From the IMG/VR virus record IMGVR_UViG_3300025815_000031, positions 1 through 38,662 of that record: a DNA stretch of 38,662 nucleotides; one strand, written 5' to 3'. How positions within the stretch are numbered: the stretch's first letter is position 1; the number at the start of each line of letters is the position of its first letter. Positions 1 through 38,662 of the stretch are shown one piece after another. Origin of the DNA: a virus. Below the pieces are notes generated by a model. That model ran no database searches and had not been told where the DNA came from. It worked only from the letters and a program-made list of their open reading frames with translations. A program made the translations under genes and the position numbers.

Positions 1-261
1 CAAGGAAAGAAGTTTTATTTTGTATTGACCGTGCATGTAATTGATATCAAAACCACAATTATTGTTCATTATTTTTCTGACGCATTCATAACACCAGTGC
101 TTATCTTTATTACGGATGTAATGACCATGGGGACAAACAAAACCACGGTAGTAACCGTGGGCATCTAACTGTTCATCAGACAAAGAATCAATGTCATGGA
201 CAAAAACAAAATCTGAGAAGGCATCCACGTGCCGTTGGTAGCCACTAACGAAATTTGCCAT
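1..261 (-). CDS. Zinc-binding small protein, C-terminus cut by window edge
   Basis: The ATG lies directly after the TAA of the upstream gene, so the two are read as a unit. The visible 87 residues contain a CPHGH motif followed about ten residues later by CYEC, which looks like a small zinc knuckle. The residues after it (CGFDINYMHGQY) recall zinc-containing N-terminal parts of phage homing-endonuclease-like proteins. This is a resemblance only: the C-terminus is outside the window, so no catalytic motif can be checked. Real coding sequence is likely; function is uncertain. Confidence 0.6.
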   Translation of the reverse strand, partial: MANFVSGYQRHVDAFSDFVFVHDIDSLSDEQLDAHGYYRGFVCPHGHYIRNKDKHWCYECVRKIMNNNCGFDINYMHGQYKIKLLSL

Positions 262-639
262 TTAGTTCACCAGGGTTGTTTGTAGTTCTTTTGGGTTGCG
301 GTTGCGTCTGTACTTGGGAATGCGTGCAGGTTTTCTTTGTTTGAGGATGAGTTCTTTCCTGTTGTCCCGCTCAGGATTATCAGGAAGATGTAGTACATCT
401 GCATTACCAGGATCAATGCCTGTGCGGAGGTAATAAACCAGGCGATGGGCAGTGAATTTCACATTTGCAAGAGATACGTAAAAGAATTTGCCGTTCTGAT
501 GCAGGATCCCTGCCGAGTCCCCAGGTTCGTGGAAGCGATTCTTCGTACGCCACGCCAGCCCTGTTGGATACCTGTCGGTTAATTCCAGCTGCTCCTCCAC
601 CCACCAGAGCGGCATCATCGGGGTGTAATTACGGGGCAT
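262..639 (-). CDS. Degenerate HNH-type homing endonuclease relative
   Basis: This 125-residue protein aligns by eye with the first two thirds of the AP2-HNH endonuclease at 7791-8315. Shared positions include GLxW near residue 28, PGDxAG, HRLxYxLR and DPGNxxV. Where the other copy has the HNH segment EVDH, this one reads DVLH, so an acidic residue is lost while the His stays. The AP2-like DNA-binding C-terminus is missing and is replaced by a basic tail. It may be a decayed or repurposed homing endonuclease. Its stop codon abuts the next ATG at 261. Confidence 0.6.
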   Translation of the reverse strand: MPRNYTPMMPLWWVEEQLELTDRYPTGLAWRTKNRFHEPGDSAGILHQNGKFFYVSLANVKFTAHRLVYYLRTGIDPGNADVLHLPDNPERDNRKELILKQRKPARIPKYRRNRNPKELQTTLVN

Positions 640-972
640 TGGGATCCAGAGGGTGCTAGATGCAAAAGATAGCAGGTATACGACGTGAGTGCAACGCTTT
701 TTTGCAGGGTATACCCTCTATCTATCTTTATATACAGAAATGTGACACTTTAGAAGTGAAATGTCACATGCAACGACACTTTACTCAGAAGTGTCACATG
801 CCCTCCCCCAGGTATCGTTGGGACTTAGGTTGATACCGACACTTTACTTTTGAAGTGTCACATTTTTACCTATAAAGATAGATAGGCGGTATACCCTGCA
901 CAAACAAGCAGGTATACGACGCCAACTGCATGGGATAGCAGGTATACCCTGTTCCTTTACGTCATATACCCA
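640..972. other. Gene-free block with nested inverted repeats and iterons
   Basis: No plausible gene lies here. The outer arms 704-732 and 871-899 are near-perfect inverted copies (about 27 of 29 bases) containing GCAGGGTATACC and TATCTATCTTTATA. Inside are three palindromic sites built on GTGACACTT/AAGTGTCAC (741-768, 775-798, 838-862) and a weaker GGTATC/GATACC pair at 811-837. AGCAGGTATAC recurs as a direct repeat at 671, 906 and 938. Clustered iterons and repeated operators inside a long inverted repeat fit a replication origin or a multi-operator control region. Which of these it is cannot be decided from sequence alone. Confidence 0.7.
704..899. repeat. Long inverted repeat enclosing three operator-like palindromes
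   Basis: Arms at 704-732 and 871-899 pair over about 29 bases with two mismatches. The enclosed 138 bases carry three copies of a GACACTT...AAGTGTC palindrome, so the whole block can form a branched cruciform or RNA. The palindrome spacing (about 34 and 64 bases) suits cooperative protein binding. Confidence 0.75.
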
Positions 973-1000
973 CAAAAAAGCCCCTGCCGAAGCAGAGGCC
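973..1000 (-). terminator. Rho-independent terminator after the GT4 gene
   Basis: Read on the minus strand, an 8-bp GC-rich stem (GCCTCTGC/GCAGGGGC, one G-U pair) closes a TTCG tetraloop and is followed by six T residues. It lies 20 bases past the stop codon of the glycosyltransferase at 1021-2298. Confidence 0.88.
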
Positions 1001-1020
1001 TGGTACCCACAGTCACCGGA

Positions 1021-2298
1021 TTACTTTACTGCTTCCACCGTTTCACGACGGTTTCCTTTGCTTTTCTTACGTTTCCGACCGGTATTCTTGGCCTCCAGTG
1101 AGACAGCATGATCCACCTGGTTCAACACGTCCTCAAATACGCCACCAAACTGGGATGCCACCGTATCCCAGTGGAATTGGGGATCCGTTACCCGTGTGTA
1201 GCAGTCCTCAGCGACACGTTGGCGGCGGTCAGGGGAGTGGTACAGATCGTTCAGGATCTCTGTTAGGTGCTCAGAGGAGGGGCAGGGCATCTCACGGCTG
1301 TAGTTGGTGTCTACATCAACGTGGTCGCAACGAATCAGCTCACCGCAGCCCTCAAAGATTTCTTTGCAGGAGGTGTGGTTTGGCACCACCTGGGGCACAC
1401 GACAGGCAGCGTGTTCAAAGTTGACAAGACCCCAGCCTTCTCCTTTGCAGGTGTTGACGCCCACATCAACAGCGTTGTAGATGACGTTGAGCATTTCAAA
1501 AGGTACGTTCGGCGGCTGGTCCCCCTGGCTGGTCATGACCAAACGATTGTTGGGATCCAGGCCTACCTTGGCCATTTCCTTGGCAAAGGTATTCATGATG
1601 TCCCAACCCTGATCCTTCATTCCCATGTGCAGGTAGAGCTGTGTTTCTGGTTTATCTACGGCAAACTGAGCAAATGCCTGGATCGTAATGTCAATACGTT
1701 TACGGAACTGATTACGGTTTCCATTAAAAACAATAAACGACTCCGGCTTTAACCCCAGTTGCTTACGGCATTCTTGTTTATCCATGGGATAGAACTGCCC
1801 TGGTGTAACACCATGCGGAATGACGGCAATGGGTTTGGTGATACCGCCTTTTACAAATTCGTATGCACCAAATTCTGTGTAGGAAACAACTGCATCCCAG
1901 TTGTTGGCAGTATCTGCAATACAACCAGTCCAACCATAAGAATCCATGGGTGCATAACCCACGAATTTAAATTTCTTTTGCTGGTGCAGGTCTTGAATTT
2001 GACGGTATTGCTCATTAATGATCCACATGTCATTAATGCTAAATACCACGTCAGGTTCTTCTCGTTCAACGATTTCCCTGATGCGTTGCTCACCAAAAGG
2101 AGCCGTTTGGAATCGATTTGACGAAGGATACATTTTGAAATCCTTCTGTTGATCACATGGATCACCCCACCAGTTATTGCCTAGTACAACGATTTCAAAG
2201 TGATCTTTAAGGCGGTAGATGACATTTTCAGTTACACGGGCAAAGCCCGTCATTGCAACAACGTCACCACACCAAAGCACTTTAGGTTTTTTTGCCAA
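1021..2298 (-). CDS. GT-B glycosyltransferase, GT4-like
   Basis: The 425-residue protein has a two-Rossmann GT-B layout. The N-terminal half starts with a KVLWCGD strand. The C-terminal half contains FNGNRNQFRKR, as in the nucleotide-sugar site of GT4 enzymes, and GEGWGLVNFEHA near residue 290, which matches the E-x7-E family signature. The last 25 residues are a basic tail. The start is a TTG at 2298; the next ATG would remove the first Rossmann strand. It probably glycosylates a virion component, host glycan or DNA; the acceptor cannot be inferred. It is followed by a strong terminator and is divergent from the gene at 2368. Confidence 0.85.
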   Translation of the reverse strand: MAKKPKVLWCGDVVAMTGFARVTENVIYRLKDHFEIVVLGNNWWGDPCDQQKDFKMYPSSNRFQTAPFGEQRIREIVEREEPDVVFSINDMWIINEQYRQIQDLHQQKKFKFVGYAPMDSYGWTGCIADTANNWDAVVSYTEFGAYEFVKGGITKPIAVIPHGVTPGQFYPMDKQECRKQLGLKPESFIVFNGNRNQFRKRIDITIQAFAQFAVDKPETQLYLHMGMKDQGWDIMNTFAKEMAKVGLDPNNRLVMTSQGDQPPNVPFEMLNVIYNAVDVGVNTCKGEGWGLVNFEHAACRVPQVVPNHTSCKEIFEGCGELIRCDHVDVDTNYSREMPCPSSEHLTEILNDLYHSPDRRQRVAEDCYTRVTDPQFHWDTVASQFGGVFEDVLNQVDHAVSLEAKNTGRKRKKSKGNRRETVEAVK

Positions 2299-2367
2299 GA
2301 TAAACTAGTTACTCTGCCTTTACTATACAAAAAAATAGATGATATTAAAATAAAAGAAAAACATAAA
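2299..2367. promoter_or_regulatory. Divergent intergenic region, probable promoters
   Basis: These 69 bases separate a minus-strand glycosyltransferase from a plus-strand gene and are very AT-rich. A minus-strand TATAGT and plus-strand TATACA overlap near 2323-2330. No clear -35 boxes are visible, so the promoter call rests on the divergent arrangement. Confidence 0.35.
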
Positions 2368-3261
2368 ATGTCAAAAGCTGATCTAGCAGGCAAGTTTATG
2401 CGTCTGCAACAGAGTGATTTATTTCAGGAAGGCGTTGAAGGTGTTATGGCGGGAGGCGCAGCAGGGCTTAGTTTAATTGGTTCAGATACGCCAGCCTCTC
2501 AGATTGCTATCCAGACACTTGGAGGTATTGCAGGTGGAATTGGCCTTGGTTTACTAGGTAAAAATATTGGCGCAGCAATAGGCAAACGGTTGCACCCACA
2601 AGCTCTAAAAGATCAATCAGGATTATTAGCTTCTTTTGGAAGGCTTGCAGGACAAAAAACTTTAGCAAGCGGCGGCGCAGAAACACTGCGTTATGGAAAA
2701 GGACAGATCAAACAAGAGCTTAAAAAACAAACATCGGCACAGCTTTTAAACGAAGCTTTACAAAACCCACAAGCGTTTGCAAATAAATATGGAGTAGATG
2801 CGGAAACATTTAAAAAGTATCAAACTTTTGTTGGCGCAGCAGGACAGGGACGCGCAGGTCTTGAAATGTTGGAAAATCTTTCTCCAGCTCAAAGACAACA
2901 AATGGGTGAAGGCCTTCAAAATTTAATGAATCAAGGATTTAATCAAGTTGAGAATTTAATTAATGTACAAGCTGCGGCAAATATGGATAACAACATTGCA
3001 AAAATGGCAATGCTACAGAAAGGTAAAACAGTGCCAGGTCTTGAAATGGACATGGGAGAGGCCTTTGAAAAACTTTTACAAGGCCCCAAAAATGTTACTG
3101 GCGAGAATGTTGGTCGCGCAGTAGGTCGTTTTGCCGGTGACGAAATTGGTGTTATTACGGGTATGGGACTTGGTGGCCTGCTATCAAATACACTTGGCAT
3201 TAAAACAGAAAAAGATAAAAAAATTGAAGAACTAGAAGGCCTTTTATCTAGTTCTTACTAA
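2368..3261 (+). CDS. Glycine/alanine-rich putative virion or membrane-active protein
   Basis: The chosen start (MSKADLAGKF) gives 297 residues and avoids overlap with the divergent gene; an earlier in-frame start exists but would overlap it by about 100 bases. Residues 25-70 are rich in small residues (VMAGGAAG, LGGIAGGIGLGLLGKNIGAA), resembling glycine-zipper membrane-associating segments. The centre is Gln/Ala-rich and helical, and a second Gly-rich stretch (GMGLGGLLSNTLG) precedes the C-terminus. I do not recognise the family. A structural or ejection-type protein is a guess from composition. The stop is one base from the convergent primase-helicase gene. Confidence 0.7.
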   Translation: MSKADLAGKFMRLQQSDLFQEGVEGVMAGGAAGLSLIGSDTPASQIAIQTLGGIAGGIGLGLLGKNIGAAIGKRLHPQALKDQSGLLASFGRLAGQKTLASGGAETLRYGKGQIKQELKKQTSAQLLNEALQNPQAFANKYGVDAETFKKYQTFVGAAGQGRAGLEMLENLSPAQRQQMGEGLQNLMNQGFNQVENLINVQAAANMDNNIAKMAMLQKGKTVPGLEMDMGEAFEKLLQGPKNVTGENVGRAVGRFAGDEIGVITGMGLGGLLSNTLGIKTEKDKKIEELEGLLSSSY

Positions 3262-3262
3262 C

Positions 3263-5872
3263 TTATTTAGTATTGTTACCCGAAGGGTTCATGCCATAAA
3301 GCTCAAAGTACTTTTCGGGATTAGCTGATACCTCAACAACAGAAGGGTAGTGCTCATACTTGGTTGGGTTTGAGTCACGCAGTGCAGCATTAATCACCTT
3401 GATGCCACGCCCTTCATTTTTACCAAAGATATTGAGCTTCAGCTGGTGCTTACAGATATCAAAGAAGAGTACTTCAAAGCGGCTGCGTCCCACAAAACCT
3501 ACATTACAACTCCTGCAAAACTCGGCATAGCTTGGGTACATCCACCTGGTGTGCTTGTCATAGAAGTTACTACCACCTTGTCCTGCTTTACAGGTACCGA
3601 TAACTGCAGCAACACCTGGATCAAAGACCACATGCTTATCCATCCAGTCAAGAAGTGGGTTAGAACGAAGGCTTTGTTCCTTTTCATACTTCTGGAAGAA
3701 GTCAACATGCTTTGCGGTTTCCATTAAGTAGGAACGCATTTCATTTTCTGACATATCCAGTACCCAGTTAACGAGGCCTGGGAGCAAAGCAGCAAATATT
3801 CCTTGTGGATTGCCTTTGCTATCGAACTTGATTAGTTCTTTTTGTTCAGCTTGTGTACCTTCAAATGGTCGATCGAATGGGATTGTAAGGCGCCGACGCG
3901 CCAAACCAGATGTGTAATCAGTGGATTGAATGGCTTCATTGGCAGTAATAACTACCATGCCTTGGTATTGAAAAGGATCTAGTGCTTCTCCCTGATACTT
4001 ACGTTCGCTACGAATCCAATCATTACCAGTGATTGCTTTTAGTTTGGAGACAGAACCACCCCAACGATCAGCATCCTGGAATAGGAGTAGTTTTTTACCC
4101 ATATAAGCAGCTGCTTCAAAGCGATTCTTCTCCATGTTTTCAAAATCAGTGGAGTAGGTATTGCTTTTACCAACGAGTGCTACTGCAAGATTTGCGTAGG
4201 TTGATTTACCAGATTTACCAGGACCAACGATTTCAAGAAACTTTTGGATTTCAGAGCGCCCCAGGAGGGTTGCTCGTAACCATGCACGTAATACTTGTGC
4301 GCGATGCCAGGAACCATGTTGCGTGTGCTTCAACCATTTGATGATTGGTTCACAGGTTGCATGCTCATCGTATTGATAGGGCATTTGTTGGGTCAGGTAA
4401 AGCTCTCTGTTGAATGGCAGTAGCTTCTTTGATTCAACGTCAAGGACACCATTGGTAAATAGAAGGTGATCAGTACCTTCATACCAATCGCTGAAAGGAA
4501 GTAACGCCTGGAGCTGTTTATAGACATCTTCAATTAGCCGTTGATTGAAGCCACGGGGCAACCACTCGGTATGAGTAAGGATGTGTAATTTCTCACGGAT
4601 AGAACCATAAGTTTCAATTTTGGTTTGTTTCTCCCATACGCCCCTGGTGATGTCATAGGCAAAGAACTGGTTGTGCGGTTGACTGAAGAGCAAATTTCCG
4701 CTATACATACCAAGCACTTCATCGGTAATCTTGTTCGATGGTTGATTGTGCTGCTGCTTTTCTTTTGATTTCTGTTTCTTATCAGACTTGTTTACCGGCT
4801 GAGGCGCCTGGCTTTGAGTTTGTGAACCTAAGTTTTCCTGCGCAAGAATTTCCATGTGAATATAAGAATCCTCTTCAATTTGAGGAAGTAGTTTTTCCGA
4901 ATCAGCTAGTGTCTCATCATCAACACTTAGCGCCTTATGGTCCTGAGGAGGAGTCCAACCATTCTCACTAGCGATGTGAATAAGGGAACCGAGGCCACGG
5001 CCTGCACCTTTAGTAAAGGACAGCCAGCGTTTATGGCATTCGCCTTCTCTGTACTTATCTGATTGTTTGGACCATTCATCCCAAATATCAAGAAGGCTTT
5101 CATCCAAGTTATGAAGCACTTGTCCAACAGTGATCCAGATGTCGTAATCATCTGCTGCACCTGGGGCCATACCCCAAGTTGCTTCAATAGCTTGTTTGAT
5201 ATTGCGTTCTAATGAGATATGCGTTTGGACAACGAAATTACTACCAACCATTCGGCTGGTTTCCTGTGCCGGTTTCCCTAGCTTGGCATTTTTGGTGATG
5301 ATGCCATTCAGGATCCAGTCCGGTAGTTCAGGCAGTTTATCTGCCCATTCAAAACCCAAGCCATCAGCTGTGAAGTAACCTTCAGTTTCTGGGTGCAAAC
5401 CCATTAACACACCTTGGTGTTTCTTCCACAAGATTTCAAGACGTTCTTTGTTTTCTTGTGCGTGCCAGGTGTACTTATTACGCAGGAAGTGCTTGTGTTT
5501 ATTACGGTCTAGTTTGTATAGCCTGCGTTCCCTGCCCACTTTACCGCTGAGGATGGTAAGGGTGGGAGGCAATGCATCTTGTAATGGAATATTGCTGATT
5601 TCTTCGATGAGTTGATAAACGCTAGGTCCATCAACATCAACCCAGACCAAGCCAAAAGGATGGTTATAGGCAGGGCCGCCAAGTACGCCAATTGCTTTAC
5701 ATTCTCCCGTTGTGAGTTCTTTTTCAATTTCGTCTACGCTAAACGGAGTTTTCTGCCAACCCTGGATGTAAGGATCTTTATTTGCCCCAAGGGGGGTGAG
5801 AGGCCAATCGATAGGGATGTAGTCGAGACGAATTTCTCCTGCTTTAAGAGATTTGTAATTCGTGCTCGTCAT
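3263..5872 (-). CDS. Primase-polymerase fused to D5-type SF3 helicase
   Basis: An 869-residue replication protein. The N-terminus (about 1-200) resembles bifunctional primase-polymerase domains: PLTPLGANKDP, GVLGG and a VDVDG acidic pair at 78-82. Residues about 220-305 resemble the PriCT-2 linker (GAADDYDIWITVGQVLHNL). The C-terminal half is a D5/SF3 ATPase: Walker A GPGKSGKST near 549, Walker B LLLFQDADRW near 592, then TANEA and the arginine-rich SGLARRRLTIPF. It should unwind the fork and synthesise primers, supplying the priming partner for the family A polymerase at 27022-28845. The 3' end converges on the 2368-3261 gene with a one-base gap. Confidence 0.9.
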   Translation of the reverse strand: MTSTNYKSLKAGEIRLDYIPIDWPLTPLGANKDPYIQGWQKTPFSVDEIEKELTTGECKAIGVLGGPAYNHPFGLVWVDVDGPSVYQLIEEISNIPLQDALPPTLTILSGKVGRERRLYKLDRNKHKHFLRNKYTWHAQENKERLEILWKKHQGVLMGLHPETEGYFTADGLGFEWADKLPELPDWILNGIITKNAKLGKPAQETSRMVGSNFVVQTHISLERNIKQAIEATWGMAPGAADDYDIWITVGQVLHNLDESLLDIWDEWSKQSDKYREGECHKRWLSFTKGAGRGLGSLIHIASENGWTPPQDHKALSVDDETLADSEKLLPQIEEDSYIHMEILAQENLGSQTQSQAPQPVNKSDKKQKSKEKQQHNQPSNKITDEVLGMYSGNLLFSQPHNQFFAYDITRGVWEKQTKIETYGSIREKLHILTHTEWLPRGFNQRLIEDVYKQLQALLPFSDWYEGTDHLLFTNGVLDVESKKLLPFNRELYLTQQMPYQYDEHATCEPIIKWLKHTQHGSWHRAQVLRAWLRATLLGRSEIQKFLEIVGPGKSGKSTYANLAVALVGKSNTYSTDFENMEKNRFEAAAYMGKKLLLFQDADRWGGSVSKLKAITGNDWIRSERKYQGEALDPFQYQGMVVITANEAIQSTDYTSGLARRRLTIPFDRPFEGTQAEQKELIKFDSKGNPQGIFAALLPGLVNWVLDMSENEMRSYLMETAKHVDFFQKYEKEQSLRSNPLLDWMDKHVVFDPGVAAVIGTCKAGQGGSNFYDKHTRWMYPSYAEFCRSCNVGFVGRSRFEVLFFDICKHQLKLNIFGKNEGRGIKVINAALRDSNPTKYEHYPSVVEVSANPEKYFELYGMNPSGNNTK

Positions 5873-6053
5873 GTGCCTTGGTGGGTGTGAGTTCTACTCT
5901 AAAGTGTTTATGTGGAAATGCGCCTTCCTTTAGGATTGTGTAGGCATGTAGATGCATGAGGGTGGGCAGATAAAAAGAGTCCCCATCCATCGCATCTTGC
6001 ATGCGACTCATGAGACTATTCATCCACTCACCCATGCCGACATAGATGTCCAT
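5844..6053 (-). CDS. Small unknown protein upstream of primase-helicase
   Basis: A 69-residue ORF whose last 29 bases overlap the primase-helicase start, a typical coupled arrangement. It is Met-rich at the N-terminus (MDIYVGMGEWMNSLMSRMQD) and His-rich later (MHLHAY, HKHFRVE). No known domain is recognised. Confidence 0.6.
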   Translation of the reverse strand: MDIYVGMGEWMNSLMSRMQDAMDGDSFYLPTLMHLHAYTILKEGAFPHKHFRVELTPTKAHDEHELQIS

Positions 6054-6127
6054 GGGGAGCGCCTGGTTTGTGTTCTTTTATCCTACGTGCACCAAATCAC
6101 ATGAGCGCCAATGTTAATTTAAAATAA

Positions 6128-6307
6128 TCAAGACTTATTGGACTCAGTTTCTTTATATTTATTACGTTTATCTGTTGCTTCCATTTCTTTCATCATCTTT
6201 TCGTATAGCAGAACGGCATCTTCCTTCGTGACAACAGCACGTTCACATGCGATCGTCCAAGCCAGACGCTTGCGTGCTTCCATGGGAGTGTGGGGGTTGT
6301 AGGCCAT
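6128..6307 (-). CDS. Small charged unknown protein (59 aa)
   Basis: The ORF starts MAYNPHTPMEARKRLAW and ends in a lysine/glutamate-rich helix. It overlaps the 3' end of the preceding gene by about 65 bases. Its amphipathic helical pattern and usual ATG start suggest a real gene, and no other gene occupies most of this stretch. Function unknown. Confidence 0.55.
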   Translation of the reverse strand: MAYNPHTPMEARKRLAWTIACERAVVTKEDAVLLYEKMMKEMEATDKRNKYKETESNKS

Positions 6308-6554
6308 CAGTATACCAAGGTGCAGTAAGTTGGATCATCCCACCAAGCTTTTGGGACTCACCGGTCTGTAGTTCAGAATCAATTGGGTGTTCTTTGTAGA
6401 TTGGTTGATTAGCTTTCTCTAGCTCTAGTTCAGCTTGAATCCTATTGTTAATTTCAATGGTATCAAGCGTTGCTTTTAGCTTTGCTTCAAACCATATTTT
6501 ATGCCACCATTTAATTATTTTTTTGTATATGGCCCCAAGAAGTTGTTTGATCAT
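6243..6554 (-). CDS. Small protein with basic amphipathic N-terminus
   Basis: A 103-residue ORF whose start overlaps the end of the endonuclease VII gene. The N-terminus (MIKQLLGAIYKKIIKWWHKIW) is an amphipathic, tryptophan-rich cationic helix that could sit at a membrane. A charged helix follows. The last 20 residues overlap the next gene in another frame and look less protein-like. Function unknown; the membrane idea is inference. Confidence 0.5.
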   Translation of the reverse strand: MIKQLLGAIYKKIIKWWHKIWFEAKLKATLDTIEINNRIQAELELEKANQPIYKEHPIDSELQTGESQKLGGMIQLTAPWYTDGLQPPHSHGSTQASGLDDRM

Positions 6555-6939
6555 TTAAATACGTAATTAAACCTTCTAGTTTCTCAACTTTATCTTGTAT
6601 GTGTCCTAATGCAAGATTACATGAGTGGCAGAGAAGTCCTCTTATTTTTCCTGTTTCATGGCAATGGTCTATATAAAACCGCTTCCTTCCGGGTGCGCCG
6701 GGCGTCATAGAACGGCAACCTGGGTTAGCACAACAACCACCTTGCGCTTTTAGAATTGCTTTATAGTGTTTATAATTTACACCAAATTTTCTTTCTACTC
6801 GCAATTCGTTTTGGCATTCACGACATATTGAAGAAAGGCTTGCTTCGCCATTCTTTTTAATATAGCCAGAAAAACCAAAATAACTAAATTGTTTTACTTT
6901 TTTGCAGCGAGTGCAACGCTTAGATGAGGTCTGGGTCAT
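6511..6939 (-). CDS. Endonuclease VII-like HNH resolvase
   Basis: This 142-residue protein carries the phage recombination endonuclease VII signature. A CxxC pair at residues 9-12 and a second CxxC near 39 are followed by CCANPGC, then YIDHCHETGKIRGLLCHSCN, which holds the catalytic His-His core and a zinc CxxC. Endonuclease VII enzymes (T4 gp49 family) resolve branched DNA before packaging. The MTQTSSKRC start is preferred because it gives a 20-base overlap with the exonuclease gene; a start 13 codons upstream is possible. Adjacency to the exonuclease supports a shared role in recombination or DNA processing. Confidence 0.88.
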   Translation of the reverse strand: MTQTSSKRCTRCKKVKQFSYFGFSGYIKKNGEASLSSICRECQNELRVERKFGVNYKHYKAILKAQGGCCANPGCRSMTPGAPGRKRFYIDHCHETGKIRGLLCHSCNLALGHIQDKVEKLEGLITYLNDQTTSWGHIQKNN

Positions 6940-7756
6940 AAACTCCACAATTTTCGATTTGGGTGTAATACTCAGCAACTAATGCGTACCAGTCTTCTCT
7001 TAAAGAATTAAGAAATTTTCTCGAAATTTTAAAAATTTGCGTACGCACAGGTGTAGAAACTAAAATAGCTGCTTGCTGTACGGTCATGCCGAGTGTTTGT
7101 TCAATTGCAATATCATATGCCGCGAGTTGCTTGCAAGTTTTTTTAAACTTAAGGTGACCACCCAACAGATCTCTCCATTCCTGGGAACCTTTTTCTACAT
7201 CTTTAGGCCACTTACGGCTGTAAGGTTTGACGCTGGTCTTTAGGTCAGCAAGAGTTAACTTATTATTAGCAACAGCGATAATGTCAGGAGCACCAGCCCA
7301 AGCCCTGCCTTCGTCATCACAACCCCAGACACGAGCGACATCATCAGCACCAATAGTGAAGTCAAACTTATCCAGAACAGGAGACTCAGCCCAAAGGACT
7401 TCCTGGAACTGATCCAGAATCGGTGGCATACCCGACCAAAAATCAGCGTATTCTTCTTTAATGTCCGGGGTTTTATTACCTTTGAGGTACTGTTCCATGC
7501 CGTAGTGAATGGCAGTACCACGTTCTGCAGCAGCTTCTTTAACACCTGGATTAGCTTTAGACCACATTTCAAGCTTCCGTTTGTTTGCTTCGGAAGCTGT
7601 TTCGCTAATAATAGTAGTTACAGACGGCGCAGGTCCAGTAGGTAACGGTGTAACGTAATGTCTACGTCCTTTTATTGCTATCCTGGCAGGACCTTTATTC
7701 AATTCCGTTAGGGTTTGGGACCATTGTTTTTTGGATTCTTCCCAAATGCAGGTCAT
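6920..7756 (-). CDS. RecB/Cas4-like PD-(D/E)XK exonuclease
   Basis: The 278-residue protein shows the ordered motifs of RecB-family phage exonucleases: GTAIHYGMEQYL at 80-91, a Glu at 124, PD at 157-158, DLK at 171-173 as the metal-binding core, and the QLAAY motif at 210-214. Such enzymes degrade host DNA or resect phage DNA for recombination. It is divergently oriented to the AP2-HNH gene with a 34-base gap and overlaps endonuclease VII at its 3' end. Confidence 0.85.
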   Translation of the reverse strand: MTCIWEESKKQWSQTLTELNKGPARIAIKGRRHYVTPLPTGPAPSVTTIISETASEANKRKLEMWSKANPGVKEAAAERGTAIHYGMEQYLKGNKTPDIKEEYADFWSGMPPILDQFQEVLWAESPVLDKFDFTIGADDVARVWGCDDEGRAWAGAPDIIAVANNKLTLADLKTSVKPYSRKWPKDVEKGSQEWRDLLGGHLKFKKTCKQLAAYDIAIEQTLGMTVQQAAILVSTPVRTQIFKISRKFLNSLREDWYALVAEYYTQIENCGVYDPDLI

Positions 7757-7790
7757 TACGGCCTAGTGTATTGATTTTATTCTATCAAAA

Positions 7791-8315
7791 ATGAAAACCA
7801 AAAAGCCTTTGCTTTCCTACGAAAAAGCATTTTATTATTTCCAAGAATGTTCCAGTTCAAAAAGCGGACTCGTTTGGAAAAATCCAACTTCTTTGCGATT
7901 TAAGCCAGGCGATCCGGCTGGTTCTTTAAAACCTCATGGTTATTGGGTAGTTCGCATAAACAAGAAAGATTATTACGTACACAGAATATTGTATTTGCTT
8001 AGAAATAAAAAAGACCCAGGTAATTTTGAAGTCGATCACACCATTAATGATGGTGATAAAAACAACAAAAAAGATTTAAGACTTGCCAATAGATCTCAAA
8101 ATGCAGCAAATGGAAAAAAGAAAAAATATAAAACAGAGCCGCAAAGCAGATGGAAAGGTGTGTATAAAAAACGAAACAAATGGGCCGCACAAGCATGGTT
8201 AAATAATAAAAAATATCATCTAGGCTGTTTTGATAAGGAAGAACAAGCAGCATTGGCTTACAATGTTTTTGCGCAGAAACATTTTGGTGTTTATGCCGTT
8301 TTAAACATTATTTAA
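7791..8315 (+). CDS. HNH homing endonuclease with AP2 DNA-binding domain
   Basis: This 174-residue protein has an HNH_3-like core (GDPAGSLKPHGYWVVRI, YYVHRILYLL, EVDH near 84, then NNKKDLRLA) followed by an AP2-like domain from about 118 (SRWKGVYKKRNKWAAQAW, YHLGCFDKEEQAALAY). This architecture is typical of mobile phage HNH endonucleases. It is a lone plus-strand gene next to the minus-strand exonuclease, as expected of a free-standing homing insertion. It is paralogous to the decayed gene at 262-639. Confidence 0.88.
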   Translation: MKTKKPLLSYEKAFYYFQECSSSKSGLVWKNPTSLRFKPGDPAGSLKPHGYWVVRINKKDYYVHRILYLLRNKKDPGNFEVDHTINDGDKNNKKDLRLANRSQNAANGKKKKYKTEPQSRWKGVYKKRNKWAAQAWLNNKKYHLGCFDKEEQAALAYNVFAQKHFGVYAVLNII

Positions 8316-8325
8316 CTCTTAAAAA

Positions 8326-8427
8326 ATGAAAGAGTTTTACTACGGAATTGCCGCAGTACTGGGCGCCATGTTGGTAGTTATCAGTATTGATGCGTACATT
8401 TTCTTTAGTGAGGTTGCCTCCCGGTGA
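8326..8427 (+). CDS. 33-aa single-pass membrane peptide
   Basis: The ATG opens MKEFYYGIAAVLGAMLVVIS, a clear hydrophobic span, and ends EVASR. The stop TGA shares bases with the GTG of the next gene (GTGA), which argues for real translation. The start codon sits in the loop of a hairpin (AACTCTT at 8314-8320 with AAGAGTT at 8330-8336), so initiation may be structure-controlled. Function unknown. Confidence 0.55.
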   Translation: MKEFYYGIAAVLGAMLVVISIDAYIFFSEVASR

Positions 8428-8561
8428 AGGAGGAGAGCAGAGAAGAAAGGATTCAGTGTGCGATGCAGCAATTGGCACTTATCTTGATGGGCAAACAAAG
8501 CAGGGCCGAATTAATTAAATCGGTAAAATACATTAAAGAAACCTTGCACTTCCTGCGATGA
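8424..8561 (+). CDS. 45-aa small helical protein, GTG start
   Basis: The GTG start overlaps the stop of the preceding membrane peptide. The product is a charged helical protein (CAMQQLALILMGKQSRAELI) without a recognised domain. Its TGA overlaps the next ATG (ATGA). The unbroken chain of stop/start overlaps from 8326 to 8879 is the main evidence. Confidence 0.5.
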   Translation: MKEESREERIQCAMQQLALILMGKQSRAELIKSVKYIKETLHFLR

Positions 8562-8728
8562 ACAAGTTTTTCCTTGGTATACGGGGATACATCTCTTGTT
8601 TTAAGTGGGCCTTTTCTGCGCTATGGAGAGCTGCCTTTGATCAGTTCTTTAGTTTTGATCGTGACGTTAGGATTGCATTAGTGATTACATCTGTTTTATT
8701 TGGCGTGTGCTTTGGTTATGTCTTCTAA
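8558..8728 (+). CDS. 56-aa membrane protein
   Basis: The ATG overlaps the preceding stop. The first half is basic and aromatic (MNKFFLGIRGYISCFKWAF) and the second half has a transmembrane segment (IALVITSVLFGVCFGYVF). The next gene starts inside its last codons. No known family; position before the glycosyltransferase may link it to envelope glycan work. Confidence 0.5.
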   Translation: MNKFFLGIRGYISCFKWAFSALWRAAFDQFFSFDRDVRIALVITSVLFGVCFGYVF

Positions 8729-8879
8729 CTTAACTAGGTTTTACTTTGATTTTGATGACGAACGACGAACTGGTTGCTTTAATAATTTGTCGTTTGAAGA
8801 TGTAGAAACAATTGAAGCTGATGAGTACGAAGATCGTTTAAAATCTGATGACATTCCGTACACACGTATTGATCTATGA
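8718..8879 (+). CDS. 53-aa acidic protein
   Basis: The product is strongly acidic (FYFDFDDERR, EDVETIEADEYEDRL) and soluble. The start overlaps the membrane protein by 11 bases and the stop overlaps the glycosyltransferase start by four (ATGA). It is coupled at both ends. Function unknown. Confidence 0.55.
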   Translation: MSSNLTRFYFDFDDERRTGCFNNLSFEDVETIEADEYEDRLKSDDIPYTRIDL

Positions 8880-9724
8880 AGAAGCAAAAGATTGTTGCCA
8901 TCCTTTCCCTTTGGCGCAATAGTGCAAGTTATATTGAACGCTCGCTTGCTCAGTTTGAAGCACTAGAGAAAGAACTGAAAGAACATCAGATTGGCTGTGT
9001 GTATTCTTTTTTTGAAAATGATTCGGTAGATGACACGCCACAAATCCTGCTTTCGTGGCTCCGAGGCAGAAAGGGTTTGCTTACCAGTGAATGCATTGAT
9101 GCACCAAAGTGGGGTAGTGTTGCATCGTTAGATCGTGTGACGTATCAAGCAAGGTATCGAAACCTTGCCTTGGCACCTTTAAACAATTATTACAACTACG
9201 ATTATCTCCTTGTTGTTGATAGTGATGTTTATTGGGAGCCCAGGCTTATCACAGAGATGGTTGAAAAGCTAGAAACAAATCGAAGCTGGGGAATGATTTC
9301 TCCTAATACAACGCAGAACGTACGTGATTACGTAGAAGATACTGATCGTCCATCTTATTACGACAGCTGGTCACTCGTTGATTGTTTTGGCCAGCAATGC
9401 CTTACGTTCGCTGCAAATCCATTCCTCACCAAAGAAGATCGAGAAGCCTGGGACAACGGTGAACCTGTTAGCTGCAACAGTGCGTTTGGTTCAATTGCCT
9501 TGGTACGTGAAGATGCAATTAACGGAGAGGAGTATGCTGAGTGGGCAGTGATGGATGGTGTTGAGCACTGGGAATTCTGCCGAGGTGTTCGCGCTAATGG
9601 CTATGAAGTGATTGCAGATCCTAATTTGAAAGCTGAAATTAAACACAAGGAGGAAGTATTACCCCACCCCCTTGTGATTGAAAATAATCAACGCCGCCTA
9701 GCGGAAGCATGCGCTAAGTCGTAA
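8876..9724 (+). CDS. GT-A fold glycosyltransferase, mannosyltransferase-like
   Basis: The 282-residue protein starts with a GT-A nucleotide-binding strand (KIVAILSLWRNSASYIERSL), followed by FFENDSVDDTP and a metal-binding DSD in LLVVDSDVYWE near residue 113. The pattern recalls the Anp1/CAP59-type mannosyltransferase groups. A shorter relative at 11936-12670 shares the ENDSVDxT segment. It sits beside gmd and the ColD-like gene, so a GDP-activated deoxysugar is a reasonable donor (inference). The last 37 bases overlap gmd convergently. Confidence 0.8.
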   Translation: MKKQKIVAILSLWRNSASYIERSLAQFEALEKELKEHQIGCVYSFFENDSVDDTPQILLSWLRGRKGLLTSECIDAPKWGSVASLDRVTYQARYRNLALAPLNNYYNYDYLLVVDSDVYWEPRLITEMVEKLETNRSWGMISPNTTQNVRDYVEDTDRPSYYDSWSLVDCFGQQCLTFAANPFLTKEDREAWDNGEPVSCNSAFGSIALVREDAINGEEYAEWAVMDGVEHWEFCRGVRANGYEVIADPNLKAEIKHKEEVLPHPLVIENNQRRLAEACAKS

Positions 9725-10725
9725 GCAATCATTTCTTGAATGAGTTGTTCTAGGGTGGATTGAATTTTCCATCCTAGTTTTTCTTTTGCGTAAGTTGAAT
9801 CACCAAGTAGAGAATCTACTTCCGCTGGTCGGTAGTACTCAGGATTAATTCTGATTACGACTTGATCCATCTTTTTGCAATAACCAACCTCATTTAAGCC
9901 TTCACCTTCCCAGGTAATTGGAAGACCTGCGGTTTCAAATGCAATTTCACAGAACTTCCTAACACTTGTTTGCTTACCCGTTGAAATTACATAGTCATCA
10001 GCCTGGTCCTGCTGAAGCATAAGATACATTGCTTCTACGTAATCCCGTGCATGCCCCCAGTCCCTCTTGGAATCAAGGTTACCTAGTTCAACGTACTCTT
10101 GTTTACCGTTCCAGATTCTCCCAATTGCTTTGGTGATTTTACGTGTTACAAACTCTTCACCACGCAGGGGAGATTCGTGGTTGAAAAGGATGCCATTACA
10201 TCCGAAAAGGTCGTAGCTTTCACGATAGTTAATCGTTAGCCAGTAACCAAAAAGCTTGGCAACACCATATGGACTCCTGGGATAGAAGGGAGTTGATTCA
10301 GTTTGCGGTACTTGTTGGACTTTACCAAACATCTCAGACGTAGCCGCCTGATAGAACTTTGGTTTTGCATTTGCATTACGACATGCTTCTAGGATATTGA
10401 GTACACCAATTGCATTTGTGTAGGAAGTACTGCCAGGTGATTTAAAGCTAACGCCTACATGGCTTTGAGCAGCAAGGTTGTATACCTCATCAGGAGCAAA
10501 ATTATTTACGGCACGATGCACCGAGGTTGCATCGGTCATATCAGAGAACTCAAATGAGACTTCAGGTGGGATGTAATCATGGAAGATCCAATTCAGTTTA
10601 TCTTTATTACCGGAGTTTGCATTGTTGCGAACAAGACCAAGCACCTGGTACCCCTTGTCGATTAGGTTACGTGTGAGGTAGGCACCATCTTGGCCAGTAA
10701 TTCCTGTAATCAGTGCTTTTTTCAT
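9688..10725 (-). CDS. gmd: GDP-mannose 4,6-dehydratase
   Basis: This 345-residue short-chain dehydrogenase carries TGITGQDG at 7-14 for NADP, the catalytic Ser/Glu in AATSEMFG near 130, and the YxxxK pair Y153/K157 in SPYGVAK. NHESPLRGEEFVTRKI and SKRDWGHARDYVEAM are diagnostic for Gmd over other epimerases. It converts GDP-D-mannose to GDP-4-keto-6-deoxymannose, the precursor of fucose, rhamnose, perosamine and colitose. Full length is normal for the family. It is divergent from the ColD-like gene across a 50-base gap, which suggests joint control. Confidence 0.95.
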   Translation of the reverse strand: MKKALITGITGQDGAYLTRNLIDKGYQVLGLVRNNANSGNKDKLNWIFHDYIPPEVSFEFSDMTDATSVHRAVNNFAPDEVYNLAAQSHVGVSFKSPGSTSYTNAIGVLNILEACRNANAKPKFYQAATSEMFGKVQQVPQTESTPFYPRSPYGVAKLFGYWLTINYRESYDLFGCNGILFNHESPLRGEEFVTRKITKAIGRIWNGKQEYVELGNLDSKRDWGHARDYVEAMYLMLQQDQADDYVISTGKQTSVRKFCEIAFETAGLPITWEGEGLNEVGYCKKMDQVVIRINPEYYRPAEVDSLLGDSTYAKEKLGWKIQSTLEQLIQEMIAYDLAHASARRR

Positions 10726-10775
10726 CGGAACTTTTGTTTATACTCGTAACTATAACCAAGATTTAAGCGTTAGAA
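10726..10775. promoter_or_regulatory. Divergent promoter region between gmd and colD-like gene
   Basis: Fifty AT-rich bases separate two divergent sugar-pathway genes. TATACT/TATAAC hexamers occur on the plus strand (about 10739 and 10751), and their complements give TATAGT on the minus strand. The call rests mainly on geometry; no confident -35 boxes are seen. Confidence 0.4.
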
Positions 10776-11948
10776 ATGTCGAAATTTGATTGGCCACTAC
10801 AAAAGAATGCCATTGGTTTCTCTGAGAAGTTTGAGCTAATCAAATTTATTTTGACCAATGATCGTTTTACGAATGGTCCCAGGTGCCGTGCGTTTGAAAC
10901 CGAGTGGTCCAAGTGGCAAGGGCGTAAGTATTCCCTATTCGTTAGCAGTGGTACGACAGCAAACACACTGCTATTGGATGCAGTAAGGGAATTGTATTTT
11001 TCAAAGGAAAAGAAGTTAAAGATTTTTTGCCCTGCCGTGAACTGGGCAACAAACATCTCAACGTTTAAGCAACAAGGGCACGATTTATTTTTCTATGACA
11101 TTGAGTATGGATCTTACTCTCCTACCTTTGAATCGTTAAAGCGTTTCAAAGAAGTAGGCATTACACCAGATGTGGTGTATGTAACGCATATCATGGGGTT
11201 TGCAAATGAATTGCAACAAATTAAGGAGTATTGGCCCGATGCAATTTTGCTTGAGGATTGCTGTGAATCCCATGGAGCAGTCGATACAGAAGGCGTGAAG
11301 GTTGGTAATACAGGCCTGGGTTCTACATTTTCTTTTTACTTCGGACACCATATGACCACTATTGAAGGTGGCATGGTGTGTACAAACAATAAAGATTTGT
11401 ATAACCTAATGCGTGCAAAACGATCTCATGGCATGTCACGTGAGATGGATAAAGAAGAACGCCTTAAGTACGAAGCAGAGAGCATTGATATTGATCCAGC
11501 TTTCTTGTTTCCAACCGAAGGCTATAACTTCCGCAATAACGAACTTGGCGCTGTGTTGGGCAGTGTGCAGCTAAAAAAATTAGATGAATTTATCCGAAAA
11601 CGTCAAGATAATTATTACGATTTTTACATGGCAATGGTTGATCACCCCTGGATCAAACACTTACCAAATCCTTATGGGAACAGCGCAATGACATTACCTT
11701 TCCATTGTGATACCGCTAGCCATCGCAATGAGTTGATTAGAGTACTGCGTGCCCTGGGCATAGAAACCCGTCCATTTCTTGTTGGTAACTTACTACGTCA
11801 GCCCTTTATGAAGGACTATAAAAAAACACCTTACTTACCTAATAGTGAGGAAATCCACACAAATGCTTTCTACATTGGCAACAACCATTTTATAACTAAA
11901 GAGAACGTATTTGACCTGTCGAAGGAGCTGTACAAATGCGCTGCTTAA
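10776..11948 (+). CDS. colD: ColD-like GDP-4-keto-6-deoxymannose 3-dehydratase
   Basis: This 390-residue protein belongs to the DegT/DnrJ/EryC1 PLP family: SSGTTAN at 57-63 for the cofactor phosphate and LLEDCCESHGA at 158-168. In ordinary aminotransferases the PLP lysine sits before TTGEGG. Here the segment reads SFYFGHHMTTIEGGM, with His191-His192. Replacement of that lysine by His is the known hallmark of the 3-dehydratases ColD and RfbH, which remove the C3 hydroxyl instead of transaminating. With Gmd next door the expected substrate is GDP-4-keto-6-deoxymannose, giving a GDP-4-keto-3,6-dideoxyhexose. No ColC-like epimerase/reductase is seen in the window. Overlaps the next gene by 13 bases. 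Confidence 0.8.
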   Translation: MSKFDWPLQKNAIGFSEKFELIKFILTNDRFTNGPRCRAFETEWSKWQGRKYSLFVSSGTTANTLLLDAVRELYFSKEKKLKIFCPAVNWATNISTFKQQGHDLFFYDIEYGSYSPTFESLKRFKEVGITPDVVYVTHIMGFANELQQIKEYWPDAILLEDCCESHGAVDTEGVKVGNTGLGSTFSFYFGHHMTTIEGGMVCTNNKDLYNLMRAKRSHGMSREMDKEERLKYEAESIDIDPAFLFPTEGYNFRNNELGAVLGSVQLKKLDEFIRKRQDNYYDFYMAMVDHPWIKHLPNPYGNSAMTLPFHCDTASHRNELIRVLRALGIETRPFLVGNLLRQPFMKDYKKTPYLPNSEEIHTNAFYIGNNHFITKENVFDLSKELYKCAA

Positions 11949-12670
11949 TTTCAACCATCATTAGAAACCGCGAGCCGCACATTGCTTGTTGGTCTGCACA
12001 GCTGCAGCGTTTGGTTACATGCAATCCAGATATGACATTTGATCTTGTTGTACTAGAAAATGATTCAGTTGATGGAACAAAAGAAATATTAGAACAAGAA
12101 ATTTCTTTGCTTGAAACAGTATTTAATGACGTAATCTGCAAAAGCGTTGATTACGGTTGGCCATACTTTGGTTCAATTAAAGCAGAAGAACGTGTTAAAT
12201 ACCTTGCTAAAGCAAGGAATGAAACCCTGGAATTAGCTGATTTAAAAAATAAGCTATCTACATACGATAAGATCGTATGCATTGAACCAGATATTGTTTA
12301 TGATCCTGCTCTTGTCCGGATTTTATTTGATACTTCTTACGACGTTGCTTCTGGGTATAGTGTATTGCCTATTGGCATGGGTGTTCCTGATTGGATTTAT
12401 GACAGTTGGGCGACGCGAATGGATACCGAAGATTCGGAATACACTGGACCAAAGGTATCAAAACTTCCTTCGCGACTAAATTTGGCATCTACATTTAATT
12501 GTTTCTGTGTATACAATGCAGAACCAATTGCTGATGGCGTTAGGTTTTCGGAAATCAACCCATTAAATGGCAAATGGGATTGTGATACCACTACCATTTG
12601 CTTTGAATTTTTACAAAGAGGTTATGACAGGATATATATGTGCAGAATTCCTATCCTTCACAAACCATGA
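11936..12670 (+). CDS. GT-A-like glycosyltransferase, second copy
   Basis: A 244-residue relative of the protein at 8876-9724. It has an N-terminal nucleotide-binding strand (CLISTIIRNREPHIACW), VVLENDSVDGTKEIL near 40, and an acidic metal-site candidate EPDIVYDP near 119 in place of DSD. It overlaps the ColD-like gene at its start and the next small gene at its stop (ATGA), so it is translated with the sugar cassette. It likely transfers the deoxysugar to a phage or host acceptor; specificity is inferred only from context. Confidence 0.75.
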   Translation: MRCLISTIIRNREPHIACWSAQLQRLVTCNPDMTFDLVVLENDSVDGTKEILEQEISLLETVFNDVICKSVDYGWPYFGSIKAEERVKYLAKARNETLELADLKNKLSTYDKIVCIEPDIVYDPALVRILFDTSYDVASGYSVLPIGMGVPDWIYDSWATRMDTEDSEYTGPKVSKLPSRLNLASTFNCFCVYNAEPIADGVRFSEINPLNGKWDCDTTTICFEFLQRGYDRIYMCRIPILHKP

Positions 12671-12930
12671 GATTACTTTTTTCACCTATACTTAGAACAC
12701 CAAAGAAATCTGAAATGTCCCTTTCTACCCAAGTAAAAGAATCCATTGATCAAGCTGCTGAGTACATGCGTGATGCATTGGCATTTGCTGCACGTACCGA
12801 GCATCCAATTACGATTACAACCATTTCAGATTTGTTGTGCCGTCTTGAATCGTTGGAGCAGATGGATGATTTAATGCAGCAATTTGCAAGTAAATCAGAT
12901 GGAGATCAAACGCCCCAAAACCGAGGCTGA
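12667..12930 (+). CDS. Small helical protein, unknown
   Basis: The start chosen overlaps the glycosyltransferase stop (ATGA). An internal ATG at 12715 (MSLSTQVKESIDQAAEYMR) begins the well-structured part and may be the true start. The product is helical with an ITTISDLLCRLESLEQM segment and a polar tail. No known function; it resembles small hypothetical proteins common in cyanophages by impression only. Confidence 0.65.
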   Translation: MRLLFSPILRTPKKSEMSLSTQVKESIDQAAEYMRDALAFAARTEHPITITTISDLLCRLESLEQMDDLMQQFASKSDGDQTPQNRG

Positions 12931-13069
12931 ACGCCTCGAAGAATACTTTAGGCAACTCCAGTATTTAATACCACATCCGCCACGTGATTGGCAGAAGAAA
13001 GCAAAGGAATGTAAGTGGGCTAAAATATTAAAAGAGCAAAAAGATAATCCTGATGTCTCAGGAGAATAG
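12899..13069 (+). CDS. 56-aa charged protein, unknown
   Basis: Starts MEIKRPKTEAERLEEYF and is highly charged, with a proline-rich middle (LIPHPPRDW). It overlaps both neighbours in a different frame (32 and 17 bases), as do other genes in this run. No known domain. Confidence 0.55.
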   Translation: MEIKRPKTEAERLEEYFRQLQYLIPHPPRDWQKKAKECKWAKILKEQKDNPDVSGE

Positions 13070-13337
13070 TAAGTATACAAAACCAGGGTTACGTGAGCGG
13101 ATTAAAGATCGCGTAATGGCTGGTACTAAAGGTGGCAAGGCGGGCCAGTGGAGTGCACGTAAAGCTCAGATTGTTGCGCGTGAGTACGAAGAAGCAGGTG
13201 GTGGATATAAAGGAGGTAAGGGTAAGAAACAAAAGTCACTGGAGAAGTGGGGGAAAGAAAAGTGGATGACAAAAGATCAATATGAAAAAGGAAAGAAAGC
13301 TAAAGCTGCTGCCAAAAGATATAAGGATAGTAAGTGA
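13053..13337 (+). CDS. Basic DUF5872-like protein
   Basis: The 94-residue lysine-rich protein contains GGKAGQWSARKAQIV followed by GGGYKGGKGKKQKSLEKW and KEKWMTKDQY. I associate this pattern with DUF5872, a family of small basic proteins found in phages and giant viruses. Nucleic-acid binding is plausible from the charge. Its stop overlaps the ATG of a second basic protein (TGATG), so the two are probably made together. Confidence 0.7.
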   Translation: MSQENSKYTKPGLRERIKDRVMAGTKGGKAGQWSARKAQIVAREYEEAGGGYKGGKGKKQKSLEKWGKEKWMTKDQYEKGKKAKAAAKRYKDSK

Positions 13338-13540
13338 TGGCAGATAAAGCAATTCAAAAGGGATATACCAAACGTTACTTACCAGAGAAGGCGTGGGCTT
13401 CTTTATCAAAAGAAGAACGTGAGGAGACAGATCAAAAGAAAAGAGCTGGTAGCAAAGAAGGTAAACAATTTATTCCGAATACAGAAAAAGCAAAGAAAGC
13501 TGGTAGGGCAGCAAGACGTTACAAGCAGCAAAAGTCATGA
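13337..13540 (+). CDS. Basic small protein, partner of DUF5872-like gene
   Basis: Sixty-seven residues, mostly Lys/Arg/Ala: KGYTKRYLPEKAWASLS, then EREETDQKKRAGSKEGKQF and a basic AARRYK end. In DUF5872-type proteins similar segments occur within one chain, so these two genes may be a split form. The start ATG overlaps the upstream TGA. Confidence 0.65.
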   Translation: MADKAIQKGYTKRYLPEKAWASLSKEEREETDQKKRAGSKEGKQFIPNTEKAKKAGRAARRYKQQKS

Positions 13541-13550
13541 TATCCTAACC

Positions 13551-13596
13551 GGTGGAGCAATACAGCTCTAAGGGAAATAGTCGAATCCCTTCCACC
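13551..13596 (+). other. Possible small structured RNA in 13541-13640
   Basis: GGTG at 13551 can pair with CACC at 13593-13596, enclosing two hairpins: GAGC/GCTC around AATACA, and AGGGA/TCCCT around a ten-base loop containing AGTCGAA. The shape is tRNA-like but lacks a canonical T-loop and anticodon arm. It lies between basic-protein genes and a membrane-protein gene whose GAAGGAAG ribosome site is at about 13632. Confidence 0.3.
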
Positions 13597-13640
13597 TTTC
13601 GTGTAACTGCTCAAGGCAACAGCTAGCGTAGAAGGAAGTT

Positions 13641-13889
13641 ATGATCCCAGTAATACTGGGATTTTTTATGTGGCGTTTGTGGTGCTTGGCACTAGGAGAA
13701 AAAGCATCTAACAAAAACAAGGAAGCAGATGCAGTTGCTTTAATCAGAACGATTATTTTTATCTCGTACCTTACGACAAATTTGTTTATAGTAAGTGGAG
13801 TTATACGACACTGGAATAAGTGCTTACAAGAAAACGTGAACGCATCAAGCGTAATCGAGAAAAATTTATTGAGTACAAAAAGACGTTAA
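13641..13889 (+). CDS. Small membrane protein with two hydrophobic segments
   Basis: Eighty-two residues with hydrophobic stretches at MIPVILGFFMWRLWCLAL and TIIFISYLTTNLFIVSGVI, separated by a charged loop. A good Shine-Dalgarno (GAAGGA) precedes the ATG. The C-terminal 20 residues overlap the HNH gene in another frame. A holin-like role is possible for a small two-span phage protein but nothing specific supports it. Confidence 0.6.
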   Translation: MIPVILGFFMWRLWCLALGEKASNKNKEADAVALIRTIIFISYLTTNLFIVSGVIRHWNKCLQENVNASSVIEKNLLSTKRR

Positions 13890-14143
13890 GTTGTGAGCAC
13901 TGCGGCCTGGATGATTATCGTTTACTTGATTTTCATCATGTTGGCGACAAAAAACATGCTGTGTCAAGGATGATAGGTGATGGTTGGGGTTGGGAAAAGA
14001 TAGCAGATGAAATTGCCAAATGTATTCCACTGTGTTCTAACTGTCACAGGCTAGAGCATTATAAACTAGTAACAAAAGAAGAAGACAATGCTTTCAACCA
14101 ATACCAGGCTACGGGTTCAATTCTTGTGCGACTGCATTGGTAA
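13820..14143 (+). CDS. Small HNH endonuclease
   Basis: A 107-residue zinc HNH nuclease: CEHCGLDDYRLLDFHHV supplies the first CxxC and the catalytic HH, and CIPLCSNCHRLEH supplies the second CxxC and final His. The N-terminus is very basic (LTRKRERIKRNREKF). The start is a GTG at 13820. It is embedded between overlapping genes on both sides, which is consistent with a mobile or terminase-associated HNH. Confidence 0.8.
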   Translation: MLTRKRERIKRNREKFIEYKKTLSCEHCGLDDYRLLDFHHVGDKKHAVSRMIGDGWGWEKIADEIAKCIPLCSNCHRLEHYKLVTKEEDNAFNQYQATGSILVRLHW

Positions 14144-14405
14144 GGGGGCACCAGTTGAATTAAAGGATATGGCATGGTTACAGAAGTTAGCCGATCGCAA
14201 TCCAACTGTTAATACATGGATTCGTCAAGCACGTCGCAAAGCTATCCAGGGTGATGAACCTGCAAATGAATTGGATGAGTTTTGTAATGCCATGGATCTT
14301 GGTGAACCAGATCCTAGTGATCACCTGGTGGGACCACAGGATCCAGTTACGTTAGCCGAATGGTTTATGGGACGGCAGAAGTGGTTTCGCGGACAGGTTG
14401 ATTAA
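14088..14405 (+). CDS. Unknown 105-aa soluble protein
   Basis: Starts inside the HNH gene (56-base overlap). The sequence mixes a basic helix (NTWIRQARRKAIQG) with an acidic middle (ANELDEFCNAMDLGEPDPSD) and a Trp-rich end (EWFMGRQKWF). It converges with the Dps-like gene with a four-base overlap. No known domain recognised. Confidence 0.65.
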   Translation: MLSTNTRLRVQFLCDCIGKGAPVELKDMAWLQKLADRNPTVNTWIRQARRKAIQGDEPANELDEFCNAMDLGEPDPSDHLVGPQDPVTLAEWFMGRQKWFRGQVD

Positions 14406-14947
14406 TTATTTCTCAAAGTAGCTTTAATAAACCAAGCAGCTTTAAATGATTGGCCAACAAGATCAGCCATGTAATTTTGGATGTCAACAGCACCAATTTT
14501 GGCTGCAGCTTTTTCTAGTTTTTTAGCTTTGTTAGCTAATTCTTCTAGATTTTTGTAGTAAGTAGAGAGTTGATCGGTACCTTTGTAGCTTGTTACATGT
14601 TTCATACCAGGACCAGCATCAGCTAATCCGTTGGCACACATGGGAAGAAGGTAGTCCATGCTGCGGATGTATTCACCAAGCGTATCAAATTGCGCTAAGT
14701 GAGACTCGTATTGATCCTTAAGAAATGCATGGACACCTAAGAAATTGGCACCTTCATAGTTCAGGTGGATGAGATGGGATTGCGTTTCCAGATCTTTGAT
14801 ATAAGAACAAAGTGAAATGCACTGCTGGATAAAACCACCCACATCACCAGCCTTTGATTTAGCTGCAACTTTTTTTGGTACAGCTTTTAGCTCAGTTTGT
14901 TGCAACTGAACAGGTGTTACCTCTGGCTGAGATGTAGGAGTATACAT
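14402..14947 (-). CDS. Dps-like ferritin
   Basis: The 181-residue protein has a disordered Lys-rich N-terminus (about 1-35), like the DNA-binding tails of Dps, then a four-helix bundle. The ferroxidase signature is exact in spacing: His61, His73, Asp88 and Glu92, corresponding to the +0/+12/+27/+31 pattern of Dps intersubunit iron sites (SHLIHLNYEGANFLGVH then FDTLGEY). Dps proteins oxidise Fe(II) with peroxide and shield DNA. The start at 14947, five bases after the preceding stop, is preferred over one at 14965. A phage copy may protect DNA, hold iron or be a virion part; the role is inferred. Confidence 0.82.
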   Translation of the reverse strand: MYTPTSQPEVTPVQLQQTELKAVPKKVAAKSKAGDVGGFIQQCISLCSYIKDLETQSHLIHLNYEGANFLGVHAFLKDQYESHLAQFDTLGEYIRSMDYLLPMCANGLADAGPGMKHVTSYKGTDQLSTYYKNLEELANKAKKLEKAAAKIGAVDIQNYMADLVGQSFKAAWFIKATLRNN

Positions 14948-14951
14948 GGGT

Positions 14952-16229
14952 TTACAGTGCTTCAATCCATTTTAATCCAAATAACACATTAGTATTGTTC
15001 GAAATAGGAGTTACAGCAAGAGTAAGTACATCACTCACACCTGCAATTGTTCTACCCAATTGGTATGTAAAATCAGTCGGACCACCAACTTGACTTTCAC
15101 CTTGGAGGTTAATGTAGCCACCGTTAATTACGGTGCCTCCACTTAGTGCGCTTGCCGAGGTGTCGTATTGTACATTGTTGTTTGAATGGGTTGCATAACT
15201 TGCTCCCGTTAGTGTTGCGTTTTTAATTAATGTCCATTTACATCTGTCGTTGCTTGTGATGACACCATAGATTTCAGAAAGGATAACAACAGCATCTAAA
15301 CGACTTGAGTTTAAACGAATTGATATTATTGGATATGTTGTACCGCCAGTCGCAAGTGTGATGGGCGTGGCACCACGATCGATTGCATACGTTTGACCAG
15401 CAGCTGTGTAACCACCTTCTGATACAACGGAAGCACAGATTTGTTGCGCAGAAGTACCAGATGCAATGGTATCTGTATTTTCAATTTCTTGCCGCAAGGG
15501 TAGTGCAGCGGTTGTCATGTAGGTGGAGTCTTTTGCGTTTGCATTTTTAAATGTATGACAAACAATTAACTGTCCATTGATAATAAAGCCGCACCTTACA
15601 TCACCAACACCAAGCCATTCAACATCAGTCCAGAAAATATTTCCTTTTGTTGGATTAAGCGTTAAACCAGAAAGACCAAGGCCATTTAATTTATCTCCAT
15701 TCCATTCGCCTTGCGGAATACGTGTATTAACAACAGATCCAGACACTTTGGATCTAAGTACCATATATAAGGTTGCATTATCTTGTTCAAAGTAAATGCC
15801 ATTATCAGTACCGAAATAACCAACGCGTTGACGTAGGTTTGTTTGTGCTGCCGCAAAAACAAACGAATTATTAATCAACAAAGATTTCCCTGGTTGATAA
15901 GGGAAAACACGTTTGGTTTCACGGTAAATGTAATCACCAGAAGCAGTGGTTACATTAAGGTCAACAGCACTTTTATTTACTTGATATGTGGTTGAACCAG
16001 AGTTACCACTTGCTGTAGACCATTTATCATTCTCTTGATAGCGATGCTGGCTATCAAATATGGTTACTGGATTTGATGTACGTAATCTACCAAAGGCATC
16101 AGAACCTGCCGGGCCATTTGGTTGTGTTGTAATTGATTGCCCAGAAATTGTTTGAACATATAAGTTTTGATATTCGATATAGCCAGAGTGGCCATTACCT
16201 AAATCGTTTACGAAACGAATTCTATACAT
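14952..16229 (-). CDS. Phage structural protein, fibre or decoration-like
   Basis: This 425-residue protein is rich in Thr/Ser/Gly/Asn with beta-strand alternation. The segment AFGRLRTSNPVTIFDSQHRY near residue 45 is a pattern I associate with phage tail/structural proteins. It has no cysteine-rich or enzymatic motif. It is convergent or divergent with fibre genes on the other strand and directly precedes the Dps-like gene in the same direction with a four-base gap. Role as an adhesin or head/tail decoration is inferred. Confidence 0.7.
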   Translation of the reverse strand: MYRIRFVNDLGNGHSGYIEYQNLYVQTISGQSITTQPNGPAGSDAFGRLRTSNPVTIFDSQHRYQENDKWSTASGNSGSTTYQVNKSAVDLNVTTASGDYIYRETKRVFPYQPGKSLLINNSFVFAAAQTNLRQRVGYFGTDNGIYFEQDNATLYMVLRSKVSGSVVNTRIPQGEWNGDKLNGLGLSGLTLNPTKGNIFWTDVEWLGVGDVRCGFIINGQLIVCHTFKNANAKDSTYMTTAALPLRQEIENTDTIASGTSAQQICASVVSEGGYTAAGQTYAIDRGATPITLATGGTTYPIISIRLNSSRLDAVVILSEIYGVITSNDRCKWTLIKNATLTGASYATHSNNNVQYDTSASALSGGTVINGGYINLQGESQVGGPTDFTYQLGRTIAGVSDVLTLAVTPISNNTNVLFGLKWIEAL

Positions 16230-16309
16230 GGTATTTTTTCTTTATTCTACTGTGATTTGTTGAGTTAAAACTGTTAGAATTAAAAAATAAAAGATGCCCT
16301 TAAAAGGAA

Positions 16310-16843
16310 ATGATAAATCAAGGGTGGAAGGTACAGATTACAAATAGTACCGCCATGCCCGTTAGCGGAGTTATGACCATTACGGGCGGTACTATTGTTG
16401 TTACCGGAGTTCAAATTACTGGCGGAAGTGTTTCAGTCACTGGTAGCACCGTTGGTGTTACAGGGGGAGTTTCAGTTACTGGTGGCACTATTGCAGTTAC
16501 TGGTAGCACTATTGCAGTTACTGGTAGCACAATTGGTGTTACAGGGGGAGTTTCAGTTACTGGTGGCACTATTGCAGTTACTGGTAGCACCGTTGGTGTT
16601 ACAGGGGGGGTTTCAATTACCGGTGGCGCAATGTCAGTTACCGGTAGCACCGTTTCAATTACTGGTAATGTTGATGTATTACAGGGACTGGCAATTCCTC
16701 AGCATGATTATATCTCTTTAACCTATAGCGGAAGCTCTTTAACAGGCGTTGTATATAAAGATGGCGGAGCAGGTGGTAGCACGGTTGCCAACTTGGCATT
16801 AACGTATAGTGGCAGTAATCTTACTAGTGTGACAAAGAGTTGA
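16310..16843 (+). CDS. VTG-repeat fibre protein
   Basis: A 177-residue protein whose residues about 20-125 are nearly pure six- and seven-residue repeats of the type VTGGTIA, VTGSTVG and VTGGVS. The regular small/beta-branched pattern suggests a beta-solenoid or trimeric fibre shaft. The C-terminal 45 residues (LTYSGSSLTGVVY, LTYSGSNLTSVTK) look like a cap or adhesive tip. The start ATG follows AAAGGAA. It is followed after three bases by another fibre-like gene. Other frames stay open through the repeats because the repeat lengths are multiples of three. Confidence 0.8.
   Translation: MINQGWKVQITNSTAMPVSGVMTITGGTIVVTGVQITGGSVSVTGSTVGVTGGVSVTGGTIAVTGSTIAVTGSTIGVTGGVSVTGGTIAVTGSTVGVTGGVSITGGAMSVTGSTVSITGNVDVLQGLAIPQHDYISLTYSGSSLTGVVYKDGGAGGSTVANLALTYSGSNLTSVTKS
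16454..16590 (+). repeat. In-frame tandem repeats in the VTG fibre gene
   Basis: A 56-base block (starting GGTGTTACAGGGGGAG) at 16454-16509 recurs almost exactly at 16535-16590, 81 bases later, and partly again from 16596. The offset equals 27 codons. Such near-identical repeats can gain or lose units by slippage or recombination and so change fibre length. Confidence 0.85.
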
Positions 16844-16846
16844 GCC

Positions 16847-17491
16847 ATGCCATATGTATTTAATCCCTTTACAGGGAACTTCGATATTGTTGATACTAAT
16901 ACAGCAGCTGGTTCAGATACCCAGGTGCAGTTTAATGATGGCGGTACGTTAGCAGGAGATACGGCATTAACCTGGAACAAAACCAGTGATCAACTTACGA
17001 TTAGTGGTGACGTTAATTTAGATAGCGGCGGCAGTTTTTCAACAACAATTCAATCGGTCACTCCAACCGCCAACCGCACGATCAGCTTCCCGGATCAAAC
17101 TGGTACTGTTGGTCTTGTTGCTGGCGCAACCGGCAACATCCAGTACAACAACTCTGGAGCATTAGCTGGCAGTGCAAATTTAAACACTGAACTTACATGG
17201 AATAGTTCAACTACGGTATTTACTGGTTTAAAAGTAAATGTTACAGATACAAATAGCGCAGCTGATAGTAAGCTTTTAGATTTACAGTCAGGCGGCACAA
17301 GTATTATTGCTGTTTCTATTGAAACAACTGTTGGCAATTTACCTGCAGGTGTTGGAGTGGGGCAGCTTGCACGAGTTAGCGATGGGGATGCTTCTTTAGC
17401 TTGGGGAGATACTGTTGTCAATAGCGGCTCAGGAGCAACCCCTTATCTTTGTTGGTACAATGGTACTGCTTGGACAGTTATTGGTAAGTAA
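16847..17491 (+). CDS. Tail-fibre-like protein
   Basis: The 214-residue product starts MPYVFNPFTGNFDIVD, a typical fibre N-terminus, then repeats of the VQFNDGGTLAGDTALTWN and IQYNNSGALAGSANLNTELTWN kind, as found in phage fibres. The C-terminus (GATPYLCWYNGTAWTVIG) resembles fibre caps. Same direction and close spacing to its neighbours suggest one fibre operon. Confidence 0.78.
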   Translation: MPYVFNPFTGNFDIVDTNTAAGSDTQVQFNDGGTLAGDTALTWNKTSDQLTISGDVNLDSGGSFSTTIQSVTPTANRTISFPDQTGTVGLVAGATGNIQYNNSGALAGSANLNTELTWNSSTTVFTGLKVNVTDTNSAADSKLLDLQSGGTSIIAVSIETTVGNLPAGVGVGQLARVSDGDASLAWGDTVVNSGSGATPYLCWYNGTAWTVIGK

Positions 17492-17502
17492 TTTTTAAAA
17501 AA

Positions 17503-18114
17503 ATGGACACTCTCACCGTTACGATCACCGACACCCGCACCATTGACGGCCTAATCTTTGCCGCCAATAGCGCCAAGCTTTCGCCCGAGGATTACGCCAC
17601 TTGGCTCCTCACGCAAGACGGCAAACGCTACGCCGACGCCAACAGCTACGGCATTGTGACCAGCGCTGGTTTCTTCGCACGCTTCACACCAACTGAATAC
17701 GCCAACATCCTGGCCGCATCAGAAGACACCACCGTGGTGCCTGATCCGATCGGCGGCATTCCTACTGCAGCAGAACAGCAGGCATACGACGACGCGGTTG
17801 CCAAGTTCGCCGCAATCCCGGATCCTACGCCTGAGGATATTGCCGAGTACGAAGCAGCAGTTGCCGCTTACAAGGCAGCTTGCACGCCTGATAACGAAGC
17901 CGAGATTGAAGCAGCCGAAAAGCAAAATGCTGATGCTGCTGAGATTAAAGCTCTGATTGACGAACTCACTGCAGCCGAGCGCGTCGCTCTTGATGACCAG
18001 CGCGTGACTGATGCCTTGGCTCTCTTGGTACAACGCAATTTACTTGCTCCTGATCGTCCTGCAGAGATCGTGAAGTATGACCGCCCGTTTCCTGAAGTGA
18101 ATGGAGCAGCGTAA
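17503..18114 (+). CDS. Alanine-rich fibre-associated protein of higher GC
   Basis: A 203-residue protein with a structured N-terminus (TLTVTITDTRTIDGLIFAA) and an Ala/Glu-rich helical stretch about 85-165 (AEQQAYDDAVAKFAAIPD). Its codons are clearly richer in G/C third positions than the fibre genes before it. It may be a fibre-assembly or linker protein; this is inference. The TAA overlaps the next ATG (TAATG). Confidence 0.7.
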   Translation: MDTLTVTITDTRTIDGLIFAANSAKLSPEDYATWLLTQDGKRYADANSYGIVTSAGFFARFTPTEYANILAASEDTTVVPDPIGGIPTAAEQQAYDDAVAKFAAIPDPTPEDIAEYEAAVAAYKAACTPDNEAEIEAAEKQNADAAEIKALIDELTAAERVALDDQRVTDALALLVQRNLLAPDRPAEIVKYDRPFPEVNGAA

Positions 18115-18962
18115 TGAGCCTTGTTTGGAAAGGTGACTTTGCCGGCCTCCCCGGCAAAGTGGTTCTTGCAAAGGACTATATCCACGGTCCTGCTGACCCT
18201 GATGTTGCTGCATACATTGCTGCGGTTGAAACAGCAGATAATCAAGGTCTTGAAGAAGAAGTAAAGGTTGCGTACTCAGATTTTATTTTGGGCTGCAAAG
18301 CTGATGGCATCTGGGATGCTATTAAAGCATCTTGTATCCTTGCAGGTGCTAGAACTCTGAGTGGTGCACTGGTGCCGTTGAAAGGCAGTGCTCCTACTAA
18401 TAATGGCCCGTTTACTGCATCAGATTACAACAGAAGAACTGGCCTGCTTGGCAATGGGAGCACAAAGTATTTAGACACCAATCGGGCCAACAACGCTGAT
18501 CCGCAAAACAGCAAACACGTCTCAGTTTATATCACAGAAGCGGACCCAGTTAATAGTCGCATGGTATTTGGCTCAGATAGTTTAGGTACTTCTGGTGGTA
18601 CATCAGTCCTCATTGCGCCAGCTACTCCTAGGGTAATACCTAGGGCAAACTGCGGTGGATCTGGTGGAATTGTTAACGGTTTGACTGCGGATAACTCCTT
18701 TGTTGCAGTTGACAGGAGCGTTTCAAATCTTTTTGTTTTTAGACACAATCAAACTAGCTCTGATGTTATCTACACATCCCAGACCCCAACAAGCAATAAC
18801 ATCCTAATTTTTGCTAGGCCCGGCCCCTCGAATGTTTCATCTGACCGGATTGCTTTTTATTCAATTGGTGAAACCCTACCCAACGATCTGGTTAGCTCCG
18901 GGCTAGAGCTTCTCGATGCTCGTGTATCTACACTTATCACAGCCATTGGAGCTGCAATCTAA
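18114..18962 (+). CDS. Fibre/adhesin protein with lectin-like domain
   Basis: This 282-residue protein starts MSLVWKGDFAGLPGKVV and has a charged stalk, then a beta-rich domain from about 90 (FTASDYNRRTGLLGNGSTKYL, HVSVYITEADPVNSRMVFG) that recalls concanavalin/LamG-like phage fibre domains. Coupled to both neighbours by TAATG overlaps. Likely part of the host-recognition apparatus. Confidence 0.68.
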   Translation: MSLVWKGDFAGLPGKVVLAKDYIHGPADPDVAAYIAAVETADNQGLEEEVKVAYSDFILGCKADGIWDAIKASCILAGARTLSGALVPLKGSAPTNNGPFTASDYNRRTGLLGNGSTKYLDTNRANNADPQNSKHVSVYITEADPVNSRMVFGSDSLGTSGGTSVLIAPATPRVIPRANCGGSGGIVNGLTADNSFVAVDRSVSNLFVFRHNQTSSDVIYTSQTPTSNNILIFARPGPSNVSSDRIAFYSIGETLPNDLVSSGLELLDARVSTLITAIGAAI

Positions 18963-20215
18963 TGACTTGGAAAACAACCAACACCGCCAAAGGCGACAAC
19001 AAGCTGTATTCAGATGCTAAGGGCGTGGTACCGAGCCTGGACCTGCGCTTTGCATCACAGAAGAATTTAAATGATTATATGACGGGTCAGAACTTGATTA
19101 CGTTCAGCCGTCCTGTAGGTACTAACCAAAGTCCTGGTACCTATGTAGATGAGAACGGAATTATTCAACTATCAAGTGCTGACACACCACGCTTCGACCA
19201 CAACCCAACCACTGGTGAGAGCCTTGGGTTGTTGATTGAGGAGAGTAGAACAAACCTGTTCCCTTATAGTCAAGAGTTTAGCCTTGCAAATTGGGGTTTT
19301 ACAGGCGCCGTTCCATCTTTAAATGTTTTGAATGCGCCAGATGGTACTTTGACTGCAGACAAAATTACTGAAAATCTTACAACTGGAACCCATCAAACAT
19401 TTAAAACTGTTGCAGTCTCAAACACTCCTCACTCTTTTAGCGTATTTGCAAAAGCTTCTGGGCGCACTCAAATTAGGATGGTGCTTTTTGATGGAGCTTC
19501 CTCAAGAACTGCTTTTTTTGATCTTTTAACAGGAGCAACAAGTGGAGAACTGTTTGCTACTGCTTTAACTGAAGAGCTTCCAAATGGCTGGTGGAGATGT
19601 GTTTTAACTTTTACGCCAGTTGCAACTTCTTCTGCGTTAGCTTTAATTAGATTAGTTGATGAAAATGGTTCAGATCAATATACTGGAGACAATACATCAG
19701 GCGTTCTTCTATGGGGCGCCCAACTAGAAACAGGAGCCTTCCCAACCTCCTACATCCCAACCACCGGCACCGCATTAACACGGTCGGCGGATATGGCGAC
19801 TATTAGTGGAAGTAATTTTAGTAGTTGGTATAACCAGAGTGAGGGCACATTTTTCACCAACCTAGGCAGCCAAGGACTCGGTTTACCTGCAAGAATCCAA
19901 GCAATCGAAACTGGTACAGGCAATAGGATACAGTTAAGAGATGGGCAAGCGTATTGCTTCAATGCCACACAACAGTTTTATCTTTTTTATTCTTCTGCTC
20001 TTAAAGAAGCTTTTGCCTTTAGTGGCAGCTCTACAAGTGTTGCGAATAGCGGGACTATCGTTGCAACTGCTGGCACTGCGAATTTACCAAATTGCTCAGA
20101 GCTTGAACTTGGATCTAGATCTAATTTAGACTACTTGAACGGCACCATCTCCCGCCTAACCTACTTCCCGGAACGCCTCCCTGACGCAACTCTTCAAGCC
20201 ATCACCGCCACATAA
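18962..20215 (+). CDS. Carbohydrate-binding tail fibre protein
   Basis: A 417-residue protein containing GLLIEESRTNLFPYSQEFS and GAQLETGAFPTSYIPTTG (about 83 and 255), a pair typical of phage structural proteins with a CBM/lectin-like beta-sandwich between them. The C-terminal 140 residues form a second beta-rich domain (SSWYNQSEGTFFTNLGSQ) ending LTYFPERLPDATLQAIT. It is the last gene of the fibre run and a good candidate receptor-binding protein. Confidence 0.75.
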   Translation: MTWKTTNTAKGDNKLYSDAKGVVPSLDLRFASQKNLNDYMTGQNLITFSRPVGTNQSPGTYVDENGIIQLSSADTPRFDHNPTTGESLGLLIEESRTNLFPYSQEFSLANWGFTGAVPSLNVLNAPDGTLTADKITENLTTGTHQTFKTVAVSNTPHSFSVFAKASGRTQIRMVLFDGASSRTAFFDLLTGATSGELFATALTEELPNGWWRCVLTFTPVATSSALALIRLVDENGSDQYTGDNTSGVLLWGAQLETGAFPTSYIPTTGTALTRSADMATISGSNFSSWYNQSEGTFFTNLGSQGLGLPARIQAIETGTGNRIQLRDGQAYCFNATQQFYLFYSSALKEAFAFSGSSTSVANSGTIVATAGTANLPNCSELELGSRSNLDYLNGTISRLTYFPERLPDATLQAITAT

Positions 20216-20344
20216 TCCGCTAGTATGCGCGAGCAATCTTTTTCGAGAGATCGCAAGCGTCCGTAGCGTCCGGCTGCGGCAAGGTTGGCACCGCGTGAGG
20301 ACCAGCTACCGGACACCAAATTAATTTTTTGTTTCTTGGGTAAG

Positions 20345-20704
20345 ATGAGTATTCCTAATTTTAAAACTCAAGAAGATTGGGAATCATTCACCAGCATGTT
20401 TGATGCACGATGGCATTGCAAGAAAGCGTTGCTTGATCGTGTGAAAGATGATCTGTTCCCTGGATACACCTGGGAAAATATCCAAGGAAAAACACTTGAA
20501 GTGATCAACGATATTGTGCAATCCCTGTTGTATGCTACAGAAGTTGAATTTGAACAAAAGCATCCTGAATACAAAGTTGATATGGATGATATCTTTGTCC
20601 CCCGTGGTTCTTTTAAGCAAGAAGTAACAGAAGCATTGCTGGAGGCAAATCAAAAGTTCTGGAACAAATCCAATGAACCTTTTGATTTGCCTACCAAAGA
20701 TTAA
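20345..20704 (+). CDS. Unknown 119-aa soluble protein
   Basis: The start MSIPNFKTQEDWESF is chosen because upstream in-frame codons lie in a GC-richer stretch and begin only with TTG. The protein is helical and acidic (DDLFPGYTWENIQGKTLEVIN, YKVDMDDIFVPRG). It converges on the zinc-ribbon gene with a three-base gap. The 129 bases before it (20216-20344) contain GC-rich partial repeats (GCGTCCG twice near 20259) but no clear gene. Confidence 0.65.
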   Translation: MSIPNFKTQEDWESFTSMFDARWHCKKALLDRVKDDLFPGYTWENIQGKTLEVINDIVQSLLYATEVEFEQKHPEYKVDMDDIFVPRGSFKQEVTEALLEANQKFWNKSNEPFDLPTKD

Positions 20705-20707
20705 TGA

Positions 20708-20932
20708 TTAGGAATAATATTTCTCTTTCCACTTGGCATGGAGATGACCGTAGTCCCTGGGCTCAGTAACAGGGACTTTTTCTTGTTTACATAAATCACA
20801 CGATCCTTCGTGGTAGGTAGCGTAGTGATGTGGTGGACCAACGTAAGTACCTTTTGTGTACCAGGTACCAAAGTTTTGACCGCATGCATCACATATCCAT
20901 TGTGGATAAGTAGGATCTTTAGTTCTTGTCAT
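20708..20932 (-). CDS. Small zinc-ribbon protein
   Basis: Seventy-four residues with two CxxC knuckles (ICDACGQNF near 13 and CDLCKQE near 44) and several histidines between them, as in a zinc ribbon. The start overlaps the preceding stop region by 14 bases. Function unknown; DNA/RNA binding is possible. Confidence 0.7.
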   Translation of the reverse strand: MTRTKDPTYPQWICDACGQNFGTWYTKGTYVGPPHHYATYHEGSCDLCKQEKVPVTEPRDYGHLHAKWKEKYYS

Positions 20933-21257
20933 TGTTCAATGCCTGGATGCAATCAACAATTTGCTTTGCTTTTTTATATTCCTTATCAAAGTAATCAAGG
21001 TTTTCCTGGGCAGCAGCATAGAAAGCTTTAAAGATCTGTTGACCAGATAGTTCTTCGCTGTACTGAGAGATTGTATCAAGGAAATATTCCTTTGCTTTAT
21101 CAAAATGTGTCTTTTGATTTAAGCTTTGGACAGCATCTGTTGTGTTGTGCATTTTTTCCCTGGAAGATTTAGTAACAAGAGGCTGGTCTAATTCAGCAAC
21201 CAACTTGTTGTGTTTGTACCACTTTTTCCATTGGTCAATACTTTGTTGAGAATCCAT
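20919..21257 (-). CDS. Unknown helical 112-aa protein
   Basis: The start at MDSQQSIDQWKKWYK is preferred; an earlier Met lies against the terminator-like hairpin. The product is all-helical and charged (YFLDTISQYSEELSGQQI, DYFDKEYKKAKQIVD). The stop overlaps the zinc-ribbon gene start. No known family. Confidence 0.65.
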   Translation of the reverse strand: MDSQQSIDQWKKWYKHNKLVAELDQPLVTKSSREKMHNTTDAVQSLNQKTHFDKAKEYFLDTISQYSEELSGQQIFKAFYAAAQENLDYFDKEYKKAKQIVDCIQALNNDKN

Positions 21258-21277
21258 TTTTTTCTTTAAAATAAATA

Positions 21278-21301
21278 GACGCATCACTAGTGTGATACGT
21301 C
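21278..21301 (-). terminator. Hairpin terminator between small minus-strand genes
   Basis: A ten-base stem GACGTATCAC/GTGATGCGTC (one G-U) closes ACTA on the minus strand, followed by TATTTATTTT. It lies between the stop at 21328 and the start at 21257. On the plus strand it would be followed only by TTTG, so the minus direction is favoured. Confidence 0.6.
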
Positions 21302-21327
21302 TTTGTACAATTAAAATTACAAGAAAA

Positions 21328-21630
21328 TTAAGAAACGGATTCCATTTTTAATTGCCCTGCTTCATAGAGGCGAATTGCTTCAAGCATTTCAAAATAACGT
21401 TGGCGCATAGCAGGACCTGCTTCGTTGACGCAGAAGTCAAACCACAAACCAGTGTATGTTCCTTTGACACCAGGGGGTGCATCCTTACGGCCACTGCACT
21501 GGTACATGTGCTCCATGAAATCAGCTTTCTTTTGCTCAGAGCTTACATCCCATGTTTCAAGTTGGTTTTTTAACCATGGAGAATCAAAAGCACCGGCAGT
21601 CCGGAGCTTTGTTGCAAGATCGTCAGTCAT
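21328..21630 (-). CDS. Unknown 100-aa protein
   Basis: Begins MTDDLATKLRTAGAFDSPWL and contains DFMEHMYQCSGRKDAPPG and LWFDFCVNEAGPAMRQRYF. It looks a well-formed soluble domain. The start overlaps the stop of the upstream gene by eight bases. Downstream is a hairpin terminator. No family recognised. Confidence 0.7.
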   Translation of the reverse strand: MTDDLATKLRTAGAFDSPWLKNQLETWDVSSEQKKADFMEHMYQCSGRKDAPPGVKGTYTGLWFDFCVNEAGPAMRQRYFEMLEAIRLYEAGQLKMESVS

Positions 21631-21817
21631 CAGAAGAAATGGATGTGCAGCTAGTATAAACGCCAGTGACCTGATCTAGTTCAAACAACAGGTCATGAAG
21701 TTCATCTTGTAATGATTCAGATAATTCATCTGCAGTTTTACCATTGAAGGAGTTGTAAGCAACTTCAACATCAACTGCAAATGATATGGTGAGTTTTGGT
21801 ACCGGAACAGTTTCCAT
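21623..21817 (-). CDS. Unknown 64-aa acidic protein
   Basis: Starts METVPVPKLTISFAVDVEV and continues with an acidic helix (DELSESLQDELHDLLFEL). Overlaps the next gene by eight bases, supporting co-translation. No known domain. Confidence 0.6.
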   Translation of the reverse strand: METVPVPKLTISFAVDVEVAYNSFNGKTADELSESLQDELHDLLFELDQVTGVYTSCTSISSDD

Positions 21818-21851
21818 CTGCTAGTAATAGACCTGTTTACTTTAACAGGAT

Positions 21852-22115
21852 TTATTTTTCTAGCAAACGCTCCAGGGAATTTGTTTGATGAGCTTGGTAG
21901 TAACCAAGACGTTCTTGAATTAAGTTGTAGTAATTAATGGCAGCATCAACCATTTCCTCTGCATCCATTGATGCCGCAAGGTTTTCATTAGAAAGCATGG
22001 CTGCTGTCAAGATGACAACACCATGCTCAATCTTTGAACCAATTGTTGCAGAAAGAGGAGTTCCATCACTGGTAAATCCAGCAATTAATTTATTTAGTAC
22101 TGAATCACCGCCCAT
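21852..22115 (-). CDS. Unknown 87-aa protein
   Basis: A GCAGGAG ribosome site stands just before the ATG. The product (MGGDSVLNKLIAGFTSDG, then VVILTAAMLSNENLAASM and a Tyr/Gln-rich end) is helical, with no motif recognised. It begins a run of three small genes going leftwards. Confidence 0.65.
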   Translation of the reverse strand: MGGDSVLNKLIAGFTSDGTPLSATIGSKIEHGVVILTAAMLSNENLAASMDAEEMVDAAINYYNLIQERLGYYQAHQTNSLERLLEK

Positions 22116-22149
22116 GGAACTCCTGCTGCTTTATCTATTGTATGCGACT

Positions 22150-22386
22150 TTATTTATCCAAACGTTCACGTTCCAGCCAGTACCAGTATGCATGAGCAGA
22201 GTTCTGGTGGTACCGCTTACTAGTAAGTAATTTAAACTTCTTGTATTCCAATGCATCATAATCCATATCCTTACCTTTATCGCGGCCAACGATAAGAGGG
22301 TTATTTGCTTTTACCATCTCCATTGTTAGATCATTGATCTCTAGCTGGAGATTAAAATCAGTAATTGCTTGATTATGTGCATTCAT
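22150..22386 (-). CDS. Unknown 78-aa protein after Gp157-like gene
   Basis: Starts MNAHNQAITDFNLQL and ends in an aromatic basic segment (SAHAYWYWLERERLDK). The same frame stays open upstream through the 3' end of the Gp157-like gene and reads plausibly there (TWFHPNIQESFYEKIPAPKD). A longer form starting near 22550, or a frameshift joining the two genes, is therefore possible. Function unknown. Confidence 0.55.
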   Translation of the reverse strand: MNAHNQAITDFNLQLEINDLTMEMVKANNPLIVGRDKGKDMDYDALEYKKFKLLTSKRYHQNSAHAYWYWLERERLDK

Positions 22387-22402
22387 CAAGAAGCGTGCAT
22401 CA

Positions 22403-23122
22403 TCAGCATCCTTCGGTGCTGGAATCTTCTCGTAGAAGCTCTCTTGGATATTCGGATGGAACCAAGTCCACGTTTGCTTCTGAGAAGATTCGTTTTGAAC
22501 GGACACTGTATTCTTGGGTGACTTTGACTCCGAGCGGAAGTTGTTTACCATCTTTGTAGGCACTGCGTATTGCGTCAAGGTTTGGTACGACTGTTGTTGT
22601 GGTTTTAGGTTCTGTTCTTTCGGAAAGAACTTCTCCTGACATTGAACGTAACACAGTTCTTTTTGTTGTGGTGACTTCTTGTTCAATGCAATAAGTTGCT
22701 CTTTCTTCAGTGTGCCAAAACTGTGGATCCGAGGTGATTTCGACACTAAGTTCTTTTTTTCTTGCAAGAGTAAACTCGTAATTACGACCAGTGATCTTAT
22801 TCGAGTCCTTTGGTAGGACACGACGTAGATAATTTAACAAGCCCTTGAGGGACCGCAGCTGGGATTCGTGGTGACGTTTGGCTTCTGTGACAAGCGTTGC
22901 TTCTTTTTTGATCCGTTCAATAGCATCTTCATGGGAAGCCATTGCGTAATAGATGCGATCAATCTTTTCTGAGCGAAGGTTGGCGCAAGCTTCCAACTCC
23001 GCTTTAGCCATTTCCTGGGACTCAGGAGTGAGTAAAGGAAGAGAGCGTTCCAGGGCACCATAGTGCTCGTAGAGTTTAATGACGTTAAGCTCTTTTAGTT
23101 TAGCTTGAGTAATTTGTGTCAT
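22403..23122 (-). CDS. Gp157-like phage protein
   Basis: A 239-residue protein resembling the siphovirus Gp157 family: a long coiled-coil N-terminal half (KAELEACANLRSEKIDRIY to SLKGLLNYLRRVL), then YEFTLARKKELSVEITSD and, near the end, PNLDAIRSAYKDGKQLP followed by GVKVTQEYSVRSK. In that family a PDKKAIKKALK-GEEVPG segment occupies the same place. Some Gp157 proteins are linked to phage resistance or DNA metabolism. The last 20 residues overlap another frame. The start at 23122 is preceded by the leader ACTCAATTCAACTAGTC instead of a Shine-Dalgarno site. Confidence 0.65.
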   Translation of the reverse strand: MTQITQAKLKELNVIKLYEHYGALERSLPLLTPESQEMAKAELEACANLRSEKIDRIYYAMASHEDAIERIKKEATLVTEAKRHHESQLRSLKGLLNYLRRVLPKDSNKITGRNYEFTLARKKELSVEITSDPQFWHTEERATYCIEQEVTTTKRTVLRSMSGEVLSERTEPKTTTTVVPNLDAIRSAYKDGKQLPLGVKVTQEYSVRSKRIFSEANVDLVPSEYPRELLREDSSTEGC

Positions 23123-23124
23123 GA

Positions 23125-23238
23125 CTAGTTGAATTGAGTTTGGAATTTGTTGAGTGCATAGGTCAGCAGCATGCCTGCTGCTGCCCAAAGCAAATCTTTA
23201 ATTACTGGAACACAAAAAGAAATGAATGATTCAAACAT
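23125..23238 (-). CDS. 37-aa single-pass membrane peptide under pseudoknot control
   Basis: MFESFISFCVPVIKDLLWAA continues into AAGMLLTYAL, giving one membrane span and a short polar tail. It sits between the RNA pseudoknot at 23259-23286 and the Gp157-like gene, two bases after its stop. Its last codons (caaactcaattcaac) double as the leader motif of the next gene. Size and topology fit a small holin-like or regulator peptide, but no homology is claimed. Confidence 0.6.
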   Translation of the reverse strand: MFESFISFCVPVIKDLLWAAAGMLLTYALNKFQTQFN

Positions 23239-23258
23239 GAAATTAAAGTTGTTTTGGA

Positions 23259-23286
23259 TAAGCAGTTTATCGTCATGCTTAGGACG
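23259..23286 (-). promoter_or_regulatory. Pseudoknot element, copy 1 of 5
   Basis: On the minus strand CGTC pairs with GACG around a loop CTAAGCAT. Loop bases TAAGCA pair perfectly with TGCTTA that follows ATAAACT: a six-base pseudoknot helix. It starts a few bases after the stop at 23292 and ends about 20 bases before the 37-aa gene at 23238, so it is a 5' leader. Confidence 0.8.
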
Positions 23287-23291
23287 TCTCG

Positions 23292-23558
23292 TCAGAGCTT
23301 GATGTCCTTGGCGGACAGTGCTAGCTTACCAGGCTCGTCAACCCTTGGTTCAACTATTTTGTAAAGAAGTGCTTCAAACAACTCACACTTCTTTTTCTTT
23401 GACATCTTGTCCCAACGCTTTAGATCTGGATCATTGTCATCCCAGTTCAATTTAATTTCAATGCCATCACCATCTTCTTTGTCGGTGATCTCAGCAATGA
23501 GTTTATTGCTGGCAAGCAGGAGATTGAGTTCAGAAAGTTCCATTGGTTTGGTTGTCAT
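23292..23558 (-). CDS. Unknown 88-aa charged protein
   Basis: Starts MTTKPMELSELNLLLASNKL, with an acidic centre (DKEDGDGIEIKLNWDDND) and Lys-rich helix (WDKMSKKKKCELFEALL). The start overlaps the upstream stop by four bases (ATGA). A pseudoknot leader of the next gene begins right after its stop. No known domain. Confidence 0.65.
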   Translation of the reverse strand: MTTKPMELSELNLLLASNKLIAEITDKEDGDGIEIKLNWDDNDPDLKRWDKMSKKKKCELFEALLYKIVEPRVDEPGKLALSAKDIKL

Positions 23559-24499
23559 TGCTTTTTAACAACAGATTGAAGTTGTGGAAGTGAGCGACCA
23601 GGGAATGGTACGTATCCCGCCTCCATCATATTGAAGAACAAATCCCATGCATGGTTTTGTGTGAAATGCTCATCTGGTTTGTAGTTACGCCAGTGGCTGA
23701 CAGGTGCTTGAGCACCATATGTTGTGTAGAGCACCTTGAATAAACCATCAGATAGATGGTCAGAAGGCGGCTGGTACCACCATGCAACACACTTACTTGG
23801 TGTGCCGTTCGGTGCTTGGTTACGTGCTTCCGTACGTTTGGATAGCATCTCGCGGTACTTATTGAACCAGGACAGATGGATGCACCATGGCTTGAAGCCT
23901 TCAATCTCCTGGGAAAAAGAAGAGATGTTATTAAGTTGTTGTTGATACGAACCACAAGAACACCATGGCTCACCAAAGATTGGCTTGACTTCTTCAACAG
24001 TATCTAAGCTGCTGTTGAAATCAATGGGCATATCTTGTGCACGCAAACCATCTGGTGCAATGAGATGACCAAGGTCTGCTTGATCTGATTGCAATAGAGC
24101 AGTTACTTTTTGTACATCGTTCAGATGAATGAAACGATCCGCCCATGCAGCTTGCAATCTTGCATTAGGTGTAAGGTGACCTAACGCATGGGAGTAGTAC
24201 CATCCTTTAAAAAGAACATAAGCATTGTTATGCCATACACTAGGACCGCGATAGTTAGGACCAAGGTAAGAAAAGAAATCTTTTAAGCGATGAGTATAGC
24301 TGGTATATGCAACCTTGATGGGTTCTCTGTTGTATGTTTGCTGGCTACCATCACGACGTAAGATCAGACAATCTTCGCCTTGAAGATAGATGTCAGCAAT
24401 GTCAGTGTCATCAAAATCATTGAAGGCACGACGTATGTTGGTACGTGTGTAAATAAATTTTTGCGCAGCATCAAGCTCGGTTACCTGTTGGTTTGACAT
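23555..24499 (-). CDS. SWIM zinc-finger-like protein
   Basis: The 314-residue protein contains C180-x-C182 (EPWCSCGSYQQQ) and C206-x-H208 (WCIHLSW), matching the CxC-xn-CxH layout of SWIM zinc fingers, which bind DNA or proteins. The rest is aromatic-rich (HNNAYVLFKGWYYSHALG, AWDLFFNMMEAGYVPF) and unfamiliar. The leader before its ATG is C/A-rich (CAACCCAACCCAAGTCC) with no Shine-Dalgarno sequence. It is coupled to the next gene by ATGA. Confidence 0.65.
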   Translation of the reverse strand: MSNQQVTELDAAQKFIYTRTNIRRAFNDFDDTDIADIYLQGEDCLILRRDGSQQTYNREPIKVAYTSYTHRLKDFFSYLGPNYRGPSVWHNNAYVLFKGWYYSHALGHLTPNARLQAAWADRFIHLNDVQKVTALLQSDQADLGHLIAPDGLRAQDMPIDFNSSLDTVEEVKPIFGEPWCSCGSYQQQLNNISSFSQEIEGFKPWCIHLSWFNKYREMLSKRTEARNQAPNGTPSKCVAWWYQPPSDHLSDGLFKVLYTTYGAQAPVSHWRNYKPDEHFTQNHAWDLFFNMMEAGYVPFPGRSLPQLQSVVKKQ

Positions 24500-24529
24500 G
24501 AGTTGGACTTGGGTTGGGTTGAAGTTGGA

Positions 24530-24721
24530 TCAGTTGTCCAGCCAGTAGTCCTGCTGGAGCCGGTCTTCCTTAGCGCGTTGGTAGGCGCCTTTTGCCATTC
24601 TATACGATCCGTAGATCACTGCAGCCCAAGCGGCAGGAGAAGGCAACAGAAGAGCAAGGCCAGCAGTAACCAGAGCTGTGGTACCACCAACCTTGACAGC
24701 AGCTTTTTGTTCGGGTTTCAT
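24530..24721 (-). CDS. Small membrane protein, 63 aa
   Basis: MKPEQKAAVKVGGTTALVTA leads into a hydrophobic segment (ALVTAGLALLLPSPAAWAAV) and a basic tail (MAKGAYQRAKEDRLQQD). AAGGA at about ten bases before the ATG is a normal ribosome site, unlike the C/A-rich leaders nearby. Function unknown. Confidence 0.6.
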   Translation of the reverse strand: MKPEQKAAVKVGGTTALVTAGLALLLPSPAAWAAVIYGSYRMAKGAYQRAKEDRLQQDYWLDN

Positions 24722-24803
24722 GTGAGTAATCCTTAACAGAAACAAAAGATTTAGTGTGAGTTTAATGCATTGGTTAGAATGTTTTGTAACAACTTAATAC
24801 TTT

Positions 24804-25073
24804 ATGGAAGAGATAAAGTACGTGCCTCTAACCAAATTCCAAATTGAACCAACGCTTGATGATAAGTTTTGGCTTGAAAAGATTAAACGTTCCATTGAAG
24901 ATTGTAATTCAGTTGGTGCCTTAAAAGAAATGGCGACCTTGCTTGCGCAGATCGCCACTCAACGTCAAGGTGTAATTCGTGGGTTAGTACAAGACATGTT
25001 TATCTTCAACAATATTTCTATTGATGGAGATGACTTGGCTAACCCAGAAGTTAAAACTAAATCAGAGGAATGA
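24804..25073 (+). CDS. Lone plus-strand 89-aa protein
   Basis: One of only two small plus-strand genes in the minus-strand right half. It encodes a soluble helical protein (FQIEPTLDDKFWLEKIKRS, ALKEMATLLAQIATQRQG) and is preceded by 82 AT-rich bases that could hold its promoter. Its 3' end overlaps the convergent gene at 25062 by 12 bases. No family recognised. Confidence 0.65.
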   Translation: MEEIKYVPLTKFQIEPTLDDKFWLEKIKRSIEDCNSVGALKEMATLLAQIATQRQGVIRGLVQDMFIFNNISIDGDDLANPEVKTKSEE

Positions 25074-26078
25074 ATCTTCCCCTGTCATTTCATCACGTGC
25101 TGGAAGCACCTTCACATCAACTGCGTCGTTGCTACGTGAGACAGGAAGAATGTTCAATCCTTCTTTGATGCCATAAGAACCATTGAGTTTCTTGGCATCT
25201 TGCTTTGCATGTTGATTGATGTAATCATCAAACAACTCTTGGAACTTCCAAGTAGATGCACGATCCTCGTCTGGAATTGAAAGGTTATTCAACGATTCAA
25301 TTGCAGCTTCTTGCGTTGAGTAATCTGGAATCGAAAAGGATTCAATTGCACAGATCTCAACGTTATTTGCACCACGCATTTCATTTGCAAGCACAGGTGT
25401 AAACACTGTGGTTGCATAGAACTTTTCGTTGAATGCAAGTGGGATCTCAGAGTCCAGTGCTTTGCTTAAGCACTTAGACATCTCTTTCTCATAAAGCTTT
25501 ACTTTATCTGATACATCAGTACCATTCAATCCTTTAAGTGTAAGCACAATAGGATTTTTGTGAGCACGCTTATTATCCTTGGTCAGGATAAAGATCAAAT
25601 ACTTTGTACGTACACTGTACTTACGCTTGTACATCTCGCCTTTGCTATTGGCAAGATCAGAAGCAACCTTATCATTATCAAAGATTGCTTTTACTTCTTC
25701 ATCTTCAAACGTACCAATTACTTGGCGCATACCAGTAGTTTCTTCCACCATCAAAGGTGAACGCAACAATACTTGAATGCGAGGCTCAGTAAAATTCAAT
25801 CCCTCTTCAATAGAAGTATTGGGAGCCATACCAAAGGTTTGCTTGTAATTCCAGATGACAGAACCTGGGGTAAAGTCATCTTCCGTTGCTGTCCATCCAC
25901 AGACATCAAGGTCTGATTTACGTACAAACCAACCACGTACTTTTGATTTATTCAGTGGTTGAATTGTTACCAAGTTCTGGTAACCAGAAATAAACTCTTT
26001 GCTTGCAAAAAGTTTAAACGAATCAAGGCTACGAGTAGCCAGTGCATCTTTCTTGGTTTTGGTCGGAGAAGAAGTCAT
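25062..26078 (-). CDS. Unknown protein of the replication cluster
   Basis: A 338-residue soluble protein. Features include SKVRGWFVRKSDLDVCGW, FTEPRIQVLLRSPLMVEE and a C-terminal KLNGSYGIKEGLNILPV. It loosely recalls cyanobacterial/plasmid DUF5895-type proteins, but this is memory and not confirmed. It stands directly after the SSB gene and carries the same pseudoknot leader type, suggesting shared control and a DNA-transaction role. Confidence 0.65.
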   Translation of the reverse strand: MTSSPTKTKKDALATRSLDSFKLFASKEFISGYQNLVTIQPLNKSKVRGWFVRKSDLDVCGWTATEDDFTPGSVIWNYKQTFGMAPNTSIEEGLNFTEPRIQVLLRSPLMVEETTGMRQVIGTFEDEEVKAIFDNDKVASDLANSKGEMYKRKYSVRTKYLIFILTKDNKRAHKNPIVLTLKGLNGTDVSDKVKLYEKEMSKCLSKALDSEIPLAFNEKFYATTVFTPVLANEMRGANNVEICAIESFSIPDYSTQEAAIESLNNLSIPDEDRASTWKFQELFDDYINQHAKQDAKKLNGSYGIKEGLNILPVSRSNDAVDVKVLPARDEMTGEDSFL

Positions 26079-26099
26079 GGTTTGTTCTTAGTGAAAAGT

Positions 26100-26126
26100 G
26101 GATGAGTTTAACGTCATCCCAGGACG
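26100..26126 (-). promoter_or_regulatory. Pseudoknot element, copy 2 of 5
   Basis: CGTC pairs with GACG around CTGGGAT. Four loop bases GGAT pair with ATCC after TTAAACTC. It lies 22 bases before the ATG at 26078, between the SSB gene and the unknown gene, with the same order as the other copies. Confidence 0.75.
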
Positions 26127-26147
26127 GGTACTTATTGTACCAAGAGA

Positions 26148-26969
26148 TCAGAAGGGTTCGTCCGATGCAAAAACAGGAGCTGCGGTGTATTGACCTGGAA
26201 GTTCAGGCAAGCCACCACCAGATGCTTCGTTCCATGCATCCTGGGAATCCTCAACCGTTTTGCCTCCCCATAGGCTAGCTACATTCCCTTCGGCAGCCAC
26301 AGTTGTTTGTGAAACCACAGGTTTATCTTTGGACTCATCACGAGTCCGTACAATATTTACCTTATTGATTTGAATCTTGGTTGCTGTACGGCGCTCATTG
26401 GTTTGTTTATCATTCCATGCATCTGTTACAAGGCGACCACGAAGAGTCATCTCTGTTCCTTTCTTAGTCATGTTGCAGATAAGTTCTGCAAGATTCAAAC
26501 GATCATTAGCATTATTGATTGCATAGAAATTAAATAGATCACACTGGTTTCTACCAGTGGAAACACTTAATGTTTGCGAGCAAATCATTGTGCCATCAGC
26601 AGTTGTCTTGAAAGCACGTGGATCTTCCTTGTCAATATCTTTGATACAACGTCCTGCAAGAATTACATCATTGAAGATCGGGAATGATTCAGTAACTTCT
26701 GCAAGAGAACCTGCATGTAAGGAGTGGGTCTTGGTCTGAACATCAAATCGTAAGGTGGCACCATGGATATAGATGAGGGAGTTCTGCTTGAGTCGCAGGA
26801 ATCTTTCTGCTGCTTTGCCATAGACGTGATACTTGATTCGAGTTTCAGATTTGTTTTGACTTACCCTAGGAAGAATTACTTCCGCACAGTAAGAAGAAGA
26901 AGTTGCAGATGTGTATACCTCACGTGGTGTTTCGGCGAGGGATGCACAGACAAAAGCGCAGTTCATCAT
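26148..26969 (-). CDS. ssb: Single-stranded DNA-binding protein, apparently two OB folds
   Basis: The 273-residue protein has two SSB-like beta-barrel segments. Residues 1-90 include EVILPRVSQ, TRIKYHVYGKAAERF and IYIHGATLRF. Residues about 100-210 include DVILAGRCIKDI, FNFYAI, GTEMTLRGRLVTDAW and ATKIQINKVNIV, the classic SSB strand order. A low-complexity Gly/Ala linker leads to the C-terminal tip FASDEPF, an acidic end with final Phe like the protein-docking tip of bacterial SSBs. It should coat fork DNA and recruit partners. It follows the polymerase gene and has its own pseudoknot leader. Confidence 0.78.
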   Translation of the reverse strand: MMNCAFVCASLAETPREVYTSATSSSYCAEVILPRVSQNKSETRIKYHVYGKAAERFLRLKQNSLIYIHGATLRFDVQTKTHSLHAGSLAEVTESFPIFNDVILAGRCIKDIDKEDPRAFKTTADGTMICSQTLSVSTGRNQCDLFNFYAINNANDRLNLAELICNMTKKGTEMTLRGRLVTDAWNDKQTNERRTATKIQINKVNIVRTRDESKDKPVVSQTTVAAEGNVASLWGGKTVEDSQDAWNEASGGGLPELPGQYTAAPVFASDEPF

Positions 26970-26989
26970 TGCGTAAAAAAGCAGTGTTA

Positions 26990-27016
26990 AAGCAGTTTAA
27001 CGTCATACTTAGGACG
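26990..27016 (-). promoter_or_regulatory. Pseudoknot element, copy 3 of 5
   Basis: CGTC pairs with GACG around CTAAGTAT. Loop AAGTA pairs with TGCTT after TTAAAC, five pairs including one T-G. Placed five bases past the polymerase stop and about 20 bases before the SSB start at 26969. Confidence 0.75.
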
Positions 27017-27021
27017 GGCAA

Positions 27022-28845
27022 TCAATGTGTTTCAGACCAGTTGGTCCCAACACGAGAATCGCCTTCAATGTCGCACTGGAATCCAAAGAACTCCTGTGCC
27101 TGTGGGAAAGCAAGCATTGCTTGTTCCCTGATTTGTTCTGTGTACCTGGGTGCACATACGAGTTGAATCTCGTCATGCACCATTAAAACTTGTTCCCATC
27201 CATTGCCGTGCTCAAGACCAAGCACTTGTTTAATATTGTTATGTACATTAATAACAACTTGTTTCATTAAGATTGCACCTGCTGATTGCAGGAGCACATT
27301 CAATCCCTTGAAAGCTGAGCGACAATAAAGAACGCGACGATCAAGACCAATAAGATAACCCCGGTGTGTAATGTTGTCATCAATTTTTTCTTTCAATTGT
27401 TTAAGGGCTGGTACACCTTGCATGAATGAATTGATTGCAGTTCTTCCTGCTTTACGCAATACGTCCTCATCCTTTTCATTTGGTTCAATAATTGTTCCTG
27501 CTTTTAAATTACCTGCCCCATATAGGCAGGCATAAAGCAAACGCTTACTAATATCCCTGGTGGCCACACCAAATCTTTCTTGATTATAAACATGAATATC
27601 AATATCAGGATTAGTTACAACACGCGCATATTCACCATCATCATATAAGGCAAGATAACCTGCAAGGCAACGCAACTCCAATGCCTTGGCATCAATACCA
27701 ATCATGTTCCATCCTTGTGGCGCATGAAACAATGAACGACATTCCTTACCATAAGCTGAATAACCCGCTGGCACCTGGCCCATGTTTGGGTACCGATGAG
27801 CGCAGCGACCAGTGACGCAGCCGTTAGTAACAACGTCACCGTGCATGCGACCGCTGTCATGATTAACCAGCTTGAGCCAAGCGTTGTTCCCATCAGCGAT
27901 TTGACCAAGGCGTTTCTTGACGAGCATGTACTCTGCCAGAGGTTTTGCTTCTGGGTAGGGGAGCTTTTCTAAAACTTCATCATCAAGGATTGGATTTCCT
28001 TTTTCAGTTGTTTTCTCTGGTTGCCATCCGTACTTTTGCTTAAGTCGATCAACAATCTGTTGACGAGATCCAGGATTGAATTGTTCAGTTCGGATCTTTT
28101 CAAAAGGAACTCCTTTTACATAACCACGATTTTTGTTGTTTACCTTGGGGGTAAACCAAGTGTGGTGTTGGATAGGTGGAAATACTTCCTTTAATTCTGC
28201 TTCAAGTTTGCTTTGTTTTGTTCTGAGATCATCCACCAAATCAAGACATGCATCCACATCAAATGGAACACCTGCTCTAATTTGTTTATTAATTGCGAGC
28301 GCAAAATCATGTTCAACTTTAAGCGCAGATGGTGGATAGGATTGCTTGGCGATATGATCCCAAAGTTTTGTAGTAACAGCAACGTCTTGTTTGCAGTATG
28401 CAAGCATTTCGCTGGAGTATTCAGAGAAATCTTTGAATTCGATTTTATGATCGGCCAATCGCCATCCCCATGTCTTAAGCGATGCGGATCCACGTAAGTT
28501 CGGTGGAACTTCCGGATATTGTTCAAGGTCAAGCTCGTAGAGTTTTTCCTTGGGCCAGATGAGTCGTGTGCAAATGAGTGTGTCAATGATCTCTGAAGTA
28601 GTGGTGAATGAGTAAAGTTTGTTTAGTACTGGGATGTCATAGAAGATGATGTTGTGACCAATCAAAACATCAGCGGTTGCCAGATGAGCAATAGCATCAG
28701 CAATGCAATCAGGCCCATAAGAAAAAGTTTGGTTGGATCCAATGTCATGGATGACAATGCAATGTACTTTAGTTACTTTGTCATAAAGTCCATCGCTTTC
28801 CAAATCAAAGACAAGATACTTTTCATTTGCGGAAGCGGGACTCAT
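27022..28845 (-). CDS. T7-type family A DNA polymerase
   Basis: A 607-residue replicative polymerase. A 3'-5' exonuclease starts with FDLESDGL (D14, E16) and ends with YCKQDV. Polymerase motif A is DAKALELRC near 381, motif B RDISKRLLYACLYGAG near 430, and motif C VHDEIQ near 555, all close to T7 gp5. The Tyr in LLYACLYG corresponds to T7 Tyr526. MSPASANEKYLV is chosen as the start because it follows TCTCAATTCAAG, the leader seen before other genes here, and limits overlap with the upstream gene to 23 bases; in-frame Mets 13 and 24 codons upstream exist. Confidence 0.95.
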   Translation of the reverse strand: MSPASANEKYLVFDLESDGLYDKVTKVHCIVIHDIGSNQTFSYGPDCIADAIAHLATADVLIGHNIIFYDIPVLNKLYSFTTTSEIIDTLICTRLIWPKEKLYELDLEQYPEVPPNLRGSASLKTWGWRLADHKIEFKDFSEYSSEMLAYCKQDVAVTTKLWDHIAKQSYPPSALKVEHDFALAINKQIRAGVPFDVDACLDLVDDLRTKQSKLEAELKEVFPPIQHHTWFTPKVNNKNRGYVKGVPFEKIRTEQFNPGSRQQIVDRLKQKYGWQPEKTTEKGNPILDDEVLEKLPYPEAKPLAEYMLVKKRLGQIADGNNAWLKLVNHDSGRMHGDVVTNGCVTGRCAHRYPNMGQVPAGYSAYGKECRSLFHAPQGWNMIGIDAKALELRCLAGYLALYDDGEYARVVTNPDIDIHVYNQERFGVATRDISKRLLYACLYGAGNLKAGTIIEPNEKDEDVLRKAGRTAINSFMQGVPALKQLKEKIDDNITHRGYLIGLDRRVLYCRSAFKGLNVLLQSAGAILMKQVVINVHNNIKQVLGLEHGNGWEQVLMVHDEIQLVCAPRYTEQIREQAMLAFPQAQEFFGFQCDIEGDSRVGTNWSETH

Positions 28846-29056
28846 CTTGAATTGAGAGTTCTTTACTTGCAAGTTCACTGTCATTGTTGTTAATCCAGGA
28901 CAAGATTTGTTGCGCACCTGCGCGATAAGGATGCGAGAAAATCCTGTTCAATGCCACGTCAGATTCTAGTGGAATTAAATCAAATCGATTCGTTTCACTA
29001 TTGGCAGTAATGGCATGTGGTGCATCATGCAGCCAACAAGCAATGACGTAACTCAT
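28823..29056 (-). CDS. Unknown 77-aa protein before DNA polymerase
   Basis: Starts MSYVIACWLHDAPHAITAN; soluble, with a charged C-terminus (SELASKELSIQDESRFRK). Its last 23 bases overlap the polymerase start. The 5' side carries an 11-bp hairpin at 29059-29100. No known domain, but coupling suggests co-expression with the polymerase. Confidence 0.65.
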   Translation of the reverse strand: MSYVIACWLHDAPHAITANSETNRFDLIPLESDVALNRIFSHPYRAGAQQILSWINNNDSELASKELSIQDESRFRK

Positions 29057-29058
29057 AA

Positions 29059-29100
29059 ATCAGATGGAAGACGGTTGCATACTACCGAATTCCATCTGAT
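29059..29100 (-). promoter_or_regulatory. Long hairpin leader before polymerase operon
   Basis: ATCAGATGGAA pairs perfectly with TTCCATCTGAT (11 bp). Inside, GGT pairs with ACC. There is no T-tract, so a terminator is unlikely. It fills almost the whole gap between the stop at 29119 and the ATG at 29056. Confidence 0.65.
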
Positions 29101-29118
29101 GTGCAAGTAAATCAGGCG

Positions 29119-29889
29119 TTATTTCATTTTGTTCTTGTTGTAACCAACAAACTTGCCAGCCTTCTTGCGTGCACTGATCGCTTTGCTTGCGTCAGATCCA
29201 GCCCTCTGGGAGCCATGGACAAGCAATGCAAAGGGCTTATCACCCAGGCAATGACTGTCATCATGGTCAATCTCGAGGCCAAGCTCAGCTGCTTGTTCTT
29301 CTGTGTAGACAACGTATGAGATACGTTGGAATACATCCTTATGGTTAGGGATGAGGTAATCAAGTGTCCCACCATGAGATGCAGTGAGCTTCATATTGTC
29401 AGGGATCTGATCCTGCAAGTTGAGCCACATACCAAGTGACTTGGTGTAAGCATAGAACGTTTGGTATGGGCGCATCATGGCAACCATTGCCCAAGCACGC
29501 ATGTAGTTCTCTGTCCAGAAATCACCTGACTCATGGATGCGTACCAATTTCTTGGGCGCACACATGGTCAGTGATTCGTCGATGAGATCACGCAATGCAT
29601 AGGCTTGTGCATCACCAGATTGATTGACAATACGTTCACGGATCAGATTCCAGTTATGCCAACGCAGGTTGCGTACGTTGGGATACTTCTCTGATAGTGC
29701 AGCAAAGCAACGAAACTCATAAGCTGCTTCAACACCTGTGTACTGGGGCAGGTCACGAATCTTACCAGTATCTGGATCAGCAAATGTTTTGCAGACACCA
29801 GCGTGAGGACAGGTGTAACCAGCAGGCAGAGAAAAGATAAGGCGATCGGTCAGCTTGCTGTTGCCGTTGGAGAACTTGAGGAATTGCAT
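29119..29889 (-). CDS. Gene-product-88-like phage protein
   Basis: The 256-residue protein starts with FSNGNSKLTDRLIFSLPAG then TCPHAGVCKTFADPDTGK, a cysteine cluster in a segment I associate with phage gp88-like proteins; the assignment is tentative. It continues with FRCFAALSEKYPNVRNLRW, LVRIHESGDFW and FYAYTKSLGMW. The lysine-rich C-terminus (ISARKKAGKFVGYNKNK) could bind nucleic acid. The leader CCAACTCAATTTCAACC replaces a Shine-Dalgarno site, with a pseudoknot further upstream. Confidence 0.65.
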   Translation of the reverse strand: MQFLKFSNGNSKLTDRLIFSLPAGYTCPHAGVCKTFADPDTGKIRDLPQYTGVEAAYEFRCFAALSEKYPNVRNLRWHNWNLIRERIVNQSGDAQAYALRDLIDESLTMCAPKKLVRIHESGDFWTENYMRAWAMVAMMRPYQTFYAYTKSLGMWLNLQDQIPDNMKLTASHGGTLDYLIPNHKDVFQRISYVVYTEEQAAELGLEIDHDDSHCLGDKPFALLVHGSQRAGSDASKAISARKKAGKFVGYNKNKMK

Positions 29890-29911
29890 GGTTGAAATTG
29901 AGTTGGAATAC

Positions 29912-29938
29912 GGATGAGTTTAACGTCATCCCAGGACG
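29912..29938 (-). promoter_or_regulatory. Pseudoknot element, copy 4 of 5
   Basis: Same sequence core as the copy at 26100: CGTC/GACG around CTGGGAT, with loop GGAT pairing ATCC after TTAAACTC. It ends 23 bases before the ATG at 29889. Confidence 0.75.
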
Positions 29939-30316
29939 TAACAAGTAGAATGTAACAGGACCGAAGAAGAGCTACGTCAGGTCCAGAGGGAACCGAAGTT
30001 TTTGTAGCTTCCTTCGGTTAGTAAACGAATGGCTCTGCGACGTGATTACCGTGGAGCCACACCCTCTATCCATAAGATTTACTTATGTAGAGGTTTGTGT
30101 TACAGCACGAACAGCTTCATATACATCAATGATCATATACTTTCAGTATCAATAGATACCAAATCAAATGACATTGACATACAGGGGCTGCTCTTACAAC
30201 AAAGATCAACAAGTACAACAAGATAAAGCCTGGTGGAACCTAGCCCACCGTCCATGGCTCTGCTTGAAGTACCGTAACGCTTGCTACTTTCCCTTTGTAA
30301 CCGGAGGTCAGATCCA
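29939..30316 (+). other. Gene-poor 378-base stretch
   Basis: No convincing protein gene on either strand; the longest plus-strand reading frame (30029-30226) has poor composition and no ribosome site. Visible structure: a CCGAAG/CTTCGG inverted repeat at about 29992-30016, TGGCTC/GAGCCA at about 30031-30060, GTATC/GATAC at about 30146, and a TTGACA at 30174 without a clear -10. A plus-strand terminator follows at 30444, so a short plus-strand transcript covering this block and the small gene at 30317 is possible. Confidence 0.45.
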
Positions 30317-30433
30317 GTGAACCAGGCATTCATTATTTACTTGGTGAACAAAAAGAAAAAGATGACACGCTCAGATGTTGAGTCCAAGCGTGCCATGAAA
30401 GAACTGAAGAAAGAATCAGTATCTACTTTTTAA
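30317..30433 (+). CDS. 38-aa basic peptide with good ribosome site
   Basis: A GTG start lies eight bases after GGAGG. The product is MNQAFIIYLVNKKKKMTRSD, then a charged Lys/Glu helix. The stop is one base from the ThyX stop on the other strand, and a strong plus-strand terminator follows 10 bases later. One of only two plus-strand genes here; function unknown. Confidence 0.5.
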   Translation: MNQAFIIYLVNKKKKMTRSDVESKRAMKELKKESVSTF

Positions 30434-30434
30434 T

Positions 30435-31100
30435 TCATCCATTAAGCCCTTGATTAACAAGGGCTTTTTCATTGAATGCTGCTTCACTAATCAAAGGGAA
30501 TTCTTTAGTGAATACTTTCTTTGCTTCACGTGCAAGCTGAGCATGCTCCATCTGCGTACCATTGGAGCAACGCAGATCAATGTAATGCATCCACGATCTG
30601 AGTGTTCCATTCATAAACAAACGTGTTTGAGTTGATAAAGGTAAGATTGAACGTGCACATTCCTTTGCAACACCATTGCTAATCATCTCGTTATAGAGAT
30701 GTTCGCTTTCTTCGTACAGCTGACTGATCCTCCTGTAGTAGGAGCCAACAAGTTCAACTGGTAAATCATCAATACTATTTTGACGATTCTTTTGATCCTG
30801 TCTACGTAGGTGTGGGATTACTGCAGAGCCAAGCTGATTGGTATCAGCATAGCGCTGACTGAATTCTTGGAATGAGAAGGATCGATGGCGTAAAATCTGA
30901 GCTGAGATAGCACGTGTTGTGTTGATTTCAACACATAAGTTAGCCATTTCAAATGGTGACCAGTGTTTGTGGTTAATCAAGTAACGAATCAACCTTGGAG
31001 CTGTGTCCATGTTGCTTTCATTCTTTGGTGCAGAGACACGTGCCATCTTAACGATCATCTCTTCTGCGTTTGGCGTTGACCAAACAAGGTTTACATTCAT
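30435..31100 (-). CDS. thyX: Flavin-dependent thymidylate synthase ThyX
   Basis: The 221-residue protein carries the ThyX signature RHRSFSFQEFSQRY at 71-84 (RHRxxSxQxxSxR), which binds FAD and dUMP. Length and the NGTLRSWMHYIDLRC segment near 165 fit the family. It makes dTMP from dUMP with methylene-tetrahydrofolate and NADPH, supplying thymidine to the polymerase upstream of it on the map. It is the last gene of a run starting at 32043. Confidence 0.96.
   Translation of the reverse strand: MNVNLVWSTPNAEEMIVKMARVSAPKNESNMDTAPRLIRYLINHKHWSPFEMANLCVEINTTRAISAQILRHRSFSFQEFSQRYADTNQLGSAVIPHLRRQDQKNRQNSIDDLPVELVGSYYRRISQLYEESEHLYNEMISNGVAKECARSILPLSTQTRLFMNGTLRSWMHYIDLRCSNGTQMEHAQLAREAKKVFTKEFPLISEAAFNEKALVNQGLNG
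30444..30469 (+). terminator. Plus-strand terminator inside the thyX 3' end
   Basis: AAGCCCTTG pairs with CAAGGGCTT around ATTAA (9 bp), followed by five T residues. It belongs to plus-strand transcripts from the 29939-30433 stretch, although it lies within the last codons of thyX on the minus strand. Confidence 0.85.
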
Positions 31101-31106
31101 GTTCTT

Positions 31107-31409
31107 TTATTCAACAGAGCAACCATAGCCAGTTGCAGTCAACTGTTCAATAGCATCTGCAGGACAGATACGCATTTGTGCATGTTGCATTGGTGTTTTG
31201 AGGTGATCCCATTGAATGATTAAGTATTTTTGCTTACGTCCATTCTTGTTTGGTTTGTTAACCATACCAATTACTGTGCCGTATCTTTGGAAGATATTCT
31301 TCTTAATCCAATCCTTTGTTTCTTTCTTTACACCAAACATTGCGCGTTGCTTTGGGCGTTCAGCAACACGATCACCAATCTTATAGATGTACTGGGAGTT
31401 GCTTGTCAT
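31107..31409 (-). CDS. Unknown 100-aa basic protein before thyX
   Basis: Contains YKIGDRVAERPKQRAMFG and QRYGTVIGMVNKPNKNG followed by KYLIIQWDH, an arrangement like a small beta-barrel (KOW/SH3-like). Its start overlaps the upstream regulator gene by four bases, and the stop is six bases from the thyX start. Nucleic-acid binding is inferred from charge. Confidence 0.65.
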   Translation of the reverse strand: MTSNSQYIYKIGDRVAERPKQRAMFGVKKETKDWIKKNIFQRYGTVIGMVNKPNKNGRKQKYLIIQWDHLKTPMQHAQMRICPADAIEQLTATGYGCSVE

Positions 31410-31723
31410 TGGATGATACTGCGACGTTGTTTGTTAATGATCTTGCGAATGGAACCAGAGTTGCGTTTGTACTTCAGAGCAATTTGACCACTGCTCAAAC
31501 CAAGTGCATGCAACTCTCGTATCCCTTTGATCTCTTCTTCTGTGAAGGGTTGACCAGGAGTTTTGGGTGGTAGTTCATGAACTTCAAGTGTACGAAAACG
31601 TGCATCGCAATCAAAACATTTGCAATACCTTTTGATAAGGTAAGGATTGATGTGATCAGTTGAAACAACCTTTGTGTTTTGACCATCACATTTGATGCAT
31701 GGTCGTTTAAGTTTGTAAGGCAT
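31406..31723 (-). CDS. NrdR-like zinc ribbon plus HTH regulator
   Basis: The 105-residue protein begins with a zinc ribbon: C9-C12 (PCIKCDG) and C36-C39 (CKCFDCDARFRTLE), whose RFRTLE end resembles the RFTTYE of NrdR. Residues about 60-105 are a helix-turn-helix (IRELHALGLSSGQIALKY, SGSIRKIINKQRR). The layout suggests a DNA-binding regulator, perhaps of nucleotide metabolism given thyX downstream. It lacks the NrdR ATP-cone. Confidence 0.7.
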   Translation of the reverse strand: MPYKLKRPCIKCDGQNTKVVSTDHINPYLIKRYCKCFDCDARFRTLEVHELPPKTPGQPFTEEEIKGIRELHALGLSSGQIALKYKRNSGSIRKIINKQRRSIIQ

Positions 31724-32043
31724 TAGAGAAGGCGGTTTGCAATCAGTACAAGAACTTGTTGTTGACCAAGGATCTGGAACGAATCTTCCAGAAGTTCCTT
31801 CCTCTTATCAGGAAGTTCATAGCAATCAAACATGATGTCTTGAAGAAGATCAAAGTCATCTGCTTTGCCAGTAATCTTTTCAATTACCAGGCCAGGCATT
31901 GCATCGATGATGCCTTCAATTAATACTTCTTTGATTGCAATCCATGCATCAGCTGGTGCTTCATCAAGGATTGTTTCAATGACTTGTTCATTTGCTAAGT
32001 TGTTTATATCTTGTTGGATAGTGGATTGATCTGATTCAGACAT
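31723..32043 (-). CDS. Unknown acidic 106-aa protein behind a terminator
   Basis: MSESDQSTIQQDINNLANEQ leads an acidic helical protein (FDLLQDIMFDCYELPDKRKE). The ATG at 32043 comes nine bases after a strong terminator hairpin, so no normal promoter or free ribosome site fits between. Expression of this gene and of the operon down to thyX probably depends on read-through or RNA processing. Stop abuts the next start. Confidence 0.65.
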   Translation of the reverse strand: MSESDQSTIQQDINNLANEQVIETILDEAPADAWIAIKEVLIEGIIDAMPGLVIEKITGKADDFDLLQDIMFDCYELPDKRKELLEDSFQILGQQQVLVLIANRLL

Positions 32044-32069
32044 GAAAGAAACCCCCGCAAAAGCGGGGG
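32044..32069 (-). terminator. Terminator touching the next start codon
   Basis: CCCCCGC pairs with GCGGGGG around TTTT, followed by TTTCTTTC and immediately the ATG at 32043. It lies 22 bases past the stop at 32092. Strong stem, imperfect T-tract: it may be a leaky terminator or attenuator. Confidence 0.85.
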
Positions 32070-32091
32070 ATAACAAATGTGCAGGAGAAGT

Positions 32092-32454
32092 TTAAGCGCT
32101 TTGTGCTTGGGTGTCGATGATATTGTCACCAAGACCAGCATCACGTAACTTTTCCAGCATAGATACCATGATGGTTGCTTGCGCCTGAGTGCGATCTAGG
32201 AACTCGCTAGCACGCTCTGGAGAGATCGTATGGACCGAACCATTCGGTTCTACGTAGCGCCAGCTTCCATCGGGTTGTGGGTCCCCCTGGAGGGCAAGAC
32301 GCTCGGAGTTATGGACATACCTGAACTCAACGTTGTGGTAGTCCTTAAGACCATCTTGTCCTGTCCATGTGGCACCAAGGTTGTACCGTGCATCCTGATC
32401 GGCAAATGCATGGAACTCAGGGACGAGATGCTTGAAAGCAGCAAAGATTTGCAT
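32092..32454 (-). CDS. Unknown 120-aa protein
   Basis: Begins MQIFAAFKHLVPEFHAFADQ and contains YHNVEFRYVHNSERLAL and QPDGSWRYVEPNGSVHTISP, a beta-rich centre, then a helix with a Gln/Ala end. The start codon is inside a 31-bp exact repeat also found at the tRNA end, and a hairpin element precedes it. No family recognised. Confidence 0.65.
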   Translation of the reverse strand: MQIFAAFKHLVPEFHAFADQDARYNLGATWTGQDGLKDYHNVEFRYVHNSERLALQGDPQPDGSWRYVEPNGSVHTISPERASEFLDRTQAQATIMVSMLEKLRDAGLGDNIIDTQAQSA

Positions 32455-32479
32455 GGTTCTAAATTGAGTTTGGGTTGGT
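32449..32479 (-). repeat. 31-bp direct repeat, copy 1 (leader plus start codon)
   Basis: Identical over 31 bases to 32871-32901. On the minus strand it reads ACCAACCCAAACTCAAT, then TTAGAACCATGCAA. Here its ATG is the start of the gene at 32454. Confidence 0.95.
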
Positions 32480-32482
32480 GGC

Positions 32483-32510
32483 CTGGGACTTACATCTTAA
32501 GAATGCCCAG
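32483..32510 (-). promoter_or_regulatory. Hairpin element, copy 1 of 6
   Basis: Outer stem CTGGG/CCCAG; 5' loop CAT; inner TCTTAAGA; 3' loop TGTAAGT. It starts five bases after the stop of the gene at 32515 and precedes the leader of the gene at 32454. Confidence 0.75.
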
Positions 32511-32514
32511 CTAA

Positions 32515-32811
32515 TCAGTAATAATATCTTTTATTCTCAAGACCAGGTTTTGGCACTTCAATAATTTGACCGTCATCAGCAATCATTGGAATAACATCAT
32601 TCATATACTCTTGTAAAAATTGTTGATAAGTGTCTGGCTCAGCAAACACTTCAGCTGCACCTGGATAGCCAAGATCACTATCTTCTAATGCACCATATAC
32701 AGATCGAATAACTTGGTCGTTTTTTAACAAACCAAGCACTTCTTCATCAGACAAAGCTTTACCTTTATTTAAAGCTTGCTTTGTGCGTTGAAAGTAAAGA
32801 CGATTTTGCAT
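32515..32811 (-). CDS. Unknown acidic 98-aa protein
   Basis: Starts MQNRLYFQRTKQALNKG (a Met two codons upstream is possible). Contains YGALEDSDLGYPGAAEVF and YMNDVIPMIADDG; the DxDLGY segment is also seen in the protein at 35966. Followed closely by a hairpin element. Function unknown. Confidence 0.6.
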   Translation of the reverse strand: MQNRLYFQRTKQALNKGKALSDEEVLGLLKNDQVIRSVYGALEDSDLGYPGAAEVFAEPDTYQQFLQEYMNDVIPMIADDGQIIEVPKPGLENKRYYY

Positions 32812-32870
32812 ATACAAAAACCATTTTTTACTAGTGTAAACGAAGTAAATAGTTACTACCCGAGGTGAGA

Positions 32871-32901
32871 TTGCATGGTTCTAAATTGAGTTTGGGTTGG
32901 T
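32871..32901 (-). repeat. 31-bp direct repeat, copy 2 (at the tRNA 3' end)
   Basis: Exact second copy of 32449-32479. Its first bases ACCA are the discriminator base and CCA end of the tRNA. Its ATG at 32876 opens only MQSHLG before a stop, so this start is vestigial. Confidence 0.95.
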
Positions 32902-32974
32902 AGCCGACCCCGGATTCGAACCGGGACTTGGCGGAGCTTAAATCCGCTGCCTCTGCCAATTGGGCTAGTCGGCC
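32901..32974 (-). tRNA. tRNA with UAA anticodon (Leu by codon), encoded CCA
   Basis: A full cloverleaf is visible: acceptor GGCCGAC/GTCGGCT (first pair G-U), D-stem GCC/GGC with a GG-containing loop, anticodon stem GCGGA/TCCGC with loop TTTAAGC (anticodon TAA, codon UUA), and T-arm CCCGG-TTCGAAT-CCGGG. The discriminator is A and the CCA end is encoded (32898-32900). The variable loop is only five bases (CAAGT), unlike the long arm of normal bacterial tRNA-Leu, so its aminoacylation identity is open. The first ten bases overlap the upstream gene. Confidence 0.93.
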
Positions 32975-33183
32975 TCACTTGGACTTACCTCTACATCAAT
33001 TGATGTGGAGTGCCAAGTATGATCTTGAGGTAACGGTTCAGTGCCGTACTCCCATGTGTCGTAGTCATCCTCATTGCGAGGATCTTCTTCGATCAAGATG
33101 TACTGAGGTGAGTTGCCATGGATGTACTCACCAATGTTGGCCATGGCCATGGCAAGTAGTTGGTCATCGGTGTAGTCAGTCAT
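32965..33183 (-). CDS. Acidic 72-aa protein ending inside the tRNA
   Basis: MTDYTDDQLLAMAMANIGEY leads an acidic protein (IEEDPRNEDDYDTWEYG). The TAG stop is formed by tRNA bases 8-10. Its 3' end also contains a hairpin element (32978-33017). The start lies only a few bases from the preceding terminator T-tract. Confidence 0.65.
   Translation of the reverse strand: MTDYTDDQLLAMAMANIGEYIHGNSPQYILIEEDPRNEDDYDTWEYGTEPLPQDHTWHSTSIDVEVSPSEAD
32978..33017 (-). promoter_or_regulatory. Hairpin element, copy 2 of 6, before the tRNA
   Basis: Outer stem CTTGG/CCAAG, 5' loop CA, inner CTC/GAG and CATCAATTGATG, 3' loop GTAAGT. It lies three bases upstream of the tRNA 5' end, inside coding sequence of the gene at 32965, and could define the tRNA 5' processing boundary. 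Confidence 0.65.
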
Positions 33184-33186
33184 AGG

Positions 33187-33221
33187 TAAAAACCAGCCCT
33201 AGTATCGAGGCTAAGGCTGGT
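33187..33221 (-). terminator. Terminator after PcfJ-like gene, abutting next gene
   Basis: ACCAGCCTTAG pairs with CTAGGGCTGGT (11 bp, one T-G) around CCTCGATA, followed by TTTTTA. It lies 13 bases past the stop at 33235, and the ATG at 33183 follows three bases after the T-tract. The same unusual geometry occurs at 32044-32069. Confidence 0.85.
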
Positions 33222-33234
33222 AAACCGTGTGGGT

Positions 33235-34968
33235 TCAGGCAGATTGTAGCTGCTTCTCTCGTTGTTGCAAGACCTCACGGAAAGCTTCTGTGTAAGCTTC
33301 ACGTTGCTCTTCCGTGAGACGCTGGTTAGCAACACCAGCAATCTGCTTGACGGACATCATACCCATATCAACCACCAGTTGGATGGTAAAGGTAGGCTTA
33401 CCATCAATCATGCATAGCACAATGAAGTGCTTACGCTTCTTGATGTCATCGGCATAGTGCGATGCAGAACCGACGCAGTTGCGTACGGCTTGGCCCCACA
33501 TAGCCAACTGATGTGTGTCAACAGGCTGGAAGAATGACCAGGTTTTACCATTGCGTGTAACTCTGATAGGTTCAGGAAATAAATCTTGAAGCAAGGATTC
33601 GTTGGGATTTTGGATCTTCCAGGACTCAGCTTGCACGTAGTCATGGAACTCACTAAGGCGCCAACGCTTTGGTGGTGCAAGTTCTCCACGATGGTTAAGG
33701 ATACGGATTGCCATGGAGAATGTGTCATTCAGCTCATGGAATCCATACCGTGCATAACCAACATCAGAGTCAATCCATGATGTTTTGGAATCCTGTTCTT
33801 CAACATACTTATACATGATCTTGAAGAGTGATGCAACAGGCATGTGTTCACGCAACCAATCAATCAGTATGGTTTTGTCAGCATCGATAGTGCGCACACG
33901 AACTTGATGAAGCTTAATAGAAAGAAGTTCCTTGTAATGAGTCTGGTAATGATCAAGCGGGCAATCAGGCCAGATGTTGTTAATCCAATCAATGGCATTA
34001 ATAACCTGGAGGAATGTAGACCAGGCTTGCCTAATTGGTTTCTGGCGATTGTTATCTGGATCGTTATAAGTTCTTGTGCATTCGTCAAGATGTATTTGTA
34101 AAAGTTTCTTAATAGCAGGCTTGGAAATGATGCGTTCAACACTAACCAAGGTGCAATAAGTGCCTGATGTATACACCCTCTCCATCTGATTGAACTTTTT
34201 AGCAGCATTAATTAAGTTATCAATAGTCAGACCATCGTTCTTATCTAGATACTTAGACATACCGCCAGGTATCTCTGCTGCATCAAAGATGTTCTCGCAA
34301 CGGATGCGATCAAATAATCCACGGGAATCTTCCCATGTGGGAATGTTTTGACGTAGGCTTTTCTCAAATGCTTCAACAGCATTGTCTCTGATCTGATAAC
34401 CTTTCTGGCAATAAAGATTTCCTGCTCGCCATTGGTAATGTTGATAGCCATGCTCAGCTTTACCAATGATGTTTTCCTTGGTGATATTCATTGAGTAAGT
34501 AAAGGTCTGGACACCACGACCACCTTCGTGCTCGATGCACTTGTCCTTGCTGTTCCAAATCCAGTTAGGTGCCACCTTTTTAGCAGCTGCTGTGTTCTTG
34601 AAGGCATAGGCATGGCCATAAACATACTCATCTTCTTGCTGCTTGGGAGGTAGCCACGCTGCGTACCACACCTGTTCGTAGTGATACAAGATGGCAATGA
34701 CTTTGAGGCGAGCTTGCGGAGTTGCTACGTCCACAGGCGTGGTAAATACTTTGTAGCGATCAGGTGCCTTCTGCTGGTTGATGTGATCAATCGCAGCCTG
34801 CTGATCTGACTCACGCACCACATTGTGTGGTATGAGGTGAGGGATGTTACCCAGTGGATACTTAGCTTTCTTGGTAGTCTTAGGCTTGGCCTGTTGAGCC
34901 AGCGCCTTCAGTGCTGGATCGTAGGCAAGGAGTTCGGTTTGGAGGTTGGAAGGTAATTGGAACTGCAT
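33235..34968 (-). CDS. PcfJ-like protein
   Basis: A 577-residue protein. Its C-terminal third matches the PcfJ-like pattern: PVDTHQLAMWGQAVRNCVGS, HFIVLCMIDGKPTFTIQL and VKQIAGVANQRLTEEQ. PcfJ-like proteins are widespread in phages and conjugative elements; their activity is not established. The N-terminal part is Lys/Ala-rich with no known domain. Leader: TACCCACTCAATTCA directly before ATG, with a pseudoknot 22 bases upstream. Confidence 0.78.
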   Translation of the reverse strand: MQFQLPSNLQTELLAYDPALKALAQQAKPKTTKKAKYPLGNIPHLIPHNVVRESDQQAAIDHINQQKAPDRYKVFTTPVDVATPQARLKVIAILYHYEQVWYAAWLPPKQQEDEYVYGHAYAFKNTAAAKKVAPNWIWNSKDKCIEHEGGRGVQTFTYSMNITKENIIGKAEHGYQHYQWRAGNLYCQKGYQIRDNAVEAFEKSLRQNIPTWEDSRGLFDRIRCENIFDAAEIPGGMSKYLDKNDGLTIDNLINAAKKFNQMERVYTSGTYCTLVSVERIISKPAIKKLLQIHLDECTRTYNDPDNNRQKPIRQAWSTFLQVINAIDWINNIWPDCPLDHYQTHYKELLSIKLHQVRVRTIDADKTILIDWLREHMPVASLFKIMYKYVEEQDSKTSWIDSDVGYARYGFHELNDTFSMAIRILNHRGELAPPKRWRLSEFHDYVQAESWKIQNPNESLLQDLFPEPIRVTRNGKTWSFFQPVDTHQLAMWGQAVRNCVGSASHYADDIKKRKHFIVLCMIDGKPTFTIQLVVDMGMMSVKQIAGVANQRLTEEQREAYTEAFREVLQQREKQLQSA

Positions 34969-34990
34969 TGAATTGAGTGGGTAAGTGGAA

Positions 34991-35018
34991 TGGACAGTTT
35001 AACGTCATGTCCAGGACG
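34991..35018 (-). promoter_or_regulatory. Pseudoknot element, copy 5 of 5
   Basis: CGTC pairs with GACG around CTGGACAT. Loop TGGACA pairs perfectly with TGTCCA after TTAAAC: six pairs unlike in sequence to those of the 23259 copy, a clear compensatory change. Sits six bases past the stop at 35024. Confidence 0.82.
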
Positions 35019-35023
35019 GTGGA

Positions 35024-35176
35024 TCAGTACTGGTCTTGGTACTGTTCGATGGTGTATGTACCAGTCGGTGTCATGACTGGCATTCGCTTTGCAAAGCCAG
35101 TAGCTAGATAAACACGACCTTTGGGACCACGCAGCACAAAGTACCAGCGCTTAAATTCAAGAGAGAATCCAATCAT
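35024..35176 (-). CDS. 50-aa basic beta-rich protein
   Basis: MIGFSLEFKRWYFVLRGPKG, then RVYLATGFAKRMPVMTPTGT: short, basic and beta-strand-like. Start overlaps the upstream stop (ATGA). Ends just before the pseudoknot leader of the PcfJ-like gene. Function unknown. Confidence 0.6.
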   Translation of the reverse strand: MIGFSLEFKRWYFVLRGPKGRVYLATGFAKRMPVMTPTGTYTIEQYQDQY

Positions 35177-35424
35177 TCGATGTCATCCTTGTCTAGTAGT
35201 TGCCATTGAGGATCGAGCTGATCAAGATAGGCACAGAAGCCATCTTCATCAAGAGGGATTGGTTCCTCTGGATCCAGCTCAATAGTTGTTTGACACAATG
35301 CAGGAGCCCACTCATCAGGCTCGAAGTGAGTTGCGCGATAAACGAGGCGCATCTCGTCAACAATTGCTGTGATTTTGACATGGGTGTCAGATACGATTGT
35401 TTCTTCGATTGAAAGTACAGTCAT
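35173..35424 (-). CDS. Acidic 83-aa protein
   Basis: MTVLSIEETIVSDTHVKITA starts a beta-then-acidic protein (IELDPEEPIPLDEDGFCAYL). Coupled at both ends: its ATG overlaps the previous TGA and its TGA overlaps the next ATG. No known domain. Confidence 0.65.
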   Translation of the reverse strand: MTVLSIEETIVSDTHVKITAIVDEMRLVYRATHFEPDEWAPALCQTTIELDPEEPIPLDEDGFCAYLDQLDPQWQLLDKDDIE

Positions 35425-35591
35425 CAGTCGCACTCCACGAATTGACACTTGGGTGAGATGTAGCAACGATACCTAGTCCAGGCACGAGCAGTTTCCCACT
35501 CGCCATGGAAAGTATCTTCTTTAAGGATTGCTTTCTCTGCGCGTTTGACAGCGCAGGAAGCAATGTTGATACGATCAAACAAATTAAGCAT
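35424..35591 (-). CDS. 55-aa cysteine-containing protein
   Basis: MLNLFDRINIASCAVKRAEK continues to a basic Trp/Tyr-rich end with three further cysteines (YRCYISPKCQFVECD). The leader is AACCCAACTCCAACTTC before ATC-ATG, the G-poor type. A hairpin element lies 26 bases upstream. Stop overlaps the next start. Confidence 0.6.
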   Translation of the reverse strand: MLNLFDRINIASCAVKRAEKAILKEDTFHGEWETARAWTRYRCYISPKCQFVECD

Positions 35592-35617
35592 GATTGAAGT
35601 TGGAGTTGGGTTAGAAG

Positions 35618-35644
35618 CTGGGACTTACACCAAAGGACGCCCAG
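35618..35644 (-). promoter_or_regulatory. Hairpin element, copy 3 of 6
   Basis: CTGGG/CCCAG outer stem, 5' loop CGT, minimal inner CC-TTT-GG, 3' loop TGTAAGT. Shortest copy, yet loop bases are kept. Lies between the stop at 35670 and the start at 35591. Confidence 0.72.
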
Positions 35645-35669
35645 TGCTTTAGATTCTCTTAATGTTTGG

Positions 35670-35870
35670 TTAGAACAACTTGATGTTCCGTTTGCTCAGG
35701 CCTGTGCCAGGAATACTAATTGATCCACGGACACCTGAGCCACGGGCATTAATAGTTAGTTGTAAAGGACCAAGCTTGATTGATTTGGAATACGATTGAA
35801 CACCATGTTCTGTAACATTGAATCCAGCAATGGTTCTATCAAAGTTGATAGAGGATTTAGGTTTAGTCAT
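35670..35870 (-). CDS. DUF4236-like small protein
   Basis: Sixty-six residues with SKSIKLGPLQLTINARGSG followed by SISIPGTGLSKRN. This resembles DUF4236 proteins, which contain a KSIKLGP...PGTGLSY pattern. Function of the family is unknown. Basic and beta-rich. It follows a strong terminator after 46 bases. Confidence 0.65.
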   Translation of the reverse strand: MTKPKSSINFDRTIAGFNVTEHGVQSYSKSIKLGPLQLTINARGSGVRGSISIPGTGLSKRNIKLF

Positions 35871-35913
35871 GATTAAAGATTATTTGAAGGTTGATTAAAG
35901 TAATTAACTAATA

Positions 35914-35951
35914 CTAATAAAAGATTCCCCCCTGGTTCTCTTCCAGGGGGG
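35914..35951 (-). terminator. Strong Rho-independent terminator
   Basis: CCCCCCTGG pairs with CCAGGGGGG around AAGAGAA, followed by AATCTTTTATT on the minus strand. It lies 15 bases past the stop at 35966. Confidence 0.88.
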
Positions 35952-35965
35952 TTTGGGGGGAAAGC

Positions 35966-36301
35966 TTACGACCAGGCGATACGCTTGTCCTCGACTGCTT
36001 TCTTATACATCTCATCCATTGTCATAGGTGGTTCACTACCGTAACCAAGATCTGCATCACTTGGTTCGTAGTCCAGTTCATTCTCTAGCATTGGAATGAT
36101 CTCATCATCAAGCATTGCATACATACTTGGTGTGAGATATTGATCCATCTCATGCCTCTTGGATTCACGTGCAATGACATCTTTCAGTAATGTCAAAGCT
36201 TGTTGAACGTAGTAGTACTCGTTCTTGACCCAGTTCACTTTAAGAACTGCGTCAGAGGGAACGCCAGTGGGAGGCACTTCAGGAAAGCTTTGGTTGGTCA
36301 T
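35966..36301 (-). CDS. Unknown 111-aa acidic protein
   Basis: Starts MTNQSFPEVPPTGVPSDAVL with helical middle (YYYVQQALTLLKDVIARES) and acidic Met-rich end (DADLGYGSEPPMTMDEMY). The EIIPMLENE and DxDLGY pieces are shared loosely with the protein at 32515, suggesting distant paralogy. Bounded by a hairpin element upstream and a terminator downstream. Confidence 0.65.
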   Translation of the reverse strand: MTNQSFPEVPPTGVPSDAVLKVNWVKNEYYYVQQALTLLKDVIARESKRHEMDQYLTPSMYAMLDDEIIPMLENELDYEPSDADLGYGSEPPMTMDEMYKKAVEDKRIAWS

Positions 36302-36330
36302 GAGCTGTGTTGTAAAAGGTGTACGGTTAG

Positions 36331-36381
36331 CATGGGACTTATACCACAGATGAGAATAGTTCTCAATAGTGGATGCCCATG
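36331..36381 (-). promoter_or_regulatory. Hairpin element, copy 4 of 6
   Basis: CATGGG/CCCATG outer stem, 5' loop CAT, inner CCAC/GTGG capped by a TGAGAA-CTA-TTCTCA hairpin, 3' loop TATAAGT. It starts four bases after the stop at 36385. Its core is almost identical to copy 5 at 37398. Confidence 0.8.
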
Positions 36382-36384
36382 CAT

Positions 36385-36612
36385 TTACTCAGGCTTCTTT
36401 AAGATCCACCTGGTGTAATGCCCAGCAGTTCGATCGACTGCTACTAGTTTATGCTCCTCCAGTCGTTGGATAGCAATCATGTAATACTTCAACCTACTTG
36501 GGTTTGGAAGCATCGGTACATAACATGGTTCGTCAGGACGTTTCTTCATGTGATTTAAGTAATACATGTAGAGATTACGTTGGTTGACAGTTAATCCAAT
36601 TGGAGGTTGCAT
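36385..36612 (-). CDS. Winged-helix-like small protein
   Basis: MQPPIGLTVNQRNLYMYYLN begins 16 bases after the previous stop. The order LYMYYLNHMKKRPDE, SRLKYYMIAIQRLEEHKLV, then a beta-wing-like VDRTAGHYTRWIL recalls winged-helix repressor N-domains. DNA binding is inferred. Seventy-five residues. Confidence 0.6.
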   Translation of the reverse strand: MQPPIGLTVNQRNLYMYYLNHMKKRPDEPCYVPMLPNPSRLKYYMIAIQRLEEHKLVAVDRTAGHYTRWILKKPE

Positions 36613-36628
36613 AAGTTCAGTTGATTGG

Positions 36629-37000
36629 TTAGATGAGTCCGAGCAACGATAGCCAGCTGTCTGGATGATCGGGTTCAACCTCATCATCACCTGGTGTAAA
36701 GCATACGCTATCCATTGTCCATTCCTCTATGTCTTCGTTGCACGGGATGTCGTACCATCCTTGGAGCGCATCCTTGTCTTCTTGCGAGTAGTTACCTCCG
36801 GTTGGTTTCCAGTAGAGCCTAAGGGTTCCTTTGGTGCGGTACACTGATCCGTTCTTGGGGTAGGTGTCAAGCTTTCCGAGGACAACTCCTTTGGGATCGA
36901 AGTTGATTTCAGCTTGGTATTGCTCAAGGCATTCATCGCCTTCGAACGGTTCGTAACCAGTGATTGCTTTGGCGATTGCTTGGGTTTCTGGATGAAGCAT
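36629..37000 (-). CDS. Unknown 123-aa acidic protein
   Basis: MLHPETQAIAKAITGYEPFE begins a well-formed acidic protein with GTLRLYWKPTGGNYSQED and TMDSVCFTPGDDEVEPD. It shares DNA with another frame at 36727-37095. Composition supports this frame as the main coding one. No family known. Confidence 0.65.
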   Translation of the reverse strand: MLHPETQAIAKAITGYEPFEGDECLEQYQAEINFDPKGVVLGKLDTYPKNGSVYRTKGTLRLYWKPTGGNYSQEDKDALQGWYDIPCNEDIEEWTMDSVCFTPGDDEVEPDHPDSWLSLLGLI

Positions 37001-37095
37001 GACAGTAGTTCCGTGATGATGAGTGAAGTGATTGCAATAAAAAGGATGACGATGTTACCGTCATCCCAACATTGTTTCCAAAGTGATTGATTCAT
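36727..37095 (-). CDS. Membrane peptide overlapping the next gene in another frame
   Basis: The ATG overlaps the upstream TGA (ATGA). MNQSLWKQCWDDGNIVILFI continues through a transmembrane helix, all before the next gene starts. The remaining 90 residues overlap 36629-37000 and are Ser/Thr/Lys-rich, so they may be either a real embedded tail or chance. An 8-bp hairpin GGATGACG/CGTCATCC is coded inside (about 37046-37068). Confidence 0.4.
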   Translation of the reverse strand: MNQSLWKQCWDDGNIVILFIAITSLIITELLSCFIQKPKQSPKQSLVTNRSKAMNALSNTKLKSTSIPKELSSESLTPTPRTDQCTAPKEPLGSTGNQPEVTTRKKTRMRSKDGTTSRATKT

Positions 37096-37367
37096 TTGGT
37101 TGCTTCCCAATCTTCGCAACGCTTGGTGTAGTAGATGTCAAAGTTTGGGTGAAGCTTACGACAGATATCTTCTGCTTGTAATGCAGTATCTGCCATGTAA
37201 CCCAATGCATCATTCCTCATCTGGAGTGTGTCATAACCGACGCACACCCAATGGATTTCAGTAAGCTCTGCTTCACGCATTGCTTCTTCTAGTTCGAATG
37301 CATAATCTGCCATGGTATCCAAGAGATCAGCATTGCGTTGTGCATCGATGAAGGTAGGGTCCTGCAT
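37092..37367 (-). CDS. Unknown 91-aa acidic helical protein
   Basis: MQDPTFIDAQRNADLLDTMA, then DYAFELEEAMREAELTEIHW: acidic helices with several aromatic residues (DIYYTKRCEDW). Leader CTACCTCAATTCAAACC directly before ATG, the motif of this region, with a hairpin element 31 bases upstream. Confidence 0.65.
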   Translation of the reverse strand: MQDPTFIDAQRNADLLDTMADYAFELEEAMREAELTEIHWVCVGYDTLQMRNDALGYMADTALQAEDICRKLHPNFDIYYTKRCEDWEATK

Positions 37368-37397
37368 GGTTTGAATTGAGGTAGGGTTTGGGAAGGA

Positions 37398-37446
37398 CTA
37401 GGACTTACACCACAGATGAGAATAGTTCTCAATAGTGGATGCCTAG
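37398..37446 (-). promoter_or_regulatory. Hairpin element, copy 5 of 6
   Basis: CTAGG/CCTAG outer stem (compensatory to CTGGG/CCCAG), 5' loop CAT, inner CCAC/GTGG topped by TGAGAA/TTCTCA, 3' loop TGTAAGT. It lies between the stop at 37516 and the start at 37367. Confidence 0.82.
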
Positions 37447-37515
37447 TGTTTGCTGAAGCATTGGCATGTATTGGCAAATCTTACGTGCCAACCAATACTT
37501 CAGATATAACAGGGT

Positions 37516-38007
37516 TTAGATCGTAATATTATTCCATGAAATACCACGATCAATATTGGATATGGAAGTGCTTGTCACTCCATAAATCTTAGCCAGTTCT
37601 TTGAAACCTTCATTGCGAGTTGTATACTCATTCATGAATGCTTCATCGGCTAATAGTTGTTTGATTTCACGCACCTCCTTACTTCCTAACTTGGCATTAC
37701 CATTGACATAATGCCTTGATCTAGCCATACGTTTCCGTAGGCTAATGTTTGGAGGATCTACCTTAACAGCCTTTGCCTGTGGTGTCGGCTGTTTCGGGGG
37801 TGTGGGGGAAGAGAACAAGTCGAGTAGATCAACCTTCTCAACAGGTTGCTTACTTTGATTACTAACTGATTTCAACAGTTGGAAACCTAGGGTAACTGAT
37901 TGCCCATCCTTTGTAACTGAGATGGTCACCTTGTTATCCCTGGTAATCACACTGACGTGATCTGGTTTTGAAACATCAACTTGACTGAGTGCTTCCATGG
38001 GATGCAT
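37516..38007 (-). CDS. HTH regulator-like protein
   Basis: A 163-residue protein with a beta-rich N-terminus (HVSVITRDNKVTISVTKDG), a proline-rich linker near 70-85 and a C-terminal helix-turn-helix: SKEVREIKQLLADEAF then FKELAKIYGVTSTSISNIDR. The last part resembles HTH segments used in phage homing enzymes and repressors. A DNA-binding regulator is likely. Upstream sits a 12-bp hairpin. Confidence 0.7.
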   Translation of the reverse strand: MHPMEALSQVDVSKPDHVSVITRDNKVTISVTKDGQSVTLGFQLLKSVSNQSKQPVEKVDLLDLFSSPTPPKQPTPQAKAVKVDPPNISLRKRMARSRHYVNGNAKLGSKEVREIKQLLADEAFMNEYTTRNEGFKELAKIYGVTSTSISNIDRGISWNNITI

Positions 38008-38023
38008 TAGGTGCGTTGAAATA

Positions 38024-38059
38024 ATACCTAGTACTCATCCAAAGACAAGTACTAGGTAT
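38024..38059 (-). promoter_or_regulatory. 12-bp perfect hairpin in a leader
   Basis: ATACCTAGTACT pairs perfectly with AGTACTAGGTAT around a 12-base loop, followed on the minus strand by TATTTC only. It lies 23 bases past the stop at 38083 and 16 bases before the ATG at 38007. It may be a weak terminator, an operator or an RNA processing hairpin. Confidence 0.6.
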
Positions 38060-38082
38060 AGAGTCTGAGGTCAGGTCACACG

Positions 38083-38310
38083 CTACATATGTGGTGTGAA
38101 CCTAGGATCAGCGAGGAGTTGTGCAATGGAGCACGCATCCTCCTCTACTTCTTCCTTGGTGCATCCCTCCCATTCATCCGATTGATTCTCGATGACCTGG
38201 CAACCCAGGTCTTCGAGTTGACATGCGAACATACCAAAGCTTTGTGCTTCGCCATAAACATGCCAAATACCGGAACCGTAGTCAGAGATTAACGCTACGT
38301 GAATGCTCAT
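38083..38310 (-). CDS. Unknown 75-aa acidic protein
   Basis: MSIHVALISDYGSGIWHVYG begins an acidic protein (ENQSDEWEGCTKEEVEEDAC) with four cysteines. Its start overlaps the upstream membrane gene by 29 bases. No known family. Confidence 0.65.
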   Translation of the reverse strand: MSIHVALISDYGSGIWHVYGEAQSFGMFACQLEDLGCQVIENQSDEWEGCTKEEVEEDACSIAQLLADPRFTPHM

Positions 38311-38497
38311 GATGACAAGAGGTTTGTTGTGGGTTGAGCTTGGTGATATCAATACCTAACAATGCAGGTACTGATAGTGCAGCAAGGATGATTGCAAGTG
38401 CTGCCACTGCAATATCATCCCATCGAGTCTTATTGGACTCGGGATAAGAATCAATGGTCACGAAGAGGTTCCTCCGCAGGCGTACGATCTGTTTCAT
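38282..38497 (-). CDS. Small membrane protein, 71 aa
   Basis: MKQIVRLRRNLFVTIDSYPE, then a hydrophobic helix (DDIAVAALAIILAALSVPAL) and a His-rich polar tail (TSCHHEHSRS). Leader ATCACCTCA directly before ATG, no Shine-Dalgarno, with a hairpin element 18 bases upstream. Confidence 0.6.
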   Translation of the reverse strand: MKQIVRLRRNLFVTIDSYPESNKTRWDDIAVAALAIILAALSVPALLGIDITKLNPQQTSCHHEHSRSVNL

Positions 38498-38515
38498 TGA
38501 GGTGATTTGGAATCC

Positions 38516-38552
38516 CTGGGACTTACACCACACATGTTATGTGGATGCCCAG
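38516..38552 (-). promoter_or_regulatory. Hairpin element, copy 6 of 6
   Basis: CTGGG/CCCAG outer stem, 5' loop CAT, inner CCACA/TGTGG, 3' loop TGTAAGT. Starts three bases after the stop of the gene cut by the right edge. Confidence 0.8.
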
Positions 38553-38555
38553 TGA

Positions 38556-38662
38556 TTAGTTGGTGAGGTAACGATATGCAAACAACATACCAATGTCATT
38601 CCTGATATCGTTAACTACCTTGTAATACTTCTGTCTGTTCTGGTACATGTAGATGCAACCTT
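38556..38662 (-). CDS. C-terminal end of an unknown protein (edge-truncated)
   Basis: The frame enters from the window edge and ends YYKVVNDIRNDIGMLFAY then RYLTN with TAA. Thirty-four residues are visible, basic and aromatic. The stop is three bases before a hairpin element, as at other gene boundaries here. Confidence 0.55.
   Translation of the reverse strand, partial: GCIYMYQNRQKYYKVVNDIRNDIGMLFAYRYLTN

Follow-up and report, generated by a model that had tools for sequence, protein, structure and literature searches.

What is the short RNA element that recurs five times on the minus strand of this phage genome, ahead of replication and other genes, five different ones in all, and what might it do there? 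The window, meaning the whole stretch of DNA analysed, is a 38.7-kb contig of a DNA phage whose nearest isolated counterpart is Synechococcus phage S-EIV1, with 77% identity at the DNA level across one gene, and its source is a freshwater cyanobacterial virus. Its minus strand encodes DNA polymerase A, a single-stranded DNA-binding protein (SSB), Thy1, GP88, a PcfJ-like protein and a DUF5895 protein. The five copies and the genes that follow them are:

34991..35018, minus strand: copy 5, S1 CGTC/GACG, loop CUGGACAU, S2 UGGACA/UGUCCA
33235..34968, minus strand: PcfJ-like gene after copy 5, 577 aa (Pfam PF14284, E 3e-7)
29912..29938, minus strand: copy 4, 7-nt loop CUGGGAU, S2 GGAU/AUCC
29119..29889, minus strand: GP88 gene after copy 4, 256 aa (Pfam PF17338, E 2e-40)
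26989..27016, minus strand: copy 3, loop CUAAGUAU, S2 AAGUA/UGCUU with one G-U
26148..26969, minus strand: SSB gene after copy 3, 273 aa (Pfam PF00436, E 1e-11)
26100..26126, minus strand: copy 2, 7-nt loop CUGGGAU, S2 GGAU/AUCC
25062..26078, minus strand: DUF5895 gene after copy 2, 338 aa (Pfam PF19247, E 8e-13)
23259..23286, minus strand: copy 1, loop CUAAGCAU, S2 UAAGCA/UGCUUA
23125..23238, minus strand: 37-aa ORF after copy 1, no Pfam match, its start MFES..VLPVVKDL kept in relatives

All five H-type pseudoknots described in an earlier note on this DNA are present, with the core pattern CGTCCT..GACG observed five times in the window against 0.16 expected by chance. The positions given there are correct as 3′ ends except that 26990 should read 26989; on the minus strand S1 starts at 23286, 26126, 27016, 29938 and 35018. 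Each element spans about 28 nt and consists of a 4-bp helix (S1), a C, the 5′ strand of a second helix (S2), a U or A, the returning strand S1′, the spacer NUAAAC and finally the S2′ strand. The 5′ strand of S2 follows the form UNNNNA and is shorter in the GGG subtype; S2 comprises some 4-6 bp. The loop and tail pair as had been described, including GGAT/ATCC in both GGG copies (7-nt loop), where GG-A with a bulged G is an alternative arrangement.

To assess this fold beyond the window, we used a pattern in which loop and tail were left free, so that S2 played no part in selecting the matches, and obtained 160 context-distinct copies from IMG/VR and bacterial genomes. Across these copies, pairing between the four variable loop bases and the tail held in 94.5% of cells, compared with a mean of 77% and a maximum of 81% in 2,000 reshufflings. 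A set of 55 distinct elements gave a similar result (92.9% versus 77.3% in shuffles), with a covariation score of 0.490 against 0.184 when shuffled, a value reached by none of 500 shuffles. Double-sided changes occurred at nine of the ten pairs, and covariation was lost when the pairing register was shifted by 1-3 columns. Loop and tail thus change together rather than independently, and the covariation that had been read as a sign of selected structure is borne out. S1 is paired in all 55 rows, CGTC/GACG being the most frequent form, a figure that leans towards pairing because rows other than CGTC were picked for S1 pairing. The unbiased test of S1 is therefore provided by orthologue leaders retrieved by protein only (SSB and PcfJ), and in two PcfJ and two SSB leaders a C-G pair is replaced by U-A through changes on both sides of the helix. 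The CGTC/GACG stem, common to all five window copies, is accordingly not a fixed sequence, since in relatives it varies and covaries (GGAC/GTCC, GGTC/GACC, AGTC/GACT, TGTC/GACA, CGAC/GTCG and AGAC/GTCT). Among the unpaired bases, C5 and T18-C22 are invariant in the 55 elements, which makes UAAAC constant, and the next base is U in more than 90% of rows. These results strongly support a selected RNA pseudoknot in which both helices covary, and because two helices covary, a promoter or other DNA-level repeat is ruled out.

The element is widespread among relatives of the window phage and well beyond them. It was found in all 67 distinct SSB leaders retrieved by protein only, with an exact NTAAAC in 66 and TAAAAC in one, and in 10 of 13 PcfJ orthologue leaders; for the SSB search an alignment of 10 SSBs recovered 80 loci, where a single protein recovered only two. 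The exact pattern CGTCCTNNNNATGACGNTAAAC occurs in at least 119 IMG/VR stretches, compared with three for the reversed control, and with a 30-base copy as the query, 148 phage records aligned across 80% or more of its length, a coverage that its reversed control reached in no phage record. Named carriers include 85 Staphylococcus records, S. aureus phages among them, and the carrier phages infect Staphylococcus, Lactobacillus, Streptococcus, Enterococcus, Mycobacterium, Arthrobacter, Paracoccus, Moorella, Nostoc, Microcystis and Synechococcus. Copies abound in related phages.

We next consider where the element sits. The earlier note placed each copy after a stop codon and 20-25 nt before a start codon. 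The first part holds at exactly 5 nt for copies 1, 3 and 5, which follow an 88-aa ORF, the DNA polymerase A gene and a 50-aa ORF, respectively, and loosely for copy 2, 21 nt past the SSB stop, but not for copy 4, which lies about 195 nt past the nearest plausible upstream gene. The second part is corrected to about 19-22 nt from the end of S2′ to the ATG: 20 nt ahead of the 37-aa membrane ORF for copy 1, 21 nt ahead of the DUF5895 gene for copy 2, 19 nt ahead of the SSB gene for copy 3, and 22 nt ahead of the GP88 and PcfJ-like genes for copies 4 and 5. The distance from S1 to the ATG is 47-50 nt in all five. When the gap between stop codon and S1 was measured for elements that follow an ORF of at least 60 codons, it was 5 nt in 62 cases, 6 nt in 19, 7-8 nt in 16 and below 5 nt in only three. 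Outside the cyanophage lineage 21 of 35 gaps fall at 5-8 nt, with the same lower edge, whereas the interval before the following start codon is scattered, suggesting that position is set mainly by the end of the upstream cistron. Five nucleotides would be roughly the closest that a fold could approach a stop codon occupying the A site before termination is obstructed. This tight upstream spacing, like the match to a known viral RNA described below, was absent from the earlier note.

Recoding classically involves a pseudoknot placed 5-8 nt behind a codon, and the 5-nt spacing of most copies could therefore indicate a stimulator of stop-codon readthrough or frameshifting. However, the upstream stops comprise all three codons, the spacings are spread over every frame (at 7 and 10 nt an in-frame TGA falls inside the element), and some copies lie beside tRNA genes; we consider this function extremely improbable and reject it on the reading frames and tRNA contexts. 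Translation could alternatively be affected if the intercistronic fold acted as an insulator or enhancer, halting ribosomes that slide on after termination or keeping the downstream start region open. Such a role would suit the cyanophage lineage, in which the element is packed between a stop codon (5 nt) and an ATG (about 20 nt from the end of S2′), and would recall the coremin RNA of plant viruses, which in vitro can stall eukaryotic ribosomes during scanning as well (PMC10520033). It is nevertheless unlikely given that the distance to the start codon is unconstrained outside cyanophages and that copies stand before and between tRNA genes.

The identity of the downstream genes bears on two further proposals, a protein-binding site and a metabolite sensor, both raised in the earlier note. 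Scaffold and major capsid genes follow the element in S. aureus B166, Lactobacillus phiEF-1.1, D6E and a gp20-like Enterococcus case, tRNA genes follow it in Mycobacterium phage Labelle and Arthrobacter phage Molivia, and one locus (L053) carries it between two tRNA-Ser genes. The pseudoknot in the leader of T4 gene 32 is likewise of the H type with a short first loop, lies in a phage mRNA leader and nucleates gp32 binding. The element could thus be envisaged as the target of a protein made by the phage or its host, such as the SSB, since every SSB orthologue has a copy in its leader and several copies per genome could make up a regulon. The T4 pseudoknot differs, however, in sequence and in serving one gene only, the leader of the binding protein itself, while the present element precedes five different genes in the window and scaffold and tRNA genes elsewhere. 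The same core also recurs in unrelated phages of many phyla with no evident protein in common, and the SSB of the S-EIV1 lineage is not needed outside it, which leaves a protein site quite improbable. A metabolite riboswitch or small self-cleaving ribozyme would account for the several invariant unpaired bases and for a compact pseudoknot resembling preQ1-I or SAM-II. Rfam returned only a tRNA in the window at the gathering threshold and nothing relevant to the element at a lax threshold, consistent with the view already expressed that the element is not a preQ1, SAM or glutamine riboswitch. Moreover, the element tracks the upstream stop rather than the downstream start, occurs beside tRNAs, and shares its invariant bases with coremin, an RNA that is neither a riboswitch nor a ribozyme, making this proposal very unlikely. 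Both the SSB operator and the metabolite sensor are therefore set aside, as unrelated genes, tRNAs and phages of many phyla are unlikely to share one protein or ligand. The third suggestion, a processing signal, comes nearest to the interpretation that we favour.

That interpretation stems from the resemblance to coremin (xrRNA-C), an RNA of beet necrotic yellow vein virus and others that stalls the exonuclease Xrn1 one nucleotide before its hairpin, and whose loop, by the published rule, reads YGAD or YGNNAD, some longer versions also being tolerated (PMC10520033, PMC5869530). The phage core aligns in register with the coremin sequence GUCCGAAGACGUUAAACUAC, with C first, A next to last and U/A last in the loop. 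Both RNAs have a 4-bp first hairpin, typically (C)GUC/GAC(G) with variable pairs allowed and often the identical CGUC/GACG, both continue with the spacer UUAAAC and then U, and both are found between genes and in 3′ untranslated regions, at times as tandem copies. They differ in that position 2 of the loop is U or C in the phage element and G in coremin, in the phage loop being longer by four bases, which form a true pseudoknot helix with the tail, and in the second hairpin (hp2), which coremin requires directly after the spacer and which the phage element lacks, its tail pairing with the loop instead. The window copies retain the first C and the final A-U of the coremin loop but have U at position 2; since this and the absent hp2 break the coremin rules, we refer to them as coremin-like and not as members of coremin. 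The hosts differ too, coremin belonging to benyviruses, cucumoviruses and other RNA viruses and the phage element to DNA phages of bacteria that have RNase J and not Xrn1. Larger, ring-like folds of other sequence form the xrRNAs of flaviviruses and tombusviruses, which are likewise pseudoknotted RNAs that stall 5′-3′ exonucleases. We found no description of coremin or other xrRNAs in phages in the open-access literature, with preprints and most subscription papers outside that scope.

Some phages carry a form closer still to the plant-virus RNA. A strict hexaloop scan returned 30 IMG/VR stretches, 18 of which continue with UA as in coremin and satisfy its loop rule fully; the loops include CGCAAU and CGAAAU, both Xrn1-resistant in coremin (PMC10520033, PMC5869530). 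Two of the 18 are informative. In a relative of the window phage (L182), a CGAAAU hexaloop coremin occupies the gap between polA and SSB, where 67 other distinct leaders have the pseudoknot, and in L055 the hexaloop and pseudoknot forms stand in tandem ahead of a tRNA-like sequence. This exchange of forms suggests that the two do the same job. A tetraloop coremin pattern, CGTCYGADGACGTTAAAC, gave six matches in three contexts, all missing the UA tail, and these are probably chance or coding sequence.

We propose, with a probability of about 0.68, that the element acts as a compact, coremin-like RNA resistant to exonucleases, which halts RNase J at the borders between cistrons and thereby protects the RNA downstream. 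RNase J is the bacterial 5′-3′ exonuclease, and we know of no Xrn1 in bacteria. The enzyme would enter at a 5′ end or at an endonuclease cut and trail the last ribosome through the upstream cistron; RNase J is described as following the trailing ribosome in Bacillota, Synechocystis and Caulobacter (PMC10234816). Its chase would end shortly beyond the stop codon, where it would meet the entry face of the H-type pseudoknot and stall. The downstream cistron or tRNA would then survive, its new 5′ end lying at S1 or immediately before it. The loop/tail helix probably fills the bracing role of the separate hp2 in the plant-virus version. Given the close likeness to an RNA that stops exonucleases in plant viruses, downstream messages are probably shielded from decay. 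A flaviviral xrRNA stops purified RNase J1 in vitro, so exonuclease blocks need not be specific to one enzyme; the authors of that study state that xrRNAs never naturally meet RNase J1 (PMC5760640). The cyanobacterial RNase J of Synechocystis is a robust 5′-exonuclease (PMC7283877).

More broadly, we lean towards the view that DNA phages of many bacterial phyla (Cyanobacteria, Firmicutes, Actinobacteria, Alphaproteobacteria and probably Saccharibacteria) use coremin-class exonuclease-resistant RNA to stop the RNase J of their hosts at cistron borders. The exonuclease-resistant RNAs known so far are a device of eukaryotic RNA viruses. If the proposal is true, the element would represent the first xrRNA class to act naturally in bacteria, with a core common to a plant RNA virus RNA that stops the unrelated enzyme Xrn1. 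It would be a clear case in which DNA phages and plant RNA viruses either converged on one RNA fold or came to share it. It would also make RNase J an enzyme countered by phages, account for the way phages use RNA stability to adjust expression inside operons (capsid, tRNA), and provide a very small portable part for stabilising mRNA.

Bacterial assemblies with the element include Enterococcus, Butyrivibrio, Fictibacillus, Hornefia and Saccharibacteria. RNase J scored above the cut-off in 13 of 14 motif-bearing assemblies and in 9 of 14 controls, a difference that is weak and suggestive only, as the enzyme is common among bacteria; in a Bacteroidetes assembly with two copies (L141) it was not above the cut-off. 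The element was absent from the 5,426 complete genomes searched of E. coli, a species without RNase J. Vibrio, which is not expected to have the enzyme, is host to a phage lineage of 27 near-identical records carrying a look-alike with a TCTC/GAGA stem antisense to annotated genes, which we judge to be a chance or unclear resemblance. A plasmid search recovered two S. aureus records whose Staphylococcus-type match is probably of phage origin; two plasmids of Acinetobacter also match.

A second leader-element family, distinct from the pseudoknot, occurs in the window and in the fetched loci, with copies in the window as follows:

Near 38542, 37440, 36382, 35640 and 32506, minus strand, second leader-element family

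The family is also present in Synechococcus phage S-EIV1 (L187), in a relative of the window phage (L182) and in loci L202, L016 and L164, and searching the fetched loci by structure gave 94 matches, a few of them probably chance. Most copies have an ATG downstream, and some have a tRNA close downstream. The architecture comprises an outer stem, e.g. CUGGG/CCCAG, enclosing C-A/G and an inner hairpin that varies, with UGUAAGU conserved. Covariation was observed in the outer stem (CTAGG/CCTAG, ATGGG/CCCAT, AAAGG/CCTTT and CTTGG/CCAAG), and the family has no match in Rfam.

In Staphylococcus phage B166 (locus L188, 1501-1526) and in other Phietavirus records, the pseudoknot upstream of the scaffold and capsid genes overlaps an annotated BPROM-predicted promoter. 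It is probably the conserved RNA element that underlies this promoter annotation. Two 88-89% matches to the 30-base pseudoknot query were found in small Acinetobacter plasmids:

NZ_CP094551.1, 2515-2542, intergenic
NZ_CP139209.1, 2942-2967, intergenic

To our knowledge, RNase J is not expected in this genus, and these matches could be chance or a counter-example to the RNase J association.

Directly 3′ of the pseudoknot in a Butyrivibrio locus (L139, after 2281) lies a structured stretch (GTGAAAGTCCG..CTGATGAG..GAAAC) that looks similar to a group II intron or to a hammerhead-like sequence. Upstream of the pseudoknot preceding the GP88 gene, a long intergenic stretch of the window (29945-30090, minus strand), in which no clear gene was seen, contains several inverted repeats and is possibly a separate structured RNA.

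Follow-up and report, generated by a model that had tools for sequence, protein, structure and literature searches.

A family of small hairpins with a conserved asymmetric internal loop at gene and tRNA boundaries of uncultured aquatic phages

Six hairpin elements in an environmental phage genome

The window, i.e., the whole stretch of DNA analysed here (a 38,662-b virus record of IMG/VR), has no close match among phage isolates, and the DNA polymerase and the primase that it encodes share 70% and 55% identity, respectively, with those of cyanophage S-EIV1. Its minus strand carries six hairpins, listed here with the leader and the tRNA that adjoin two of them:

38516-38552, minus strand: element 1, CTGGG-CAT-CCACATAACATGTGTGG-TGTAAGT-CCCAG; past a stop codon and 5' of the leader of the small gene that comes next; covariance model E 1.4e-7
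37397-37447, minus strand: element 2, ACTAGG-CAT-(29 nt inner)-TGTAAGT-CCTAGT; 5' of the 91-aa gene 37092-37367
36330-36382, minus strand: element 3, GCATGGG-CAT-(29 nt inner)-TATAAGT-CCCATGC; 2 nt past the stop of 36385-36690 and 5' of the 111-aa gene 35966-36301
35618-35644, minus strand: element 4, CTGGG-CGT-CCTTTGG-TGTAAGT-CCCAG; 5' of the 55-aa gene 35424-35591
32976-33019, minus strand: element 5, TACTTGG-CAC-TCCACATCAATTGATGTAGA-GGTAAGT-CCAAGTG; inside the last codons of the 72-aa ORF 32965-33183, with the loop ending 8 nt 5' of the tRNA
32898-32974, minus strand: tRNA with UAA anticodon, directly 3' of element 5
32483-32510, minus strand: element 6, CTGGG-CAT-TCTTAAGA-TGTAAGT-CCCAG; 4 nt past the stop of 32515-32817 and 28 nt 5' of the ATG of 32092-32454
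32455-32482, minus strand: leader between element 6 and the ATG, 28 nt, G-poor, without a Shine-Dalgarno motif (gccaccaacccaaactcaatttagaacc); typical of the family in S-EIV1-like phages

A covariance model trained on 35 elements, a few of them from the window, matched exactly these six in the window (E = 3e-8 to 1.3e-5), with the next best match at E = 4.3. All six minus-strand hairpins of a preliminary description of this DNA were therefore recovered at E of 1.3e-5 or below, and their placement was also as described there: five stand past a stop codon and ahead of the next gene's leader, and the one at 32978 (element 5) lies in a coding end just 5' of the tRNA. The loop sequences given in that description apply in part, as its 3' loop TGTAAGT is found in four elements but reads TATAAGT at 36331 (element 3) and GGTAAGT, opposite CAC, at 32978, and its 5' loop, "usually CAT", has the exceptions CGT at 35618 and CAC at 32978. 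Its claim that all inner stems differ had to be withdrawn: the elements at 36331 and 37398 (elements 3 and 2) have one common inner hairpin (CCACTATTGAGAACTATTCTCATCTGTGG).

Other features were noted in the same part of the window. An extra hairpin with a GTAAG loop (GTATTGGTTGGCACGTAAGATTTGCCAATAC) lies just 5' of element 2 (37465-37500, minus strand) and is not a member of the family according to the covariance model. The tRNA at 32898-32974 combines its UAA anticodon with a short variable loop (about 5 nt, by eye), unlike an ordinary class II tRNA-Leu, and related phages have an 86-nt tRNA-Leu at the matching site. A 577-aa protein encoded at 33235-34968 (minus strand) is kept in S-EIV1-like phages and weakly matches phrog_16315, which is of unknown function; towards the C-terminus it is, we presume, reminiscent of PcfJ-like proteins.

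Structure and covariation of the element

At the core of the element is a conserved 2x6 internal loop (5' CA / 3' GUAAGY), defined in this way because the third 5' loop base, if not U, pairs with the first 3' loop base (86 of 96 cases) and, if U, nearly always forms a U.U. The minimum free energy fold, which pairs CA with UG and leaves UAAGU as a bulge, was not adopted, since in the variants CAC/GGUAAGU and CAG/CGUAAGC it is the third base of the 5' side that pairs with the first of the 3' side. The outer stem (about 5-7 bp) accepts any sequence outside its two innermost pairs, which are G-C in every row of both alignments; the 3' loop tolerates UAUAAGU, GGUAAGU, CGUAAGC and similar variants; and the inner hairpin is interchangeable, with caps from 7 to >40 nt. 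Elements are 26-60 nt long with a median of 9 bp, and 126 of 293 do not exceed 30 nt.

Covariation was measured in sequences found by scanning for GGCATCC-N-GGTGTAAGTCC plus a following base other than C, with the other stem positions free. In this set, unselected for the pairs concerned, the next two outward pairs were complementary in 86 and 80 of the 90 sequences, where base composition would give 43 and 48, which upholds the covariation of outer stems proposed in the preliminary description. Among 37 of these sequences, both sides had changed in 64 cells, compared to 26.9 after shuffling, and the covariation score was 0.391 versus 0.110. The same description had named an outcome that would tell against it, namely that homologous phages lose the bases of the loop; this was not observed, and the loop is the conserved part. 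The 4-nt caps (n = 76) include 25 GNRA, eight C(UNCG)G and one GNYA, and the GNRA and C(UNCG)G caps therefore point to RNA; G.U and A.C were equally frequent in the outer stem (11 vs 11) and numbered 13 vs 5 in the inner stem. The initial view of an RNA element with a fixed asymmetric internal loop is thereby strengthened.

Some inner hairpins form recurrent subfamilies that are common to several phages (e.g., CTGTAATCGCTGTGCACATAGCACAGAAAGATACAG and CACCGACGTAAGTACGGTG; loci L009:5667-5720, L084:1093-1146, L126:728-785, L082, L092, and L097), in some cases with a nested GTAAGT.

Distribution of the family

Two pattern scans of IMG/VR, one of them with a fixed outer stem, each returned at least 119 stretches. 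Among the matches listed from the fixed-outer-stem scan, the gap between the two halves was strongly peaked (8 nt in 67/152) and the gap sequences form inner stems, unlike chance matches. A few large-contig matches of the first pattern (L018, L079, and L108) probably arose by chance. A structural scanner identified 293 distinct elements in 231 fetched loci, a count that does not equal evolutionary events because related sequences are not independent. The same scanner found none in reversed or motif-permuted controls, a generous control because the loci were seeded by pattern (favouring the TGGG/CCCA and CATCC/GGTG forms); many of the elements match no seed. The six hairpins are part of a large, uncatalogued RNA family, far beyond chance: Rfam 15 had nothing at the elements even at permissive thresholds (E up to 5), its sole match in the window being the tRNA, and no description of such an element was found in the literature.

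The carriers are many uncultured aquatic phages, including relatives of a cyanobacterial phage. The strict pattern had no match in 84,980 bacterial and archaeal genomes, and BLAST searches with two element sequences gave no real match in 50,697 phage isolates. S-EIV1, reached via its proteins, is the only isolate found with the element, and it carries two strong copies and one weak candidate. The element was not found in S-CBWM1 and S-TIM5, the nearest isolates of a capsid-associated group, or in Leptolyngbya phage Lsp-JY19, and a search through the phrog_4652 gene for the host of a GC-rich group found no relative. Some records contain psbA; therefore, at least two groups infect cyanobacteria. 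In sum, this is a widespread phage RNA element outside Rfam; its core is sharply delimited, and its placement follows unusually clear rules.

Position relative to genes and tRNAs

In mRNAs, the elements lie on the sense strand, a median of 5 nt past the upstream stop codon, and the next start is usually 20-40 nt 3' of the element. Measured over 144 distinct leaders, with gene starts derived from ORFs and records that may be fragments, the distance from the 3' arm to the next ATG has an interquartile range of 26-32 nt (about 29 nt) and is sharp in S-EIV1-like phages. These leaders are G-poor (11% G), and 13 of the 144 contain a Shine-Dalgarno-like motif. A long record may carry as many as ten elements, most of them within about 10 kb and on a single strand barring occasional weak matches. 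Gene order is largely conserved among the phages, and the elements hold the same junctions with changed caps: the two strong elements of S-EIV1 occupy the junctions of 36331 and 37398 in the window, with the same genes 3' and wholly different inner hairpins, and orthologues of the 55-aa gene 35424-35591 retain the element in 31/33 cases. Stop-codon readthrough was rejected because cap lengths are not multiples of three, and a terminator because no U-run follows the element.

The genes 3' of the elements are unrelated to one another (major capsid protein, SSB, primase/helicase, exonuclease, GP88, and many small hypotheticals). The preliminary description had listed a ligand sensor among its options, and a small aptamer-like internal loop 5' of genes would suit a riboswitch; nevertheless, we rate this the least likely of all readings considered because the downstream genes, together with the tRNAs, are not functionally coherent, and also count against it the presence of as many as ten copies within a single gene cluster and the lack of an expression platform. 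Similarly, the cyanophage cis-RNAs manA, wcaG, and PhotoRC-II are structured RNAs 5' of aquatic-phage genes (PMC2864571), but they precede functionally coherent genes and are in Rfam, neither of which holds for the elements described here.

The strongest clue to function is the spacing at tRNAs. Among the 52 tRNAs of the fetched loci with enough 5' sequence, 32 are preceded by an element, its loop ending 8, 9, 10 or 11 nt from the mature 5' end, and 25 of these 32 elements match neither seed pattern. The tRNAs concerned include Leu-UAA (several types), Leu-UAG, Asn-GUU, and Thr-AGU. At the site of element 5, which is the end of a conserved small ORF, different phages have different tRNAs and the element is kept.

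This spacing bears on two further readings. In the first, the hairpin would stay uncut at the boundary, and a phage or host protein, or the ribosome, would bind the CA/GUAAGY loop and insulate the neighbouring units, shield a 5' end from RNase E/J, or tune initiation. The tight distance to AUG, the G-poor leaders without Shine-Dalgarno motifs, the combination of conserved loop and free cap that is typical of protein-binding hairpins, and the link to the stop codon in one group (see below) all agree with it. On the other hand, tRNAs need no translation control, yet 32/52 carry the element 8-11 nt upstream, and a persisting hairpin would be expected to hamper leader binding by RNase P. We therefore hold an uncut hairpin to be doubtful, while placing it first among the alternatives that remain, ahead of a self-cleaving RNA and a DNA hairpin, in that order.

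The second, a hairpin acting as DNA (an N4-type hairpin promoter or an attC-like site of single-strand recombination), would be consistent with the location at gene junctions, with the weakness of the preference for G.U over A.C, and with fixed distances to tRNA starts and AUGs, as if a start site lay a few bases 3'. It is nonetheless unlikely, and last of the three: the excess of GNRA over GNYA and the C(UNCG)G caps are RNA preferences, cap length varies from 7 to >40 nt, and cassette shuffling was rejected because gene order is largely stable. In addition, an N4-like giant virion RNA polymerase is absent from the window, as its largest ORF has 869 aa.

Non-coding units carry the element as well. 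Non-coding arrays of AT-rich relatives (L181:2066-3640, L206:143-890, L219, L240, L242, L244, and L245) show the element in alternation with a second hairpin, which is 17 nt long (G/C-CTGT-ACTTA-ACAG-G/C). The distance from the second hairpin to the element is 27-29 nt start to start, whereas the return spacer is variable (about 80-130 nt). The second hairpin also occurs about 40 nt 5' of real start codons.

A candidate processing signal of polycistronic phage RNA

Because tRNAs, unrelated mRNAs and non-coding units share the element, with a fixed 3' distance and a free cap, we favour a cis-acting RNA boundary signal, most likely a cut site of polycistronic phage RNA, at a probability of about one half; we infer the cut, its place and its agent. 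Two independent contexts with fixed spacing to a downstream functional RNA (tRNA or AUG) argue for such a signal, as do the replacement of inner hairpins at kept junctions, the unrelated downstream genes and the alternation with the second hairpin in arrays. Against a boundary cut stands S-CBWM1, a close relative in the capsid gene that lacks the element. Cutting of mRNA and tRNA had been one hypothesis of the preliminary description, and it has gained from the 32/52 tRNAs at 8-11 nt, the roughly 29 nt to AUG and the outer-stem covariation, with the cut itself still putative.

The recognised unit would consist of the outer stem, the 2x6 loop (5' C-A; 3' G-U-A-A-G-U/C), a closing pair (N-N' or U.U) and a capping hairpin that is interchangeable. 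A nuclease with sequence specificity, either of the host or phage-encoded, may read the internal loop and cut in or near UAAGU, detaching the downstream RNA from the upstream cistron at the stop codon of the latter. The tRNA product would be a precursor with a leader of about 10 nt, suited to RNase P, and the mRNA product would begin with an unstructured 5' leader of about 30-35 nt. If the element is a cleavage site, it would indicate how, in a large group of environmental phages, tRNAs, mRNAs, and perhaps small RNAs are released from long early transcripts, and would point to a new nuclease or ribozyme whose recognition site is very small and portable. Direct tests are possible in the cultured cyanophage S-EIV1.

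Very short hairpins can be specific cleavage signals that separate RNA units, as in Cas6/Csy4-type sites; unlike at those sites, there is no CRISPR array here, the outer stem is free in sequence and the conserved part is the internal loop. Imperfect hairpins just past stop codons are also known in many copies as enterobacterial REP elements, a likeness that ends with the single orientation relative to genes, the covarying stem and the fixed spacing to tRNA or AUG of the present elements, which were seen only in phages.

The search for a candidate nuclease in 32 element-bearing phage records did not find an RNase III domain (a cyanobacterial control was detected), and in a search for RegB the control itself was silent. 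That a nuclease partner was not found, that the downstream genes are unrelated, and that about 12 conserved nucleotides surround one internal loop while outer stem and cap are free would also suit a self-cleaving ribozyme, in which two short helices and one CA/GUAAGY loop (about 26-30 nt) would cut their own RNA without protein. We consider this unlikely, although it precedes the DNA hairpin in our ranking, given the tolerance of the 3' loop for variants such as UAUAAGU, GGUAAGU, and CGUAAGC and the lack of an Rfam ribozyme match even at E up to 5. If true, the ribozyme would be among the smallest natural ones, and phages would trim their own mRNAs, tRNAs, and non-coding arrays with no protein.

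The logic of T7 RNase III sites, to which the preliminary description had likened the elements, holds for the arrangement and fails for the duplex. The early T7 sites (R1.1 and relatives) lie a short way 5' of the next start codon, as do the elements here, and share with them the intercistronic position, the sense strand, an asymmetric internal loop and several copies per genome; moreover, the hosts possess RNase III. However, the elements do not have the long, near-continuous duplex (about two turns) of T7-type sites, and strict sequence conservation in a single-stranded part is not what determines an RNase III site. They also differ in their 2x6 loop of conserved sequence, their interchangeable cap and their occurrence 5' of tRNAs. 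Processing by RNase III of this type is very improbable because the elements have a median of 9 bp in 26-60 nt (126/293 do not exceed 30 nt), compared to about 60 nt, with a 4/5 loop, in the bacterial RNase III model site R1.1 of T7 (PMC6121014).

Elements tied to an upstream stop codon

In the phrog_4652 group, the element begins 4 nt past the stop codon of the upstream gene, or the UAA of its own loop acts as the stop codon. Here, the upstream stop sets the position of the element, and there is no gene at a constant distance 3' of it, an arrangement that fits a boundary and not specifically a 5'-end function. A tract that is dense in GGC (as many as 24 GGC per 200 b) and several hundred bases long lies 3' of the element behind the phrog_4652 gene at several loci (L100:9780-10220, L015, L029, L088, and L196), and the L100 tract is broken by other hairpins of the form CGGAG...CTTCGG...TCCC.
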